The notes below the pieces were generated by a model. It ran no database searches, was not told the origin of the DNA, and saw only the letters and a list, made by a program, of their open reading frames with translations. A stretch of DNA of 64,000 nucleotides from Stigmatella erecta (GTDB lineage Bacteria; Myxococcota; Myxococcia; Myxococcales; Myxococcaceae): NCBI RefSeq assembly GCF_900111745.1, contig NZ_FOIJ01000009.1, forward strand, positions 1 through 64,000. Direction: 5' to 3'. Shown in pieces: positions 1-64,000 of the stretch. Within the stretch, counting starts at the first letter, position 1. Every line of letters begins with the position of its first letter. The position numbers and the translations under genes were made by a program.

Positions 1-32
1 AAACCGCGTGGGAGAGTAGGTCGCTGCCGGAT
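1..32 (+). rRNA. rrf: 5S ribosomal RNA, 3' end only
   Basis: The first bases read CCGCGTGGGAGAGTAGGTCG and continue CTGCCGGA, the conserved 3' arm of bacterial 5S rRNA (compare the GCGAGAGTAGG...CTGCC end in E. coli). The rest of the gene, and presumably the rRNA operon, lies left of the window. A Rho-independent terminator follows within 20 bases. The exact 3' end is estimated. Confidence 0.82.
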
Positions 33-48
33 TCTTTTTTGTAACTTG

Positions 49-92
49 CGCCCCTGGCGCCCTTCACTGGGCCCCAGGGGCGTTTTCTTTTT
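49..92 (+). terminator. Rho-independent terminator of the rRNA operon
   Basis: A 9-bp stem, CGCCCCTGG (49-57) with CCAGGGGCG (74-82), is followed by TTTTCTTTTTTT. It sits just after the 5S end, as expected for the end of an rrn operon. Confidence 0.85.
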
Positions 93-331
93 TTGGAGCT
101 GGTTGTTGGCCTTGGCCAAGGCGAGTTGCCACTGCCGCGAGCACCCAGAGGCCGCCCGGTCGGCGAAAGAGGGCCGGTAAACGACTTAAGTTGGCGGATT
201 CTTTAGGTATTTGGGGACGCTGCGTTGTTTGACTCCCCATCTCAGCTCCGATTAGAGTCCGGGGGGCTCCGGTCGGCATCCCGCCGCTTCCAGCTGCATC
301 GTCCCTGCCCGGTGCCGGGCGATTCCACGAG
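93..331. other. Intergenic leader, no gene seen
   Basis: This stretch between the rRNA terminator and the kinase gene has no ORF with convincing codon bias. It holds a short palindrome (TTGGCCAA) near 110 and a less GC-rich patch around 187-230 that could contain the kinase promoter. No convincing -35/-10 pair was recognised. Confidence 0.5.
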
Positions 332-3010
332 ATGAAGCGTCCCACTACATTCGGGAAGTACCTGCTGCTTGAGCGCATCAACGTCGGCGGTATGGCGGAG
401 GTGTTCATCGCCAAGGCGTTTGGCGTCGAGGGCTTCGAGCGCTTCCTGGCCATCAAAAAGATCCTCCCCACGATGGCCGAGGACCAGGAATTCATCACGA
501 TGTTCATCGACGAGGCGCGGATCAGCGTTCAGCTGAACCACGCCAACGTCGTGCACATCCACGAGCTCGGCAAGTACGAGGACACCTACTTCATCGCGAT
601 GGAGTACGTGGCTGGAAGGGATCTCCGCACCATCCTGGAGCGCTACCGCAGGCGCAAGGAGATCATGCCGACCGCTCAGGCGGTCTTCATCGCATCGAAG
701 ATGTGCGAGGGGCTCGATTACGCGCACCGCAAGAAGGATGCGCGCGGGCAAGACCTGTCGATCATTCACCGGGACGTGTCGCCCCAGAACATCCTGGTCT
801 CCTACGAGGGAGAGGTGAAGATCATCGACTTTGGCATCGCCAAAGCGACCAACCGCTCCCAGAAAACCCAAGCCGGTATCCTCAAAGGCAAGTTCGGGTA
901 CATGAGCCCGGAACAAGTCCGCGGGATGCCGATCGATCGCCGGAGCGATGTCTTCGCGGTGGGCGTCATCCTTTACGAGATGCTCACCGGCGAGAAGCTC
1001 TTCGTGGGAGAGTCGGACTTCTCCACCCTCGAGAAGGTGCGCAACGCGGACGTTCCGCTGCCTCGCCAGTTCAATCCCAACTGTCCCGCGGGCCTGGAGA
1101 AGGTGGTGCTCAAGGCGCTCGCGCGGGAGCCCGACGAGCGCTACCTCTGGGCCTCCGACCTTCAAGAAGACCTGATGCGGTTCCTGCTCGCAGGCGACGC
1201 CATCTACTCTTCGAAGCACCTGTCGGCGTTCATGAAGGAGTCCTTCGCCGAGGACATGTTGCGTGAGGCCGAGAAGATAGAGCGCTTCTCCGCCATCGAA
1301 CGGCCTGACCAGATTGAAGCGTCGGGGGTCACCGCGATCCCGCCTCAGCGGGCTCCTCGCAGGACCTCCATGGCGACGCCGGTTCCTCACGCGGTTGCCT
1401 CCTCGGCGCGCGTTACTCCTGCGCCTTACCGGACGCCTCCTGCCCATGACATTCCTCCTCCCACCGAGGAGGAGCTCGCCGAAATGGATGGGGCGTCAGA
1501 CAAGACCCAGATCGTCGACTCGGCCATGGCCCTCAAGGGCGAGGAAGCCGCGGGCGTGCTCTACGACGACAGCCAGACGGGGAAGAATGCCAACCCCCTG
1601 TCGGGTGACGACACCGGACGCGCTCAGAATCCGCTCCAGTACGATGATACTGGTGCTCGGCTGCAGAATCCTTACACCAGCGACGCCACCATGGCGGCGC
1701 CCATCCCGACCGCCTCGATTCCCGTGCTGCGGCCCAAGGGGAAGAGCGGTCCCAAGTCCCAGGTCGTCATAGGAGAGGGAGAGCCCGAGAACTTCGGGGG
1801 GGCCACCATGATCGGCCCGGCTCCGACGTCTCGCCCCAACGCGGCCGAGGAGGAGATGGACGAGGACCCGGCGTCCACCGTGGCGCTGTCCGGTCACGAT
1901 GCCCAGGACGACGGACTGGATGAAGCCGATGGCTCCCTGGACGAGGAGGGGCCCGAGCAGGAGACGGGTGAAGTTCCCGTGGCTCCTGCCAGGCGTCTTC
2001 CCCCCCCGAAACCCGCGGTGCGGGCCCCCCTGCTGCCGGCGAAGCTGCGCGATCCCAAGATCCTCGCGGCGGCGGGCGGTGGGGTGCTCCTCCTGATCGT
2101 TCTCCTCGCGGTGGTCTTCTCGGGTCCTGATACGGGGCAGATCATGTTCCGGGTCGAGCCCGCAGAGCGGGCGCAGATCCTCGTGGACGATCAGCCGGTC
2201 GTTTCGGGAACCGTCCTGGAGCTGGAGCCTGGGGAGCACAAGGTCGTCGCGCGGGCGCCCGGGTTCGTGCGCAAGGAAATGACGGTGCAGATCGTCGCCG
2301 GGCAGAAGCCCCTGCCCGTGCTCCTGAAACTGCAGCGCGAGGCCGAGGAGAAAAAGCCCCCCCCCGAGGTTGCTCAGAAGCCTGGTGCCGTGCCGGTGCC
2401 TCCTGCCAAGCCGGAGGAGACGCCCTCTCGCCAGCCCACGCCGCCTCCGGAGCCTCCCAAGCCGGCGACGTTCATGGCGGTCTTCGAGGGCAATAAAGGC
2501 GCGGACATCCTTGTTGATGGAAAACCCGCCGGGCAGACCCCCAACGCCAAGGTCGCGGATCTGGTCGCCGGGAAGACTTATAAATTCGTGGCCAAGATGG
2601 TTGGCTACAAGCCCTACGCGGGTGAGTTCGCCTACCAGGGGCAGCCCGAGCAGAAGGTGAGCTTCGCCCTTGAGAAGGAACCTGAGTCGGCCGTCGCCAC
2701 CAAGGCGTCCGAGCCCAAGCCCGAGCCCAGGCCCGAGCCCAGGCCCAAGCCGCCGCCTGCCGCCAAGGAGCCTGTGAAGCCCAAGGTGATGGGGAAGTTT
2801 GCTTGCAGTACCAAACCCGCGGGCGCACGGATCTGGGTGGATGGCAAGGACACGGGCCGGGAAACCCCGGTGGCCATCGGCAACCCGCTGCTCCTGCCCG
2901 TCGGCCCCCGGAAGATCGTTTTCAAGCTCAACGGCAAGCAAACCAAGCCGAAGACGGTGATCATCAAGGAGGGAGAGGTCGAGAAGCTCATTAATGAGCC
3001 CATTGAGTGA
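332..3010 (+). CDS. Membrane-anchored Ser/Thr protein kinase with PEGA repeats
   Basis: An 892-residue eukaryotic-like kinase of the PknB/Pkn type common in myxobacteria. The kinase domain covers about residues 8-280: a glycine-rich stretch near 18-24, the AIKK lysine at 42, the HRDVSPQN catalytic loop at 146-153, DFG at 166-168 and MSPEQ at 191-195. A Pro/Ala/Glu-rich linker follows, then one membrane helix near 579-600. The exported C-terminal part has three PEGA-like modules (about 610-670, 712-790 and 825-892), separated by Pro/Lys-rich linkers. PEGA modules are thought to be surface or cell-wall sensing domains, so the inferred role is relaying an envelope signal to cytoplasmic phosphorylation. 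The substrate is unknown. ATG 332 starts directly at the kinase fold. Confidence 0.92.
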   Translation: MKRPTTFGKYLLLERINVGGMAEVFIAKAFGVEGFERFLAIKKILPTMAEDQEFITMFIDEARISVQLNHANVVHIHELGKYEDTYFIAMEYVAGRDLRTILERYRRRKEIMPTAQAVFIASKMCEGLDYAHRKKDARGQDLSIIHRDVSPQNILVSYEGEVKIIDFGIAKATNRSQKTQAGILKGKFGYMSPEQVRGMPIDRRSDVFAVGVILYEMLTGEKLFVGESDFSTLEKVRNADVPLPRQFNPNCPAGLEKVVLKALAREPDERYLWASDLQEDLMRFLLAGDAIYSSKHLSAFMKESFAEDMLREAEKIERFSAIERPDQIEASGVTAIPPQRAPRRTSMATPVPHAVASSARVTPAPYRTPPAHDIPPPTEEELAEMDGASDKTQIVDSAMALKGEEAAGVLYDDSQTGKNANPLSGDDTGRAQNPLQYDDTGARLQNPYTSDATMAAPIPTASIPVLRPKGKSGPKSQVVIGEGEPENFGGATMIGPAPTSRPNAAEEEMDEDPASTVALSGHDAQDDGLDEADGSLDEEGPEQETGEVPVAPARRLPPPKPAVRAPLLPAKLRDPKILAAAGGGVLLLIVLLAVVFSGPDTGQIMFRVEPAERAQILVDDQPVVSGTVLELEPGEHKVVARAPGFVRKEMTVQIVAGQKPLPVLLKLQREAEEKKPPPEVAQKPGAVPVPPAKPEETPSRQPTPPPEPPKPATFMAVFEGNKGADILVDGKPAGQTPNAKVADLVAGKTYKFVAKMVGYKPYAGEFAYQGQPEQKVSFALEKEPESAVATKASEPKPEPRPEPRPKPPPAAKEPVKPKVMGKFACSTKPAGARIWVDGKDTGRETPVAIGNPLLLPVGPRKIVFKLNGKQTKPKTVIIKEGEVEKLINEPIE

Positions 3011-3071
3011 GCCCATCGAATGAGCCGGTCAGCCTCATCCCTGCCTTTGTCTGGTTGAGAGGTAACGCGCC

Positions 3072-4442
3072 ATGCAGACGACGCCTGTCCGGGCCCCGAA
3101 TGAGGCCGGCCCCGCGCAGCAGCCCATCTCCTATCCAACCCGCCGCGAGTTCCTGGAGCCCGATTGGCGCCGGATTCCCGCCTACAAGGACGTCACGTCC
3201 GAGGAGTGGGAGAGCGCGCTCTGGCAGCGCAAGCACACCATCAAGAACCTCCGCGAGTTGAAGGCCGCGCTCGGTCCCCTGCTGCCCGAGGACCTCGCCG
3301 CGAGCATCGAGCGGGACCAGCAGGAGCGCGCGACCATGTCCGTGCTCCTCCCCCCGCAGATGCTCAACACGATGAACCTGGAGGACCTGTGGGGCGATCC
3401 GGTCCGCCGCTACATGCTGCCTGCCTTCGCGGACCGGCGCACCGACTGGCCCAACCACCCCCGCGCCAGCCGGGACAGCCTCCACGAGGCCGAGATGTGG
3501 GCCGTGGAAGGGCTCACCCACCGCTACCCCACCAAGGTGCTCGCGGAGATGTTGCCCACGTGCCCCCAGTACTGCGGCCACTGCACCCGCATGGACCTGG
3601 TCGGCAATGACGTGCCCCAGGTGGAGAAGCACCGCTTCTCCATCGGTCCCAAGGAGCGCTACGAGAAGATGCTGGAGTACCTGCGCCGCACGCCCTCCGT
3701 GCGCGACGTGGTCGTCTCCGGTGGCGACATCGCCAACCTGCCCATCCAGCAGCTCGAGCCCTTCGTCAGCTCGCTCATGGACATCCCCAACATCCGGGAC
3801 ATCCGTCTGGCCAGCAAGGGCCTCATGGGCATCCCCCAGCACTTCCTCCAGGACAGCGTCCTCCAAGGGCTGGACCGGCTCGCCAAGAAGGCCGTCGAGC
3901 GCGGGGTCGACCTGGCCCTCCACACCCACGTCAACCACGCCCGGCAGCTCACGCCGCTCGTGGGCAAGGCCGTGCGCAAGCTGCTCGACATGGGCTTCCG
4001 CGATGTCCGCAACCAGGGCGTGCTGCTGCGCGGCGTGAACGACAGCGCTCCGGCCCTGCTGGACCTGTGCTTCACACTGCTCGACCACGCGAAGATCCTG
4101 CCGTACTACTTCTACATGTGCGACATGATCCCCAACTCGGAGCACTGGCGGCTGTCCGTCGCGCAGGCCCAGACGCTCCAGCACGACATCATGGGCTACA
4201 TGCCGGGCTTCGCCACGCCCCGCATCGTGTGTGACGTACCCTTCGTGGGCAAGCGCTGGGTCCACCAGGTGGCCGAGTACGACCGCGAGCGCGGCATCTC
4301 CTACTGGACCAAGAACTACCGCACCGGCATCGAGGCGAATGATCCCGAGGCGCTCACCCGCAAGTACGAGTACTACGATCCCATCGACACCCTGCCCGAG
4401 GCGGGCCAGGCGTGGTGGCGCGACCAGCCCAAGGCCGCGTGA
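3072..4442 (+). CDS. KamA-family radical SAM aminomutase, divergent paralogue
   Basis: A 456-residue lysine 2,3-aminomutase-type protein. The 4Fe-4S/SAM motif CPQYCGHC lies at residues 164-171 and the characteristic VVSGGD follows. In classical KamA the PLP lysine sits in a PGG-x-GK motif; here the equivalent place reads PFVGKRW (Lys about 394), so the lysine is kept but its glycine-rich context is lost. It overlaps the next gene, a second KamA, by one base, so the two are almost certainly co-translated. Family chemistry is 2,3-amino migration using SAM and PLP. The true substrate (lysine, glutamate or another amino acid) cannot be read from the sequence. Confidence 0.82.
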   Translation: MQTTPVRAPNEAGPAQQPISYPTRREFLEPDWRRIPAYKDVTSEEWESALWQRKHTIKNLRELKAALGPLLPEDLAASIERDQQERATMSVLLPPQMLNTMNLEDLWGDPVRRYMLPAFADRRTDWPNHPRASRDSLHEAEMWAVEGLTHRYPTKVLAEMLPTCPQYCGHCTRMDLVGNDVPQVEKHRFSIGPKERYEKMLEYLRRTPSVRDVVVSGGDIANLPIQQLEPFVSSLMDIPNIRDIRLASKGLMGIPQHFLQDSVLQGLDRLAKKAVERGVDLALHTHVNHARQLTPLVGKAVRKLLDMGFRDVRNQGVLLRGVNDSAPALLDLCFTLLDHAKILPYYFYMCDMIPNSEHWRLSVAQAQTLQHDIMGYMPGFATPRIVCDVPFVGKRWVHQVAEYDRERGISYWTKNYRTGIEANDPEALTRKYEYYDPIDTLPEAGQAWWRDQPKAA

Positions 4443-5677
4443 TGGATTCCCTCCTCCCTCCCCGGGAGGCTCCGGCCGTGGGGCCCTCCACCTCCCGGGC
4501 CGAGCGCCCTCCGGCCAGCGAGGCCGGACGGCGGCGCCTCTTTCCGGACGCCACGGACGCCGAATGGGGTGACTGGCGCTGGCAGCAGCGCCATGCCGTC
4601 CGCAGCCTCGCGCAGCTCGAGCGCTACGTGCCGTTGACGCCGCAGGAGCGGGCCGGGGTCCTGGAGACCGCAGCCCTGTTCCGCATCGGCATCAGCCCGT
4701 ACTACCTGTCCCTCATCGATCCCGAGCACCCGTTCTGCCCCGTGCGGATGCAGTCCATTCCGGTGCAGGAGGAGGCCCGCATCCGCCCCGGCGAGCTGGC
4801 GGACCCCCTGGGCGAAGACAAGACGCGGCCCGAGGAGGCCATCGTCCACAAGTATCCGGACCGGGTGCTCTTCCTCGCCCTGGATACCTGCTCCGTGTAC
4901 TGCCGCCACTGCACCCGCCGCCGCATCACCAAGGGCGGCGAGGCGGAGCTCAGCAAGGACCAGATGCGCCGGGGCATCGAGTACATCCGCCAGCACCCCG
5001 AGGTGCGCGATGTGCTCATTTCCGGAGGGGATCCCTTCATTCTCAGCGATGGGCGCCTGGAGGAACTGCTCTCGGCGCTCCAGGCCATCCCCCATGTGGA
5101 GATGATCCGCATCGGGACGCGCGTGCCCGTCTGTCTGCCCATGCGCGTCACCGATGCGCTGGCCCGGACCCTGCGGCGCTACGCCCCCGTGTATGTGGTG
5201 ACGCACTTCAATCACCCGAAGGAAATCACCCCCGAGGCCAGCGAGGCCTGCCAGCGCCTCGTGGACCATGGGGTGCCCGTCGAGAACCAGGCCGTGCTCA
5301 TGCGCCGGCTCAACTCGGAGGCGCGCATCATCCAGGAGCTGTCCCACCGGCTGCTGCGCATCCGTGTGCGGCCCTATTACCTCCACCAGATGGATGTCGC
5401 GCAGGGGTGTGAGCACCTGCGGACGCCTATCTCCAAGGGCTTGGAGATCCTCCAGCAGATGCGGGGCCACACGACCGGCCTGGCCGTGCCGCACCTGGCC
5501 GTGGACCTGCCCGGTGGGGGAGGGAAGGTCACGCTCCAGCCCGATTACGTGGTGGAACGCGGCGAGCGCGAGACGGTCTTCCGCAACTACAAGGGAGAGC
5601 GCTACGCGTATCCCGAGCCGGAGGAGACCGACTGCTCGTGCCCGTATGACGAGATCTGGCGGGCCCAGTCCCGCTGA
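4442..5677 (+). CDS. kamA: L-lysine 2,3-aminomutase (KamA-like)
   Basis: 411 residues, starting at ATG 4442, which overlaps the stop of the upstream KamA paralogue. An in-frame ATG at 4412 would lie inside that gene. It carries CSVYCRHCTRR (Cys 150, 154, 157) for the 4Fe-4S/SAM cluster, the conserved LISGGDPF, and an intact PLP motif LPGGGGK with Lys about 362, so this is the orthodox member of the pair. The family turns L-lysine into beta-lysine, used in some secondary metabolites and in osmolyte synthesis. EpmB of the EF-P pathway is a shorter relative, but no epmA or efp lies nearby. Glutamate 2,3-aminomutase remains possible. Confidence 0.85.
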   Translation: MDSLLPPREAPAVGPSTSRAERPPASEAGRRRLFPDATDAEWGDWRWQQRHAVRSLAQLERYVPLTPQERAGVLETAALFRIGISPYYLSLIDPEHPFCPVRMQSIPVQEEARIRPGELADPLGEDKTRPEEAIVHKYPDRVLFLALDTCSVYCRHCTRRRITKGGEAELSKDQMRRGIEYIRQHPEVRDVLISGGDPFILSDGRLEELLSALQAIPHVEMIRIGTRVPVCLPMRVTDALARTLRRYAPVYVVTHFNHPKEITPEASEACQRLVDHGVPVENQAVLMRRLNSEARIIQELSHRLLRIRVRPYYLHQMDVAQGCEHLRTPISKGLEILQQMRGHTTGLAVPHLAVDLPGGGGKVTLQPDYVVERGERETVFRNYKGERYAYPEPEETDCSCPYDEIWRAQSR

Positions 5678-5680
5678 GTC

Positions 5681-6247
5681 CTACTCCGCGGGCACTTCCT
5701 GCCCGGCCGCCGGCGGGGAGGGGGTGGCTTCCTCCACCGGGGGCTCGGTCTGCTCCAGTCCCAGCTCTCCGGGCGGAAGGCCCTGCTCCACCACGGGGGG
5801 GGCGCCTGCCACGGACTCCAGCTCCACCGGGTTCTCCTCGGTGATGCCGTTCTGGATGGGGATTTCTTCCGGCGGGAGCGGCTGGTTTGGGGCCTCTCGC
5901 GCGGCCTTTTCCTGTGCCTCCAGTTGCTTCGCGGCCTCCTGGACGGCGGCTCGCTCCTCCAGGCTCAGCCGCGCCACCTGGCGGGCGTACTGCTTGTCCG
6001 ACACCGCGTGCTTTTCGAGCACGGCCGCCACCGCGCTCTGCTGGTCCTGGATGACCTGGCGCCGCTCCTCGGTGGTCATCTCCGAGGGCTTTCGCTTGCC
6101 GTATGCCTCGTTCACCCGCTCCAGCGCCGCCTGTTCATCCCGGCGGATGAGGGCCAGCTTCTGCGGCGTGAGGGCGTCCTGCGCCAGGGCAAGGCCCGGA
6201 ACGGCGAGCCAGGAGGCCAGCAGCAGCGCGGGGGTGGGGCGGGACAT
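5681..6247 (-). CDS. Exported Glu/Pro-rich protein of unknown function
   Basis: 188 residues with an N-terminal Sec signal (hydrophobic LLLASWLAVPGLALA, cleavage after ALAQ). The middle (about 25-125) is Glu/Gln/Arg-rich and probably helical, with ERRQVIQDQQ and EERAAVQEAAKQLEAQEKAA, and could form a short coiled coil. The last 60 residues are acidic and Pro-rich with no predicted fold. It ends 3 bases from the convergent kamA. It is the last of three leftward genes, all exported or membrane proteins. No family was recognised. Confidence 0.7.
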   Translation of the reverse strand: MSRPTPALLLASWLAVPGLALAQDALTPQKLALIRRDEQAALERVNEAYGKRKPSEMTTEERRQVIQDQQSAVAAVLEKHAVSDKQYARQVARLSLEERAAVQEAAKQLEAQEKAAREAPNQPLPPEEIPIQNGITEENPVELESVAGAPPVVEQGLPPGELGLEQTEPPVEEATPSPPAAGQEVPAE

Positions 6248-6322
6248 GGCGGCACCTCGGAGGTTCTCTTCAATCTAGGAGGACGGCCCCGGGGGAGCAA
6301 TCCGCCCGTGTGGCGGCCGCTT

Positions 6323-6649
6323 TCAGCCCTGCCGGCACCGGGTACAGCGGCCGTGGGCCTGGGCGCACTGTTCACGGGCCTGGACGCAGCGGGGGGGAAG
6401 GTCCGTCCGGTCCGGCGTGCGCTCCACCCAGGAGCACAGCGCATCGGCCAGCTCGCACAGCTCCGAGGAGGCGTCGCAGCGCGAGGCACAGGAGGACTCC
6501 TCCGCGTGGGCCTGGAAGCGCAGTTCCTCCATCCGGGCTTCCGCGGCATCGATGCGCGCATCGCTCGTGCCCGCGACCCGCTCCACCCGGTTCGGGCAGC
6601 CCGTGAGCCCCAACGTCACCACCAGCAGGAGAGGGAAGAAAGCGCGCAT
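6323..6649 (-). CDS. Small cysteine-rich lipoprotein
   Basis: 108 residues. A lipobox, LGLTGC, puts the lipidated Cys at residue 18, so the mature protein is an anchored lipoprotein of about 90 residues. The mature part has a helical stretch with DARIDAAEARMEELRFQ and then eight to ten further cysteines in CxxxC- and CxxC-like spacings, ending CTRCRQG. Disulfides or metal binding are possible in the envelope. It is the middle gene of a leftward trio. No named family was recognised. Confidence 0.7.
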   Translation of the reverse strand: MRAFFPLLLVVTLGLTGCPNRVERVAGTSDARIDAAEARMEELRFQAHAEESSCASRCDASSELCELADALCSWVERTPDRTDLPPRCVQAREQCAQAHGRCTRCRQG

Positions 6650-6689
6650 GGCCCTCCCTTAAAGCGCCCGCCGCCACCCCGTCCAGCAC

Positions 6690-7229
6690 TCACCGCGCGG
6701 AGGCCGGGGGACGCGGGGACCGTTCCGCCGGCTCCGGCGGGCGCGTCCAGTAGAGATAGGACGCCAGGGCCAGGAGCAGCACCACCGCCCACCGGCGCAG
6801 CGTGTCCTCGCGCTGGCGGCGCGGGGAGCGCGCTTCCTCTCGTTCCAGGGCCTCCAACGTGGCTTCGACCTCCGGCCCCAGGGTGAGCAGCCGCTGGCAC
6901 AGCGCCACCGTGCCGGCCAGGGCCGGGCTCACGGGGGCCACCTGCCGCCCCAGTGCCGCCGAGAGCTGGCGCGTCCAGGCGGCTTCCTCCTCCGCGTTGA
7001 CGGGCTCCCGGCCCTGGCCCCCCATCTGGGCCGTCAGCGCCAGGGCCTCTCGCAGCAGGTGGGTCGCGAGCGCCTCCTGGCTGACCCCGTAGAGGGCGGC
7101 GCAGGCCTCCAGCGTCTCCCCCCGTGCCAGGCGCCGCCGCAGCAGGGCTCCCGCGCGGGGGGGCAGGGCCCGGAGGGCCTCGGCGAACGGGGCTGGTGAG
7201 AGCTGGGAGGCGTCAAAAGCCGTGGCCAT
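6690..7229 (-). CDS. Membrane protein with HTH-like N-terminus
   Basis: 179 residues. The N-terminal 65 residues resemble a sigma-region-4-type helix-turn-helix (LPPRAGALLRRRLARGETLEACAALYGVSQEAL), as seen in cytoplasmic parts of zinc-finger or anti-sigma-like membrane proteins. One membrane helix lies near 148-163 (WAVVLLLALASYLYW), followed by a short Pro-rich tail. An N-in single-pass topology is inferred. It is first in the leftward trio and divergent from the SpoIID gene. A link to sigma-factor control is only a guess from the HTH resemblance. Confidence 0.6.
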   Translation of the reverse strand: MATAFDASQLSPAPFAEALRALPPRAGALLRRRLARGETLEACAALYGVSQEALATHLLREALALTAQMGGQGREPVNAEEEAAWTRQLSAALGRQVAPVSPALAGTVALCQRLLTLGPEVEATLEALEREEARSPRRQREDTLRRWAVVLLLALASYLYWTRPPEPAERSPRPPASAR

Positions 7230-7301
7230 GGGACTTCAGTTTCCCTCATTCCCCGGCCGTTTTCTTGAGCCAGGATCCGGGGCTCCTACACTTCGCCTCT
7301 T

Positions 7302-8411
7302 ATGTTGCGACCTGTTGCAGTGGTGCTGCTGGGCCTGCTGGTCTCTGCTCCCGCGTTCGCGCTGGAGACAATGCGCATCGCCATGAGCGAGGCGGGAGCG
7401 GAGGTGCAGGTGAGCGGCCAGGGCCTCTCCTCCGGTGCGGATACCGAGGAGGCCACCTTCCAGCCGCTCGGCACACGGCAGGCCCTCGTGCGCCGGCGGG
7501 GAAAGAAGCTGGAGGTCAACGGCGTCGCCGTCGCGGGCAGCTCGGTGCGGTTCCGCGCGGGGCTGGAGACGCCGGGCGACGGGGCGTCCCGCGAGAAGCC
7601 CCTGAAGGCGGGCGGCATGGAGGTGCGCGGGGACGTGGTGGTACGGCTGTACCGGGAAGGGCTTCAGCTCATCAACGTCATCCCCCTGGAGGAGTACCTG
7701 GCGGCCGTGCTGGGCAGCGAGATGCCCGTCTCCTTTCCGCCCGAGGCGCTCAAGGCTCAGGCGGTAGCGGCCCGCACCTATGCGCTCCAGAAGAAGCTGG
7801 AGGCCTACGGGAGCTCCTTCTACCTGGGCAGCAGCGTGCTCCATCAGGTGTATGGCGGTGTCAACCGGGAGGATCCCCGCACCCTGGCCGCCGTGGAGGC
7901 CACCCGGGGCGAGGTGCTCACCTACGAGCTGGCCCCCATCGAGGCCTACTTCCATGCCTCCTGTGGCGGGCGGACCGAGTCCGGCCTGGCCGCGCTTCAA
8001 AGGGATTTGCCGTACCTTCAGCCCGCCGAGTGCCCCTGTGGCCGGCTGCCCGCCAGCCGCTGGTCCGCCACCGTGAGCCGCTCGGAGCTTCAGAGCGCCC
8101 TGGGGGGCTCGCCCTCCGGGTTCCGCATCTCCGGCCGCACGGGGACACGCCGGGCCTCCCGGGTGGCCACCTCGGAGGGCCTTACCATGGATGGCCCCCG
8201 CTTCCGCCAGCGGCTGGGCTACACGAAGCTCAAGAGCCTGGACTTCGAGGTGGAGGAGACCTCTCACGGCTACCACTTCACCGGGCGTGGGTATGGCCAT
8301 GGGGCCGGGCTGTGCCAGTGGGGGGCCAAGGCCCTGGCCGACGGCGGGAGGAACTACCGGGACATCCTCTCCCACTACTATCCGGGCACGGACCTGCAGC
8401 AGCTCTATTGA
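7302..8411 (+). CDS. SpoIID/LytB-domain exported protein
   Basis: 369 residues with a signal peptide (about 1-20, ending PAFA). The SpoIID domain covers about 110-365 and shows the family's NVIPLEEYLAAVLGSEMP, the ALKAQAVAARTYA stretch with its key arginine, FHASCGGRTE and the C-terminal GRGYGHGAGLCQWGA. SpoIID homologues are lytic transglycosylases that act on denuded glycan strands. In myxobacteria the protein probably works in periplasmic peptidoglycan remodelling, perhaps in sporulation or division. It stands 39 bases before queA, a common neighbour in this group. Confidence 0.88.
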   Translation: MLRPVAVVLLGLLVSAPAFALETMRIAMSEAGAEVQVSGQGLSSGADTEEATFQPLGTRQALVRRRGKKLEVNGVAVAGSSVRFRAGLETPGDGASREKPLKAGGMEVRGDVVVRLYREGLQLINVIPLEEYLAAVLGSEMPVSFPPEALKAQAVAARTYALQKKLEAYGSSFYLGSSVLHQVYGGVNREDPRTLAAVEATRGEVLTYELAPIEAYFHASCGGRTESGLAALQRDLPYLQPAECPCGRLPASRWSATVSRSELQSALGGSPSGFRISGRTGTRRASRVATSEGLTMDGPRFRQRLGYTKLKSLDFEVEETSHGYHFTGRGYGHGAGLCQWGAKALADGGRNYRDILSHYYPGTDLQQLY

Positions 8412-8450
8412 TGGGTTCCGGGGCGTCCCCCAGGCTGGTACAAGCGCCCC

Positions 8451-10720
<2,270 letters not shown>

Positions 10721-10880
10721 GGGCGGGGGGCCCCGGCCGGGTGGGGAACAGGCACATGCTTTGGGCGTTCACTTGCTCACGATAGGGGGCCCCTGCTAAG
10801 AGGCGCACCCTTTGGGTCGACCTTTGTCCACATTTGGGCGGGGGCTTGAGACCGAACCTTTCCAAGTAACGAGGCGGTAC

Positions 10881-11243
10881 GTGGCACAGAGCTTCCTGAT
10901 TCTGGCACAGGCCCCGGGCGGCGGCGCGAGCCCACTGGTCAATCTGGGCTTCATCGGCCTGCTGGTGGCCATCATGTACTTCGTGATGATCCGTCCCCAG
11001 CAGAAGCAGATGAAGTCCCACCGCGAGCTGCTGTCGGGGCTGAAGAAGGGCGACGAGGTCGTCACCCAGGGGGGCCTGATTGGCAAGATCCACCTGGTCT
11101 CCGATCAGACGGTGACGCTGGAGATCTCCAGCGGGGTACGCATCCGCGTGCTCAAGCGTTCCGTGTACGCCAAGGGCGCGGTGGCCGATGACGCGGCCCC
11201 CGCAGCCGGGGTGAAGCCCGAAGAAAAGAAGGAGGAGAAGTAA
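10881..11243 (+). CDS. yajC: Sec translocase accessory protein YajC
   Basis: 120 residues from GTG 10881; a GAGG lies about 7 bases upstream. An earlier in-frame ATG at 10812 would add 23 unlike-family residues. One membrane helix (LVNLGFIGLLVAIMYFVMI) is followed by RPQQKQMKSHRELLSGLKKGDEVVTQGGLIGKI, the family signature, and a charged Lys/Glu tail. It forms a complex with SecD and SecF that assists SecYEG. Its stop overlaps the secD start by one base (TAATG). Confidence 0.95.
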   Translation: MAQSFLILAQAPGGGASPLVNLGFIGLLVAIMYFVMIRPQQKQMKSHRELLSGLKKGDEVVTQGGLIGKIHLVSDQTVTLEISSGVRIRVLKRSVYAKGAVADDAAPAAGVKPEEKKEEK

Positions 11244-13018
11244 TGGACCGCGGCTGGTGGTGGAAGTTCGGAATGATTGTCGCGGTGACGCTGGGAACCA
11301 TTTGGCTCCTGGTGCCCACCTATTACTCCCTGGCGGTGCTGAACCGCGCGGAGCGCAACAACCTGGCGGTGCTGGAGGAGCGGCTGCCCGCGTGGGCGCC
11401 CCCGGCGAAGTACCGGCTCAACCTGGGGCTGGATCTTCAGGGCGGCATCCACATGGTGATGCGGGTGGACACCAAGACGGCCCTCCAGAAGCGCACCGAG
11501 CGCCGGGGCCAGCAGATCGTCCGCTACATCACCCAGGACAAGAAGCTGGGCGAGCTGAAGGCGGACTCCAACCCCGAGGCGCTCACGCTCACGCTCACGG
11601 CGGCCGAGCCCGCCACCATGGACGCCATCGAGAAGGAGGTGCTCGCCACCTTCAACGACTTCACCCGGGTGCGCCGCGAGGGCGCCACGCTGGTGCTGGC
11701 GCCGGACGAGAGCCAGACGAGCTTCTTCCGCGGCGAGGCCGTGGACCAGGCCATGCTCGTCATCCGCAACCGCATCGACAAGTGGGGCGTGGCGGAGCTG
11801 GACGTGCGCAAGATGGGCACCGACTCCATTCAGATCTCGCTTCCGGGCCGCTCGGATCCGGAGCAGGCCAAGGAGCTGGTGGGCACCACCGCGCAGCTGG
11901 AGTTCCGCATGGTGGATGACTCCAACCCGGCCTTTTTCCAGCAGATGCACGAGAAGACGCCGCCGCCGGAGACCAGCAACATCACCGTCACCTCCGAGGA
12001 GGGCTTCCCGCAGCTGCAGGGCCCCAACCGCGAGGCGATGCTGGCCTACGTGAAGGAGAAGACGCCGGAGAACCGCGAGGTGCTCCTGGAGTGCGTGGCC
12101 AACCCGGTGAAGAAGAACGAGTGCCTCTCGTATCGCACCTACCTCGTGGAGAAGGAGTCGCCGCTGACGGGTGAGAGCCTGTCGAGCGCGGACGCCCGGT
12201 TCAGCGAGCTCAACGAGCCGGAGGTGAACATCACCTTCGACGCGGCGGGCGCGCGCGAGTTCGAGCGGCTGACCGAGGCGGGCGTGGGCCGGCGCATGGC
12301 CATCATCCTGGACGACTACGTGCAGTCGGCGCCGCGCATCAACGAGAAGATCGCCGGTGGCAGCGCGCGCATCACCATGGGCAACCCCGGCGGCAAGTCG
12401 CGCGAGGAGTGGTTCTCCGAGGCGCAGACGCTGGCGCTCGTGCTGAAGGCCGGCGCGCTGCCCGCCCCGGTGACGACGGGCGAAATCCGCCAGGTGGGTG
12501 CCTCCATGGGCGACGAGCTCATCCGCAAGGGCAGCCTGGCGGCCATCGTCGGCCTGGCGCTGGTGATTGCCTTCATGGCCCTCTACTACAAGGGCGCGGG
12601 CCTCATCGCGGACGCGGCGCTGCTGCTCAACGGCCTGCTCATCCTGGCCGGCCTGGCCATCTTCAACGCCACGCTGACGCTGCCGGGCATCGCCGGCTTC
12701 GTGCTGACGCTGGGCGTGGCGGTGGATGCCAACGTGCTCATCAACGAGCGCATCCGCGAGGAGCTGAGCCACGGCAAGACGGCGCGCCAGGCGGTGGACC
12801 AGGGGTATGACCGGGCGTTCTGGACCATCTTCGACTCGCACGTCACCGCGCTCATCGCCGGCTTCATCCTCTTCGCCACGGGAACGGGGCCCATCCGCGG
12901 CTTCGCCACCACGCTCATCGTCGGCCTGATTGCCTCGCTCTACACGTCCATCGTGGTGACGCGCACCATCACCACCTACTTCGTCCACGGCCGTAACGCG
13001 CAGACGGTCTCGGTCTGA
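11243..13018 (+). CDS. secD: Protein translocase subunit SecD
   Basis: 591 residues. An N-terminal membrane helix is followed by LNLGLDLQGGIHMVMRV (the D1 motif), a large periplasmic domain with P1 head, and five C-terminal helices including the conserved TLPGIAGFVLTLGVAVDANVLI. It works with SecF to drive late steps of protein export using the proton gradient. The start overlaps yajC, and secF follows after 19 bases. Confidence 0.97.
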   Translation: MDRGWWWKFGMIVAVTLGTIWLLVPTYYSLAVLNRAERNNLAVLEERLPAWAPPAKYRLNLGLDLQGGIHMVMRVDTKTALQKRTERRGQQIVRYITQDKKLGELKADSNPEALTLTLTAAEPATMDAIEKEVLATFNDFTRVRREGATLVLAPDESQTSFFRGEAVDQAMLVIRNRIDKWGVAELDVRKMGTDSIQISLPGRSDPEQAKELVGTTAQLEFRMVDDSNPAFFQQMHEKTPPPETSNITVTSEEGFPQLQGPNREAMLAYVKEKTPENREVLLECVANPVKKNECLSYRTYLVEKESPLTGESLSSADARFSELNEPEVNITFDAAGAREFERLTEAGVGRRMAIILDDYVQSAPRINEKIAGGSARITMGNPGGKSREEWFSEAQTLALVLKAGALPAPVTTGEIRQVGASMGDELIRKGSLAAIVGLALVIAFMALYYKGAGLIADAALLLNGLLILAGLAIFNATLTLPGIAGFVLTLGVAVDANVLINERIREELSHGKTARQAVDQGYDRAFWTIFDSHVTALIAGFILFATGTGPIRGFATTLIVGLIASLYTSIVVTRTITTYFVHGRNAQTVSV

Positions 13019-13037
13019 GGCTGGGGAAGGGACTGCC

Positions 13038-14195
13038 ATGCAGATCATCAAGAACAAGACGAACATCGACTTCATCGGCAAGCGGAAGATCGCCGTCTAC
13101 ATCTCCACGCTGGTGAACCTGGCGATCCTGGTGGGGATCGCCGTCTTCGGCTTCAACTTCGGCGTCGACTTCGCGGGCGGCACCGTGGTGGAGCTGAAGT
13201 TCAAGAGCGCCATCTCGCCGGCCGAGGTGCGCAAGCGCGCCGAGGACGGCGGCCTGCACGACGTGTCGGTCCAGGGCATCGGCTCCTCGGACGAGAACAC
13301 GTTCCTGCTGCGCATGGGCGGCGTCACCCAGCTCACCGAGCAAAACGCGGAGTCCGCCAAGGCGGCCCTGGAGGGCCTGGGCTCCGTGAGCAACGTCTAC
13401 CCGGACCTGTCGAACGGCATCATCAACTTCCGCTCGGCCTCCACGCTCACCCCGCAGGCCATCAAGGACGCGGTGCAGAAGACGGGCACGGGCGTGCAGG
13501 AAGTGCGCGAGCTGGGCTCGGCGCAGGGCGGCAGCGGCTTTGACTACCAGGTGGTCGCCAGCGGCATGGCGGACAAGGTGTTCTCCGCGCTGAGCCAGGG
13601 CCAGGCGTCGCCGGACTTCGAGCAGCGGCGCGTGGACTACGTGGGCCCGCAGGTGGGCAAGCAGCTGCGCAACCGCGGCATCATGGCGCTGGTGTACGCG
13701 ATGTTCGCCATCCTCGTGTACGTGGCGTTCCGGTTCGACTTCAAGTTCGGCCCCGGCGCGCTGCTGGCCATGCTCCACGACGTGGTGATGGTGGCCGGCT
13801 TCTATCTGGTGAGCCGGCGCGAGTTCAACCTCACCTCCATCGCGGCCCTGCTGACCATCGTCGGCTACTCGGTCAACGACACCATCGTCATCTACGACCG
13901 CATCCGCGAGGACATGAACAAGTTCCAGGGCAAGCCGCTGGCGGAGGTCATCAACATCGCCATCAACGACACCCTGGGCCGCACCATCCTCACCTCCGGC
14001 ACCACCGCGCTGTCGCTGGTGGGTCTGCTCATCTTCGGCGTGGGCGAAATCTGGGACTTCGCCGCGGCGATGCTCGTCGGCATCCTCGTGGGCACCTACT
14101 CGTCCGTGTACATCGCCAGCCCGCTCACCATCTGGCTGGATGAGCGCGCCGCGGCCCGCGAGCCCAAGGCCCCGATGGACCCGAAGACGGCCTGA
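13038..14195 (+). CDS. secF: Protein translocase subunit SecF
   Basis: 385 residues. Typical features are IDFIGKRK at the start, the first helix followed by GVDFAGGTVVELKF, and the C-terminal SecF block with SIAALLTIVGYSVNDTIVIYDRIRED and the TSGTTALSLVGLLIFG stretch. It is the partner of SecD and third gene of the yajC-secD-secF operon. A strong hairpin 25 bases after the stop probably ends the transcript. Confidence 0.97.
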   Translation: MQIIKNKTNIDFIGKRKIAVYISTLVNLAILVGIAVFGFNFGVDFAGGTVVELKFKSAISPAEVRKRAEDGGLHDVSVQGIGSSDENTFLLRMGGVTQLTEQNAESAKAALEGLGSVSNVYPDLSNGIINFRSASTLTPQAIKDAVQKTGTGVQEVRELGSAQGGSGFDYQVVASGMADKVFSALSQGQASPDFEQRRVDYVGPQVGKQLRNRGIMALVYAMFAILVYVAFRFDFKFGPGALLAMLHDVVMVAGFYLVSRREFNLTSIAALLTIVGYSVNDTIVIYDRIREDMNKFQGKPLAEVINIAINDTLGRTILTSGTTALSLVGLLIFGVGEIWDFAAAMLVGILVGTYSSVYIASPLTIWLDERAAAREPKAPMDPKTA

Positions 14196-14220
14196 GTCCG
14201 GACAGTCAAGGGATGTTCTG

Positions 14221-14258
14221 GGGCCCTCCTCCCTTCGTGGGAGCGAGGGCCCTCGTCT
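14221..14258 (+). terminator. Probable terminator after secF
   Basis: GGGCCCTC (14221-14228) pairs with GAGGGCCC (14245-14252); an inner CTCCC/GGGAG extends the hairpin. Only a short, interrupted T run (TCGTCTTT) follows, so efficiency is uncertain. Confidence 0.65.
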
Positions 14259-14304
14259 TTCCGCCCCATTGCCTTGCCAGGGGGCGTAGACTCGTTGCCT
14301 TCGC

Positions 14305-15579
14305 ATGAACCCGGCGCAGCTCCAAGTCACCGATTGTCCCCTGGACCGGGTCCGGCCCCCAGAGCCCTCCACCCGCTCCCAGGGACCCGTTATCGCCGTG
14401 GACCTGGGCACGACGACGTGCCGCGTGGCCGTCCTCAAGGGGGCCCAGGCCGTGTGTGTCCCCTCGGGGCGCGCGGATGGGACGCCCTCGGTGGTGGCGC
14501 TGGCCTCCGGCGGGCGCATGGTAACGGGCTCCGCCGCCCGGCAGCAGCAGGCCTCCGTGCCTGCCCTGGCCACCTGGGCCATCAAGGGGCTGCTGGCAGC
14601 GCCCTTCGGCGATCCGAAGATGCGGTGGCTGTATGACCAGCTCCGCTGCCAGCTCGTGAAGGGCGACGATGGCCTGCCCGCGGCGGTGCTAGGCAACCGC
14701 ACCTTCGCCGCGCGGGAGCTGGCCGCGCTGCTGCTCATCGAGGCGCGCGAGCGGGCCCAGAACTTCCTGAGCCAGCCCGTCTACCGGGCGGTGCTCACCG
14801 TGCCGCCCACGCGCAAGGAGGACCCGCTGCCGCAGACCATGACGGCGGCGGCGGCCCTGGCGGGGCTGCACGTCGAGCGGGTCATCTCCGAGCCCACCGC
14901 CGTGGCCCTGGGCGCCTTCCCCCGCAACCCGGGCAAGGCCGAGCGCACCGCCATGGTCTGCGACTGGGGCGGGGGCCACTTCCAGGCCTCGCTCGTGCAC
15001 TACTCGGCGCGCCAGTGCCAGGTGCTCGCCACGGAGGGCATCGGCTCGCTGTGTGGCTTCGAGCTGGACAAGCGCGTGCTGGAGCGGCTGCTGCGCATGT
15101 TCCCCCAGGGCTACCGGCTGGCGGCGGACCGGACCAACCCCGCGGCCCTCTACCGGATGGCCGGGGCGGCGGAGTTCGCGAAGATCCAGCTCTCGGAGCA
15201 GCCGGAGACCCGGATCCGGGTGCCCCTGGCCGCGGTGAACGCCGCGGGGCAGGCCGGCGATTTCGAGGCCGTCCTCACCCGCAAGGACCTGGAGGCCATG
15301 GCCAAGCCGCTCATCGACTCGGCGATCCGCCTGTGTGAGCAGGTGCTCGGCCAGAAGACCCTGTTCCCGGGGGACATGGACGAGGTGATTCTGGTGGGCG
15401 AGCAGTGCCGGATGCCCCTGTTCCGGGAACGCATCCAGGAGTTCTTCATCCAGGTGCCCATCCGCCTGGACGAGCCAGGGCAGGCCGCGGTCCTGAGCGC
15501 CGTGCGCCTGGGGGGCAACTCGACGCCGCCCCCGTCCTCGCCCCCGCGCACCATGACCCCCGTGCCCGGCCGCCGCTAG
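14305..15579 (+). CDS. Hsp70-like ATPase without substrate-binding domain
   Basis: 424 residues matching the actin-like nucleotide-binding domain of DnaK/Hsp70. The phosphate-1 loop is VIAVDLGTTTCRVAVLKG near 31-48, the middle shows VLTVPPTRKE and ISEPTAVALGAF, phosphate-2 is VCDWGGGHFQASLV, and adenosine contacts are in the DEVILVGEQCRMPLFRERI stretch. The chain ends about where a DnaK beta-sandwich would start and finishes in a Pro/Ser-rich tail, so it cannot be an ordinary folding chaperone. Myxobacteria carry many DnaK paralogues, some acting in motility or development. A role here is unknown. Confidence 0.8.
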   Translation: MNPAQLQVTDCPLDRVRPPEPSTRSQGPVIAVDLGTTTCRVAVLKGAQAVCVPSGRADGTPSVVALASGGRMVTGSAARQQQASVPALATWAIKGLLAAPFGDPKMRWLYDQLRCQLVKGDDGLPAAVLGNRTFAARELAALLLIEARERAQNFLSQPVYRAVLTVPPTRKEDPLPQTMTAAAALAGLHVERVISEPTAVALGAFPRNPGKAERTAMVCDWGGGHFQASLVHYSARQCQVLATEGIGSLCGFELDKRVLERLLRMFPQGYRLAADRTNPAALYRMAGAAEFAKIQLSEQPETRIRVPLAAVNAAGQAGDFEAVLTRKDLEAMAKPLIDSAIRLCEQVLGQKTLFPGDMDEVILVGEQCRMPLFRERIQEFFIQVPIRLDEPGQAAVLSAVRLGGNSTPPPSSPPRTMTPVPGRR

Positions 15580-15602
15580 GGCCCGCGCCCCGGTGGGACT
15601 TT

Positions 15603-15621
15603 TTCCCTGTTAATCAGGGAA
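15603..15621. repeat. Perfect inverted repeat upstream of DUF4832-type gene
   Basis: TTCCCTG (15603-15609) and CAGGGAA (15615-15621) surround TTAAT. It lies 47 bases before the start of the exported gene. There is no T run on the correct side for a terminator of the upstream gene, so an operator or mRNA hairpin is as likely. Confidence 0.4.
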
Positions 15622-15667
15622 GACATGCTAAGTCCGCCTCCTCCACCTGCCGTTAGAGGAGCGAACC

Positions 15668-17431
15668 ATGCCTCAACCGTGGCCTTGGATGTCCCGAGCC
15701 CTGCGCCTGCCGCTTGCCGTGGGGATGCCGCTGCTGCTTGCGCTGCTGGCCTCTCCCGCCCAGGCCGCCATCTCCGGGGTGGCGCTGAGCAATGACGCCA
15801 CCCACGTCACCTACGCGTTCCAGCACACCGGGACGCCCACCTTCCGGCGGGCCTACATCGACGTGGACCGGAACGCCGCGACGGGCTACGCGCAGGGGGG
15901 GATTGGCGCGGAGTACCTGCTGGAGAACGGCTCGCTCTACAAGCACCTGGGGGGCGGGTGGAGCTGGCAGTTCGTCACGGCGGTGACGCACACGGCCACG
16001 GGCGGCACGGCCCGCTGGACGGTGGCCCGGGCGGACCTCGGGGAGACCGCCACCCCGAACGACGCGGACCTCGTCTTCCAGATCGAACCGCCGATGGAGA
16101 CCTCCGCCAAGGCCACCCACCTCTACAGTGGGGGCCCGGCCTCCGGCACGACGACCTGGTACGCGGCGAGCAACGAGACGATCGCCAACCCGGAGCGTGG
16201 CTTCTACCGCTACACCAACGACTGCGGCACCACCGACTTCTCCGCCGCCACGCTGAAGGGCTACCGGGACACCCAGAAGATCACCCAGGTGATCTGCGTC
16301 TTCTACCTGGCGGAGTTCAAGAACAGCTCCATCAGCCAGGCCCAGCTGGACCGCTTCCAGCGGCAGGCGAACATCGTCCGGTCCGCGGGGCTCAAGATGA
16401 TCCTCCGCTTCGCGTACACCACCTCGGAGACGGGCGACGATGCCTCCCCGAGCCGGGTGGCCGCTCACCTGGATCAGCTGGCGCCGTACCTGAGCGCCAA
16501 CAGCGATGTCATCTCCGTGGTGCAGACGGGCTTCGTCGGCGCGTGGGGCGAGTGGTACTACACGCAGAACTTCGGCAATCTGGGCGTGGTGTCGCAGGCC
16601 GACTGGAACAACCGCAAGGCCGTGGTGGACAAGCTGCTCAGCGTGCTTCCCGCCTCGCGGATGGTTCAGCTCCGGACCCCCAAGCTCAAGCGGACGATGT
16701 ACGGCACGGCGGCGCTCACCGCCTCGCAGGCGTACAACGGCTCGGCGGTGGCGCGCGTCGGCCACCACAACGATTGCTTCCTGGCCAGCCCTGACGACTG
16801 GGGGACCTACGAGAACACGTCCGTGGATTACCCCTACCTGTCGGCGGAGACGGCCTACCTGCCCATGGGCGGCGAGACGTGCAACGTCAACCCGCCCCGC
16901 TCGGATTGCGCCACCGCGCTGAACGAGATGGCCCTGTTCCACTACTCCTATATGAACGAGGACTATCACGCGTCGGTGGTCAGCGGCTGGACGTCGGGCG
17001 GGTGCAGGCCCGAGATCGACCGCCGGCTCGGGTACCGGTTCTCCCTCGTGTCGGCCACGTTGCCTGCGTCCGCCAGCCGGGGCGGGGCCCTGGCGCTGAG
17101 CCTCACCCTCAAGAACGAGGGCTGGGCGGCGCCCTACAACCCCCGGCACGTGGAGCTGGTCCTGCGCCACACCTCGAGCGGCGCCGTGTACCGCCTGCCC
17201 CTGTCCGGGGATCCGCGCCGGTGGGCGCCCGGCACGAACGTGACGCTCAGCCAGAGCGTCACCCTGCCTGCGGGCATGGCCGCGGGCACCTATGCGCTGC
17301 TGCTCAACCTGCCGGATCCGGCCACCGCGCTGAACACGCGGCCGGAGTACGCCATCCAGCTCGCCAACGCGAACGTCTGGGAGGCCAGCACGGGGTTCAA
17401 CAGCCTCCAGCGGACCGTGACCGTGCAGTAG
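15668..17431 (+). CDS. Secreted DUF4874/DUF4832-type protein
   Basis: 587 residues with a signal peptide (about 1-33, ending SPAQA). Residues 35-160 look like a carbohydrate-binding beta domain. The core begins with NPERGFYRYTN, the start of DUF4874, and includes a TIM-barrel-like ILRFAYTTSET...VVQTGFVGAWGEWYYTQNFG stretch, followed by a DUF4832 part (VGHHNDCFLASPDDWGTY...YLPMGGETC). The last 120 residues are a beta-sandwich. These domains resemble glycoside hydrolases, so extracellular polysaccharide breakdown is a reasonable guess, with no enzyme activity known to me. It stands alone. Confidence 0.8.
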   Translation: MPQPWPWMSRALRLPLAVGMPLLLALLASPAQAAISGVALSNDATHVTYAFQHTGTPTFRRAYIDVDRNAATGYAQGGIGAEYLLENGSLYKHLGGGWSWQFVTAVTHTATGGTARWTVARADLGETATPNDADLVFQIEPPMETSAKATHLYSGGPASGTTTWYAASNETIANPERGFYRYTNDCGTTDFSAATLKGYRDTQKITQVICVFYLAEFKNSSISQAQLDRFQRQANIVRSAGLKMILRFAYTTSETGDDASPSRVAAHLDQLAPYLSANSDVISVVQTGFVGAWGEWYYTQNFGNLGVVSQADWNNRKAVVDKLLSVLPASRMVQLRTPKLKRTMYGTAALTASQAYNGSAVARVGHHNDCFLASPDDWGTYENTSVDYPYLSAETAYLPMGGETCNVNPPRSDCATALNEMALFHYSYMNEDYHASVVSGWTSGGCRPEIDRRLGYRFSLVSATLPASASRGGALALSLTLKNEGWAAPYNPRHVELVLRHTSSGAVYRLPLSGDPRRWAPGTNVTLSQSVTLPAGMAAGTYALLLNLPDPATALNTRPEYAIQLANANVWEASTGFNSLQRTVTVQ

Positions 17432-17576
17432 GGCCGCCTCAGCGCGTCCCAGGTGCTCGTCGTACTCGCGGTCCTCGGGACGGAAGGCGCCATCCACGCC
17501 GGGATGGCGCTCTCCGGCGCAGCGCCGTAGGGCACGAGCTTGGGCGCCGTGGCGGCGAGCCCGCCGGTCCCCCCGC

Positions 17577-18104
17577 TCACGTGCCTGGCCGCGCGAGGAC
17601 GCAGGACACCATCGCGGGCTTCATGGGCTGATAGCGCGTCTCTTGGACCGCATAGCCCTGCGCTTCCAGAAGCCGGCGGGTCGCCTCCGCGATGGGCCTG
17701 GTCTTGTCCTCGGAGGGTGGCTGGTGAAACACATACAAATGGCCGTCCGGCTTGAGCAAAGCCGCAAGGGCGCGCAAGGCACGGGAGGGCTTCCCCCAGA
17801 AGAGGCTGACGTTGAAGGCAAAGGCCTTGTCGTACGGCGTGTCTGGGTCCGGCACCTTCTCGATGGGGACCGCCAAGAAGACAGCCCGGCCCGCTTCCAC
17901 GAAGGCGCGATTGCGAGCCGAGGCCTTCTGCACCATCGGCGCGGAACGATCGATGGCCGTGAGGCTCCCCGTCTGGAGCTTCCCCGCCACCAGCCCCGCC
18001 GCGATGCCCGCGCCACAGCCAATCTCCAGGACCCGGTCTCCCGGCTGGATGTCCATGAGCTGAAGCGCCCAGTGATACCGTTCGTGGATGTCCAGGGTTG
18101 GCAC
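17577..18104 (-). CDS. Class I SAM-dependent methyltransferase
   Basis: About 175 residues from a GTG at 18104; an ATG at 18146 would add an Arg-rich stretch and run into the MerR promoter, so the shorter form is preferred. Motif I is GDRVLEIGCGAGIAAGLVA, then LTAIDRSAPMV (acidic residue at the end of beta2), FNVSLFW and LKPDGHLYVFHQPP. It resembles UbiE/small-molecule methyltransferases. The gene is divergent from a MerR regulator across a shared 79-base region and may be co-regulated. Substrate unknown. Confidence 0.78.
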   Translation of the reverse strand: MPTLDIHERYHWALQLMDIQPGDRVLEIGCGAGIAAGLVAGKLQTGSLTAIDRSAPMVQKASARNRAFVEAGRAVFLAVPIEKVPDPDTPYDKAFAFNVSLFWGKPSRALRALAALLKPDGHLYVFHQPPSEDKTRPIAEATRRLLEAQGYAVQETRYQPMKPAMVSCVLARPGT

Positions 18105-18133
18105 CTTGAGGCGCCATCTTACCCAGCGGGGGC

Positions 18134-18165
18134 TTGACCTTGACATCAGTGTCAGGTGCTACGGT
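18134..18165 (+). promoter_or_regulatory. MerR-type promoter with long spacer and internal dyad
   Basis: TTGACC (18134-18139) and TACGGT (18160-18165) are separated by 20 bases, the over-long spacing typical of promoters twisted open by MerR-family activators. Inside the spacer sits the dyad TGACA-TCAG-TGTCA (18141-18154). The MerR gene begins 17 bases downstream, so autoregulation is likely. Confidence 0.6.
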
Positions 18166-18182
18166 CGAAGACAGAGGCTGGG

Positions 18183-18554
18183 ATGAACATTGGAGAGCTG
18201 TCCAGGCGGACCGGCGCGAGCGCGCGGTCGATCCGTCACTATGAGAAATCGGGGTTGCTCGTGTCGAGGCGCCGGAGCAACGGCTACCGTCACTTCGAGC
18301 CCGAGGCCGTGCCGCGCATCCGCCACATCGTCCGGATGATTGGCCTGGGCTTCTCGTTGGAGGAAATCGCCACCTTCTCGCCTTGCATGTTCACCGCCGA
18401 GGCGAAGGGGCTCTGCCCGGAAGCCCTCGCGGCCCACCGGGAGAAGCTGGCGGACATCGAGCGGCAGATCTCCGAGCTGGAGTCCCGCCGCGCCCGGCTC
18501 GTCGAAACCCTCTCTCAGAAGGCCCCTTCGTGGGGGCCCCGGAGCAAGCCATGA
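18183..18554 (+). CDS. MerR-family transcriptional regulator
   Basis: 123 residues from ATG 18183 (an in-frame ATG at 18156 would overlap the promoter). The winged HTH reads MNIGELSRRTGASARSIRHYEKSGLL, then RRSNGYRHFEPEAVPRIRHIVRMIGLGFSLEEIA. The C-terminal part is a dimer coiled coil (EKLADIERQISELESRRARLVETL) and contains two cysteines (CMF, LCPEA) that could sense metal or redox, although no CueR/SoxR-type signature is present. It overlaps the hydrolase start by 4 bases, so it probably controls that gene. Confidence 0.88.
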   Translation: MNIGELSRRTGASARSIRHYEKSGLLVSRRRSNGYRHFEPEAVPRIRHIVRMIGLGFSLEEIATFSPCMFTAEAKGLCPEALAAHREKLADIERQISELESRRARLVETLSQKAPSWGPRSKP

Positions 18555-19474
18555 ACCGCAGGAGTCTCTTGAAGAGCGCCATGCTCACCACCGCCACGCT
18601 GCCCCTCGCGGGCGGCGGCCAGGCCCAGGCGGCCCCCCGGCCCGCGAGCAAGACCTTCGTGCTGGTGCACGGCGCCTGGCATAACTCCCTGCACTGGGGA
18701 CGTGTGGCCCAGCACCTGTCGGGCCTGGGCCACCGGGTGGTCTCCCTGGATCTGCCGGGTCATGGCCTCAACGCCCGCTACCCCTCGGCCTATCTCTCGG
18801 GCGCGTGGGCGAAGCTCGCCGAGGAGCCATCGCCCTCGCGAGACATCACCCTGGAGGAGTGTGCCTCGGCGGTGGTGGGCGCACTCCAGTCCCTCCAAGG
18901 GGGGACTCGCCCCATCCTCGTGGGCCACAGCATCGGCGGGGCGGTCATCACCCGAGCCGGGGAACTGGCGCCGGAGCGGGTAGGGCGGTTGGTGTACCTG
19001 ACGGCCTACTGCCCTGTGAGGCTGAAGGTCCCGAGCGCCTACGGGGAGCTGCCCGAGGCGAAGACCGAGCATGGAAACGCCCTCTTCGTGGGGAACCCGG
19101 CAACGCTGGGGGCCGCGCGCATCAATCCGCGCGGGGATGCCGCGTACCTCGAGGCTTTGCGCGCCGCGTACTACAACGACGTCGAGCCCCAGGCGTTCTT
19201 GCCCTTCGCGCTCGCACTCACCCCGGATTTGCCGCTCGCGCTCTGGACTTCCGAGTGCGTGGTGACGCGGGAGCGGTGGGGCCGCATTCCGCGCAGCTAC
19301 ATCCGCTGCACCCTGGACCGCGCCACCACGCCCGCCCTCCAGGATTTGATGATCCGCGAGGCGGATGCCTTCACGCCCGGCAACCGGTTCGAGCAGAAAA
19401 CGCTGGAGTCCAGCCACTCGCCCTTTGCCTCGCAGCCTGGGCGGCTCGCCGAAGTCCTGGCAAGCCTGCGCTAA
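18551..19474 (+). CDS. Exported alpha/beta hydrolase
   Basis: 307 residues from ATG 18551, overlapping the MerR stop (ATGA). The start NRRSLLKSAMLTTATLPLAGGGQAQA resembles a Tat-type signal. The fold follows with KTFVLVHGAWHN, the nucleophile elbow LVGHSIGG and a late His in ESSHSPFASQP. It looks like the salicylate esterase/HNL-type small hydrolases (EstC-like). The MerR partner suggests an inducible detoxification or signal-cleaving cassette. Substrate unknown. Confidence 0.85.
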   Translation: MNRRSLLKSAMLTTATLPLAGGGQAQAAPRPASKTFVLVHGAWHNSLHWGRVAQHLSGLGHRVVSLDLPGHGLNARYPSAYLSGAWAKLAEEPSPSRDITLEECASAVVGALQSLQGGTRPILVGHSIGGAVITRAGELAPERVGRLVYLTAYCPVRLKVPSAYGELPEAKTEHGNALFVGNPATLGAARINPRGDAAYLEALRAAYYNDVEPQAFLPFALALTPDLPLALWTSECVVTRERWGRIPRSYIRCTLDRATTPALQDLMIREADAFTPGNRFEQKTLESSHSPFASQPGRLAEVLASLR

Positions 19475-19639
19475 CCCCGCCAGGTCTTCCGGCGCTTCAA
19501 GGTGAGCCGTGGCTGCCGGCCGAAGCCTGGCCAGGATGTCCACCCAGGACAGAATTTTTCCATAATCCCGCTTGCCGCCCCCGCCAGTCGCCTGCTAGTC
19601 ACTCGGAAATCTTGAATTGCGGTTTGACCGAGGATGAGC

Positions 19640-22600
19640 ATGAACAGACGACACAGCAGATCCGGACTCCTCGCGGGAGTTGTTGCCTGCATGACGGCCG
19701 TGGGCTGCGGAACAGGAGCCTCGCCGGAATCCTCCCTGGCGACACAGCAGCAGGCCCTGGAGGAGGGGCCGGACTTCGTCGTGTCCGCCGTCACCGGCCC
19801 CACGAGCGCTCCGCTGGGCCAGTCCATCTCCGCCTCGGTCACCGTGTGCAACCAGGGCACCCAGAGCGACAGCACCTGGGTCGAAGTCTTCCTCTCCACC
19901 GACACGGTCATCTCCCCGCCCGTTCCTCCCGCGCCCCCCACGGACCTCCTGCTCGGGGGCTCGCACACCGATTACCTCGTTCCTGGGCAGTGCCAGACGC
20001 TGTCGATTTCGGGCACTTCCTGGGGCATCTCTCAAGGCGCGTACTACCTGGGCGCGGTGGCGGACCCACAGAACAGCCGGTTTGAGCGCATCGAGAACAA
20101 CAACAGCCTTGCGGGCAGCCGCATCGGCATCGGCAATGGCGCGGACTTCGTCGTGTCGGCCGTCAACGGCCCCAGCAGTGCCCAGCCTGGCCAGACCCTC
20201 ACCACCTCGGTGACGGTGTGCAACCAGGGCACGCAAAGCGATAGCACCCGGGTCGAGGCCTTCCTCTCCACCGACGCCATCATCTCTCCCCCGTGGCCTC
20301 CGGGAGCTCCGGGTTCTTCGACGGACCTCTTGGTCGGCAGTGCCCATACCGACTCCCTCATGCCTGGGCAGTGCCAAACGCTCTCGCTCAGGGGCTCCCT
20401 CTGGAACCTCCCTCAAGGCGTGTTCTACCTGGGCGCGGTGGTGGATCCTTATGGCGACCGGACGGAACTCATCGAGGACAACAACAGCCTTGCGGGCAGC
20501 CGCATCGGTATCGGCAATGGCGCGGACTTCGTCGTGTCGGCCGTCACCGGCCCCAAGAGTGCCCAGCTTGGCCAGACCCTCACCACCTCGGTGACGGTGT
20601 GCAACCAGGGCACGCAGAGCGATAGCACCCGGGTCGAGGCCTTCCTCTCCACCGACGCCATCATCTCCCCTCCGGTGCCGCCCTCGCCTTCGGCGGACAT
20701 CCCCATTGGGGACGCCCACACCGATGACCTCCATCCTGGGCAGTGCCAGACGCTCTCGATCATGGGCTCCCCCTGGAACCTCCCCTCTTCAGGCGTCTAC
20801 TACCTGGGAGCGGTGGCGGACCCACACAACGAGCGGCTCGAACTCATCGATGACAACAACAGCCTTGCGGGCAGCCGCATCGGCATCGGTAATGGCGCGG
20901 ACTTCGTCGTGTCCGCTGTCACCGGTCCCAAGAGCGCTCAGCGCAATCAGCCGTTCACCACCTCGGTGACGGTGTGCAACCAGGGCACGCAAAGCGATAG
21001 CACCCGGGTCGAGACCTTCCTCTCCACCGACGCCCTCATCTCCCCGCCCGTGCCCCCTGGACCTCCGACGGACATCCCGCTCGGAAGCGCCTACACCGAC
21101 TACCTCTTTCCGGGGCAGTGCCAGACCCTCTCGATCCCGAGCTCCTCTTGGGGCCCGCCTCAGGGGGCGTACTACCTGGGGGCGGTGGTGGATCCCCAGA
21201 ACGACCGGACGGAACTCATCGAGGACAACAACAGCCTTGCGGGCAGCCGCATCGGCATTGGCGAGGGCGCGGACTTCGTCGTGACCGCCGTCACCGGCCC
21301 CGCGAGCACTCAGCAGGGCCAACCCATCACCACCTCGGTGACGGTGTGCAACCAGGGCACCCAGAGCAACAGCACCTGGGTGGAAGTCTTCCTGTCGGCC
21401 GACACCGTCATCGCCCCGCCCGTACCTCCCATGTTCTCAACGGACTTCCCGTTTGGGGGAGCCCCTACCGACCCCCTCTTTCCGGGGCAGTGCCAGACCC
21501 TCTCGATTCCAAGCCCCTCCTGGGGGGGCCCCTCTCAAGGGGCGTACTACCTGGGGGCGGTGGTGGACCCTCAGAATGACCGGACGGAGCTCATCGAGGA
21601 CAACAACAGCCTTGCGGGCAGCCGCATCGGCATCGGCAATGGCGCGGACTTCGTCGTGACCGCCGTCACCGGCCCCAAGAGCACTCAGCAGGGCCAGCCC
21701 ATCACCACCTCGGTGACGGTGTGCAACCAGGGCACCCAGAGCGACAGCACCTGGGTGGAGGTCTTCCTGTCCGCCGACACCGTCATCACCCCTGCCCAGC
21801 CCCCCGTGATCACCCCGGACTTCCCGCTTGGGGGCACGTCCACCGACTTCCTGGCCCCGGGGCAGTGCCAGACCCTCTCGATCCCGAGCTCCTCTTGGGG
21901 CCCGCCTCAGGGGGCGTACTACCTGGGGGCGGTGGTGGACCCTCAGAACGACCGGACGGAGCTCATCGAGGACAACAACAGCCTTGCGGGCAGCCGCATC
22001 GGCATCGGCAATGGCGCGGACTTCATCGTGACCGCCGTCACCGGCCCCAAGAGCACTCAGCAGGGCCAGCCCATCACCACCTCGGTGACGGTGTGCAACC
22101 AGGGCACCCAGAGCGACAGCACCTGGGTGGAGGTCTTCCTGTCCGCCGACACGGTCATCACCCCCGCCCAGCCCCCCGTGGTCACCCCGGACTTCCCGCT
22201 TGGGGGCACGTCCACCGACTTCCTGGCCCCGGGGCAGTGCCAGACCCTCTCGGTGTCAGGCCCCGCCTGGAGTCCTACGCCGGGGGCGTACTACCTGGGG
22301 GCGGTGGTGGATCCCCAGAACGACTGGCCCGAACTCATCAAGGACAACAACACCCTGGTAGGCAGCCGCATCGGCATCGGCTCCCGAGCCGACTTCCTCG
22401 TGACCGCCATCACCGGCCCCAAGAGCGCCCAGGAGGGCCAGTCCATCACCACCTCGGTGACGGTGTGCAACCAAGGTACCCAGGGTGACAGCACCCAGGT
22501 GGAGGTCGTCCTGTCCGCCGACACCCTCATCTCCGCCTCCCCCCCCTATGCGCCTTCAGCGGATTTCCCGCTCGGGAGCGCCTCCACGAACTTCCTCGCG

Positions 22601-23140
22601 CCTGGACAGTGCCAGACCCTCTCGGTGTCAGGCGCCGCCTGGAGCCCTTCTCCGGGCGTTGCTCCCTACCTGGGCGCGGTGGTGGACCCCGAGGATGACC
22701 GGCTCGAACTCATCGAGGACAACAACACCCTGGCGGGCAGCCGCATCGGCATCGGCTCTCGCCCCGACTTCGTCGTGTCCACCGTTACGGGCCCCGCGAG
22801 TGCGTCGCAGAGCAAGTCCATCACCGCCTCGGTGACGGTGTGCAACCAGGGCACCCAACGCAACAGCACCCAGGTCGACGTCTTCCTCTCCTCCGACAAG
22901 ATCATCACGCCCCCCTCGCCGGCCACGTCTCCCATGCTCAGGGATCATTTCGTGGGGGGCGTGAACACCGCCACCCTCGGCCCAGGACAATGCCAGACGC
23001 TGTCCGTGCAGGGCCCTGTCTCCGTGCCCTCGGTGGGGGCGTACTATTGGGGGGCCGTGGCGGATCCGCAGAACTACCAGCCCGAGTTGATGGAAGATAA
23101 CAACGCGAAGGCGGGGTCGCGCATCTCCATCACCCCCTGA
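19640..23140 (+). CDS. Nine-repeat CARDB lipoprotein
   Basis: 1166 residues. GAGG ends 6 bases before ATG 19640, which favours it over ATG 19634. A lipobox (MTAVGC) marks an anchored surface protein. The rest is nine tandem CARDB-like beta domains of 124-127 residues, each starting DFVVSAVTGP and containing SVTVCNQGTQSDST, a PGQCQTLS core and YYLGAVVDPQN...LIEDNNSLAGSRIGIG. Each repeat has two cysteines that could form a disulfide (VCNQG, GQCQT). CARDB domains are cell-adhesion or substrate-binding modules, so a stalk or adhesin is likely. The gene stands alone. Confidence 0.88.
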   Translation: MNRRHSRSGLLAGVVACMTAVGCGTGASPESSLATQQQALEEGPDFVVSAVTGPTSAPLGQSISASVTVCNQGTQSDSTWVEVFLSTDTVISPPVPPAPPTDLLLGGSHTDYLVPGQCQTLSISGTSWGISQGAYYLGAVADPQNSRFERIENNNSLAGSRIGIGNGADFVVSAVNGPSSAQPGQTLTTSVTVCNQGTQSDSTRVEAFLSTDAIISPPWPPGAPGSSTDLLVGSAHTDSLMPGQCQTLSLRGSLWNLPQGVFYLGAVVDPYGDRTELIEDNNSLAGSRIGIGNGADFVVSAVTGPKSAQLGQTLTTSVTVCNQGTQSDSTRVEAFLSTDAIISPPVPPSPSADIPIGDAHTDDLHPGQCQTLSIMGSPWNLPSSGVYYLGAVADPHNERLELIDDNNSLAGSRIGIGNGADFVVSAVTGPKSAQRNQPFTTSVTVCNQGTQSDSTRVETFLSTDALISPPVPPGPPTDIPLGSAYTDYLFPGQCQTLSIPSSSWGPPQGAYYLGAVVDPQNDRTELIEDNNSLAGSRIGIGEGADFVVTAVTGPASTQQGQPITTSVTVCNQGTQSNSTWVEVFLSADTVIAPPVPPMFSTDFPFGGAPTDPLFPGQCQTLSIPSPSWGGPSQGAYYLGAVVDPQNDRTELIEDNNSLAGSRIGIGNGADFVVTAVTGPKSTQQGQPITTSVTVCNQGTQSDSTWVEVFLSADTVITPAQPPVITPDFPLGGTSTDFLAPGQCQTLSIPSSSWGPPQGAYYLGAVVDPQNDRTELIEDNNSLAGSRIGIGNGADFIVTAVTGPKSTQQGQPITTSVTVCNQGTQSDSTWVEVFLSADTVITPAQPPVVTPDFPLGGTSTDFLAPGQCQTLSVSGPAWSPTPGAYYLGAVVDPQNDWPELIKDNNTLVGSRIGIGSRADFLVTAITGPKSAQEGQSITTSVTVCNQGTQGDSTQVEVVLSADTLISASPPYAPSADFPLGSASTNFLAPGQCQTLSVSGAAWSPSPGVAPYLGAVVDPEDDRLELIEDNNTLAGSRIGIGSRPDFVVSTVTGPASASQSKSITASVTVCNQGTQRNSTQVDVFLSSDKIITPPSPATSPMLRDHFVGGVNTATLGPGQCQTLSVQGPVSVPSVGAYYWGAVADPQNYQPELMEDNNAKAGSRISITP
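19772..23137 (+). repeat. Tandem 372-381-bp coding repeats (nine units)
   Basis: Units start at 19772, 20144, 20525, 20900, 21272, 21647, 22019, 22391 and 22766, all in frame. Units 6 and 7 are nearly identical for their first roughly 245 bases. The last third of unit 6 matches unit 4 instead, a mosaic pattern expected from recombination between repeats. Confidence 0.9.
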
Positions 23141-23377
23141 CCCAGGCGGCGGAAAGCAACCCCTCGGGCAGCGGCGTGAAGACACGCCGCCGCTGCTCCT
23201 CCCGCCGGCCCCATCCATCACGTGACCGGGCGCCGCATCCGTCACCTGGCCATCCGAATCGAAGACGTGCTGAGAAGGCTCCCGCCGGGCAGTGAGCGCC
23301 TTGCCAGAGCCCCCATGAGGCAGGGCATGTGCTCGAACAGCGGCTTGGACTGCTCAGGTAGCAGGCGGGCCCTGAAC

Positions 23378-24778
23378 TCACTCCGTCTTCTTCGGCGGGG
23401 CCCCCGGCTCGGCGCTCAGCACTTTCGCGAGCGCCATCATCTGCGCCACCAGACTGGCCAGCGCCTGACCCTCCTGCGGACCCGCTCCCGTGCCGAGGGA
23501 GATCGATCGCAGTTCCTGGGGCTGAGGCAGCTTCTCGGCGATGGTGGGCAGCAACTCCACCAGCCGCGCCTGCACGTTGGCGGAACTCAGTCCGTTGTGG
23601 ATGCGCTGGCGGGCTTCGAGCATCTCCAACTCCACGCGGGCCTGCCGGTTGGAGGCCTCGCGCTCGACGTCCTGCACGGCAATGCCCGCGAGCGCCTCGC
23701 GCTGGCGCTGAGCGGACTCCACCTCCTGCCTGCGCTGCGTTAACTCCTCCTCCACCGCCAGCCGGGCCTTCTCCAACTCGGCATAATGGAGCGTGGACTG
23801 CTGACGCTCCACAGCCAGCTTGCGAGCATGCTCTTCCTCCCGTTGCTGGCGGCGCAACTGCTCGGCCTGTTCGCGATCATATGTCTCGGCCTCCTTGCGC
23901 GAGCGCAGCAGGGCCAACTCGCCCTCGGTCTCCAAGCGGGAGCGCTCCCGCTCCTGGCTCACCTCCAACTCGCGGCGGGAGATGGCTTCCTCGGTCTCCA
24001 GCCCGGCCAGGCGTGCCACGCGCTCCCGCTCGGCCCGGAAGGGCTTCTGCAGGCTCTCCCAGAGCCGCGCTGAGCTGACCACCGCTTCTTTGATCTGTAC
24101 GGTGACGATGCGCAAGCCCAGGCCCTTGTCGCTGCCGCCACCGCCCTCGGCCACCTGGCTCAGGCGCGCCGTGAGCTCTTCGATGATGGGCTGCTTGTCC
24201 GAGAGCACCGCATCGATACTCATGGTGGCCACCTTGTCCTTGATAGCGGCCTCGGCCTGCTCGCGCAGTTGTACGTTCACCACGCGCATGGGGTCCTCGG
24301 TGTCGGTGAAGTCCAGCTTCTTATACGCGGTGGAGAAGTCCTCGACGATCCACTGCACGTAGCCCTGGACGAGCAACCCCTGCAGCTCACGGCAGATGCA
24401 GTGCGCGTTGATGAGGATGGTCTGCATCGCGCCGGGAACGACGAGGAACGAGTCCGTCGCCGGGTTGAAAGGAAAGGAGACGCCCAGACCGATGTGCAGC
24501 GGCTGGTCATGCCCGCGGCGGGTGTGGACCACGTAGGCATTGGGAGGGACGACGACGGTGCGCCAGCGCCAGAAGCCGGTGATGCGCACGTCCACGGCAT
24601 TGCCTCCGGGCATTTCGGGAGGCGTGGGCCCGCCACCTGGGCCCCTGCGCCGCACCGCCACGGCCTGCTGGGGCATGGCGGCCATGTTCGACGCCATCTT
24701 CCGAGCCTTGAGGTCCACCTCGACGCGCTGTTGCTGCTCTTGGACTTGATCCAAGTACTCATTCCGCATGGAGTTCAT
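23378..24778 (-). CDS. SPFH/band 7-like protein with long coiled coil
   Basis: About 466 residues if started at MNSMRNEYL (24778; ATG 24769 also possible). The open frame reaches 25192 but that part lacks protein character. After a basic/Gly-Pro-rich N-terminus, a band 7 domain (about 60-250) shows VVPPNAYVVHTRRG...VVNVQLREQAEAAIKDKVATMSID. A charged coiled coil of about 150 residues follows (RERVARLAGLETEEAISRRELEVSQERERSR and so on), as in flotillins. No hydrophobic anchor is obvious. Flotillin-like proteins scaffold membrane microdomains. It is divergent from a CheR-like gene. Confidence 0.72.
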   Translation of the reverse strand: MNSMRNEYLDQVQEQQQRVEVDLKARKMASNMAAMPQQAVAVRRRGPGGGPTPPEMPGGNAVDVRITGFWRWRTVVVPPNAYVVHTRRGHDQPLHIGLGVSFPFNPATDSFLVVPGAMQTILINAHCICRELQGLLVQGYVQWIVEDFSTAYKKLDFTDTEDPMRVVNVQLREQAEAAIKDKVATMSIDAVLSDKQPIIEELTARLSQVAEGGGGSDKGLGLRIVTVQIKEAVVSSARLWESLQKPFRAERERVARLAGLETEEAISRRELEVSQERERSRLETEGELALLRSRKEAETYDREQAEQLRRQQREEEHARKLAVERQQSTLHYAELEKARLAVEEELTQRRQEVESAQRQREALAGIAVQDVEREASNRQARVELEMLEARQRIHNGLSSANVQARLVELLPTIAEKLPQPQELRSISLGTGAGPQEGQALASLVAQMMALAKVLSAEPGAPPKKTE

Positions 24779-24967
24779 CGACTTCGCCGCCCAACGCCCC
24801 GGAGCCGCGCCGACCGTCGGCACGCCGCGCCCGAAAGCTCGAAGGGATCCATCTAACCAGAACGATGCCCCCAAGGGGATACACTCTTGAACTTCTCTAC
24901 AGGGAAACAAGCGATGAGCCTGTTTCAGTAGAATGAGACTTACCTGGCACGGCAGGAGATGGGCTGG

Positions 24968-24998
24968 TTGATGCAACCGTTTAAAAACCCAGTATAAA
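24968..24998 (+). promoter_or_regulatory. Possible promoter for the CheR-type gene
   Basis: In an unusually AT-rich patch between the two divergent genes, TTGATG (24968-24973) precedes TATAAA (24993-24998) with a 19-base gap. The -10 match is good and the spacing is long. Weak evidence. Confidence 0.28.
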
Positions 24999-25011
24999 CT
25001 CTCCCAGCGCG

Positions 25012-25860
25012 ATGGGGCCTCCTGCTGCCTTCTCCATGACCGACGACGAATGCGTGGAACTGTTGCAGTGGGCCGCGCCACGCCTTCGCTTGCGCTGGGA
25101 GGGCTTTCGCCGGGTGCGGGGGCAGGTGTGCAAGCGCCTCGTGCGCCGGATGAAGGTGCTCGGGTTGGAAAGCGCCTCCGCGTATCGCGCACGCTTGGAA
25201 GCAGACTCTTCCGAGTGGACCATGCTCGACTCGCTCTGCCGCGTCACCATCTCCCGCTTCTATCGGGACCATCGCGTCTTCGATGTGCTGAGCAAGCACC
25301 TCCTGCCCCCGCTCCTGCACGGCGTGAAGGCCCGAAGCGAGCGGGTGTTCCGGGTCTGGAGCGCCGGTTGTGCCTCCGGCGAGGAGCCCTACACCGTGGC
25401 CGTCCTCTTCCACCTTGGCCTCGCCCCCCAGGTACCGGGACTCCAACTGGAGCTTCTTGCCACCGATGCGGACGAGTTCCTGCTCGAGCGCGCTCGCCGA
25501 GGATGCTATCCGCCCAGCACCTTGCGCGAGTTGCCCCCCGAGTGGGCCTCCCAGGCCTTCACCCTCACGCCCCAAGGCGAACAGTGCCTCACACCCGAGC
25601 TCCGCCAAGTCCCCACCTTCCAGCGTCAGGACCTGCGCGCTGACATGCCAGAGGGCCTCTTCCACCTCGTGCTCTGCCGCAATGTGGCCTTCACATACTT
25701 CGCACCGCCGCTCCAGCGCGAGGTGCTTGCTCGCCTCGTGGAGCGGCTGGCGCCCGGCGGTCTACTGACCATCGGAGGGCACGAATCCCTTCCCGAGGGC
25801 GCGATGGGCCTGGAGCGCGCCGCTGGGCCGCTGCCCATCTTTCGCAAACCCGGAGGCTGA
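25012..25860 (+). CDS. CheR-type protein-glutamate methyltransferase
   Basis: 282 residues from ATG 25012 (ATG 25036 possible). It has the CheR N-terminal helical domain and catalytic domain: a conserved ITISRFYRD-like segment (VTISRFYRDHRVFDVL), the SAM-binding VWSAGCASGEEPYTVA, LLATDADEFLLERARRG, and FHLVLCRNVAFTYF. It transfers methyl groups to receptor glutamates. No CheB, receptor or CheA lies nearby, so it is a stand-alone member whose substrate could be something other than a chemoreceptor. The adjacent divergent gene encodes the SPFH protein. Confidence 0.85.
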   Translation: MGPPAAFSMTDDECVELLQWAAPRLRLRWEGFRRVRGQVCKRLVRRMKVLGLESASAYRARLEADSSEWTMLDSLCRVTISRFYRDHRVFDVLSKHLLPPLLHGVKARSERVFRVWSAGCASGEEPYTVAVLFHLGLAPQVPGLQLELLATDADEFLLERARRGCYPPSTLRELPPEWASQAFTLTPQGEQCLTPELRQVPTFQRQDLRADMPEGLFHLVLCRNVAFTYFAPPLQREVLARLVERLAPGGLLTIGGHESLPEGAMGLERAAGPLPIFRKPGG

Positions 25861-25885
25861 TGTGAAACATGAGCTCCGCTCAGCG

Positions 25886-26000
25886 TTGGGCCGCAATTCT
25901 CTCCAGGGTCTTCCCAAGCTCGGTTCTCGCCGTTGTACGAGGCATCGAACACCAGGGTGATGAAGCCTCGCTCCCCAGCCCCCAGGCGGTGCTGGACAGT
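25886..26000 (-). pseudogene. Remnant of a YcjY-like alpha/beta hydrolase
   Basis: The minus strand reads ...GERGFITLVFDASYNGENRAWEDPG, a close match in pattern to the N-terminal strand region of YcjY/X-Pro-peptidase-like hydrolases (RGFVTLAFDAS-QGES-GEPR-LEDP). Only about 38 codons remain, with no nucleophile elbow downstream. It lies beside a broken LysR gene, a usual neighbour of such hydrolases. Confidence 0.55.
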
Positions 26001-26067
26001 GCCCGATGGCGTTGGCCGGTTGGACCGGCACGTTGAAACGCTCTCGACGGCGAGCGAAGGGAGGCAG

Positions 26068-26799
26068 CTAAGTCTTCATCTTCGCCGCCCCCGGCTTCGC
26101 GGTCAGCTCACGAATCGTCGCGACGAAGAGCCGGAGCGGGGCGGAGCTCTGGGCTCGGCTCGGAGAGTAGAGAAAGAAGCCGGGAACATCCGCGGCGTAC
26201 GGCTCGAGCACGCGCCGAAGACTTCCCGTCCGAAGCTGCTCCTTGACCAGAGGTTCCATCACGTACGCCAAGCCCAACCCCTGCTCAGCCCACGCCGTGC
26301 AGAAGAGGCCGTCGTTGACGACCAGGCTTCCTCGGACGGGAACGCGCCACGTCCTGCGGCCCCGTTCGAGCTCCCACGCATAGAGCGAGCCCGTGGTGTC
26401 CGAGCGAAACGTCAGGCACTCGTGATGAAGGAGATCCTCGGGATGCTCTGGAGTCCCGTGCTTGTCGAGGTAGCCGGGCGCACCGACGACGATGAACCGA
26501 AAAGAGTCGGTGAGACGGACGCTCACCATATCGCGCTCGACGAACTCACTCGGAACTTCGGCAACACGGGCTCGATCACGAAGTGGAACGCCGAGCGGGG
26601 CACCGTCAACCGCACGCGGCCGGCCACCTCGCCAGGTTTGGCGGTGACCTCCGTGAGTGCGGCGCGCACCTGTGCGACGGCCGGGCTCGCAGACTCCAAG
26701 AGGCGCCTTCCCGCATCGGTGAGGGACACGCTGCGCGTCGTGCGTGCCACGAGGGTCACGTGGAGCGCCTCCTCAAGCTGGCGCACGCTTTGGTGGGCT
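26068..26799 (-). pseudogene. LysR-type regulator, 5'-truncated and frameshifted
   Basis: Two pieces of one LysR gene lie in different frames. The upstream piece (26523-26799) has the end of the HTH and linker (SVRQLEEALHVTLVARTTRSVSLTDAGRRLL...VEPVLPKFR). The downstream piece (26068-26529) has the effector domain (FVERDMVSVRLTDSFRFIVVGAPGYLDKHG...). At the join, PKFR runs straight into the frame of EFVERDM, so about 40 codons of the family are missing and the frame is lost. The first roughly 30 codons are absent, and the IS3 element abuts this end. Non-functional. Confidence 0.85.
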
Positions 26800-26822
26800 T
26801 GCCCCGATTTAGTGGACACAGG
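26800..26822 (+). repeat. IS3 terminal inverted repeat (orfB end)
   Basis: Begins TGCCCCGATTTAGTGGACAC and matches the other end at 28027-28049 with a few mismatches. The outer flank is GGCT. Confidence 0.85.
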
Positions 26823-26824
26823 AC

Positions 26825-27700
26825 TTAAGCTGCCAACGTAACAGGTAGGGCCGCGTTCTCAAAGTCCACCGGGCTGACGTAGCCCAGCGTCGAGTGCCGC
26901 CGCTGCCGATTGTAGAAGACCTCGATGTACTCGAAGAGGGCCAAGCGGGCCTGCTGACGCGTGGCGAAGTCAGTTCGGTAGACCAGCTCCTGCTTCAAGC
27001 TGCTGAAGAAGCTCTCCACCACGGCGTTGTCCCAGCAATTGCCCTTCCTGGACATGCTGCACTCAATGCCCCGAGCGGCCAGCACCTGCTGGTAATCGGC
27101 GCTGGCGTACTGGCTGCCCCGGTCCGAGTGGTGGATGAGCCCCTTGGGGGGTTGGCGCCCTTGCAGCGCCATCTCCAAGCCTGAGAGTACCAGGTGCCGG
27201 TCGATGTGCTCGCCCATGGCCCAGCCCACCACTTTGCGGCTGAACAGGTCCATCACCACCGCCAAGTACAGCCAGCCTTCGGCCGTCCACACGTAGGTAA
27301 TGTCCGTGGCCCAGGTGCGGTTGGGAGCCTGGGGGCTGAAGTCCCTGTTGAGCACGTTGGGAGCCACCGGCAGGCCATGCCTGGAGTCCGTGGTGCACAC
27401 CCGGCGGCGCCTTCGGCGGGCGGCCAGCTTCTGCTGCTCCATGAGCCGCGCCACGCGCTTGCGGCTCACTCGGCGGCCCTGAGCCCGCAGCTGGGCGTGC
27501 ACCCGGGGGCTGCCGTACACTCCGCGGCTGTCTCGGTGGGCTTGGGCCACCTCGGCCGCCAGCCTCTGGTCTTCCTGCTGCCGCGCCGACTCCGGACGCC
27601 GACTCCAGGCATAGAAGCCCGAGCGCGACACCTCCAGCTGCTCACACAGGAACTCCACCGGGAAATGGGCCTTCTGCGCTTGGATGAACTCGAACTTCAC
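26825..27700 (-). CDS. IS3-family transposase OrfB (DDE integrase)
   Basis: 291 residues. It has an HTH_21 region ([26 protein letters not shown]) and an rve integrase core with the DDE triad: [19 protein letters not shown] and [18 protein letters not shown] (Glu). Its own start would be GTG 27700 inside the end of orfA, but the frame is open upstream to the A7 run at 27732-27738. It is probably made as an OrfAB fusion by -1 slippage there, the standard way in this family. It ends at the left inverted repeat. Confidence 0.95.
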
Positions 27701-28002
27701 TTCGAGCCCTCCTTGGCGAAGAAGGCCGCCGCTTTTTTTAGGAAGTCTCGCTCCATCAGCAGCTGCCGGTTCTCTCGCCGCAGCTGGAGCAGCTCCTCAC
27801 GCTCCGTCTGGCTCAACGGCTCGGGCCCTGCGGGGGCCTCGCTTCGCTCGGCGTGCTGCACCCACTGCCGCAGCGCCGACTCCGTCAAGTCCAAGTCCTT
27901 GGCCACCTGCGGCAGGGACTTGCCGCTCTCTCGGGCCAGCTTCACCGCCTCGGCCTTGAATTCCTCGGTGAACTGCCGCCTCTTCCTTCTCTCCATGGAC
28001 AC
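27697..28002 (-). CDS. IS3-family transposase OrfA
   Basis: 101 residues: a HTH of the transposase_8 type ([41 protein letters not shown]), then a leucine-zipper-like stretch ([23 protein letters not shown]). It overlaps orfB by 4 bases. A run of seven A on the coding strand (27738 to 27732) near FLKK is the likely frameshift site. Confidence 0.95.
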
Positions 28003-28026
28003 TCCTCCTTGTGCTTCGACTTATCG

Positions 28027-28049
28027 GGCGTGTCCACAAAACCGGGGCA
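28027..28049 (-). repeat. IS3 terminal inverted repeat (orfA end)
   Basis: Read from outside it begins TGCCCCGGTTTTGTGGACAC and pairs with the repeat at 26800-26822. The base after it starts the second GGCT copy of the target duplication. Confidence 0.85.
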
Positions 28050-28061
28050 GGCTCAGACACC

Positions 28062-28385
28062 ATGAGTACCAAGTCCGAACCCACCGCCGCCCAGAAGTCC
28101 CTCGGGGACTTCGCGCCGAAGCTCGTGGAACTCACCGATGAAGTCCTCTTTGCCGACGTCTGGGAGCGGCCGCAGCTCAGCAAGCGCGACCGGAGCCTCA
28201 TCACCTGCGCGGCCCTTGTCGCGATGGGCAAGACCGAGCAGATGGAATTTCACTTCCCGAAGGCCATCGCGAACGGCGTCACGCAGGAGGAACTGGCCGA
28301 GCTGATCACGCACCTCGCGTTCTACGCGGGATGGCCAAACGCGATGAGCGCCGCGCAACGCGCGAAGACACTCGCGCCGAAGTGA
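28062..28385 (+). CDS. Carboxymuconolactone decarboxylase-family protein
   Basis: 107 residues from ATG 28062, 12 bases past the IS end. The pattern [74 protein letters not shown] is typical of CMD/AhpD-like proteins of the 4-carboxymuconolactone decarboxylase type. There is no CxxC, so a peroxidase role is unlikely. The IS sits just before the start and has probably removed or replaced its promoter. A cupin gene follows after 19 bases; such CMD-cupin pairs are common, often next to a LysR gene, as here. Confidence 0.85.
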
Positions 28386-28404
28386 CCTGAACGAGAGCCA
28401 AACC

Positions 28405-28905
28405 ATGCAAAGCACTCGCCTTGTTCTCATTGCCGGTGCGCTCTTGCTCGCTGCGTGCGCGAGCGGCCCTTCACCGCGCCCGAGCGCGCCTTGGACCGGC
28501 GCGGAGCGTATCGAGATCGCTCGCGCCGGCTCCCGGCTACCGGCGGAGGGCGCGGCCGCGAACTTCACGGGCCGCGCCCTCATCACGCCGCTATTCCAAG
28601 CGACCGAGTACACCCGTGCGGGCGGCGCGTCGGTCTCGTTCGAACCCAGCGCGCGGACCGCGTGGCACAGCCATCCCGCCGGACGGACGCTGATTGTCGT
28701 CGCGGGCACGGGCTGGGTGAAGGAGTGGGGCGGCGTGAAGCAGGAGATCCGTCCCGGAGACGTCATCTGGACGCCGCCCGGCGTGAAGCACTGGCATGGC
28801 GCGACGGTCACGGAGGGCATGACCCACTTCGCCCTGCAGGAACACGTCGACGGCAAGGTGGTTGAATGGTTGGAGCACGTCAGCGAGGAAGAGTATCGGC
28901 GCTGA
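28405..28905 (+). CDS. Cupin lipoprotein
   Basis: 166 residues with a lipobox (LLAACAS, Cys 19). A cupin_2 barrel follows, with metal-site histidines in [20 protein letters not shown] and [27 protein letters not shown]. It resembles the quercetinase-like or carboxymuconolactone-associated cupins that accompany CMD proteins. The lipobox places it in the envelope, unlike the cytosolic CMD protein. Function unknown. Confidence 0.82.
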
Positions 28906-29015
28906 CCTGAGCACGTCATTGCCCCGGAGAGCTGTCAGCTGCTCGTGACGGGAGACGTGCTCTTCAGCGCGCTTGGCACCACCCTCGGAGCGGTTGGCTC
29001 CCAGGCGGCGCAATA

Positions 29016-30050
29016 CTAATAAAGGTTGTCCTTGTAATCCTTTTCCAAGCCTTTCTTGAGCAGGCCGGAGACGCCTGGAACGGACAGCGCCGCACTCGCC
29101 AATCTGGCTCCTAAGCTGCTCTCCTTGTTGAGCTTGACGTGCTCGATGAACAGCTGGGCTGCCTGGATGCCGTGGGTGGGTGGCTTGACCGGCCACATGC
29201 CGGCGCGGACCAGCGCCGGGCTTTCACGAAGCTGGAGGGCGGCATCGTCGATGGCGGTGACCAGCGCGGGGACCTTGTTCTGAACGGCGAACTGCGACCG
29301 TACCGCCTCGTCGGCGGTGATGCGTGCGGTGCCCGACACATACGCGACGTGCGTTGATCCGGGGATCAGCAGTGTGGCCGCGACGCGCGGCTGGGTGAGG
29401 ATGTTGCGGAAGCTGTCGATGCGGCGGTTCCCCGGACGATCCGCGAACCAAACCCTGTGGGGGTCCAAACGCACCATGGTCCCGGCCGGGTCGCCTTTGG
29501 GGCTTAAATCCGCGCGGCCCTGCGCATCGCTCGTCGCCAGCGCCATGAAGCGGGTGGCGTCGATGAAGGCGGAGGGATTCGACGGCGCCGTCCCATCGGG
29601 CAGGGCCTCCCAGAACCCGGAGCGAATCAACGCCTTGGCACAGTGGCCGTAGCATTCGTGGACGGTGATGCTGATCTCGCCTGGGTGCTGGGCGGAGACG
29701 GTGCCGGTCACGCGCAAAGTCTCGCCAGTACCGGGCAAGAGGAACAGTGCGCCGAAGCCCTGGCCCACTTGCGCGAGCGACGGATCATCGAGCATCGCCG
29801 CCGACAGCCGCAACGTCCGCGCATCGCCGCCGGCGAAGCCCGGCGGACCGCCTCCGAGCGTCACCCCGAGGGTGGTTCCACTTCCGAAGCAGGCGAACAG
29901 CAGCGGCGAGGCGGCGATCCAGCGAAGCGCGCCCGAATCGAGGTGATTGATTACCTTGAGATCCAGCGCTGGCGGTGCCTTGCCGATGATGGCCTCCAGT
30001 TCGTCGAGCGTCTTGATCGATTCGCCCTTTGCTGCGTGCACTCCATCCAT
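29016..30050 (-). CDS. Pyridoxamine 5'-phosphate oxidase-family flavoprotein
   Basis: 344 residues. The second half is a PPOX split barrel: RFMALATSDAQGRADLSPKGDPAGTMVRLD, then VWFADRPGNRRIDSFRNILTQPRVAATLLIPG, a likely FMN site. The first half (about 20-160) has a related but weaker pattern that may be a second barrel. Such proteins reduce or detoxify small molecules using FMN or F420. It is divergent from the AraC regulator, with paired repeats in between, so it is probably that regulator's target. Confidence 0.78.
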   Translation of the reverse strand: MDGVHAAKGESIKTLDELEAIIGKAPPALDLKVINHLDSGALRWIAASPLLFACFGSGTTLGVTLGGGPPGFAGGDARTLRLSAAMLDDPSLAQVGQGFGALFLLPGTGETLRVTGTVSAQHPGEISITVHECYGHCAKALIRSGFWEALPDGTAPSNPSAFIDATRFMALATSDAQGRADLSPKGDPAGTMVRLDPHRVWFADRPGNRRIDSFRNILTQPRVAATLLIPGSTHVAYVSGTARITADEAVRSQFAVQNKVPALVTAIDDAALQLRESPALVRAGMWPVKPPTHGIQAAQLFIEHVKLNKESSLGARLASAALSVPGVSGLLKKGLEKDYKDNLY

Positions 30051-30111
30051 GGACGTCTCCTGTGCGAGGCGTGACGCTAGGACGGCGGACGATTGAGGGC
30101 ATCGCGCGGAT

Positions 30112-30139
30112 CTGCCAAAATATTCGGCAATCCTGCCAA
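30112..30139. promoter_or_regulatory. Paired CTGCCAA direct repeats, likely AraC-family site
   Basis: CTGCCAA occurs at 30112-30118 and 30133-30139, spaced 21 bases start to start (two helical turns on the same face), in a locally AT-rich stretch. It lies between the divergent PPOX and AraC genes, 62 bases upstream of the PPOX start, as expected for an activator site. Confidence 0.45.
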
Positions 30140-30169
30140 CGTCGCGCCAGCGAGCGAGCGACCTACGTC

Positions 30170-30994
30170 ATGCCGATCCTCGATTCGCTGGAGGCTGAGA
30201 ACGATCCGGACCAGGTGCCCCGTCCGGTCGTCGCCTTCGGCCTGGCACTGGAGACGCCGGGCCTTGAGCTCGGCCCTCATCGGCATCGAAAGGCGCAGCT
30301 GCTGCTCACCTTGCGCGGCGTCCTGACCTGCGAAGTGGAGAGCGGCCTGTGGCTGGTGCCGCCGAACTGCGCGATCTGGATTCCTGGAGGTGCGCTACAC
30401 GCGATCAAGGCCTCGGGAACGGTCGAGGGCTATAACGCCTTCATCGAGTCTGCGGCCGACATCGGCTTGCCGGCGAGCTGCTGCACCGTCGCCGTGGCGC
30501 CGCTGCTGCGCGAGGTGCTGATTCGCGCGGCCAGCCTGCCGGTGGACTATCCCGAGGGTGGCCGGGAATCACGTCTCGTCACGCTGCTGCTCGATGAGCT
30601 CGCAGCCGCCCCTGTCGAACGGCTGCACCTGCCCATGCCCGCGAACGAACGGTTGCGCCGGATCATCGACATGATGATCGCCGACCCCGCCGATCGGGGA
30701 ACGATGGCGAGCTGGGCGCGGCGCGCGGGGCTGAGCGAGCGCAGCCTGGCCCGTATCCTGACGCGCGAAACGGGCATGAGCTTCGGGAGGTGGCGCCAGC
30801 AGCTGGCGATCCTGCTCGCGCTGCAATGGATGGCCAAGGGCGCTTCCGTGCAGCAGGTCGCGCTGGACCTGGGCTACGAAAGCGCCGGTAGCTTCGTCAC
30901 GATGTTCCGCAAGGCGCTCGGTACCACGCCGGGCCGCTATATGAGCGCGCTGCGCCGGACCGCGGAGCCCGGAGACGACCCGTCCCACGTCTGA
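30170..30994 (+). CDS. AraC-family transcriptional regulator
   Basis: 274 residues from ATG 30170; an earlier in-frame start at 30029 would lie in the neighbour's 5' end. The N-terminal half is a cupin-like sensor (GLELGPHRHRKAQLLLTLRGVLTCEVESGLWLVPPNCAIWIPGG). The C-terminal half has both HTH motifs (TMASWARRAGLSERSLARILTRETGMSFGRWRQQ; SVQQVALDLGYESAGSFVTMFRKALGTTPGRYM). It matches the AraC type that controls a divergent drug- or oxidant-response gene. Confidence 0.9.
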   Translation: MPILDSLEAENDPDQVPRPVVAFGLALETPGLELGPHRHRKAQLLLTLRGVLTCEVESGLWLVPPNCAIWIPGGALHAIKASGTVEGYNAFIESAADIGLPASCCTVAVAPLLREVLIRAASLPVDYPEGGRESRLVTLLLDELAAAPVERLHLPMPANERLRRIIDMMIADPADRGTMASWARRAGLSERSLARILTRETGMSFGRWRQQLAILLALQWMAKGASVQQVALDLGYESAGSFVTMFRKALGTTPGRYMSALRRTAEPGDDPSHV

Positions 30995-31044
30995 GGCATC
31001 CGCCGCGGCCCTTGCAACGTCCAGACGGCTGCGGCGGCCTTGCT

Positions 31045-32004
31045 TCAGCGCCGGGCCCTGCGGCGCATCAACCCCAAGGCGCCGAACAGACCCACGCCCC
31101 ACATCGCCAGCGAGGGACCATTGGAGGCAGAGCAGGCGATGCCTTCCAGCTCTCCCTGAGCCGCGCCGTCCAGGTTCCATTGCACGGTGGCCGTCTCTTC
31201 GCAGTCCGTGGCACCATCGTACTGGATCTCGGCCCGATGCCCGTCCGTGGTGAGCGTGGTCTTCCCGGAGATCGCCTCCGAGGCGCAAACCTCGGAGTGG
31301 GTTACCTCATCCCGGGTCTCCGCGGAAATGACGCCCGTGTCCGCGTAGCCGATACGCCCCGAGCCGTTCCAGGTACTGGGCTTGGACTGATCCGATCCCT
31401 CGCTGGTAGTGCTTCCCTGGTAATCCACCGCGGAAGACACCGCCTCTGTCGCGCACGTCCCGGAATCGACCGTGACCGCATCCATGACGAGCTGGATGGA
31501 GAATGTCTGCAGTTTCATCCCGGAGGACATTGTCAGGGAGCCATCGTAGACGAGGCTGTGCGTGGCAGTCTTGCCGTCACACGCCACGGGCTCACGGAAG
31601 CCAAAGCCCGAGTAGGTGTAGACGATGCCTCCTCCCGCGTTGATTTTCTCTTCCACCGCGCCCACCCACTCCACGCCATACTTGTCCGTGCAGCCCCCCT
31701 TCTTGTGGGTGACGAGGCCCTGTTGAGTCTCGACAGGGCAGGCGGGATCCGCCTCTCGCGAGCTGTCGGGCCCCGAGCTGATGAGCGAGACGGTGTTGAC
31801 CAGGGTGTAGATATTCGGAGCGCTGGCCTTGAGGGCCCAGTAACGCGCGTCCTCTCCCGTGACCAGGGAGCCCTTCTTGAAGCTGTCCAGCTTCGTGGCG
31901 GCCGGGTTCGGCCCCGGCTCTGGCTCCTGCTCCTCCTTGTCCCCACCACACGCCGCACACAACCACGACATCGCGACCAGCGACAACCAACGTGCCTGCA
32001 TCAC
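31045..32004 (-). CDS. Lipoprotein with MYXO-CTERM-like tail
   Basis: 319 residues. The N-terminus has a signal with lipobox (WLCAACGG, Cys about 19) and a short acidic spacer. The body is a beta-rich extracellular domain with paired cysteines and no recognised family. The C-terminus reads IACSASNGPSLAMWGVGLFGALGLMRRRARR: a cysteine, a hydrophobic helix and an Arg cluster, matching the MYXO-CTERM sorting pattern. If both ends are processed it would be anchored twice. It is single-gene and convergent with the AraC gene. Confidence 0.72.
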   Translation of the reverse strand: MMQARWLSLVAMSWLCAACGGDKEEQEPEPGPNPAATKLDSFKKGSLVTGEDARYWALKASAPNIYTLVNTVSLISSGPDSSREADPACPVETQQGLVTHKKGGCTDKYGVEWVGAVEEKINAGGGIVYTYSGFGFREPVACDGKTATHSLVYDGSLTMSSGMKLQTFSIQLVMDAVTVDSGTCATEAVSSAVDYQGSTTSEGSDQSKPSTWNGSGRIGYADTGVISAETRDEVTHSEVCASEAISGKTTLTTDGHRAEIQYDGATDCEETATVQWNLDGAAQGELEGIACSASNGPSLAMWGVGLFGALGLMRRRARR

Positions 32005-32307
32005 ACCCTCCCCCGGAGGAACTCCGGGACCCGTAGCGGAAAGCCCCCGACGGTCAAGGCCGGATGGAACTGCGGCCAGCGCCCGTCGCGGAGCAGCCTC
32101 TCGACGCGGGCAACGGACCGGTATTCAACGCATTCGCACAGGATGCTCCTCGAAGCGCTCCCCCCAGGAAGGGGGCCCGCCAGGGCAGGGGCGTGCTCAG
32201 GTGCGGCCCCCCAGGGGCAGCGCAGGACATTGATGGCCCCTCCACCTGCCGCTCATGTGCCCTGTGCGATAAGTTATCGGGTCAAATCATTTGATAAAGG
32301 TCAGGCA
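32005..32307. other. Intergenic region, no gene seen
   Basis: 303 bases between divergent genes. The first 240 are GC-rich with no convincing ORF. The last 60 are noticeably AT-richer and hold a palindrome (see 32267-32279) and the ribosome site of the S66 peptidase. The left part must contain the promoter of the lipoprotein. Confidence 0.5.
32267..32279. promoter_or_regulatory. CGATAA-g-TTATCG palindrome before the S66 gene
   Basis: A perfect 6+6 dyad (CGATAA, one base, TTATCG) ends 28 bases before the ATG, where an operator would sit. AT content rises here compared with neighbours. Confidence 0.4.
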
Positions 32308-33363
32308 ATGACGCTTTCAGGCTTGATGGTTCCACCCAGCTTGAAGCCCGGCGACAAGATTGCTGCGGTTTCTCTGTCATGGGGTGGGGCGGGTGAGGAG
32401 AGGCTTCGCGCGCGCTACGAGGCTGGCAAGAAGCAGCTGCAGGACACATTCGGCGTACAGGTGGTTGAAATGCCGAACACGCTCAAAGGCGCGAATTACA
32501 TCTATCACAATCCGCAGGCGCGGGTTGATGACCTGCATCAAGCTTTTGAGGACAACGAGATCAAAGCGGTCATCAGCTGCATTGGGGGCGACGATTCCGT
32601 CCGATTGATTGACAGGATTGATTTGAAAGTCCTCCGCGCCCACCCCAAGGTGTTCATGGGGTACTCTGACACGACGGTATCTCATTTTGTCTGCCTGAAA
32701 GCCGGGCTGCGCAGCTACTACGGCCCTTCCATACTGTCAGGTTTCGCCGAAAACACCGGCATGCATGATTACCTGATCCAATCTGTGCAAAGGACAGTGT
32801 TTTCCGGAAACGTCATCGGTACCATCGAAAACAGCAAGGAAGGCTGGACAAGCGAGCACTTGGAGTGGGATGTGCCCGGAAATCAGAGCATCAAACGCAA
32901 GATGCATCCGCCAATGGAGTGGCGGTTTCTGCAAGGCAAAACCGTGGTCACGGGACGGCTGCTGGGCGGATGTACCGACGTGCTGCCGATGATTGTCGGC
33001 ACCTCGGTGTGGCCCGACGTCGATACCTGGAAGGATGCCATCCTGTTCCTGGAGAATTCCGAGGAAGCCATGTCGCCCGGCACTTTCCTATCCACGCTGC
33101 GCAATTTGGGCGCACAAGGCATCGTGGACAGGCTCAGCGGCATCTTGTTTTCACGGCCAAGCCATGTGGCGGCTGAAAAATTCGCCGAATATGAAGACAT
33201 GCTTCTGAAAGCCTGCGCGGAGTATGGAAGGCAGGATTTGCCGATCATCACCCGCATGGATTTCGGGCACACCGATCCGATGTTCGTGATCCCGCTCGGC
33301 GCCAAGGCAACGATTGACCCGGTCGCGAAGCGGTTTTCCATCGACGAGCCGGGTTGCCGCTGA
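32308..33363 (+). CDS. S66 peptidase, MccF-like (LD-carboxypeptidase family)
   Basis: 351 residues from ATG 32308 with AAAGG 7 bases upstream. The catalytic set is visible: the nucleophile elbow GYSDTT (Ser about 120), Glu in LFLENSEEAMSPGTF and His in RMDFGHTDPMFVIPLG. The length and ENSEE-type loop are closer to MccF, which detoxifies microcin C-type aminoacyl nucleotides, than to the about 300-residue LdcA of peptidoglycan recycling. Base use is clearly lower in GC than neighbours (codons such as GAT, AAA, TCT), a sign of transfer. No microcin genes are adjacent, so it may be a stand-alone immunity or self-defence gene. Confidence 0.83.
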   Translation: MTLSGLMVPPSLKPGDKIAAVSLSWGGAGEERLRARYEAGKKQLQDTFGVQVVEMPNTLKGANYIYHNPQARVDDLHQAFEDNEIKAVISCIGGDDSVRLIDRIDLKVLRAHPKVFMGYSDTTVSHFVCLKAGLRSYYGPSILSGFAENTGMHDYLIQSVQRTVFSGNVIGTIENSKEGWTSEHLEWDVPGNQSIKRKMHPPMEWRFLQGKTVVTGRLLGGCTDVLPMIVGTSVWPDVDTWKDAILFLENSEEAMSPGTFLSTLRNLGAQGIVDRLSGILFSRPSHVAAEKFAEYEDMLLKACAEYGRQDLPIITRMDFGHTDPMFVIPLGAKATIDPVAKRFSIDEPGCR

Positions 33364-33435
33364 GCCGGCCTCACCCGGGCCGCGCCGGGGGACTGACCCC
33401 TCGCGCGGCCCGGAACTGGCTCCCATCGAGGGGCG

Positions 33436-34872
33436 TTACGGCCGCCAGAGGTAGGGCGGCGCGACGGTCACGTCCGCCGTGTTCGAGGCGGCCGGGGTGT
33501 TTGGCTCGACGAAGCCGAAGTAGGTGCCGCTCGACTTGTTCGTGCCCACGCCTCGGTACTCGATGTCGCCGATGAGCTGCACCGTGCCCGAGATCGACTG
33601 CTGGCCCTCGTAGAAGCCGAGCGGGTAGAACGTGGAGGCGGCCCGCGCCGAGCCACTCACGCTGAAGCCGTTCGTCAGCACGGATAGCCCGGTGACGGTG
33701 CCGCCGGAGACGGTGCCCGACAGGACGGTCGCGTGGTCCTCAATGCGCGCCGAGCCGCTCACGGTACCGCCGAGCACCTGCGCGTAGGGGCCCACGTACA
33801 CGCTCGCCGGAACGCTGCTGAGGGCGCAGCCGCCGCCGTTCGGGTGACGGCGCGTTCCCGAAGGACAGGCGTCCTGGGCGCCATTGCGGAAACCCTCGGG
33901 CCAGGCGTTGGCGAGCTGCACCATCCAGGGGTAGCGGTGGAGGGTGTTGTACATCTGGTCCCAGACGATCTGCTTCTGCACCGCGGGCGTGCCGACCACG
34001 ACCAGGAAGAGCGACTCCCCGGGCTGGATTCAGAACTCGAGCGAGGCGTCCGAGCCCCGCTGCAGGGTGCTGTAGCGCGGCGTGGTGATGGCGCTGTCCG
34101 TGGCGACGAGGCCCCAGCGCCAATCGGAGTCCGCGCCACCCTGCGTCACGCCCCGGAAGGTGACGGTCACGCTCGTGGCACCCGCGTCCGGGTAGAGCCG
34201 CACGATGTTGTAGCCCCATCGCTGCGGTGCCCACGCGCCCGGCGTCACGAAGCGGCGACGGGCTGCGTAATCCCCGTCCAGCGGCTCGAGCTGGGTCAGG
34301 CGCAGGCGCTGCTCCGGCCGCGACTTGGCGGTGATCGAGCCATACCGGGAGCGGTAGGTGGGGCCCTGATTGCCGCCGGCGGTGGGGGGCGGATCCTTGT
34401 AATCCCAGGTCACGTTGTGCATCGCCCACTCACCGAAGAAGTCATTCAGCTGGCTGATGGTCCAGCCCTGTGTCTTCATGATCTGCGAGAAGGGATCGTT
34501 GCTCGGGCTGCTCGTCCAGAGCTCGTTGACGGCGCTGTAGCAGGACTTGTCCTTGAGGAACTCCATGAACTGCCAGTTGCAGTAGCGGTCACGCGTCGAG
34601 CCCAGATAGACGTGCGGCGCGTTCACGGACTCGTCAGGTTGCAGAGCGGCTCCTTGAAGAAGATCGGCGGGGGTACAGGCGGGAGGAGACGTCGGGCAGC
34701 TCGTCGCCTAGGTGGTCGTCGTGGTGCCGGGATCACAGGCGAGCACCTTCTGGGCCTCCGCCTGGCGTCCCTCACCGGCCTCTGTCAACGCTTCATCCTG
34801 AAGACACCCGGTCCCCACGATACCCATCACGAGCAGCAGGGCAGAGGGACGCAAACGCCCATCGATGAACAT
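33436..34872 (-). pseudogene. Svx-like (DUF6055-type) secreted protein with two in-frame stops
   Basis: One minus frame runs from ATG 34872 to 33436 but is cut by TAG at 34708-34710 and TGA at 34030-34032. It starts as a lipoprotein (LLLVMGIVGTGC), then CDPGTTTTT-stop-ATSCPTSPPACTPADLL, then NAPHVYLGSTRDRYCNWQFMEF...RRRFVTPGAWAPQRWGYNIVRLYPDAG...SLEF-stop-IQPGESLFLVVVGTPAVQ and a beta-helix-like C-terminus (GGTVSGSARIEDHATVLSGTVSGG). The order resembles Svx/AvrXca-type secreted proteins; part of the N-terminal domain between LLQG and NAPH seems missing. Reading stays in frame across both stops, so it is a recent pseudogene or has sequence errors. Confidence 0.72.
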
Positions 34873-35075
34873 GCTCTCATTCCTCCGTTGTCGTTTGTCC
34901 GCGGCGGGAGGTCTACACCATTTCATCTTCCTGCCGGACAAGGGAGCGCTTCCTCGCGGTCAAGAAGAGCGGACAGGGACGTGTCCTCCGGGAGCGGGGT
35001 GAACGCCATCGGCTCACATCCTTCCTGTCGGCCTTCTGCCTCAGAGGACCGTGGAGCACTCGAAAGGCAGGAGCC

Positions 35076-35909
35076 ATGGATGGCGTTGCAAAGAGGATTC
35101 GCTGGTCGCGTTTCCTGCACGAGGACTCCCGCCGGGGGGTGATTGTCCCCATCGACCATGGGCTCACCCTGGGGCCCATTCAAGGGTTGGAGAGCCTGGA
35201 GCAGATCGGACGATGGATCCGCCACCCGGTCATCACGGGGGTCCTTGCCCACAAGGGGTTGATCGAGCGGCTGGTGGATCAAGGACTGCTCCGGCGCCAG
35301 GGGGTGATGGTTCACCTCAATGGAATGACTTCGCTGTCGTCCACGCCGAACCGCAAGGAGATTCTGACCTCGGTGGAGCGAGCGCTTCGCCTCGGCGCGG
35401 ACGCGGTCTCCCTACAGCTCAACTTCGACGGGACGAACGACGCCTCGAACCTGGTCATGCTGGGCAGGGCGGTGGACGAGGCCCACGACGAGGGGCTGCC
35501 GGTGCTGGCCATGGTCTACGACAAGACCGAGCCTGCCCGGGAAGAGCAGCGTCTGCTGCGGATGCGCCACCTCATGCGCGCCTGCGTCGAGCTGGGCGCG
35601 GATGCCCTCAAGATCGCCGCGCCCGCCAGACTCGCCCTGTTGCCGGTCCTGCTGGATGGCATCCAGGAGCACACCGCGGTCTTCTTCGCGGGCGGTTCCA
35701 AGTGCTCGGACGAGGAATTCCTCGCCCTGACCCAGGAGGCGGTGGCCTGCGGTGCCACCGGCCTGTGTGTCGGACGAAACGTCTTCCAGCGCGAACGGCC
35801 GTCGCTGCTTCTCGACCGGGTGTGGGACCTCCTGCAGGGGGACCCTGCCGCCAGCAGCCAGGGGGCCGCCGCCTTCCTGACCCAGGGCTTCAGTGAAGCC
35901 GTGAAATGA
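35076..35909 (+). CDS. ADH-synthase-like class I aldolase (GriI-type, 3,4-AHBA pathway)
   Basis: 277 residues; GCAGGAG precedes the ATG. It belongs to the DeoC/FbaB-like family of archaeal ADH synthase and GriI: VIVPIDHGLTLGPI near 23-36, the Schiff-base lysine in ELGADALKIAAP (Lys 179), and the phosphate loop VFFAGGSKCSDEEF and ATGLCVGRNVFQ. GriI condenses aspartate semialdehyde with dihydroxyacetone phosphate; the archaeal enzymes use other substrates. Being followed by a DHQS-II homologue and aspartate kinase fits the GriI role and the route to 3-amino-4-hydroxybenzoate. It is first in a seven-gene operon. No promoter was recognised upstream. Confidence 0.85.
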   Translation: MDGVAKRIRWSRFLHEDSRRGVIVPIDHGLTLGPIQGLESLEQIGRWIRHPVITGVLAHKGLIERLVDQGLLRRQGVMVHLNGMTSLSSTPNRKEILTSVERALRLGADAVSLQLNFDGTNDASNLVMLGRAVDEAHDEGLPVLAMVYDKTEPAREEQRLLRMRHLMRACVELGADALKIAAPARLALLPVLLDGIQEHTAVFFAGGSKCSDEEFLALTQEAVACGATGLCVGRNVFQRERPSLLLDRVWDLLQGDPAASSQGAAAFLTQGFSEAVK

Positions 35910-36004
35910 CATCTCCGAAGTCACGAATCCTTTCCCATCACTCTCTCTCAAGGGCCGCGCAACGGGCCGTTCAGCGCGCGGAGTCCTCGTCATCAGGAGC
36001 AAGC

Positions 36005-37249
36005 ATGAGCACCCCAGACACCGTCATCAACATGAGCGAAGCCGTCACCATGCACAAACGCGAGCGGATCCGGCTCGAGCGTTTGGAGGGAGGCCGGAAC
36101 CGGTCCGAGGAGTCCAACGCCCTCATGGTCTGGTTTGACTCGCAGGGGCTGTCCACCCCTCAGGACCACGAGGGCTTGATCGCGCGGCTGACGAACCTGC
36201 CGTACACCGGCATCGTCCTCTACCCGGACAACCTGGCCGCGCTTGCCCCCGCCATCCCCGCGCGCATGCTCACGGTCTTTCATGCCGGACGCGCCGAGGA
36301 TCTGGAGCAGCTTTCCTTGCTTCACCCCCGGGAGGCCGTGGTGGCCAGCCCGGATGTGCAGGTGCTGGCGAAGGCGGCGGAGCAGGGGCTGAAGACGTGC
36401 TACCGGGCCTACGTGGATGATGGGGAGAGCCTGCATCAATCCATCCAGGAGGGCTGCCGCCACGCCTATTTGATGATCCGCTTCAGGGATCCCACCAACA
36501 TTCCGTTGGAGCTGGTGATCGCCTCGCTGCAGGCCACGAACACCGTGCTCATCAAGGAGATCAGCACGCCCACGGACGTGGATGATGCCATCGTCACCCT
36601 GGGGGTGATGGAGGTGGGCGCGGACGGGGTCATGTTCTCGCCGCGAGCCCACGGCGCGCTGAGTGATTTCGTCTCGCGCTTGGGCCGGCTGGAGCGCACG
36701 GCGGTGCAGCTGGAGGTGGCCACCCTGGTGCGCAGCACGCCCATCGGCATGGGCTATCGCAGCTGCATTGACACCACCACGCTCTTCTCGCCCACGGAGG
36801 GCATCCTGGTGGGCTCCACGTCCCAGGGCGGGCTGCTGTGCTGCCCGGAGGTCTTCTTCCTGCCGTACATGGAACTGAGGCCCTTCCGGGTGAACGCCGG
36901 CGCCGTCCATAGCTACGTCTACAACTTCGGCAACCGCACGGATTACATGAGCGAGTTGAGGGCGGGTTCGCCCTTGATGCTGGTCGACCGCACCGGGAGC
37001 ACGCGCCGCTCCAGCGTGGGCCGGATGAAGACGGAGATGCGGCCCTTGCGCCTCATCGAGGCCCGGTTCCAGAGCGGCGAGTGCATCAACGTCATCATGC
37101 AGGACGACTGGCACGTCCGGATTTTCTCGGACGAGGCCAAGCCGCTGAACATCACCGAGCTGAAGCCCGGGGACCAGCTGCTCGGCCACAGGGCCCTGCC
37201 GGGACGGCACGTGGGCATCAAGGTCGACGAGCACATCATCGAAACTTGA
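36005..37249 (+). CDS. 3-dehydroquinate synthase II homologue (GriH-type)
   Basis: 414 residues from ATG 36005, with AGGAG 5 bases upstream. An ATG at 35906 overlaps the aldolase stop (ATGA) but adds an unlikely Ser/Arg-rich leader. The AroB'-type pattern is clear: MVWFDSQGLSTPQDHEGLIARL, LIKEISTPTDVDDAIVTLGVMEVGADGVMFSP, and the C-terminal half with TTLFSPTEGILVGSTSQGGLLCCPEVFFLPYMELRPFRVNAGAVHSYV...YMSELRAGSPLMLVD. In GriH this enzyme cyclises the C7 product of GriI to 3-amino-4-hydroxybenzoate. It is separate from the shikimate AroB and would have no reason to sit beside aspartate kinase otherwise. Confidence 0.86.
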   Translation: MSTPDTVINMSEAVTMHKRERIRLERLEGGRNRSEESNALMVWFDSQGLSTPQDHEGLIARLTNLPYTGIVLYPDNLAALAPAIPARMLTVFHAGRAEDLEQLSLLHPREAVVASPDVQVLAKAAEQGLKTCYRAYVDDGESLHQSIQEGCRHAYLMIRFRDPTNIPLELVIASLQATNTVLIKEISTPTDVDDAIVTLGVMEVGADGVMFSPRAHGALSDFVSRLGRLERTAVQLEVATLVRSTPIGMGYRSCIDTTTLFSPTEGILVGSTSQGGLLCCPEVFFLPYMELRPFRVNAGAVHSYVYNFGNRTDYMSELRAGSPLMLVDRTGSTRRSSVGRMKTEMRPLRLIEARFQSGECINVIMQDDWHVRIFSDEAKPLNITELKPGDQLLGHRALPGRHVGIKVDEHIIET

Positions 37250-37261
37250 GAGGGCGCCGCC

Positions 37262-38554
37262 ATGAGAGCATTGGAGAAGTCTCCCCGGAGCGGACGTCCC
37301 CTGATCGTGAAGAAGTTCGGGGGCACGTCCGTGGCGGATGTCGAGCGCATCCGCAAGGTCGCGCGGCTGGCGCTCGAGAGCCAACGGGCAGGCAATGACG
37401 TGGTGGTTGTCGTCAGCGCCATGAGCGGGGAGACGAACCGCCTGCTGGGGCTGGCTCACCAGATGCTCTCCCGCCCGGATGCCCGGGAGCTGGATGTGAT
37501 TGCCGCTACTGGAGAGCAGGTCTCCACGGCGCTGACCTCCATGGCCATCCAGTCCGAGGGGGGGCAGTCCTGCTCCTTCCTGGGACACCAGCTCCCGTTG
37601 CGCACGGACAGCGCCTTCACCCGGGCACGCATCCACCAGGTGGAGCAGGAGCGCATTCGAAAGGCCCTCGCGCGTGGGCAGATCGCCGTGGTCGCCGGAT
37701 TCCAGGGCGTGGACTCCGATGACAACATCACCACCCTGGGGCGTGGGGGCTCGGACACCACGGCGGTGGCCTTGGCGGCCGCGCTGGGGGCGGACGTCTG
37801 TGAAATCTATACAGACGTGGAAGGCGTCTACACGGTGGATCCCCGCGTCTGTGCGTCCGGCCGGAAGCTGAAGTCCATTCCTTACGAAGAAATGCTCGAG
37901 CTGGCGTCCCTGGGAGCCAAGGTGCTGCAGGTGCGCAGTGTGGAGATCGCCATGAAATACACGGTGCCTGTTCACGTGCGCAGTACGTTTTCGGAAGAGG
38001 AGGGGACCTGGGTCGTCTCCCGGGAGAAGACGTTCGAGTCCCGGGTGCTCGCGGGATTGGCCTGTGAGCGGAACCAGGCACGGGTGGAGATCTCCGGCAT
38101 CGAGCACCACCCTGGCCGGATGGCGGAGCTGATGGAGTTGCTGGCCCAGATGAACACGAGCGTGGACCTGCTGCGCCATCGCCGGGAGGACGTTCATGCG
38201 AGCCTCTCGTTCACCCTGGCCGAGGAGGAACTGCTCCGCGCGAGGCCCTCGCTGGAGCAGCTCGTGGAGCGCATGGGCGCCTCCAAGGTTCAGGTCTCGG
38301 CGGGCCTGGCCAAGGTGTCGCTGGTGGGCATCGGCATCCGGTCGGATCCCTGGATTGCCGCCCGCCTGTGCCGCAGCCTCGCCCGGCACGGCATTGGTGT
38401 TTCGGATCTGGCCGTGAATGAGCTGCGCATCAGTGGGCTGGTGGAGGGGAACCACGCGGACGAAGCGCTCCGCATCCTTCACGAGGCCTTCCTCCTCGCG
38501 CCCACGGACGCCGCGGAACCTCCCGCCGCGTATGCCGAAGGGGGCTTGCAGTGA
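37262..38554 (+). CDS. Aspartate kinase
   Basis: 430 residues. [15 protein letters not shown] marks the N-terminal kinase, followed by [16 protein letters not shown], the [17 protein letters not shown] stretch and [37 protein letters not shown]. The C-terminal ~140 residues form two ACT modules ([32 protein letters not shown] and [43 protein letters not shown]). It feeds aspartyl phosphate and so aspartate semialdehyde to the pathway; no semialdehyde dehydrogenase is present, so the primary one must be shared. It starts 12 bases after the previous stop and overlaps the next gene. This is probably a dedicated copy. Confidence 0.93.
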
Positions 38555-39780
38555 ACAGCCCGCGCATCCTCATTGCCGGCGGCGGCATTGGCGGACTGGC
38601 GGCGGCCCTGGCGTTACGGCGGGCCGGGTTCGAGCCGCAGGTGTTCGAACAGGCCGCCCGCCTTCAGCCCGTCGGGGCTGGCATCCAGATGAGCCCGAAT
38701 GCGACGCGGGCCCTCCTCCAGCTGGGGTGCGGCGAACACCTGCGCGCTGCCGCCGTGGCCCCGGTGGCGCTGGAGGTCCGGAGCTGGAACACCGGCAGGC
38801 GCATCTTCTCCACCCCCTTGGGCGAGCGCTGCCTCCAGGAGTATGGCGCCCCGTACTACCATCTCCACCGGGCCGACCTGCACGCGGTGCTCCTGAAGGC
38901 ACTCGGGCAGGAGCCGCTTCACCTGAGCGCCCGCTGCACCGGCTTCGTCGAGGAAGACGGAAGGGTGCGCGTGGACTTCGCGGATGGCTCCAGCCAATGG
39001 GCGGACCTGCTCATTGGCGCGGACGGCATCCACTCGGCCGTCCGGACGGCGGCCTTCGGGCCGGAGCGCCCCCGCTTCTCGGGCTACGCGGCCTTTCGCG
39101 CCGTTCTCCCGGCCGAGCGCATCCGGGGCCTCCGGCTCCAGCGCAACCTGACCTCCTGGTGGGGCCCCGGGCGGCACTTCATGCACTACTTCATCTCGGG
39201 GGGGCGCCAGCTCAACTGTGTCGCCGTGGTCCCGGCGAAGACGTGGCCGCTGGAGTCCTGGTCGGCCCAGGGAACCCCCTCGGAGTTCCTCTCGGAATTC
39301 CGGGGGTGGCACCCCGCCGTCTTGGACATGATCCGCGCGACGGATCAGGTCTTCAAATGGGCCTTGTACGACCGGGAGCCCTTGCCCCAGTGGAGCCGTG
39401 GGCACGTCACGCTGCTGGGGGATGCCGCCCATCCCATGCTGCCTTTCCAGGCGCAGGGAGGGGCTCAGGCCATCGAGGATGCGGTGGTGCTCGCGGGCTG
39501 CCTGTCGCGGAGCGCCGGAAGGCCCCGGGAGGCGCTGGAGGAATACGAGCGGTTGCGCAAGCCCCGGACCAGCCGGATCCAAAAGGTCTCCCGGGGCAGC
39601 GCTGAACTGTTTCACCTTGCCCGGCCTGTCCAGGTCCTCAAACGAAATACCCAACTCCGGCTCACCCAGCGGTTCAGGCCGGGACGGCTCGTGCACCGGA
39701 TGGACTGGTTGTACGCGCACGACGCGCTGGCCGAAGCCAGTGCAACAGCAAGAGAGGAGAGCACACATGAACGGCATTGA
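38551..39780 (+). CDS. FAD-dependent aromatic monooxygenase (salicylate hydroxylase-like)
   Basis: 409 residues starting at GTG 38551, overlapping the kinase stop (GTGA). The FAD fingerprint is [31 protein letters not shown], the DG motif is [13 protein letters not shown], and GD is [30 protein letters not shown]. This is a group A flavoprotein hydroxylase, closest in pattern to salicylate/6-hydroxynicotinate 3-monooxygenase types. In this operon it may hydroxylate, or hydroxylate with loss of carboxylate, the 3-amino-4-hydroxybenzoate product. The regiochemistry is inference. It overlaps the copper oxidase gene by 14 bases. Confidence 0.88.
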
Positions 39781-41338
39781 GAAAGACTTGCATTGGCATG
39801 GGGGCGAGCATGGAGGCTCCTGGGAGAATCCACACATCCGGGAGGTCAGCCACGAGTTGACGGTCCAATATGCCACCCACCCGATCCGCCGGGTGCTCGA
39901 TGACGGTCAAGTGCAGGTCGACCTGGTCAACCTCCGTTCCTACAACGGGAAGCTGGTGGGGCCGGTCATGGAGGTCCGCCCAGGAGACACGCTGAAGGTT
40001 CTGCTGAAGAACCAGCTTCCCTTCAAGGAAGACATGGTGGGTGATCACCCGCACAACGGCCCCCATGGATCCAACGTCACCAATCTTCATTTCCACGGGA
40101 TGCATGTCTCTCCCGCGGGAAACTCCGACAACGTCATGCTGTCGATCGGCCCGAATCAGCAGTTCGAGTACGAGGTCAAGATTCCGGGTGATCACCCCGC
40201 GGGCACCCACTGGTACCACGCCCACAAACATGGGGCCGTGGGCATCCAGCTGGGCAGCGGCATGGCGGGGCCCTTGATCGTCCGCGGCGGCATTGACGGC
40301 ATCGAGGGGATTCGTGAGGCCCGGGAGCGCATCCTCGTCCTCCAGCAGATTCCCTACAAGATGGTCACCAATCCCTACGACGAGACCCAGCAGGCGAACA
40401 TGGTGGAGGAGTTCGCTCAGCTCTTCGAGTTCACCTGGCTGAGCGAGCTCGTGCCTCAAGGGCGGCGTGTCACCATCAATGGAGAGACCCTGCCGACCTT
40501 CCAGATGCGTCCGGGAGAAGTCGAGCGCTGGCGGTTCATTCACGCGGGCATCCACTTTCCGTTCCGGCTCCGGCTCGTCCGGGAGGGCGGCAACCCCGCG
40601 ACCGAGAGCATTCCCTACTACCTGATCGCCATGGATGGCATCACGACGGGCCGCCTCGACAAGGTGGACGAGACCGAGATGCACCCCGGGTACCGCGAGG
40701 ATGTGCTGGTCCAGGCGGTGGGCCGGGATGGGAAGCCCTTGGCGCAGGGAACCTACCTGCTCGTGGACGAGGTGGAGCAAAACCCCCAGGCCAAGGTCCT
40801 GGCCCGCATCATCGTGAGCGGGCCGCCGAAGAAGATGAAGCTGCCCAGACCGGAGATGCTGGCACGGTTCGCGCCGTTCAAGCCCATCCTGGACGAGGAG
40901 CTCACCAGCCATACGCCTCAGCCCGCGCACTTCGAAGTCCAGATGCTGCAACCGCCTCCGACGCCCGTCTTCAAATTCCTCCTCAACGGCATCGAGTTCG
41001 ATGCCCATGCGCCCCCACGCCTGCTGACCTTGGGTGCGGTGGAGGAGTGGCTCGTCACCAGCACGGGGGTCCCGGAGTTCTTTCCGGGGCATCCTTTCCA
41101 CATCCACACCAATCCGTTCCAGTTCACGGATGCGCAGGGGAGGATCGTCTGGAAAGACACGCTGTTCGTGCCCGTCGGGCAACAGTTCCGGTTGCGCACC
41201 CGCTACAAGCGCTACGTGGGCCAGTTCATGCTGCACTGCCACATCGTGTCTCACGAGGACGAGGGCATGATGGAGTTGCTGGAGGTCGTTCCGCCCAAAC
41301 AGGATGCCGGTGGTGGCGGTCACGGCCCTCACCACTGA
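39767..41338 (+). CDS. Multicopper oxidase (phenoxazinone-synthase/laccase-like)
   Basis: 523 residues from ATG 39767, with GAGAGGAGA upstream and no signal peptide. All four copper motifs are present: LHFHGMHVSP, HWYHAHKHG, HPFHIHTNPFQ and HCHIVSHEDEGMM (type 1 site with an axial Met). Three cupredoxin domains are inferred. Being cytoplasmic and inside an aminophenol operon, it is a good candidate for oxidising an o-aminophenol. PhsA-type copper oxidases make phenoxazinones in this way, while laccases usually carry a signal. The C-terminal tail is Gly/His-rich (GGGGHGPHH). Confidence 0.9.
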   Translation: MNGIEKDLHWHGGEHGGSWENPHIREVSHELTVQYATHPIRRVLDDGQVQVDLVNLRSYNGKLVGPVMEVRPGDTLKVLLKNQLPFKEDMVGDHPHNGPHGSNVTNLHFHGMHVSPAGNSDNVMLSIGPNQQFEYEVKIPGDHPAGTHWYHAHKHGAVGIQLGSGMAGPLIVRGGIDGIEGIREARERILVLQQIPYKMVTNPYDETQQANMVEEFAQLFEFTWLSELVPQGRRVTINGETLPTFQMRPGEVERWRFIHAGIHFPFRLRLVREGGNPATESIPYYLIAMDGITTGRLDKVDETEMHPGYREDVLVQAVGRDGKPLAQGTYLLVDEVEQNPQAKVLARIIVSGPPKKMKLPRPEMLARFAPFKPILDEELTSHTPQPAHFEVQMLQPPPTPVFKFLLNGIEFDAHAPPRLLTLGAVEEWLVTSTGVPEFFPGHPFHIHTNPFQFTDAQGRIVWKDTLFVPVGQQFRLRTRYKRYVGQFMLHCHIVSHEDEGMMELLEVVPPKQDAGGGGHGPHH

Positions 41339-41367
41339 GTTTGGCCTGGAAGCGTGTGAGGTTTTCC

Positions 41368-42123
41368 ATGGTGATCGATGCGCATGCCCATGTCTCTCTC
41401 TCCAGCTATGGAGCCACAGAGGGATACCTGAAGCAGCTCGAACAGAGCGGCATCCAGCAGGGCATCATTGGCCCTGGCGCCATGCTGGATGTCAGGCGGA
41501 TGAGCGCCTACCTCGGGGGCAAACTCAAGCCGGACAACGACGTTCCGGACAATGGGTATGTGGAGAAGTCCTTCCGCGCCCACCCCCAGCTGCATGGGCT
41601 TGCGTGTGTGGATCCACGAGCGCCACAAGCGGTCCAGACGCTGGAAGGGTACTTGAGGCGAGGTTTCCGTGGATTGAAGTTGGCACCCCTGGTTCATCCC
41701 GTGCCGTTCGACAGCCCGGCCGTTGCCGGACTGGTGAGCTTCTGTGGTGAGCTGGGGGTGCCTGTTTACGCACACACTGGGCCCCACCCGGGGGCCAGCA
41801 CGGCCCGTTTCGCCGCACTGGCCCAGCGGTTCCCTCGCACGAATTTTGTCCTGGAGCACCTGGGGTTTGGACCGGCCGATCCAGAGGCGACGGCCGCCGC
41901 CACCCACCTGGACAATGTCTTTCTGGAGACCTCGCTGGGCAGCTACCTGCACATCGAGGAATCCGTGAAGAAGGCAGGAGCCCACAAGGTGCTTTTCGGC
42001 TCCGAGTACCCTTTGTCGCACCCTGCCGTGGAGCTGAAAAAGATTCTCCTGCTCCCCATCTCCAGCCATGAGCGCGAGAGGATCCTCGGCAAGAACATCC
42101 GTGAATTGCTTCGCCTCGAATGA
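41368..42123 (+). CDS. Amidohydrolase (ACMSD/NatAM-like superfamily)
   Basis: 251 residues from ATG 41368. This is a small amidohydrolase_2-type TIM barrel. It begins MVIDAHAHVS with the HxH metal pair, then VYAHTGPHPGAS, TNFVLEHLGFG (His) and VLFGSEYPLSHP, where a Glu stands at the position usually taken by the metal-binding Asp. Relatives include decarboxylases such as ACMSD and the benzoxazole-forming NatAM. The ligase gene after it overlaps by 4 bases, so the two are made together, exactly the pair used in nataxazole-type benzoxazole formation. A decarboxylase is the alternative. Confidence 0.82.
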   Translation: MVIDAHAHVSLSSYGATEGYLKQLEQSGIQQGIIGPGAMLDVRRMSAYLGGKLKPDNDVPDNGYVEKSFRAHPQLHGLACVDPRAPQAVQTLEGYLRRGFRGLKLAPLVHPVPFDSPAVAGLVSFCGELGVPVYAHTGPHPGASTARFAALAQRFPRTNFVLEHLGFGPADPEATAAATHLDNVFLETSLGSYLHIEESVKKAGAHKVLFGSEYPLSHPAVELKKILLLPISSHERERILGKNIRELLRLE

Positions 42124-43433
42124 ACATCCACACAGGGAACAGAACCATGGCGTCGCTCTTTCCACTGGAAGCCCTCAACCGGATCTTGCGGCATGCACGC
42201 AACGCTCCCTTCTACAGGGCGCACCTGCCAGTCACCCCCCTCCAGTCCTGGGAGGACTTCGAGCGGATCCCCTTCTCGACGAAGGAGGACCTGCGCCGGC
42301 ACTCTCCGGAAGGACTGGTCTGCGTTCCACGCGAGCAGCTCCTGCAGTACCACGAGACCTCCGCGACGACGGGCGCCGCGGTCTCCGTCTGGTACAGCGA
42401 GAAGGACTTGAATGAGGTCCGGAACCATCTGGGGGAGTGGGGCGTTGGCTTCAGCCGCGACGACCGCGTGCTCATCAAGTTCCCCTATGCGCTCTCCTCC
42501 ATCGCGCACTTCGTTCAGGCCGCCGCTCACCACAAGGGCGCGTGTGTGATTGCCGCGGATGCGGGGACGGCGGTCACCCCTTTGCGGACCGTGGTCGAGT
42601 TGATGAGAAAGCTGAAGGTCACCGTGCTGGCCACCATGTCACTGCAAGCGGTGGTGGTGGCGGAAGCGGCGGAGATGGCGGGCCTTGACCCTCGCCGTGA
42701 TTTTCCCCACCTGCGGGCCATCTGCTGCGGCGGGGAACCCCTCACGCCCTACCGCCGGCAGCTCCTCCACGACATCTGGGGTGTCCCCGTCTATGACAAC
42801 TATGGGATGACCGAGACAGGCCCCCAGGCCATGGACTGCCCGGAACGCAGGCTGCACCCCGTCCAAGATGCTTTCTGGATGGAGATCCTGGATGAGCACT
42901 TCGAGCACGAGGTGGCCCCCGGGGAGACGGGAAACCTGGTCGTCACGTCGCTCACCCCCCGGGCCACCCCCATGATCCGGTACATCACGGGCGACAGGGT
43001 CAGACTTCTGAATCAGCCCTGTGCGTGTGGTCAATCCATCACCTTGCAGCACCGGGGCAGGGCGGCGGACATCCTGCGGGTCCAGGGCAAGCCGTTCGAC
43101 CTCTGGGATCTGCAGTCCATCGTGTTCCAGCTCCCGAGCCGCAGGTTCTGGAAGGCAGCCGCTGAACCGGAAGGGCTCCGCTTCATCGTGGAACAAGAGC
43201 GGAACGAGTTCCCCCTCCAACCCGCACTCCTGGAGCGTCTGCGGCAAGCCCATGGCGTCGGCCTGCGGGTGGACCTGGTTCCCAGAGGGACCCTCTACAA
43301 CCGCAATGAGCCGGTCTCGTTTGGACGGCCCGGGAAGCCCGTCTACATCTGTGACGCCGCGGAACTCGCAGCCCTGGTGGACGGCAGCCCAACCTCCGTC
43401 TCACGCGCCATGGCGAGCGGGTCAGCGCGATAG
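42120..43433 (+). CDS. PaaK-like adenylate-forming ligase
   Basis: 437 residues from ATG 42120, overlapping the amidohydrolase stop (ATG 42147 also possible). It has the phenylacetate-CoA-ligase fold: HARNAPFYRAHL at the start, a P-loop YHETSATTGAAVSVWYS in place of the usual SSGTTG, AICCGGEPLTPYRRQLL, the A5 motif VYDNYGMTETGPQ and the hinge region GNLVVTSLTPRATPMIRYITGDRVRL. It probably adenylates an aryl acid (3-amino-4-hydroxybenzoate or a derivative) and could work with the amidohydrolase next to it, as NatL2 does with NatAM. No carrier protein is encoded in the operon. Confidence 0.85.
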   Translation: MNIHTGNRTMASLFPLEALNRILRHARNAPFYRAHLPVTPLQSWEDFERIPFSTKEDLRRHSPEGLVCVPREQLLQYHETSATTGAAVSVWYSEKDLNEVRNHLGEWGVGFSRDDRVLIKFPYALSSIAHFVQAAAHHKGACVIAADAGTAVTPLRTVVELMRKLKVTVLATMSLQAVVVAEAAEMAGLDPRRDFPHLRAICCGGEPLTPYRRQLLHDIWGVPVYDNYGMTETGPQAMDCPERRLHPVQDAFWMEILDEHFEHEVAPGETGNLVVTSLTPRATPMIRYITGDRVRLLNQPCACGQSITLQHRGRAADILRVQGKPFDLWDLQSIVFQLPSRRFWKAAAEPEGLRFIVEQERNEFPLQPALLERLRQAHGVGLRVDLVPRGTLYNRNEPVSFGRPGKPVYICDAAELAALVDGSPTSVSRAMASGSAR

Positions 43434-43441
43434 GCGACGAA

Positions 43442-43640
43442 GTGCCTCCCGTCCTGGAGTTCTCCCTCACGCGCGATGGCGTTTCCTGGGGGCGCGAGCT
43501 GACCGCGGACGTCTTCTGGACGCTGGTGCCCGATGAGGTGCAGCTGATTCCAGTGGAGCTCGAGGTGCAGTCCGGGCGCTGGTTTCTCCTCCAGCGCCTC
43601 TCCGGCACAGGCGTGGACACGGTCTTCCTGAGGGCTTGCC
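43442..43640 (+). pseudogene. Truncated coding fragment of unknown family
   Basis: From GTG 43442 the frame reads PPVLEFSLTRDGVSWGRELTADVFWTLVPDEVQLIPVELEVQSGRWFLLQRLSGTGVDTVFLRA with strong GC3 bias, then continues into the antisense of the next gene, where coding character ends. It lies 8 bases after the ligase and looks like the beginning of a gene whose 3' part was lost. No family recognised. Confidence 0.4.
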
Positions 43641-44132
43641 CTAGAACTGCCACGTGGGCGTGGTGCCGCTCGCGTACTGGCCGACGCGATCGAAGTAGAT
43701 GTCCACGAAGCAGCTGTCTGAGTAGCCGCCCGGCGTGTAGGGGCCACTGCACTCCACGCTCTGGCTCGTCCTGTCGAGCCCGCCCGCCGTCGGCGACCCG
43801 CAGACGATCTGGCTGGGGAGCTGATTGTTGTAGAGCGTGTTGTGCATGTTGATGGCGGTCTTCTTGTTACAGGTCGTGACGCAGTAGGAGTACATCTTCG
43901 TCCCGTCAAGCGACCGGCCAATCTTCTGGGTGACGGTGCAACCGGCGGCCGTCAGCCCCGTGCGGGTGTAGGTTTGCGTGCCCGTGGTGGGCGTGGGGGG
44001 AACCGCGTACGACGTGCTCCCGCCGTGCTGCTCGACTGAACCCGTGGCCTCGCTGCTCCGGGCGTCCAGCTCCGCCCCTCCACAGCCCAGCATCAGCAAC
44101 ATTGAGCCCAACGACAACGCCATCGTCTTCAT
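43641..44132 (-). CDS. Small secreted lipoprotein
   Basis: 163 residues from ATG 44132; the open frame upstream of it belongs to the degraded ArsR gene. A lipobox, LLMLGCGG, gives Cys 17. The mature part has a short Ser/Thr/Pro-rich linker followed by a 110-residue domain with six to eight cysteines (AAGCTVTQKIGRS, YSYCVTTCNKKTAINMHNTL, QIVCGS, VECSG, DSCFVDIYFDRV). The even number suggests disulfides. No named family was recognised. It is transcribed away from the degraded pair at 44294-44902 and its promoter must lie in 44133-44293, a locally AT-rich stretch. Confidence 0.68.
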   Translation of the reverse strand: MKTMALSLGSMLLMLGCGGAELDARSSEATGSVEQHGGSTSYAVPPTPTTGTQTYTRTGLTAAGCTVTQKIGRSLDGTKMYSYCVTTCNKKTAINMHNTLYNNQLPSQIVCGSPTAGGLDRTSQSVECSGPYTPGGYSDSCFVDIYFDRVGQYASGTTPTWQF

Positions 44133-44293
44133 GAACACTCCTGTCAGGGACATCCCGCTGATACAGGAACTCGTGTTTTGTGACAATCCGGCTGCTGGCG
44201 CCTCATGCCGCTGGGAGCAAGCGGAGCCTCTGAACTCATTTGAACTCAATGCGCTCCACGACTTGGTTTGACGCGCAACGCATTGCGCGCGGG

Positions 44294-44611
44294 TCAGCGG
44301 GCGGACGGGCGTTGCACGAACGCGTCGAGCTTGGCGAGCGTCTGCTGGCCGAGCTCCTCCGCGGTCACGGTCACTTCGAACGCGGCCGGGTCCTCGTCCA
44401 CGTCGGAGTCGTGCCGGTACGCCAGCCGCTCGGGGCGCACCACCTCCCGGTAGGTGCTGCGGTTCGGGAACTTCGTTCCGTCGGGCCCGGTGAGGAGGAA
44501 CCGCCAGGTGCCGCCCGGTTTGACGTTCATCAGCTCGCGCGGGGCGTTGACCAGGCGCGAGAGAACAATCTCCCGGCCGGCGGTGGAAGCGGGCGTGGGG
44601 GCGGCGGACAT
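44294..44611 (-). pseudogene. AHSA1/SRPBCC protein with two in-frame deletions
   Basis: The 105-residue frame follows the AHSA1 pattern, with two gaps. REIVLSRLVNAPREL jumps straight to NVKPGGTWRFLLTGPDGTKFPNRSTYREVVRPERLAYRHDSDVDEDPAAFEVTVT, so about 40 residues (the WTDP...WWGP part) are missing. Then AEE jumps to LGQQTLAKLDAFV, missing roughly another 30-35. The frame is kept across both gaps. The fold's hydrophobic pocket would be destroyed, so it is probably non-functional. Confidence 0.65.
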
Positions 44612-44644
44612 CGGGCGGCTTTCCTGGGAGGTACGGGGCGTGGA

Positions 44645-44902
44645 GTTCATCCCACTGGGAGACTTCGCGCAGCGGCTCGGCTGCCAGCGAGCACGGGCGC
44701 CACTGGGCCTCCCGGCTTCGGGTAATCAACCCCGTCCGCTCCAGCACCTTGAGGTGCTTGGTGACCGCCGGGAGGCTGATGTCGAAGGGGGCCGCCAGCT
44801 CGGTGACCGCGGCCTCGCCCTGCGACAGCCGGGCGAGGATGGCCCGCCGGGTCGGGTCGGCGAGCGCGGAAAAGGCCGCAGAGGCCCCTGTCTCAGGGAC
44901 AT
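44645..44902 (-). pseudogene. ArsR-type regulator, frameshifted near its start
   Basis: The frame reads FSALADPTRRAILARLSQGEAAVTELAAPFDISLPAVTKHLKVLERTGLITRSREAQWRPCSLAAEPLREVSQW, a full ArsR winged HTH of the type paired with AHSA1 proteins. The only nearby ATG (44902) is one frame off, so codons 2-3 carry a frameshift, and the usual C-terminal tail is lost where the AHSA1 remnant begins. Confidence 0.62.
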
Positions 44903-44920
44903 GCGTTCGCCGCCCCGGGG

Positions 44921-46681
44921 TTACTCGCCCAGCGCGGAGTAGTTCACGAGGGTGTAGCGGTACTTCTGCTGGGCGCGCATCCGGGTGGCCAGGACGCCGT
45001 GGACGGCCTCGTCCCAGCGGGTGTACCGCTCGATGAAGCGGTCCGAGGCGGGCTTGTCTCCCGCGCGCTGAAGGGCGAGCACCTCGCGCAGGAGGCTGCC
45101 CACCACCTCGGGGTACTTCTCGTAGTGGATGTGGAGCCCGTCCGGACGCAGCTCCAGCAGGCCCTGGTCGAGGAAGTAGTTGAGCTGCATGAGCTGCATC
45201 GTCTGGTAGGGCTGGTCCCGCCGGGGGCGGACCACCTGCAGCACGCGCAGGATGCCGCTGGCATACAGCTCGCGCAGCGTGGTGTCGTCGTAGAAGCCCC
45301 GCTCGCGCAGCTGCTTGCCGATGTACAGCGAGACGAGGTCCGACTTCATCTCCTCCAGGGCGCTCGAGTTCTCCTCCAGGGCATCGCTGTTCACCGAGCG
45401 GCCCTTCACGTCCTGGTCCACCCCCAGGTAGTGGCCCACCTCGTGCCAGAGCGTGCGGTTGAAGCCACCGCTGGGGCCCAGGTGTGCCCGGAAGGGCTCC
45501 GCCACCACCGCCTCCCAGACGGTGCGCCCGTTCGAGAACAGGTTCGGGTTCTTCATGATGTTCGAGCGCAGCAGGATGGTCCGGCCGTAGCGGCGGGCGT
45601 GCAGCGGCTCATTGGGGAGGATGGTGGCCGTGTTGGTGCTGCGGGCCTGGGCGAAGTCGGCCACGACGTTGTAGACGCCCACGGGGATGTCCGAGCTCAC
45701 CGTCTTGTGAGGTGTGTAGGGCAGGCTGTCCTCCAGGGCCTGGAGCCCCTGAAGCCCCTTCTCCAGCTTCGCCGTCGCGGCATCGTCCCGGATGAGCACA
45801 CTCAGCGAGTAGAACGTCTTCGCGCCGAAGAGTTCGTCGTCGTAGACCTCGTAGGAGCCAATCTGCGCGTTGAGCCGCCGGAACCGGCCCCGGACCCAAG
45901 AGGCATCCCCGGACTCGTAGTCATTGGAGAGCAGATCCCGGGCGCGGTTGCGCAGGTACCCGGCGAACTCGGCATCCTCCGCCTCCACGGCGCTGGCGGC
46001 GTCCCACAAGAGCCCGTGGGCCTTCACCATGCGCGGGGCATAGGCGACGGCGTAGGGGACGGCATAGAGCAGGGCCGGGTCCGGCTTCTTGGCCAGGGCC
46101 CGCAGCGTCTCGCTCAGGCCCGGATGGAGCCCCGCGATGACCGGATAGCGCTCCAGCGTCCCCAGGTCCTGCCGCAGCGAGGTGGCATCCGCCCGGCGGA
46201 CGGCGGTGCGGGGGGCCAGCAGCGAGGCCTGAAGGGACGGGTGTTTCTCCAGGACGGCCTGGACCTGGGCCTTGGTGATGCCCCAGGGGTAGACGTTCTT
46301 GCCGGGAACCACCGGGTCCGCGGCGAGGAAGGGCATCCGCTCGTTCTGGAGCGTGTTGGCGATGGGCCCCTGGAAGAGGCGGTAGAGCGTCCGCTGCTGC
46401 TCGGCGAGCGGGGTCTTCTGGGCGTCGAGCTTCTGGCGGAGCTCGAGGGCCTTGGGATGCCGCGACTCCTCGTAGAGATCCTGGAAGATCGCGCCCACTT
46501 CCAGGAGCTTGGCGAGGGCTGCGCGCTCCCCGGCGGAGAGCGGGGACAGGTCCGTGTCCAGCCGGATGGTCTGCGTCTTCTCCAGGATTTCGCGGGTGTG
46601 GTTCTCGGTCCAGGCGGAGGGGGGGGCGGCCTCGGGAGAGGTGGAGAGCATGAGCACCAGGGCAGCGGCTGCGCGGTTCAT
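44921..46681 (-). CDS. M49-like zinc metallopeptidase
   Basis: 586 residues with a short signal-like N-terminus. The zinc site is HEVGH (His 413, Glu 414, His 417), followed at 443-448 by EEMKSD, the second motif typical of DPP III-like M49 enzymes, where HEXXGH is followed by an EExKAD-type site. The N-terminal half is mostly helical. Typical bacterial homologues are annotated as Zn-dependent hydrolases or dipeptidyl peptidases. It stands alone on this strand, next to the remnant ArsR. Confidence 0.78.
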   Translation of the reverse strand: MNRAAAALVLMLSTSPEAAPPSAWTENHTREILEKTQTIRLDTDLSPLSAGERAALAKLLEVGAIFQDLYEESRHPKALELRQKLDAQKTPLAEQQRTLYRLFQGPIANTLQNERMPFLAADPVVPGKNVYPWGITKAQVQAVLEKHPSLQASLLAPRTAVRRADATSLRQDLGTLERYPVIAGLHPGLSETLRALAKKPDPALLYAVPYAVAYAPRMVKAHGLLWDAASAVEAEDAEFAGYLRNRARDLLSNDYESGDASWVRGRFRRLNAQIGSYEVYDDELFGAKTFYSLSVLIRDDAATAKLEKGLQGLQALEDSLPYTPHKTVSSDIPVGVYNVVADFAQARSTNTATILPNEPLHARRYGRTILLRSNIMKNPNLFSNGRTVWEAVVAEPFRAHLGPSGGFNRTLWHEVGHYLGVDQDVKGRSVNSDALEENSSALEEMKSDLVSLYIGKQLRERGFYDDTTLRELYASGILRVLQVVRPRRDQPYQTMQLMQLNYFLDQGLLELRPDGLHIHYEKYPEVVGSLLREVLALQRAGDKPASDRFIERYTRWDEAVHGVLATRMRAQQKYRYTLVNYSALGE

Positions 46682-46724
46682 TCCCTGGAGCGTAGCCCGG
46701 TCTTGCTGCTAAAGCCGCAGCCCC

Positions 46725-48989
46725 ATGACGCTCTCGTCCGGACGGGGACTGTTGTTAGGCGCGGTGCTCCTCGGTGCCCTGCTGGGTTTGTCGTGGCTCC
46801 GGGGCCAGCCCCCCGCCGTGCGAAGCGCTGAAGCGGCTCCGGACGGCTTCTCCGTGAACCAGGCCCTGGAGGTGCGCGGCCGGCTGATGGAGGGGATGGG
46901 GCCGCACCGCGTGGGACAACCGGCCCTGCGGGTGCTTCGCGACCGCCTGCTGGGCGAGTTCCAGAAGCTGGGCCTGTCGCCGCAGGTGCAGTCCACCTTC
47001 GCCTGCTCGGATTACGGCACCTGCGCGACGGTGGAGAACCTCCTGGTCCGGTTTCCGGGCCGGGGTCCCCGGGCCGAGGGGCGCCAGGCGGTCATGCTCG
47101 CGGTGCACTATGACTCGGTGGGCGCGGGGCCGGGCGTGTCCGATGACGCCAATGGCACGGCGGTGGTTCTGGAGGTCGCCCGCCACCTGAAGTCCGAGCC
47201 CGCCCGCCGCAACGACATCCTCCTGCTCATCACCGACGGCGAGGAGTACGGGCTGCTCGGGGCCCACGCTTTCACGAGGCATCCCTGGGCCAACGATGTG
47301 GCCGCCGTCGTCAACGTGGAGGCCCGCGGCAGCTCGGGCTTGAGCCACATGTTCGAGACCGGCCCGAACAATGCCCGGCTCGTCGGGTTCTACGCGGAGC
47401 ACACCGCGCGGCCCTCGACGAACTCCCTGGCCTATGCCGTCTACAAGCGCATGCCCAACGACACGGATTTCACCGTGTTCAAGGCTGCCCAGATGACCGG
47501 GCTGGGCATCGCCAACATCGACGGAGTGGTGCACTACCACACCCCCTATGATGACCTGGCGCATTCGGATCCGAGGACCCTGCAGCACCATGGGGATGTG
47601 GCCCTGGGGTTGATCCGTGCGATGGCGGAAGAGGACTTCTCCCAGCCGCCACCGGGGGATGCCGCGTTCGTGGACTTCCTGGGCCTGTTCGTCCTCCACT
47701 GGCCCGTGGGGTGGACCCCCGGCATCGCCTTGCTGGGGCTGGGGCTCATCCTCGCGGGGGCCTACCGGTGGGCCCGCGAGGAGCCGTTCACGCCGCGGCA
47801 GCTGGGCTGGGCGAGCCTGGGCTGGTGGGGGCTGCTGCTGTTGTGCGCCGGGGTGGGCTTTGCCTACTTCAAGCTCCTGAGCACGAGCGGGGCGGCCCCC
47901 GTGTCGTGGATCGCCCATCCCGGCCCCGCGCTCGCCGCGCTGGGGCTGCTCTGGGTCTCGGTCTTCTGGCTGTTCTGTGCGCTCACTGCCCGCAGGACGA
48001 CGGGCACGGCCCGGTGGACCGCGGTGTGGGGCTGGTGGGGACTGCTGACGGTGGGGCTCTCGTTCGCCTTTCCCGATGCCATCCCCTCGCTGCTGATCCC
48101 GGTTCCCCTCGTGGGACTTGCCGCGGTGCTCGCGCCCCGGGGCGGGGGCCGCGTGGCGGGGGTGGCGCTGGGCACCGCCCTGGCGGGCTGCCTGCTGTTC
48201 CCGCTGGTGTTCTTCCTGATGAGCACCCTGGGGCTGCCCTCGCTGCCCCTGGTGGGTGTGTTGCTGGGGCTGGTGCTGGCCAGCCTCCTGCCCCTGTCAC
48301 CCGCCCGGTGGCCCCTGGGCTGGCGGCTTCCCGGGGTCTGTGTGGCAGGCGCCGGGGTGCTCTCGCTGTGGGCCCTTCGCCTCTCGCCTTACTCGGAGCA
48401 AGCCCCCCAGCGGCTGAACATCGTCTACCGGTTCGATCAGGACCGGCAGTCGAGCCGCTGGGCCCTGGAGGGCGATCTGAGCCGGGTGCCCGGACCGCTC
48501 GCCGAGTTCCAGCAGGGCGCTCGGGAAGTGACCGTGCCGTGGGAGACGAAGCCCTCGTTTCTCCTGCCCGCGGAGTCCATCGGGTTGACCGCGCCCGAGC
48601 TGGATCCCCTGTTGGTGGAGACCGCCGGCCCGGGACGCACCCTCCAGCTGAGGCTTCGCTCGACGCGGGGGGCGTCCTTCGTGAACGTGGCGTTTTCTCC
48701 GAAAGCCCGCCTCACCTCGGTGCGGGTGAATGGGCAGACCCTGCCCGCGCAGAAGGAGCGGATCCGCAATCGCTACGGACAATGGCGGGTCATCTCCTGC
48801 GTGACCGATGTGCCCCAGGGGTGTGTCGTGGAGCTGTCCCAGGAGGGCAGCGAGCCCATCGAGGCGTTTCTCTATGATGAGTCCCCGGGCATCCCGCCAG
48901 GCCGGTTCTCTCGCCGCGCGGAGTGGAAGGACTTCGTGCCGAGCCAGAATGGGGATGTCACGGTCGCCTCGCGCTCGTTGAAGATCTAG
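46725..48989 (+). CDS. M28-family membrane metallopeptidase
   Basis: 754 residues. A signal anchor (about 7-25) is followed by the M28 domain with its five zinc ligands visible: MLAVHYDSV (His), GVSDDANGTAV (Asp), TDGEEYGLLGA (Glu), VNVEARGSSG (Glu) and VHYHTPYDDLAH (His). From about 330 to 560 there are seven or eight hydrophobic helices, then a 180-residue exported beta domain. The layout resembles yeast Pff1/ERMP1-type aminopeptidases, with the catalytic domain outside the membrane. The DUF3616 gene follows 13 bases later, in the same transcript. Confidence 0.88.
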   Translation: MTLSSGRGLLLGAVLLGALLGLSWLRGQPPAVRSAEAAPDGFSVNQALEVRGRLMEGMGPHRVGQPALRVLRDRLLGEFQKLGLSPQVQSTFACSDYGTCATVENLLVRFPGRGPRAEGRQAVMLAVHYDSVGAGPGVSDDANGTAVVLEVARHLKSEPARRNDILLLITDGEEYGLLGAHAFTRHPWANDVAAVVNVEARGSSGLSHMFETGPNNARLVGFYAEHTARPSTNSLAYAVYKRMPNDTDFTVFKAAQMTGLGIANIDGVVHYHTPYDDLAHSDPRTLQHHGDVALGLIRAMAEEDFSQPPPGDAAFVDFLGLFVLHWPVGWTPGIALLGLGLILAGAYRWAREEPFTPRQLGWASLGWWGLLLLCAGVGFAYFKLLSTSGAAPVSWIAHPGPALAALGLLWVSVFWLFCALTARRTTGTARWTAVWGWWGLLTVGLSFAFPDAIPSLLIPVPLVGLAAVLAPRGGGRVAGVALGTALAGCLLFPLVFFLMSTLGLPSLPLVGVLLGLVLASLLPLSPARWPLGWRLPGVCVAGAGVLSLWALRLSPYSEQAPQRLNIVYRFDQDRQSSRWALEGDLSRVPGPLAEFQQGAREVTVPWETKPSFLLPAESIGLTAPELDPLLVETAGPGRTLQLRLRSTRGASFVNVAFSPKARLTSVRVNGQTLPAQKERIRNRYGQWRVISCVTDVPQGCVVELSQEGSEPIEAFLYDESPGIPPGRFSRRAEWKDFVPSQNGDVTVASRSLKI

Positions 48990-49002
48990 TACGCTCGGCC
49001 GC

Positions 49003-50007
49003 ATGTTCCTGACGATGTTCACGGTGACGGCGGCCCTCGCCACGGCCTCTGGAGAGGGAGCGCCTTCCAGCAAGACCTTGACGTTCGAGGGCGCGTGCGA
49101 TGCCTCCGGGGCCGTGGTGCTGGGCAAGGACTTGTTCATCGTGGGGGACGATGAGGACAACATGCTCCGCGTCTACGACAGCCGGCCGGGAGGGCGGCCC
49201 GTCCACGCGGCCGATGTGTCCAAGGCCCTGAGGATTGCGTCCGGCAAGAATCCGAGCCCCGAGACGGACATCGAGGCCGCCACGGACATTCCTCCGCTCG
49301 CCTTCTGGTTGACCTCCCACGGCCGGAAGAGCTCCGGGAAGCAGGACCCCAACCGCTTCCGGTTCTTCGCGACCCGCGCCTCACCGGATGGGCAGTCGCT
49401 CCAGCTGGAAGGCAAGCCCTACACGCGGTTGCTGGAGGACCTCCTCGCCGCGCCTCAGCTCAAGGGGTTCGGGCTCGCTTCGGCCGCGCAGCGCGCGCCG
49501 AAAGAGCCGGGAGGCTTCAACATCGAGGGGATGACGGCGATGGAGGATGGAACGTCCCTCCTGATTGGCTTCCGGAACCCCATTCCGGAGGGCAAGGCCA
49601 TCACCATCGCCCTCTTGAATCCCGTCGAGATGGTGAAGGGGAGCCCCGCCCGCCTGGGCGAGGCCCGGCTGCTGGACCTGGAGGGACTGGGCATCCGCTC
49701 CATCTCCCGGTGGCGGGGGCAGTACCTCTTCATCGCGGGCTCCTCCTCCTCGGAGGGCACCTCGCGCTTGTTCACCTGGGACGGGAAGGCCGGGACGCCC
49801 ACGCGGGTGGAGAGCGCCGACTTCACCGGCCTCAACCCCGAGGCCTTCGTCACGTTCGAGGACAAGGAGGAGATCCTCATCCTCAGCGATGATGGAACGC
49901 GTCTGATCGACGGTACCGAGTGCAAGCGGCTCAAGGACCCCGCGAAGAAGCAGTTCCGCGGCTTCTGGCTCCGCGTGCCGCAGGCTGCCCCGCCCCGGGA
50001 CGGTTAG
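49003..50007 (+). CDS. DUF3616 exported protein
   Basis: 334 residues with a short hydrophobic signal (MFLTMFTVTAALATASG). The body has beta-propeller-like strands: EGACDASGAVVLGKDLFIVGDDEDNMLRVYDSR, FNIEGMTAMEDGTSLLIGFRNP and RWRGQYLFIAGSSSSEGTSRLFTWDG, in line with DUF3616. The role is unknown, perhaps sensing or binding. It is in an operon with the M28 peptidase and overlaps the convergent DUF2845 gene by 4 bases at the stops. Confidence 0.72.
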   Translation: MFLTMFTVTAALATASGEGAPSSKTLTFEGACDASGAVVLGKDLFIVGDDEDNMLRVYDSRPGGRPVHAADVSKALRIASGKNPSPETDIEAATDIPPLAFWLTSHGRKSSGKQDPNRFRFFATRASPDGQSLQLEGKPYTRLLEDLLAAPQLKGFGLASAAQRAPKEPGGFNIEGMTAMEDGTSLLIGFRNPIPEGKAITIALLNPVEMVKGSPARLGEARLLDLEGLGIRSISRWRGQYLFIAGSSSSEGTSRLFTWDGKAGTPTRVESADFTGLNPEAFVTFEDKEEILILSDDGTRLIDGTECKRLKDPAKKQFRGFWLRVPQAAPPRDG

Positions 50008-50336
50008 TAGCCGTGGCGGGTGCTCTGGACGCTCACGAGCTTGCCGTCCTCGAACGTCACCACCTGCATCAGCCGGTTGGTGCCGAAGTTGTACGTCCAG
50101 TCCTCGAAGGTCTTGTAGACGATCTCCTTGGTGGATTCGTTCTTGCCGGTCCGGGTCTTGTTCTCCTGGGCCACGCTGCGGGTGTCCTTGGAGGCCGGTT
50201 CGCCGCACCGTGCCAGCACCTCGTCCCGGGTCGCACCGTCCGAGACGATGTGGGTGCCACACCGGAGCGAGGCGGCGTGGCTGGGCGGGGCGAGGAGGCA
50301 GAGCGCTACGGGGAGGGCCATCACGAGGGAACGCAT
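50004..50336 (-). CDS. DUF2845 periplasmic protein
   Basis: 110 residues from ATG 50336 (a start at 50402 would add residues before the signal). A signal peptide (MRSLVMALPVALCLLAPPSHA) precedes SLRCGTHIVSDGATRDEVLARCGEPASKD, then EDWTYNFGTNRLMQVVTFEDGKLVSVQSTRHGY, the DUF2845 signature with two cysteines. It resembles the SmpA/OmlA-like small domains that assist outer-membrane assembly. Function not established. Confidence 0.8.
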   Translation of the reverse strand: MRSLVMALPVALCLLAPPSHAASLRCGTHIVSDGATRDEVLARCGEPASKDTRSVAQENKTRTGKNESTKEIVYKTFEDWTYNFGTNRLMQVVTFEDGKLVSVQSTRHGY

Positions 50337-50409
50337 CCGAGGAACTCCGTGGAAAAAGCAGAAGGGTGAGGGGGCAGACGTCAGGCGCCCCCGCTTATTC
50401 AAGCGCGCA

Positions 50410-53145
50410 TCACATCAGGACTTTGACGGCCCGTACCATCTCTTCGGTGGGGTCCGGGCCGGCGATGATGTCGAAGCCCAGCTTCTTGCAGACGCGCTGC
50501 ATGGGGCGGTTGCGCGACAGGATGTCCGCGACGATGCGCTCCAGACCCCACTCGCGGCCAATGTCCACGAGCCGCTGGAGCATCTCCGAGCCCAGCCCCT
50601 GGTACTGCATCCGGTCGCTGATGAGCATGGCGAACTCCCCATCCCCGGTGCCCTGCAGGCGCGTCAACCGGCCCACGCCGACGATTTCATCCCCTTCGGG
50701 CGCGGGGTGGATGGCCAGCAGGGCGATCTCCCGCGCGTAGTCGATGAAGCAGATGCGTGCCAGCCGCTCGTGGGCCACGCGCTGGTCCAGCCGCATCATC
50801 CCCGCGTAGCGCATGAAGACGCTCTGCTCCGAGAGGGCGCGATGGAAGGCCTCCATCTTGGGCTCGTCCTCCGGGCGGATGGGCCGGACGATGAGCTCCG
50901 TGCCGTCCTTCGTGCGCAGCCGTCCCTCGTACTGGGAGGGGTAGGGGTGAATGGCCAGCGGGGGCAGCTCGGACTCCTGCACCCCGGGCTCATGCAGCAC
51001 CACCCGCGCGTCCAGGGCGACCGGCTGTCCGGCCGAGGCCAGCAGGGGGTTGATCTCCACCTCCTTGAGGAGGCGCTGCTCCACCACGAGCTTGCTGAAG
51101 CGGACCAGCAGGGTTTCCAGCGCGGCCATGTTCACCGGCGGGCGCCCCCGGACGCCTTGCAGGGCCTTGTAGATGAGCGTGCGCTCCATCAGCCGCCGCG
51201 CCAGGGTGGTGTTCAGCGGCGGCAGGCCCAGCGCCCGGTCCTGGAACACCTCCACCAGGATGCCGCCCGCCCCGAAGAGCAGCACGGGGCCGAACTGCGC
51301 ATCCAGGCTGCTGCCGACGATGAGCTCGTACCCGTCCAGCCGGACCATGGGCTGCACCGTCACGCCGTGGAAGGCCCCGGCCTGGCCCCGCTCGGTCAGC
51401 GTCCGCTGGATGCCGGAGAACGCCTCGCGGACCTGCTCCGCGCTCGCCAGGTTCAGCCGCACGCCGCCCACGTCCGTCTTGTGCGTGATGGTGCGCGAGT
51501 GGAGCTTCACCACCACCGGGAAGCCCAGGGCTTCGGCTTGGGCCACGGCCTCGTCCTCCGTGGCCGCCAGCCGCGTCTCCACCGAGGGGATGCCATACGC
51601 GGCCAGCAATTGCTTGGACTCGTACTCCGTGAGCAGCGTCCGTCCGTCCGCTCGCGCCGCGTCGATGAGCGTCCGGACCCGCTCGCGGGCGTTGCCCGTG
51701 GGCTCTTCCGCCAGCGTGGGCGTCTCGTACAGGGCGCTGAGGTAATAGCTGTAGCGCCACATGTAATTGAAGATGCGGGCAGCCGTGTCGGGATAGCCGA
51801 ACGTGGGGATGCCCGCGTCGTTGAGGATGCGCTCGCCCGCGGCGACCTCCGAGCCGCCCATCCAGCTGGCGAGGACCGGCTTGCCCAGCCGGGCATAGGG
51901 TTTGAGCCGGTCCGCCGTCTGCGTGGGCTCCGTCATGTCCTGCGGGGTGAGGATGACGAGCAGCCCGTCGCTGTTCTCGTCCGCGCCGGCCACCTCCAGC
52001 GCCTTCGCGTACCGCTCGGGATCCGCGTCTCCCAGGATGTCCACGGGGTTGCCGTGGCTCCACTGCGGTGGCAGCAAGCCATTGAGGGCCGAGAGCGTCT
52101 TCTCCGAGGGTTTGGCCAGCTCGCCCCCGCCGGAGACGAGCGCATCCGTGGCCAGCACCCCCGGGCCGCCCGCGTTGGTGACGATGCTGAGCCGCCGGCC
52201 CTCGGGGCGGGGCTGCTTGGCCAGGACTTCGGCCATGTAGAAGAGGTCCGCGATGCTGTCCACGCGCAGCACGCCCGCGCGGCGGAAGGCGGCGGTCAGC
52301 ACCTCGTCGCTGCCCGCGAGCGTGCCGGTGTGGGACGCGGCGGCCTTGGCGGCCTGCTCGGTCCGGCCCGCCTTGATGACGATGATGGGCTTCTGGAGCG
52401 CCACCTCGCGGGCCGCCGAGAGGAACGCGCGCGCGTCGCCGATGGACTCCATGTAGAGCAGGATGCTGCGGGTGCGCGGATCATTGCCCAGGTAGTCGAT
52501 GAGGTCTCCCCAGCCCACGTCGAGCATGGAGCCCAGGGAGACGAAGGCGCTGAAGCCCACCGTCTCGCGCTGGCTCCAGTCCAGGATGGCCGTCAGCAGG
52601 GCGCCGCTCTGGCTGATGAAGGCCACGTTGCCAGGCCGGGCCATGGCGCCCGCGAAGGTGGCGTTGAGGCCGGTGGTAGGCCGCATCAATCCCAGGCAGT
52701 TGGGGCCGATGATGCGCATGCGCCCCCGCCGGGCCTCGCGCAGCACTTCCTGCTCCAGCAGCGCCCCCTCCACGCCCGTTTCCTTGAAGCCGGCGGAGAT
52801 GATGATGGCGCCTTTGACGCCAGCCTCGGCGCACTCCCGGATGACGCCCGGCACCGTGGGCGCCGGGGTGACGATGACGGCCAGATCCACCGGCTCGGGG
52901 ATGGCGGAGATGGACGGCCAGGTCCGGATGCCCAGGACATTGCTGCGCTTCGGATTGACCGGGTACACGGTCCCGCCGAAAGGGTTGCTGATGAGGTTCC
53001 ACAGCAAGGTGCGCCCCACGCTGCCCTGGCGCTCGCTGGCGCCAATGACGGCCACGCTTCGGGGCGCGAAGAGGGCATCGAGCGGATGACGGGCCTGCTG
53101 GTGCAGCAGGTCGTACGTGGGCTCTACGGGCGGGCGGGCGGACAT
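50410..53145 (-). CDS. NDP-forming acyl-CoA synthetase fused to GNAT acetyltransferase
   Basis: 911 residues. The N-terminal CoA-binding domain has [37 protein letters not shown] CoA-ligase domain has [11 protein letters not shown]...IGPNCLGLM and the phospho-His loop [20 protein letters not shown]. An ATP-grasp domain follows ([17 protein letters not shown]...[23 protein letters not shown]...[39 protein letters not shown]). The last ~150 residues are a GNAT fold ([31 protein letters not shown]). The layout matches the Pat/PatZ-type protein lysine acetyltransferases. In most of those the ligase part is catalytically dead and senses acetyl-CoA; here the His loop is present. Confidence 0.9.
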
Positions 53146-53205
53146 GGCAGTGCTGTACCACGGCGGCTCAGGCCCTGGCCGCCCTCTCCGCCGTCCCCAG
53201 GTGCG

Positions 53206-53526
53206 CTATTCCGGCGCGGGTAAAAGGAAGTAATAGCGAGGGGCGGGAGGAGAGAGGAAGCGCGGGTTGTCCGCGGGCGGTTGCAAGAGGCTGTAGCTGC
53301 CCGCCAGGGGTTGCTGGAGTTGATAGCTGCCCGCCAGGGGTTGCTGGAGTTGATAGCTGCCCGCCAGGGGCTGCTGGAGCTGATAGCTGCCCGCCAGGGG
53401 CTGCTGGAGTTGATAGCTGCCCGCGAGTGGTTGTCCGGGCCCGCTGGCGCGCTGTTGTGCGGCCGCCGTCCCGGCCACCCCCCACGCCATCGCGGCGGCC
53501 ACCGTGGCCAAGAGATGCTTTCGCAT
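53206..53526 (-). CDS. Secreted protein with decapeptide repeats
   Basis: 106 residues with a signal peptide (about 1-23, ending GTAAAQ). The mature part carries five copies of a PLAGSYQLQQ-like decapeptide (the last degenerate) and a short tail, FLSPPAPRYYFLLPAPE. The 30-bp units are nearly identical in DNA, so expansion is recent. A competing antisense-side frame is also open but lacks a signal peptide. Gln/Tyr-rich repeats suggest an extended, surface-exposed or self-associating chain. Family unknown. Confidence 0.62.
   Translation of the reverse strand: MRKHLLATVAAAMAWGVAGTAAAQQRASGPGQPLAGSYQLQQPLAGSYQLQQPLAGSYQLQQPLAGSYQLQQPLAGSYSLLQPPADNPRFLSPPAPRYYFLLPAPE
53281..53430. repeat. 30-bp tandem repeat, five units
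   Basis: Units start at 53281 (diverged), 53311, 53341, 53371 and 53401. Each is about 30 bp, directly abutting, and encodes the decapeptide of the gene at 53206-53526. There are no spacers between units, so this is not a CRISPR array. Confidence 0.9.
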
Positions 53527-53780
53527 GATCCGGTCCTCCGCGGTTCAGGATGCCTTCACCTCAGATATGCGCGTGCCCGGTGCGTTCCGGGAGCGAGACC
53601 ACCTCTTGCCTCGCAGCGCCTGCCTGCTCAGGCACGGCCAGCCAAGCCGGATTCCCGCAGGGAGAAGGCAACATTCGGGCTGCACCGGGGTCCCGTGGTT
53701 TCCTTCTTTGTCTGGTCTTTTAATGCGTTCCTCAGCGGCCCTTCACCGGGGCATCCGGTCCCCATCCAGGAGCGTACACA

Positions 53781-53999
53781 ATGAAGACGTGTGACAGGCG
53801 TAACGCGCGGTTTTCGCGGGGCACCCTCCTGGGCGCGTGCGCCCTGCTCGTGGTGTGGGGAGGAGGCCCTGCCCTGGCGAAGTCCGCGCAGGGAACCCCT
53901 TCCTCTCCGGCGGACCTGTTGAATCTGCCGCTGCCCATTCCGTTGCCAATTCCCCTGCCCATTCCCCTGCCGATTCCCTTGCCGCCGTTGTTTCCGTAG
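53781..53999 (+). CDS. Small secreted protein with LPIP repeats
   Basis: 72 residues. A signal peptide (about 1-33, ending GPALA) leaves a mature peptide of about 39 residues. Its C-terminal half is LPLPIPLPIPLPIPLPIPLPPLFP, encoded by 12-bp tandem units at 53931-53978. Such a chain is a hydrophobic polyproline-like rod. The start MKTC and the upstream ACAATGAAGAC match those of the gene at 54202. Length and composition suggest a structural or antimicrobial-like peptide, unproven. Confidence 0.6.
   Translation: MKTCDRRNARFSRGTLLGACALLVVWGGGPALAKSAQGTPSSPADLLNLPLPIPLPIPLPIPLPIPLPPLFP
53931..53978 (+). repeat. 12-bp tandem units encoding LPIP
   Basis: Four units of the pattern CTGCC(C/A/G)ATTCCC with small changes, directly adjacent and in frame. 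Confidence 0.75.
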
Positions 54000-54011
54000 C
54001 GGGGGAGGGCG

Positions 54012-54055
54012 CATTCAGTGCCCGGCGGGCTGGGGGGACCGCCGGGCACTGAATG
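54012..54055. terminator. Perfect 17-bp inverted repeat between two secreted-protein genes
   Basis: CATTCAGTGCCCGGCGG (54012-54028) pairs without mismatch with 54039-54055 across a 10-base loop. It begins 13 bases after the LPIP gene. There is no T run, so if it ends transcription it does so without the usual tail; mRNA stabilising or a protein-binding site is also possible. A smaller hairpin with the same CATT core lies at about 54124-54144. Confidence 0.4.
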
Positions 54056-54201
54056 GCCCTGGGGCTGGGTTTCGGGCGCCAGACATCCTGGGCACACTCC
54101 CGCCTGTGTTGCCGCCTCATCGCTCCACGCGCATTCAATGCGTGGCGTGACGTGCCTCCTCATCCATCGAGGCGCCGGACGTCCGCGAGGAGGGCCAAAC
54201 A

Positions 54202-54756
54202 ATGAAGACATGTGTCATGGGCCGCACCCCGTCCGTGCGAAGCACGGTGGCAGGAGTTCTGGTGGCCTTCGGTCTCCTGGGAGGAGTTCCCTCGGCGCAG
54301 GCGGCGGGCGCGCTGATGGCCTGTCCCCTGGGGCTGGGCGAGATGACCTTCACCCCCGCGCTCACGGGCACGCCCCAGAATGCGAGTGTCTCCACCACCA
54401 TCAACTATGGCGTCTGCTGGGCCCGCCGCAGCTTGACGCGGACCTCGGCCACGGCCTCCTCGGAGAATGTGTTCCCGGCGGCGCTCTGCGACGCTGCGCC
54501 GTCCTTGGCTCCGGAGCGGCTCACGCTGAAGTGGGAGAATGGGGAGACGTCGGTGCTGGAACTCGTTTACGAGGGGACGGAGGTCCGGGGGATGACCACC
54601 GTCGCGACGTTCTCGGGGTCCGTGGTGGAGGGCCGGTTCCAGGGCGCGTCCGCCACCCAGGCGTGGGCCTACCCCACGCAGGATCTGGCGAATGCCTGTC
54701 TGGCCCCGGACGGCTTGGCACGGGCCTCCGCGCTGGTGAGCCTGGCCATCGAATGA
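54202..54756 (+). CDS. Secreted protein of unknown function
   Basis: 184 residues with a signal peptide (about 1-34, ending SAQAA). The mature domain has four cysteines (ACPLG, GVCWARR, ALCDAAP, NACLAPDG) and alternating hydrophobic strands (TLKWENGETSVLELVYEGTEVRGMTTVATFSGSVVEGRFQGASATQAWAY), suggesting a disulfide-bonded beta-sandwich. The MKTC start matches the small LPIP protein upstream, so the two may share a signal or regulation. No named family was recognised. Confidence 0.65.
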   Translation: MKTCVMGRTPSVRSTVAGVLVAFGLLGGVPSAQAAGALMACPLGLGEMTFTPALTGTPQNASVSTTINYGVCWARRSLTRTSATASSENVFPAALCDAAPSLAPERLTLKWENGETSVLELVYEGTEVRGMTTVATFSGSVVEGRFQGASATQAWAYPTQDLANACLAPDGLARASALVSLAIE

Positions 54757-54833
54757 GCCCGGTGTGGCGCCGGAGCGCGGTCGGCTGCTAGCTTGCCCGG
54801 AGGGGCCGCTCAGGGTCCCTCCGGGACAGGGGC

Positions 54834-56306
54834 ATGCCGTCATTGCGTAACGAGCCGGAGCTGGGCCTGCCTTCGCCCCAGGGGCTCATCCACGACATCG
54901 CCGAGCAGGCCTTCTCCCGCGCCTCGGGGGCGCCGCTCGTCGCGGGCAATGACGTCCGGGTGTTGCTGGATGGCCAGGAGAACTATCCCGCCTGGCTCGC
55001 GGCCATCCGCGAGGCCCAGCGGACCATCTTCTTCGAGAACTACATCATCGAGGATGATGAGGTGGGCAGGGCCTTCGCGGAGGCGCTCGCGGAGCGCGCG
55101 CGGGCGGGCGTGAAGGTGCGGCTCATTCACGACTGGCTGGGCTCGCTGGGGGGCGCCTCGAACCGGTTCTGGAGAGAGCTCGAGGCCGCGGGGGTGGAGG
55201 TGCGGTGTTTCAACCCGCCGAGGCTCTCCAGCCCGCTGGGGTGGCTGAGCCGCGACCATCGCAAGATGATCTCCATCGATGGGCGGATCGGCTTCGTGAC
55301 GGGGTTGTGTGTCAGCCGGCGCTGGCTGGGTGAGCCCTCGCGCCCACTGTCCGCGTGGCGCGATACGGGGCTCGAGCTGCGGGGGCCCGCCATCGGGTGT
55401 CTGGAGCGCGCCTTCGCGCAGGTCTGGCGGGAGATGGGGGCGCCCTTGCCCCCCGCGCTGTTCACGGAGCCCAGCACCATTCCCCTGGCCGGGGACGTGT
55501 CCCTGCGCATCGTGGCGGATGAGCCCAACTCGACGGGACTGTTCCGGCTGGACCAGATCATCGCCGCGGCGGCCCGGAGGACGCTGTGGCTCACGGATGC
55601 CTATTTCGTGGGCTTCGCCCCGTACGTCCAGGCGCTGCGCGCGGCGGCCCGGGATGGGGTCGATGTGCGGCTGCTGGTGCCGAGCACCTCGGACATTCCG
55701 CTCATCAGCCCCTTCTCGCGGGCCGGGTACCGGCCGTTGCTGGAGGCGGGCGTCCGGGTGTTCGAGTGGAACGGCACCATGATTCACGCGAAGACCGGCG
55801 TCGCGGATAGCCGGTGGGCGCGCATCGGCTCGTCGAACCTGAACCTCGCCAGCTTCGTTGGCAACTACGAGCTGGACGCGGCCATCGACGATGAGCGGGT
55901 GGCGCGGAAGCTGGAGGACATCTACGAGGAGGATCTCTCGAACAGCACGGAGATCACCCTCACGGCCCGCAAGCGGGTGAGGCCCCTGCGGCCCCGGCAC
56001 GTGCCGGCCTCACCTCCCGGGTCCCGCTCGTCCCTGGGCGCGGTCCGCTTCGCGAACGCCGTCGGGGTGGCCGCGGCGGCCAGCACCCGGACGCTCGGCG
56101 CCGTGGAGAGCAGCATCATGCTGGGCCTGGCGCTCATCCTGCTGGCCATCGCGCTGGTCGCCATCCTGTGGCCCATCGTGATGGCCTACTCGATCGCGGC
56201 GGTGGTGGGGTGGCTCTCGCTCACGCTGTTCCTGCGCATCTACCGCAACACCCGGCAGCGTGAGCTCGAGCCCCCCGGCAACGCTAGAAGCGGGCTCCCA
56301 GAGTGA
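54834..56306 (+). CDS. Phospholipase D-family (cardiolipin-synthase-like) protein
   Basis: 490 residues. Two HKD motifs: DHRKMISIDGRIGFVTG (His, Lys, Asp at about 140-150) and IHAKTGVADSRWARIGSSNLN, with the helper Asn-containing NLN segment. The N-terminal helix usual for membrane Cls is missing; instead a pair of membrane helices lies at the C-terminus (about 425-470). This is an unusual layout for Cls, so a different phospholipid or nuclease activity cannot be excluded. It ends overlapping the convergent OMP gene by 23 bases. Confidence 0.82.
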   Translation: MPSLRNEPELGLPSPQGLIHDIAEQAFSRASGAPLVAGNDVRVLLDGQENYPAWLAAIREAQRTIFFENYIIEDDEVGRAFAEALAERARAGVKVRLIHDWLGSLGGASNRFWRELEAAGVEVRCFNPPRLSSPLGWLSRDHRKMISIDGRIGFVTGLCVSRRWLGEPSRPLSAWRDTGLELRGPAIGCLERAFAQVWREMGAPLPPALFTEPSTIPLAGDVSLRIVADEPNSTGLFRLDQIIAAAARRTLWLTDAYFVGFAPYVQALRAAARDGVDVRLLVPSTSDIPLISPFSRAGYRPLLEAGVRVFEWNGTMIHAKTGVADSRWARIGSSNLNLASFVGNYELDAAIDDERVARKLEDIYEEDLSNSTEITLTARKRVRPLRPRHVPASPPGSRSSLGAVRFANAVGVAAAASTRTLGAVESSIMLGLALILLAIALVAILWPIVMAYSIAAVVGWLSLTLFLRIYRNTRQRELEPPGNARSGLPE

Positions 56307-56865
56307 TGGCGAAGTCGAAGTAGCCGCCGCTCGGGTCCTCCACCTGCTCGCGGATGTTCTGGTCCAGGAACGGCCGGTAGGTGGCGCGGGCGCCCGCGGT
56401 GAGCGAGCCGGTGTTGAACTCGATGCCGGCCACCAGGGGCAGCTCCTTCACCGTGTCCGAGACGTAGTCTCCGCGCTGGAGCAGATCTCCGCCCACGGAG
56501 ATGCGCGAGATGCCGATGCCCACGCCCACGAAGGGCTTCACGGCCTCCAGGACCGGAAGGCCCAGCTTCACCAGGGCGCTGCCGCCGTGGCGCGTGAGGG
56601 CGATGTCGAGCGCGTCGGTGCCGATGGTGTTGCGGCCGCCCTCGTAGCCCACCTCGAAGCCGAGGAAGCGCAGCGGCTGCACGTTCAGCGTCAGTCCCCA
56701 GGTGGGGCCCATCTTGACGCTCTCGCCGATGTCCCCCGTGTAGTCGCCCAGACCGCCCTTGAGGAACACCTTCACCCGGCCCTGGGGCCCTTCCTGGGCG
56801 GCGGCAGTGCCCGCCGTGCCCAGCACCAGCATGAGTCCCAGCACCTTGAGGCCCTTCGCAACCAT
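56284..56865 (-). CDS. Outer-membrane beta-barrel protein
   Basis: 193 residues from ATG 56865; the open frame reaches 56997 but lacks protein character there. A signal peptide (MVAKGLKVLGLMLVLGTAGTAAAQ) is followed by alternating amphipathic strands (GRVKVFLKGGLGDYTGDIGES, RFLGFEVGYEGG, VKPFVGVGIGISRISV, SLTAGARATYRPF) ending GGYFDFAITLGARF with the C-terminal Phe required for barrel assembly. An OmpA/OmpW-like 8-strand barrel is inferred. Confidence 0.8.
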   Translation of the reverse strand: MVAKGLKVLGLMLVLGTAGTAAAQEGPQGRVKVFLKGGLGDYTGDIGESVKMGPTWGLTLNVQPLRFLGFEVGYEGGRNTIGTDALDIALTRHGGSALVKLGLPVLEAVKPFVGVGIGISRISVGGDLLQRGDYVSDTVKELPLVAGIEFNTGSLTAGARATYRPFLDQNIREQVEDPSGGYFDFAITLGARF

Positions 56866-57091
56866 GTCGTTCTCCTGTCTGACTTGAATTGCGCCGCAAG
56901 CTGCGCACCGGGCGGCCGTTGTGCATCCCCCCCCTGCGAGGGAGAAGGCAGGCCATTGCCTGTATGTTTGTTCAGGTGGGAGGCCTTGCGCCGGCACTGG
57001 ACTTGGCGGGTCAGACGATTGAGGTACTGTTTGGCCGTTCGCAGGAGGTGGGTTCCCGGGTCTCGGGGCCCTGCGAGGAGGAACCTGGCGC

Positions 57092-58804
57092 GTGCGGTGG
57101 CTGTTACCCGATGCAGTCGATCAGCAGGTGGCCTCACTGGCGCGAGAGCTGGGGCTGCACCCCCTGGCCTCGCGAATCCTGCTGCACCGGGGGTACCGCA
57201 CGCCCGAGGCCGCCTCGGCCTTCCTCTCCGACAAGCTGTCGGATTTGCCGGACCCGTTCCTGCTCAAGGGCATGGTCACCGCCGTCGAGCGCATCACCCG
57301 GGCCCTGCGGGGCGGTGAGAAAATCACCCTCTACGGGGACTATGACGTGGACGGGGTGTGCTCCACCTCGCTGCTCACGCTCTTCCTGAGGGAGCTGGGC
57401 GCCCGGCCCTCCACCTACATTCCGCACCGCATGGGGGAGGGGTACGGGCTCAACCTCCAGGCCATGGATCGCATCGCCGCGGACGGGACGCGGCTGCTCG
57501 TCACCCTGGACTGCGGCATCACCTCCGTGGCGGAGGTGGCCCGGGCCCGGGAGCTGGGCATGGACGTGGTCATCGTGGACCACCACACGGTGCCCGAGGT
57601 GCTGCCGCCCGCAGTGGCCGTGCTCAACCCGCACCAGCCCGGCTGTGACTACCCCACCAAGACGCTGTGCGCCGCCGGGGTGGCCTTCAACCTGTGCATG
57701 GGGTTGCGCAAGCACCTGCGCGAGGCGGGGTTCTTCGCCACCCGCAAGGAGCCCCTCCTCAAGGGGTTGATGGATCTGGTGGCCCTGGCCACCGTGGCGG
57801 ATGTGGTGCCGCTCACCGGCGCCAACCGCATCCTCGTGGCCCATGGCCTCCAGGAGCTCACCGCCGCGCGCCGCCATGGCGTCCGCGCCCTCAAGGAGGT
57901 GGCGGGCGTGGAGCCGGAGGCCCCCGTGACGGCCGGCCAGGTGGGCTTCCGCCTGGGGCCCCGCATCAACGCCGCGGGCCGCCTGCACGACGCGTCGCTC
58001 GGGCTTCAGCTCCTCACCTCCGAGTCCCTGGAGGAGGCGCGGCGGCTGGCCGGGGTGCTGGACCGCGCCAACGCCGAGCGCCAGGGCATCGAGAGCTCCA
58101 TCCTGTCCGAGGCGCTCAAGCAGGCCGAGGGCCTCTCTCACGCGCGGGGCTTCGTGCTCTACGCGGAGGGGTGGCACCCGGGCGTCATCGGCATCGTCGC
58201 CTCGCGCGTGGTGGAGCGCTTCCACCGGCCCACCGTCATGGTCGGGGTGAACGAGGGGATTGGAAAGGGCTCGGCGCGCAGCATCGAGGGCTTCCACCTC
58301 TATGACGCGCTCCATGGCTGCTCGGGCATGCTCGCGCGCTTCGGGGGGCACAAGTACGCGGCCGGGCTCACCATCGAGGCGGGGCGGCTGCCGGCCTTCC
58401 GCGAGGCCTTCGAGCGCGTGGCCTTCGAGCGCCTCACGCCGGATGACCTGATTCCCCGGTGCCGGGTGGATGCGGTGGTGATGCCGCACGAGCTGGACGA
58501 GCGCGCGGTGGAGTCCCTTCAGCGGCTGGGCCCCTTCGGACAGGGCAACCCCGAGCCGGTGCTGGTGCTGCGCAAGCAGCTCGCGCGCCCCCGGGTGCTG
58601 ACGCCCAAGACGGGCCACGGCCACGCTCACCTGAAGCTGGCGCTCGTGGATGCGCCCGGCGTGGATGCCATCGGCTTCGGCATGGCGGACCGGCTGTCCC
58701 TCGTGGAAGGGCCGGTGGACCTGGCCTTCCAGGTGGGCATGGACACCTTCCGCGGGCAGCGGCGCGTGTCCTTGAAGCTCAAGGACCTGCGCATCGCCGC
58801 CTGA
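57092..58804 (+). CDS. recJ: Single-stranded-DNA-specific exonuclease RecJ
   Basis: 570 residues from GTG 57092. The DHH phosphoesterase motifs are KITLYGDYDVDGVCSTSLL, VTLDCGIT, DVVIVDHHTVPEVLPPA, and the DHHA1 part shows FVLYAEGWHPGVIGIVASRVVERFHRP, GKGSARSIEGFHLYDAL and GGHKYAAGLTI. A C-terminal OB-fold follows. It degrades single-stranded DNA 5' to 3' in repair and recombination. The length is normal. It ends one base before the convergent YHS gene. Confidence 0.97.
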   Translation: MRWLLPDAVDQQVASLARELGLHPLASRILLHRGYRTPEAASAFLSDKLSDLPDPFLLKGMVTAVERITRALRGGEKITLYGDYDVDGVCSTSLLTLFLRELGARPSTYIPHRMGEGYGLNLQAMDRIAADGTRLLVTLDCGITSVAEVARARELGMDVVIVDHHTVPEVLPPAVAVLNPHQPGCDYPTKTLCAAGVAFNLCMGLRKHLREAGFFATRKEPLLKGLMDLVALATVADVVPLTGANRILVAHGLQELTAARRHGVRALKEVAGVEPEAPVTAGQVGFRLGPRINAAGRLHDASLGLQLLTSESLEEARRLAGVLDRANAERQGIESSILSEALKQAEGLSHARGFVLYAEGWHPGVIGIVASRVVERFHRPTVMVGVNEGIGKGSARSIEGFHLYDALHGCSGMLARFGGHKYAAGLTIEAGRLPAFREAFERVAFERLTPDDLIPRCRVDAVVMPHELDERAVESLQRLGPFGQGNPEPVLVLRKQLARPRVLTPKTGHGHAHLKLALVDAPGVDAIGFGMADRLSLVEGPVDLAFQVGMDTFRGQRRVSLKLKDLRIAA

Positions 58805-58805
58805 C

Positions 58806-59030
58806 TCAGGAGATGCCCCAGCGCACCCGCCCGGGCGTCAGCAGCGCCCCGGCGCGCGCCAGGTCGTTCAGCCGGAAGCGCTCCGCCTGCTTCTCGAACG
58901 TCGAGCGGCACCGCTCCGAGCAGAAGAAGTACCGGCGCTTCTTGTACTCCGACGAGGGACGCCCATCGGGTCCCTCCACCTGCCGGCCACAGACTGGATC
59001 CAGATGACGGCTCTGCACGCCCTTCATCAT
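58806..59030 (-). CDS. YHS/TRASH-like metal-binding protein
   Basis: 74 residues from ATG 59030 (the open frame upstream to 59171 is not protein-like). The pattern DPVCGRQVEGPDGRPSSEYKKRRYFFCSERCRSTFEKQAERF is a YHS/TRASH zinc-knuckle-like domain with three cysteines, used in metal sensing or trafficking. No copper or mercury genes are nearby. Its promoter would lie in 59031-59243, a stretch with an AT-rich run and a GCAGGCC/GGCCTGC inverted repeat near 59170-59195. Confidence 0.72.
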   Translation of the reverse strand: MMKGVQSRHLDPVCGRQVEGPDGRPSSEYKKRRYFFCSERCRSTFEKQAERFRLNDLARAGALLTPGRVRWGIS

Positions 59031-59243
59031 CACGCTCGCCTCCCCGCCTTGGGGGTTGGGGGCCGTGAATTGGCCCGGTGTTCCCCCGCCCCTGGCACCC
59101 TTTAGCAGGGGACGTGCCAGAGGGGCGGGGCGAGGGTTTCCAAGGGCTTGCGCTTGACGCTGGGCAGGCAAGCAGGCCTGAAGGGGCCTGCCGGGGGGAA
59201 AAACTTTCAGGCCGGTTTCCGTCTCTTGAGAAAGAGAAGCCCC

Positions 59244-59993
59244 TTAGAAGGCCGTGCCGAGGCTGCCTCCGATGAACGTGTCGTTCATGTACCCGCGGCG
59301 GAAGCGCGTCAGCTCCACGCGGAAGGTCAGCGCCAGCCGGTCCGAGAGCCGGGGCCGGCCGCGGAAGCCCACGCCGTACTGGAACAGGGGCTTGATGCCT
59401 TTGACGCTCGTCTCGTTGGCGCCGATGGAGAGGGTGGAGGACTGGAGCGCCATGCCCCCGCCCACCTGGCCGAACACCCCGAAGGCCTGGGCGGCGCCGA
59501 AGGTGAACTCGTACGCGGGGGCCACGGTGAAGTAGTGGATGCGGTTGCGCCCGGCGACGAGGTCCGTGCCGTCGCTCAGGCCCGCCATCATCCAGCGCAC
59601 ATCGGCCCAGAGCGCCTCGCGCAGGGGCTCCGAGTCGAGGATGCGGCCGTACTCCCAGGTGAAGCGCAGGCCCAGGCCTAGGCCCGTCTCGGCGAAGGCG
59701 CCCTTGGAGCTGCTCAGCAGCATGGCGCCGAGGATGACCTCGCCCGCGAGGCCTTTGTTCGGGTCATCCAGGCGGTACATCTTCTCGAACTCCTCCTCCT
59801 CCTCGTCCATCCGCCCGTAGTCGGCGGTGGGATCGCTGCGGCGGGGGAGCTTCCGGGGGGCATCCTCCTCCGCTTCATCCGGGTAGGCGTACGGGGCGTC
59901 CTCGTCCTCGTCCTGGGCGAGCGCGGGGGAGGCGAGGGCGAGCGCCCCGAGGAAGGCCAGCAGGAGCCGGGAGTGCACGGTGGGGGTTCTCAT
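59244..59993 (-). CDS. Outer-membrane beta-barrel protein with acidic N-terminus
   Basis: 249 residues from ATG 59993, which overlaps the end of the upstream gene (ATGA). A signal peptide (ending SPALAQ) is followed by an unusually acidic stretch (DEDEDAPYAYPDEAEED...DEEEEEF). From about residue 80 the chain has alternating strands (EVILGAMLLSSSKGAFAETGLGLGLRFTWEYG..., YFTVAPAYEFTFGAAQAFGVFGQVGGGMAL) ending GGSLGTAF, a barrel C-terminus. Co-transcribed with the metalloprotease-like lipoprotein before it. Confidence 0.72.
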   Translation of the reverse strand: MRTPTVHSRLLLAFLGALALASPALAQDEDEDAPYAYPDEAEEDAPRKLPRRSDPTADYGRMDEEEEEFEKMYRLDDPNKGLAGEVILGAMLLSSSKGAFAETGLGLGLRFTWEYGRILDSEPLREALWADVRWMMAGLSDGTDLVAGRNRIHYFTVAPAYEFTFGAAQAFGVFGQVGGGMALQSSTLSIGANETSVKGIKPLFQYGVGFRGRPRLSDRLALTFRVELTRFRRGYMNDTFIGGSLGTAF

Positions 59994-61243
59994 GGGTTGA
60001 TCCGGGCGCAAGTGGTGCCACCCTGGGCTTCGGGCGGGCAGGGCAGGCCCGGGCCCACCAACTCGGCGGCGGGGATCTGCAGGTGGTCGATCAGCTCGTT
60101 GCAGACGGCGGTCTTCAGCGGGGTGTCGGTGATGTGGTTGACGAGCACCGCGGAGACGGAGGTGCGGTTGAAGATGAGCTGGTCGTTCTGGGCGATGCGC
60201 GAGAGCTGGGCCAGGCCGGGGTTGCCGGAGGTCTCATCCGAGTAGGCGGCGACCAGGGCGCGCTGGAGCGTCTTGTGCTGCCCGGTGGACTGGCCCGCCT
60301 GGTACAGGGCGCTGGCGATGATGGAGCCCAGCTTGTACGGATCGAACGCGCCGACGTTGAGGGTGTTGAGATCGTTCAGCAGCACGGTGTCCATGCACCG
60401 GTCCGCCTTGGCCAGGTCGCGCGAGTCGCTCAGCCTGTCATCGAAGGAGGTGCGGAAGAAGCGCGTGTCGCACCCCACCGGGCTGTCGCAGGTGGTGCCG
60501 AAGCCGTGGTAGTCCGCGAGCCCCTCGTCCAGCGACTTGATGAGGTTGGCGCCGGGGCTGGAGGGAGATTGGCCCCAGACGGCGATCTGGTAGGGGAACG
60601 GGCTGCCGGCGTACACCTTCTGGTTGAAGATGCGGTGCGCGTACTCGTGCGACATGACGCCGGCGTTGAGCGCCAGCGGGGCCTTCTGGAGCGTGTCGAA
60701 GGGGAGCACCATGAAGGCCTGCACCGGGGAGAAGTACAGGGCGTTGTCCTTCAGGGCATCCGGGCTGGTGTCCACCAGGGTGAACTCGGGGAAGTAGTAG
60801 ACGGTGGCCGGCTCGCCCAGGTCCGCGGCGGGGATGTTGGCCACCTTGTTGAAGTAGTCGTAGGCGCGCTCGAAGTTGTAGTACGCGGTGACGAGGTTCC
60901 AGGTGTGGAAGTCGGCGGGCCACAGCACGCCGTCCTGGGTGATGTAGCTGGCCGTCACGTCCCGCCCGTCCCCCTTGATGATGGCCTTGGCGTACGCCTC
61001 GGGCGTCTGCGCGTTCTGGACCTGCGGATCCTGGGAGTCGGAGCGGATGCGCGCCCCGCCAATCATCTTGGCGACCACGCCCTCCATTTTGACGATGTCC
61101 GAGATGGTGGTGAGCTCGACTTCCCGCGGCGCGTAGGCGCCGTTGCTGTTGAGCACCAGGGCCTGGACCTTCACCGGCGCCTGGGAGTCCGGAGCACACG
61201 CGGCCGACAGCGCGAGCGTGGCGACAATGGCTTTTCGAAGCAT
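59990..61243 (-). CDS. Lipoprotein with HExxH metallopeptidase motif
   Basis: 417 residues. A lipobox, LSAACAP, marks the lipidated Cys (about 16). The body contains NAGVMSHEYAHRIFNQKVY, a HExxH zinc motif, and downstream LDEGLADYHGFGT, the usual ExxxD-type third-ligand region of gluzincin-like peptidases. An outer-membrane or periplasmic zinc peptidase is inferred; the family is not named. It is followed with a 4-base overlap by the barrel protein. Confidence 0.72.
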   Translation of the reverse strand: MLRKAIVATLALSAACAPDSQAPVKVQALVLNSNGAYAPREVELTTISDIVKMEGVVAKMIGGARIRSDSQDPQVQNAQTPEAYAKAIIKGDGRDVTASYITQDGVLWPADFHTWNLVTAYYNFERAYDYFNKVANIPAADLGEPATVYYFPEFTLVDTSPDALKDNALYFSPVQAFMVLPFDTLQKAPLALNAGVMSHEYAHRIFNQKVYAGSPFPYQIAVWGQSPSSPGANLIKSLDEGLADYHGFGTTCDSPVGCDTRFFRTSFDDRLSDSRDLAKADRCMDTVLLNDLNTLNVGAFDPYKLGSIIASALYQAGQSTGQHKTLQRALVAAYSDETSGNPGLAQLSRIAQNDQLIFNRTSVSAVLVNHITDTPLKTAVCNELIDHLQIPAAELVGPGLPCPPEAQGGTTCARINP

Positions 61244-61387
61244 GGGCCGTGTTCTACTACGGCCGCCGGGGCGTTCAGAAGCCAGAGTCCGTGTTCTGCT
61301 CCAGAACGGATGCCTTGACGCACCATTTCCACGGTCCGTATGGTGCCGCCCCTTCCATCCCGAACGTTCTTCCTTTCAGGCGGTGTC

Positions 61388-63211
61388 ATGGCGGTCCCGT
61401 TCATCTCCGAGGTCAAGCGTACCCACACCTGCGGCCAGCTCACCAAGGAGCAGTTGGGTCAGGAGGTCGTTCTCTTCGGCTGGGTGCAGAACCGGCGCGA
61501 CCACGGCGGCGCGGTCTTCATCGACCTGCGGGACCGGGAGGGGCTCACCCAGGTCGTCTTCGAGCCGGACGCGAAGGAGGCCCACGAACTGGCGGGCCAG
61601 CTGCGCCTGGAGTTCTGCATCGGGGTGCGCGGCAAGGTCATCTCGCGCGGCAAGAACGTGAACCCGAAGATGAAGACGGGTGAAATCGAGGTGAAGGCGG
61701 ACGCCCTCACCATCTTCAACCGCTCCGAGCCCACGCCGTTCCTCATCGAGGACGCCATCGACACGGCGGAGGACAAGCGCCTGGCGCACCGCTACCTGGA
61801 CCTGCGCCGCAAGCCGTTGCAGCAGTCGCTGATGACGCGCTCGAAGATGAACGCGCTGACGCGCTCCTACATGGTGCAGAACGGCTTCCTGGAGCTGGAG
61901 ACGCCCTTCATGGGCAAGTACACCCCGGGCGGCGCGCGCAACTTCCTGGTGCCCAGCCGGCTCAACGCGGGCAAGTTCTACGCGCTGGCGGAGAGCCCGC
62001 AGCTCTACAAGCAGCTGTTCATGGTCGCGGGCTTCGACCGGTACTTCCAGATCGTCAAGTGCTTCCGGGACGAGGACCTGCGCCTGGACCGGCAGCCGGA
62101 GTTCACGCAGATCGACGTGGAGATGAGCTTCGTCAACCAGGACGACATCTTCACCATGATCGAAGGGCTCATCCAGAAGCTGTGGAAGGAAGTGCTCGGC
62201 GTGGACGTGCCCACGCCGTTCATGCGGATGAACTTCGACGAGTCCATGGCGAAGTACGGCAACGACAAGCCGGACCTGCGCTTCGGGCTGGAGCACATCG
62301 TCCTGACGGACCTCATCCGCGAGCACGGCGAGGGCGGCGGGGTGCCGCTCATCTGGGAGGCGGTGCAGCACAAGGGCATCGTCAAGGCCATGGTCATCCC
62401 CGCGGACAAGCCGCTCAGCCGCGCCGAGTCCGACAAGCTGGAGGAGTTCGCCAAGCAGGCCGGCGCCCGGGGCCTGGCGCGCGCCAAGGTGGGCGAGGGC
62501 GGGGAGTGGACGCAGTCGCCGCTGGCGAAGACGATCTCCCCCGCGCTGCGGCAGGCCATCAACCAGGCGTGCAACGCGAAGACGGGCGACCTCATCCTGT
62601 TCCAGTTCGGCCGCGAGTCGCTGGTGCACACGGTGATGGCCAACCTGCGCGTGCACGTGGCCAAGAAGCTGGGCCTCATCCCCGAGTACGGCAGCGGCGG
62701 CAACTGGCGCTTCCTGTGGGTCGTCAACCCGCCCCTGTTCGAGTACGACGAGGACTCCAAGACGTGGGCGGCCGCGCACCACGCCTTCACCCGGCCGCAC
62801 GACGGGGACGTGCAGTACCTGCTGACGGATCCGGGCCGCGTGAAGTGCCACCGCTATGACGTGGTGCTCAACGGCTTCGAGATCGGCGGCGGCTCCATCC
62901 GGCTCCATGATCCGAAGGTCCAGGCGGAGGTCTTCAAGGCGCTCGGCATCGAGGAGGAGGAGGCCCGGACGAAGTTCGGCTTCCTGCTGGACGCGCTCAA
63001 GTACGGCGCGCCGCCGCACGGTGGCATCGCCCTGGGCATGGACCGGCTCGTCATGCTGCTGACCGGCGCGGAGTCCCTGCGCGATGTGATTCCGTTCCCC
63101 AAGTCGAAGACGGGCACGGACCTGATGACGGGCGCCCCGGGCGAGGTGGATGACCGGCAGCTCAAGGAGGTCCACGTCCGCTCCGCGCCGCCTCCCGCGC
63201 CGCAGAAGTAG
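61388..63211 (+). CDS. aspS: Aspartyl-tRNA synthetase
   Basis: 607 residues from ATG 61388. The OB-fold anticodon domain has GQEVVLFGWVQNRRDHGGAVFIDLRDREGLTQVVFEP. Class II motif 2 lies in YFQIVKCFRDEDLRLDRQPEFTQID and motif 3 in PPHGGIALGMDRLVMLLTG. The bacterial-type GAD insertion is present between the motifs. It charges tRNA-Asp. Whether it also misacylates tRNA-Asn depends on the anticodon-domain residues, which I cannot decide. PhzF follows 6 bases later. Confidence 0.96.
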   Translation: MAVPFISEVKRTHTCGQLTKEQLGQEVVLFGWVQNRRDHGGAVFIDLRDREGLTQVVFEPDAKEAHELAGQLRLEFCIGVRGKVISRGKNVNPKMKTGEIEVKADALTIFNRSEPTPFLIEDAIDTAEDKRLAHRYLDLRRKPLQQSLMTRSKMNALTRSYMVQNGFLELETPFMGKYTPGGARNFLVPSRLNAGKFYALAESPQLYKQLFMVAGFDRYFQIVKCFRDEDLRLDRQPEFTQIDVEMSFVNQDDIFTMIEGLIQKLWKEVLGVDVPTPFMRMNFDESMAKYGNDKPDLRFGLEHIVLTDLIREHGEGGGVPLIWEAVQHKGIVKAMVIPADKPLSRAESDKLEEFAKQAGARGLARAKVGEGGEWTQSPLAKTISPALRQAINQACNAKTGDLILFQFGRESLVHTVMANLRVHVAKKLGLIPEYGSGGNWRFLWVVNPPLFEYDEDSKTWAAAHHAFTRPHDGDVQYLLTDPGRVKCHRYDVVLNGFEIGGGSIRLHDPKVQAEVFKALGIEEEEARTKFGFLLDALKYGAPPHGGIALGMDRLVMLLTGAESLRDVIPFPKSKTGTDLMTGAPGEVDDRQLKEVHVRSAPPPAPQK

Positions 63212-63217
63212 GTCCCC

Positions 63218-64000
63218 ATGCGGGTTTCCATCGTCGATGCCTTCACCCGGACGCCGGGTGCGGGCAACCGCGCGGGCGTGGTGCTGGAGGCCGGGCACCT
63301 GGAGGCCGCGGAGATGCAGCGGATCGCCGCTTGTGTGGCGGCCTCGGAGACGGCCTTCGCTGTCTCTGGGCCGGCCGAGGGCCGGGTCCAGCTGCGCTAC
63401 TTCTCCCCTGGCAAGGAGATCGCCTTCTGCGGCCATGCGACCGTGGCGGCCCTCCACCTGATGAGCGAGCAGGGGCTGCTGCCGCGCCAGGGGGAGTGCC
63501 AGCTCGGCTGTGCCGCGGGCTCCTTCCGCGTCGAGCTGGAGCCCGTGGACGCGCGGCACAGCCGGGCCTGGATCGTCACGCCGCAGTACCCCTGGACGCC
63601 GAGCCCCCTGCCCCTCGAGACGCTGATGCCCCTGCTGGGGGGAACGGCGCGGATGGTGGACAGCTCGCTGCCGGTGCTGTTCTCGGGCCACAGCCTCTTC
63701 GTGCCCATGGCGCGCCGCGACGAGCTCTGGACGCTGAGCCCTCGGACGGGACCGCTGGCCGAGGCCACGGTGCGTCATGGCATCCAGGGGGTATTCCTGT
63801 TCACCCGGGAGACGGTGGAGGCTGGCCACGCGGCCCAGTCGCGCTACTTCGCACCGGCGGTGGGCATCCCCGAGGACCCCGTGACGGGCTCCGCCAGCGG
63901 GCTCCTGGCCAGCTACCTCATGACGCACGGCGTTCTGAAGGCGCCGGGCCCCGGGGAGCGGCTGCGCGCGCGGGTGGAGCAGGGGGATGCCATGGGCAAG
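63218..64000 (+). CDS. PhzF-family isomerase, cut by the window end
   Basis: The first 261 residues. The family start MRVSIVDAFTRTPGAGNRAGVVL is followed by ASETAFAVSG (catalytic Glu in SET), RYFSPGKEIAFCGHATVAAL and the second-half PAVGIPEDPVTGSASGLLASYLM. PhzF-like proteins isomerise small acids; the phenazine enzyme is the best known, but most homologues have unknown substrates. The 3' end lies outside the window, and no phenazine genes are next to it. Confidence 0.9.
   Translation, partial: MRVSIVDAFTRTPGAGNRAGVVLEAGHLEAAEMQRIAACVAASETAFAVSGPAEGRVQLRYFSPGKEIAFCGHATVAALHLMSEQGLLPRQGECQLGCAAGSFRVELEPVDARHSRAWIVTPQYPWTPSPLPLETLMPLLGGTARMVDSSLPVLFSGHSLFVPMARRDELWTLSPRTGPLAEATVRHGIQGVFLFTRETVEAGHAAQSRYFAPAVGIPEDPVTGSASGLLASYLMTHGVLKAPGPGERLRARVEQGDAMGK

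Follow-up and report, generated by a model that had tools for sequence, protein, structure and literature searches.

A rare 3,4-AHBA operon of Stigmatella erecta encoding a likely benzoxazole-forming amidohydrolase–ligase pair, possibly with a carboxylate-free product

The amidohydrolase and the PaaK-like ligase encoded at positions 41368–43433 of the window (the whole 64,000-nucleotide stretch of DNA analysed here) are likely to form a benzoxazole. The product proposed for them is a benzoxazole free of carboxylate, obtained from 3-amino-4-hydroxybenzoic acid (3,4-AHBA) through the action of a FAD monooxygenase (FMO), ester formation and ring closure. For this full scheme, leaving aside a copper-oxidase step, we estimate a probability of roughly 45%. 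The core chemistry is already known and has been demonstrated in myxobacteria for the close homologues PfxB and PfxC; the variant surrounding it is new.

The two genes are the last in a row of seven closely spaced genes on the + strand (35076–43433). Their reading frames have the ATGA at 42120–42123 in common, in agreement with the 4-base overlap reported in the initial annotation of this DNA. The seven genes, in their order, and two codons considered below are as follows:

35076–35909, + strand: 2-amino-3,7-dideoxyheptulosonate synthase-like aldolase, first step to 3,4-AHBA (Pfam DeoC, 5.8e-31; NCBIfam PRK07226, 7.7e-56)
35906–37249, + strand: DHQ synthase II-like 3,4-AHBA synthase of the GriH/PfxD/BagC type (Pfam DHQS, 4.5e-86; NCBIfam BagC_FevH, 2.2e-71, under its own cut-off)
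37262–38554, + strand: aspartate kinase, supplying aspartate semialdehyde (NCBIfam aspartate kinase, 497 bits, exceeding the cut-off)
38551–39780, + strand: group A FAD monooxygenase, proposed 3,4-AHBA 1-hydroxylase (decarboxylating) (phmmer matches in the PDB)
39767–41338, + strand: multicopper oxidase with all copper motifs and without a signal peptide (Pfam Cu-oxidase_2/3; comparison of N-termini and motifs)
41368–42123, + strand: ClxD/PfxB-type condensing amidohydrolase, 251 aa, proposed to close the benzoxazole (Pfam Amidohydro_2, E = 6.8e-30; 60% identity to the amidohydrolase of the pfx-ordered cluster L043; PfxB-like clade in the tree; AlphaFold2 model with pLDDT 90.9)
42004–42006, + strand: Glu213 codon of the amidohydrolase (GSEYP), where ordinary Amidohydro_2 proteins have Asp (motif comparison)
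42120–43433, + strand: PaaK-like aryl ligase, 437 aa, PfxC orthologue with the NatL2 zinc-site Cys/His/Cys/Cys (AMP-binding, E = 8.5e-20; 64–66% identity to PfxC-like ligases)
42564–42566, + strand: Gly149 codon of the ligase, at the position of NatL2 Arg156 (acceptor carboxylate) and adjoining the ClxA Lys140 column (alignment of 73 ligases)

The names of all seven genes are backed by family searches (Pfam, NCBIfam). Compared with three orthologous operons, all seven were found to be under purifying selection, with pN/pS values of 0.08–0.39 for the amidohydrolase and ligase, and the order of these two genes is kept across related genomes; the pair is therefore not due to chance. Promoter and terminator scans gave no signal exceeding chance. 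An operon combining 3,4-AHBA synthesis with a benzoxazole pair had been suggested earlier, and the upstream aldolase and DHQ-synthase-II-like gene indeed support a supply of 3,4-AHBA.

A second amidohydrolase of this kind was found in the same genome (G000) at C2:123957, inside a separate, complete closoxazole-type cluster (L030, G000:C2:115000–134000) that comprises a PfxA-like ligase, the amidohydrolase, a PfxC-like ligase, DHQS, aldolase, aspartate kinase and a divergent copper oxidase. In this analysis, the L030-like arrangement is labelled type I and that of the window operon type II. Type I is carried by eleven genomes of the family. Type II is rarer, being present in 4 of 195 Myxococcota genomes (G000, G037, G032 and G033), all of which also carry type I. 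No further type II operon was found in the 195 Myxococcota genomes or in two genome samplings of about 400 around Bacillota clusters. These samplings largely overlap, because the one around the 'Actinobacteria' MAG of L052 brings in the same genomes. In G032 and G033, representing another genus, the copper oxidase gene has the opposite orientation and the flanking DNA is different. Retention of the same seven genes amid different flanks indicates that these seven genes are the unit.

In the pfxA-E cluster of Pyxidicoccus fallax, PfxC couples two 3,4-AHBA molecules, PfxB closes the benzoxazole, and PfxA attaches a third unit at the ring carboxylate to give closoxazole A (PMC12118335), the product (m/z 406.10) of closoxazole-type (clx/pfx) clusters. 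Formation of the benzoxazole from 3,4-AHBA by PfxC and PfxB was achieved in vitro (PMC12118335), and the substrate of PfxB was argued by the authors to be an unstable ester, as in nataxazole (PMC12118335; PMC7204872).

The window operon shares with pfxA-E the 3,4-AHBA genes, a PfxB-like gene beside a PfxC-like gene, and a myxobacterial host. It differs from pfxA-E in its gene order, in the additional FAD monooxygenase, in a copper oxidase without a signal peptide, and in a ligase Gly that replaces the acceptor-site Arg. The gene order of pfxA-E is found at locus L043 of genome G056. With respect to the composition of closoxazole-type clusters, the aldolase and DHQS II are present, and a PfxB/ClxD-type amidohydrolase adjoins a PfxC/ClxA-type ligase; the second ligase, of the PfxA/ClxC type, is absent from all four type II operons. 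The clxA-E cluster of Clostridium cavendishii likewise has a 3,4-AHBA-based ligase and an amidohydrolase of the single-domain family. Unlike the window operon, the clostridial clx-type clusters examined contain neither a monooxygenase nor a copper oxidase.

The window ligase has 66% identity to that of L043; its identity to ClxA (9s3l) is 39% and to NatL2 37%. All four type II ligases cluster together in the tree (support 100/100), inside the myxobacterial PfxC clade (97/99). The structural zinc ligands of NatL2 (Cys248, His254, Cys308 and Cys310) are kept in the window ligase as CHCC according to the alignment, and the ester-then-condense chemistry of nataxazole serves as a model. The top NCBIfam model for the window ligase is the bagremycin synthetase BagE/FevW, but at 202 bits it is far under the model cut-off of 800. 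BagE/FevW is thought to esterify 3,4-AHBA with carboxylate-free p-vinylphenol (PMC6692506); the bagremycin pathway has no benzoxazole.

A marked difference was observed at the acceptor site. In NatL2, the carboxylate of the second (acceptor) unit is held by Arg156 (PMC7204872), and in ClxA, docking places it on Lys140, whose mutation K140A brings a gain of activity with catechol as acceptor (PMC12519233). Lys140 lies one column from Arg156, the numbering of 9s3l having been verified against S118 and P120 of the paper. Across 73 aligned ligases (types I, II, III and IV, clostridial and PfxA-like ligases, plus NatL2 and ClxA), Arg or Lys occupies one of these two columns in every case but four; the exceptions are the type II ligases, with Ala-Gly or Thr-Gly instead (Ala/Thr148, Gly149). 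Moreover, 37 columns are invariant in the 29 ligases of the Arg156 class, and exactly one of them is altered in all four type II ligases, namely Arg156, which becomes Gly. Donor-site residues are identical between type I and type II. Loss of the acceptor-site residue with an unchanged donor site fits a 3,4-AHBA donor combined with a carboxylate-free acceptor.

The effect of this observed substitution would be the loss of carboxylate binding by the type II acceptor site, what this Arg does in PfxC being read by analogy from NatL2 and from the docking of ClxA. Because the four type II operons form one clade, the change is probably a single evolutionary event. Replacement of A211 by Gly in the ligase was also considered as a type II-specific change and was dropped, as it is also present in some Bacillota ligases.

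In the amidohydrolase, the HxH motif, His136, His164 and Glu213 are all retained. Glu is found in the GSE motif of all 45 cluster amidohydrolases (44 by pattern, the last as GGE), whereas Asp stands at this position in 13 of 13 distant relatives with a readable motif. Glu213 may mark the ClxD/PfxB group, and it is a possible signature of condensing activity. The amidohydrolase was also checked for a basic residue lost specifically in type II, and none was found.

The initial annotation had likened this protein to NatAM, a loose comparison. NatAM is a two-domain enzyme of 494 residues that acts on 3-hydroxyanthranilate substrates and, like the distant relatives, uses an Asp, Asp345 (PMC7204872), whereas the window protein consists of a single Amidohydro_2 domain, and NatAM is ruled out as its model by size and domain make-up. 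NatAM is also not among the listed fold neighbours of the predicted structure, a result that carries no weight alone. By analogy with PfxB, the window amidohydrolase would catalyse benzoxazole closure.

For the FAD monooxygenase, the leading phmmer matches in the PDB were tropone 2-monooxygenase (318 bits), 6-hydroxynicotinate 3-monooxygenase (NicC, 276 bits) and the decarboxylative vanillate 1-hydroxylase (245 bits). Lower matches comprised salicylate hydroxylases and an entry named probable salicylate monooxygenase, which we take to be a 3-hydroxybenzoate 6-hydroxylase. The top NCBIfam model, 3-hydroxybenzoate 6-monooxygenase, scored under its cut-off. At E ≤ 1e-80 the monooxygenase was found in only 4 of the 195 Myxococcota genomes and is confined to type II operons. 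In the alignments, its residues Gln46, His209, Tyr213 and Phe299 correspond to Gln, His, Tyr and Tyr in vanillate 1-hydroxylase and to His, His, Tyr and His in NicC.

In NicC, 4-hydroxybenzoate 1-hydroxylase, vanillate 1-hydroxylase and 3-hydroxybenzoate 6-hydroxylase, the new hydroxyl group is introduced para to the phenolic oxygen. As the para position of 3,4-AHBA bears the carboxylate, hydroxylation there would amount to loss of CO2 and formation of 2-aminohydroquinone. The monooxygenase belongs to a family with many decarboxylating para-hydroxylases and may be a decarboxylating hydroxylase itself. This assignment is tentative, because its first-ranked solved relative is a tropone 2-monooxygenase and its top NCBIfam model is that of 3-hydroxybenzoate 6-monooxygenase.

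We infer the individual reactions of the full scheme, placing them around the observed genes, orthology, residue pattern and selection. Judging by homology, the aldolase, 3,4-AHBA synthase and aspartate kinase would yield 3,4-AHBA. The FAD monooxygenase would hydroxylate one molecule of it para to the OH, at the carbon bearing the carboxylate, releasing CO2 and leaving 2-aminohydroquinone. The ligase, with a donor site like that of PfxC, would adenylate a second 3,4-AHBA and pass it as an ester onto an OH of the aminohydroquinone. In the amidohydrolase, as proposed from PfxB, the neighbouring amine would attack the ester carbonyl, water would be eliminated and the ring closed. The predicted product is 2-(3-amino-4-hydroxyphenyl)-1,3-benzoxazol-5-ol, with a calculated [M+H]+ of 243.0764. 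Finally, and as the weakest step, the cytoplasmic copper oxidase may oxidise or couple the aminophenol.

A ring without a carboxylate would offer a PfxA-like ligase no site for extension, which fits the absence of PfxA. Loss of the acceptor-site residue, loss of the PfxA-like ligase and gain of a likely decarboxylating hydroxylase thus all favour a carboxylate-free acceptor. Against the full scheme, type II represents one clade, and the loss of Arg and the gain of the FMO could be two unrelated events that coincide; the amidohydrolase, moreover, shows no corresponding loss of a basic residue, and the PfxA-like ligase of L030 could act in trans. It is only tentatively suggested that the operon represents an undescribed second branch of benzoxazole biosynthesis, in which the FMO first removes the carboxyl group of one of two identical 3,4-AHBA molecules, 3,4-AHBA supplies both donor and acceptor, and the 5-hydroxybenzoxazole is then oxidised or dimerised by the cytoplasmic copper oxidase.

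The strongest alternative, which we consider unlikely, is that two 3,4-AHBA molecules are converted to the plain closoxazole core, 2-(3-amino-4-hydroxyphenyl)benzoxazole-5-carboxylic acid, and that the monooxygenase and copper oxidase merely decorate or detoxify. The homology of the window pair to PfxB and PfxC is in line with this, as is the occurrence of copper oxidases in type I clusters too, and the PfxA-like ligase of the genome's other cluster, L030, could act in trans. However, only type II lacks the basic residue to which binding of the acceptor carboxylate is attributed, PfxA is missing and the FMO present in all four operons, and in the product of this route the terminal-ring position para to the OH is blocked. 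The earlier proposal of a benzoxazole or an amide of two 3,4-AHBA units is retained in part. A benzoxazole from 3,4-AHBA units is well supported by the homology to PfxB and PfxC, whereas a simple two-unit dimer is less likely than the decarboxylated, hydroxylated variant, because of the adjacent FAD monooxygenase, the missing second ligase and the altered ligase acceptor site.

The type II copper oxidase has every copper motif intact, and its N-terminus, judged by eye, shows no signal peptide; the N-termini of type I copper oxidases, including that of L030, resemble signal peptides by the same judgement. Its weak matches include NCBIfam PhsA and the PDB phenoxazinone synthase. An intact cytoplasmic oxidase with such matches, together with a ligase whose top model forms a 3,4-AHBA–phenol ester, would suit a product in which 3,4-AHBA is joined through an amide or ester bond to an oxidised aminophenol (an aminoquinone or phenoxazinone arising via the FMO and copper oxidase), with no benzoxazole closed by the amidohydrolase. 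This route appears improbable, given that the amidohydrolase retains the cluster-specific Glu213 and remains in the PfxB-like clade, and that copper oxidases flank type I clusters as well.

A role of the amidohydrolase as a decarboxylase of the ACMSD/gamma-resorcylate type, acting on 3,4-AHBA or a derivative, is very improbable: the fold neighbours of its model are Amidohydro_2 and ACMSD-family proteins (best 3cjp, Z 27.4, rmsd 3.0 over 237 residues), the nearest including 2,6-dihydroxybenzoate decarboxylase and ACMSD, but orthology and context argue against it, namely about 60% identity to PfxB-like proteins adjoining PfxC-like ligases, the benzoxazole made by PfxB in vitro (PMC12118335), and Glu where distant relatives carry Asp.

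If the carboxylate-free scheme holds, a single residue change plus one extra gene turn a known two-enzyme benzoxazole machine towards acid-free phenolic acceptors. The type II ligase would then be a natural enzyme for acid-free phenol couplings, for which ClxA needed engineering (K140A) to work well. A sequence rule would also be available for predicting the acceptor type in such clusters, along with a specific product mass to seek in strains that also carry a closoxazole-type cluster.

Several other loci were noted. A further type of 3,4-AHBA cluster (L047, L048, L049, L115 and L116) contains aspartate kinase, DHQS, aldolase, an amidohydrolase (31–34% identical) and a ligase nearer to NatL2 (46%); in L047, genes for a second AMP-binding protein and a haem-oxygenase-like protein come next. 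At L044, L045 and L046, a 51% identical amidohydrolase and a PfxA-like ligase stand alone as a pair, 3,4-AHBA genes being absent nearby. On the conjugative Sinorhizobium medicae plasmid NZ_CP149880 (L117), a DHQ-synthase-II-like gene (49% identical) adjoins an NRPS, a cobalamin-dependent protein and a SagB-family gene. Streptomyces linear plasmids (L118 and L119) carry pairs of 3,4-AHBA synthesis genes beside adenylate-forming and flavin enzymes, possibly as manumycin-like clusters. Within the window, an IS3-like transposase is encoded upstream of the operon region on the - strand (26825–27700), and positions 19634–23140 encode a 1168-aa protein of many near-identical repeats (NGADFVVSAVTGP...).
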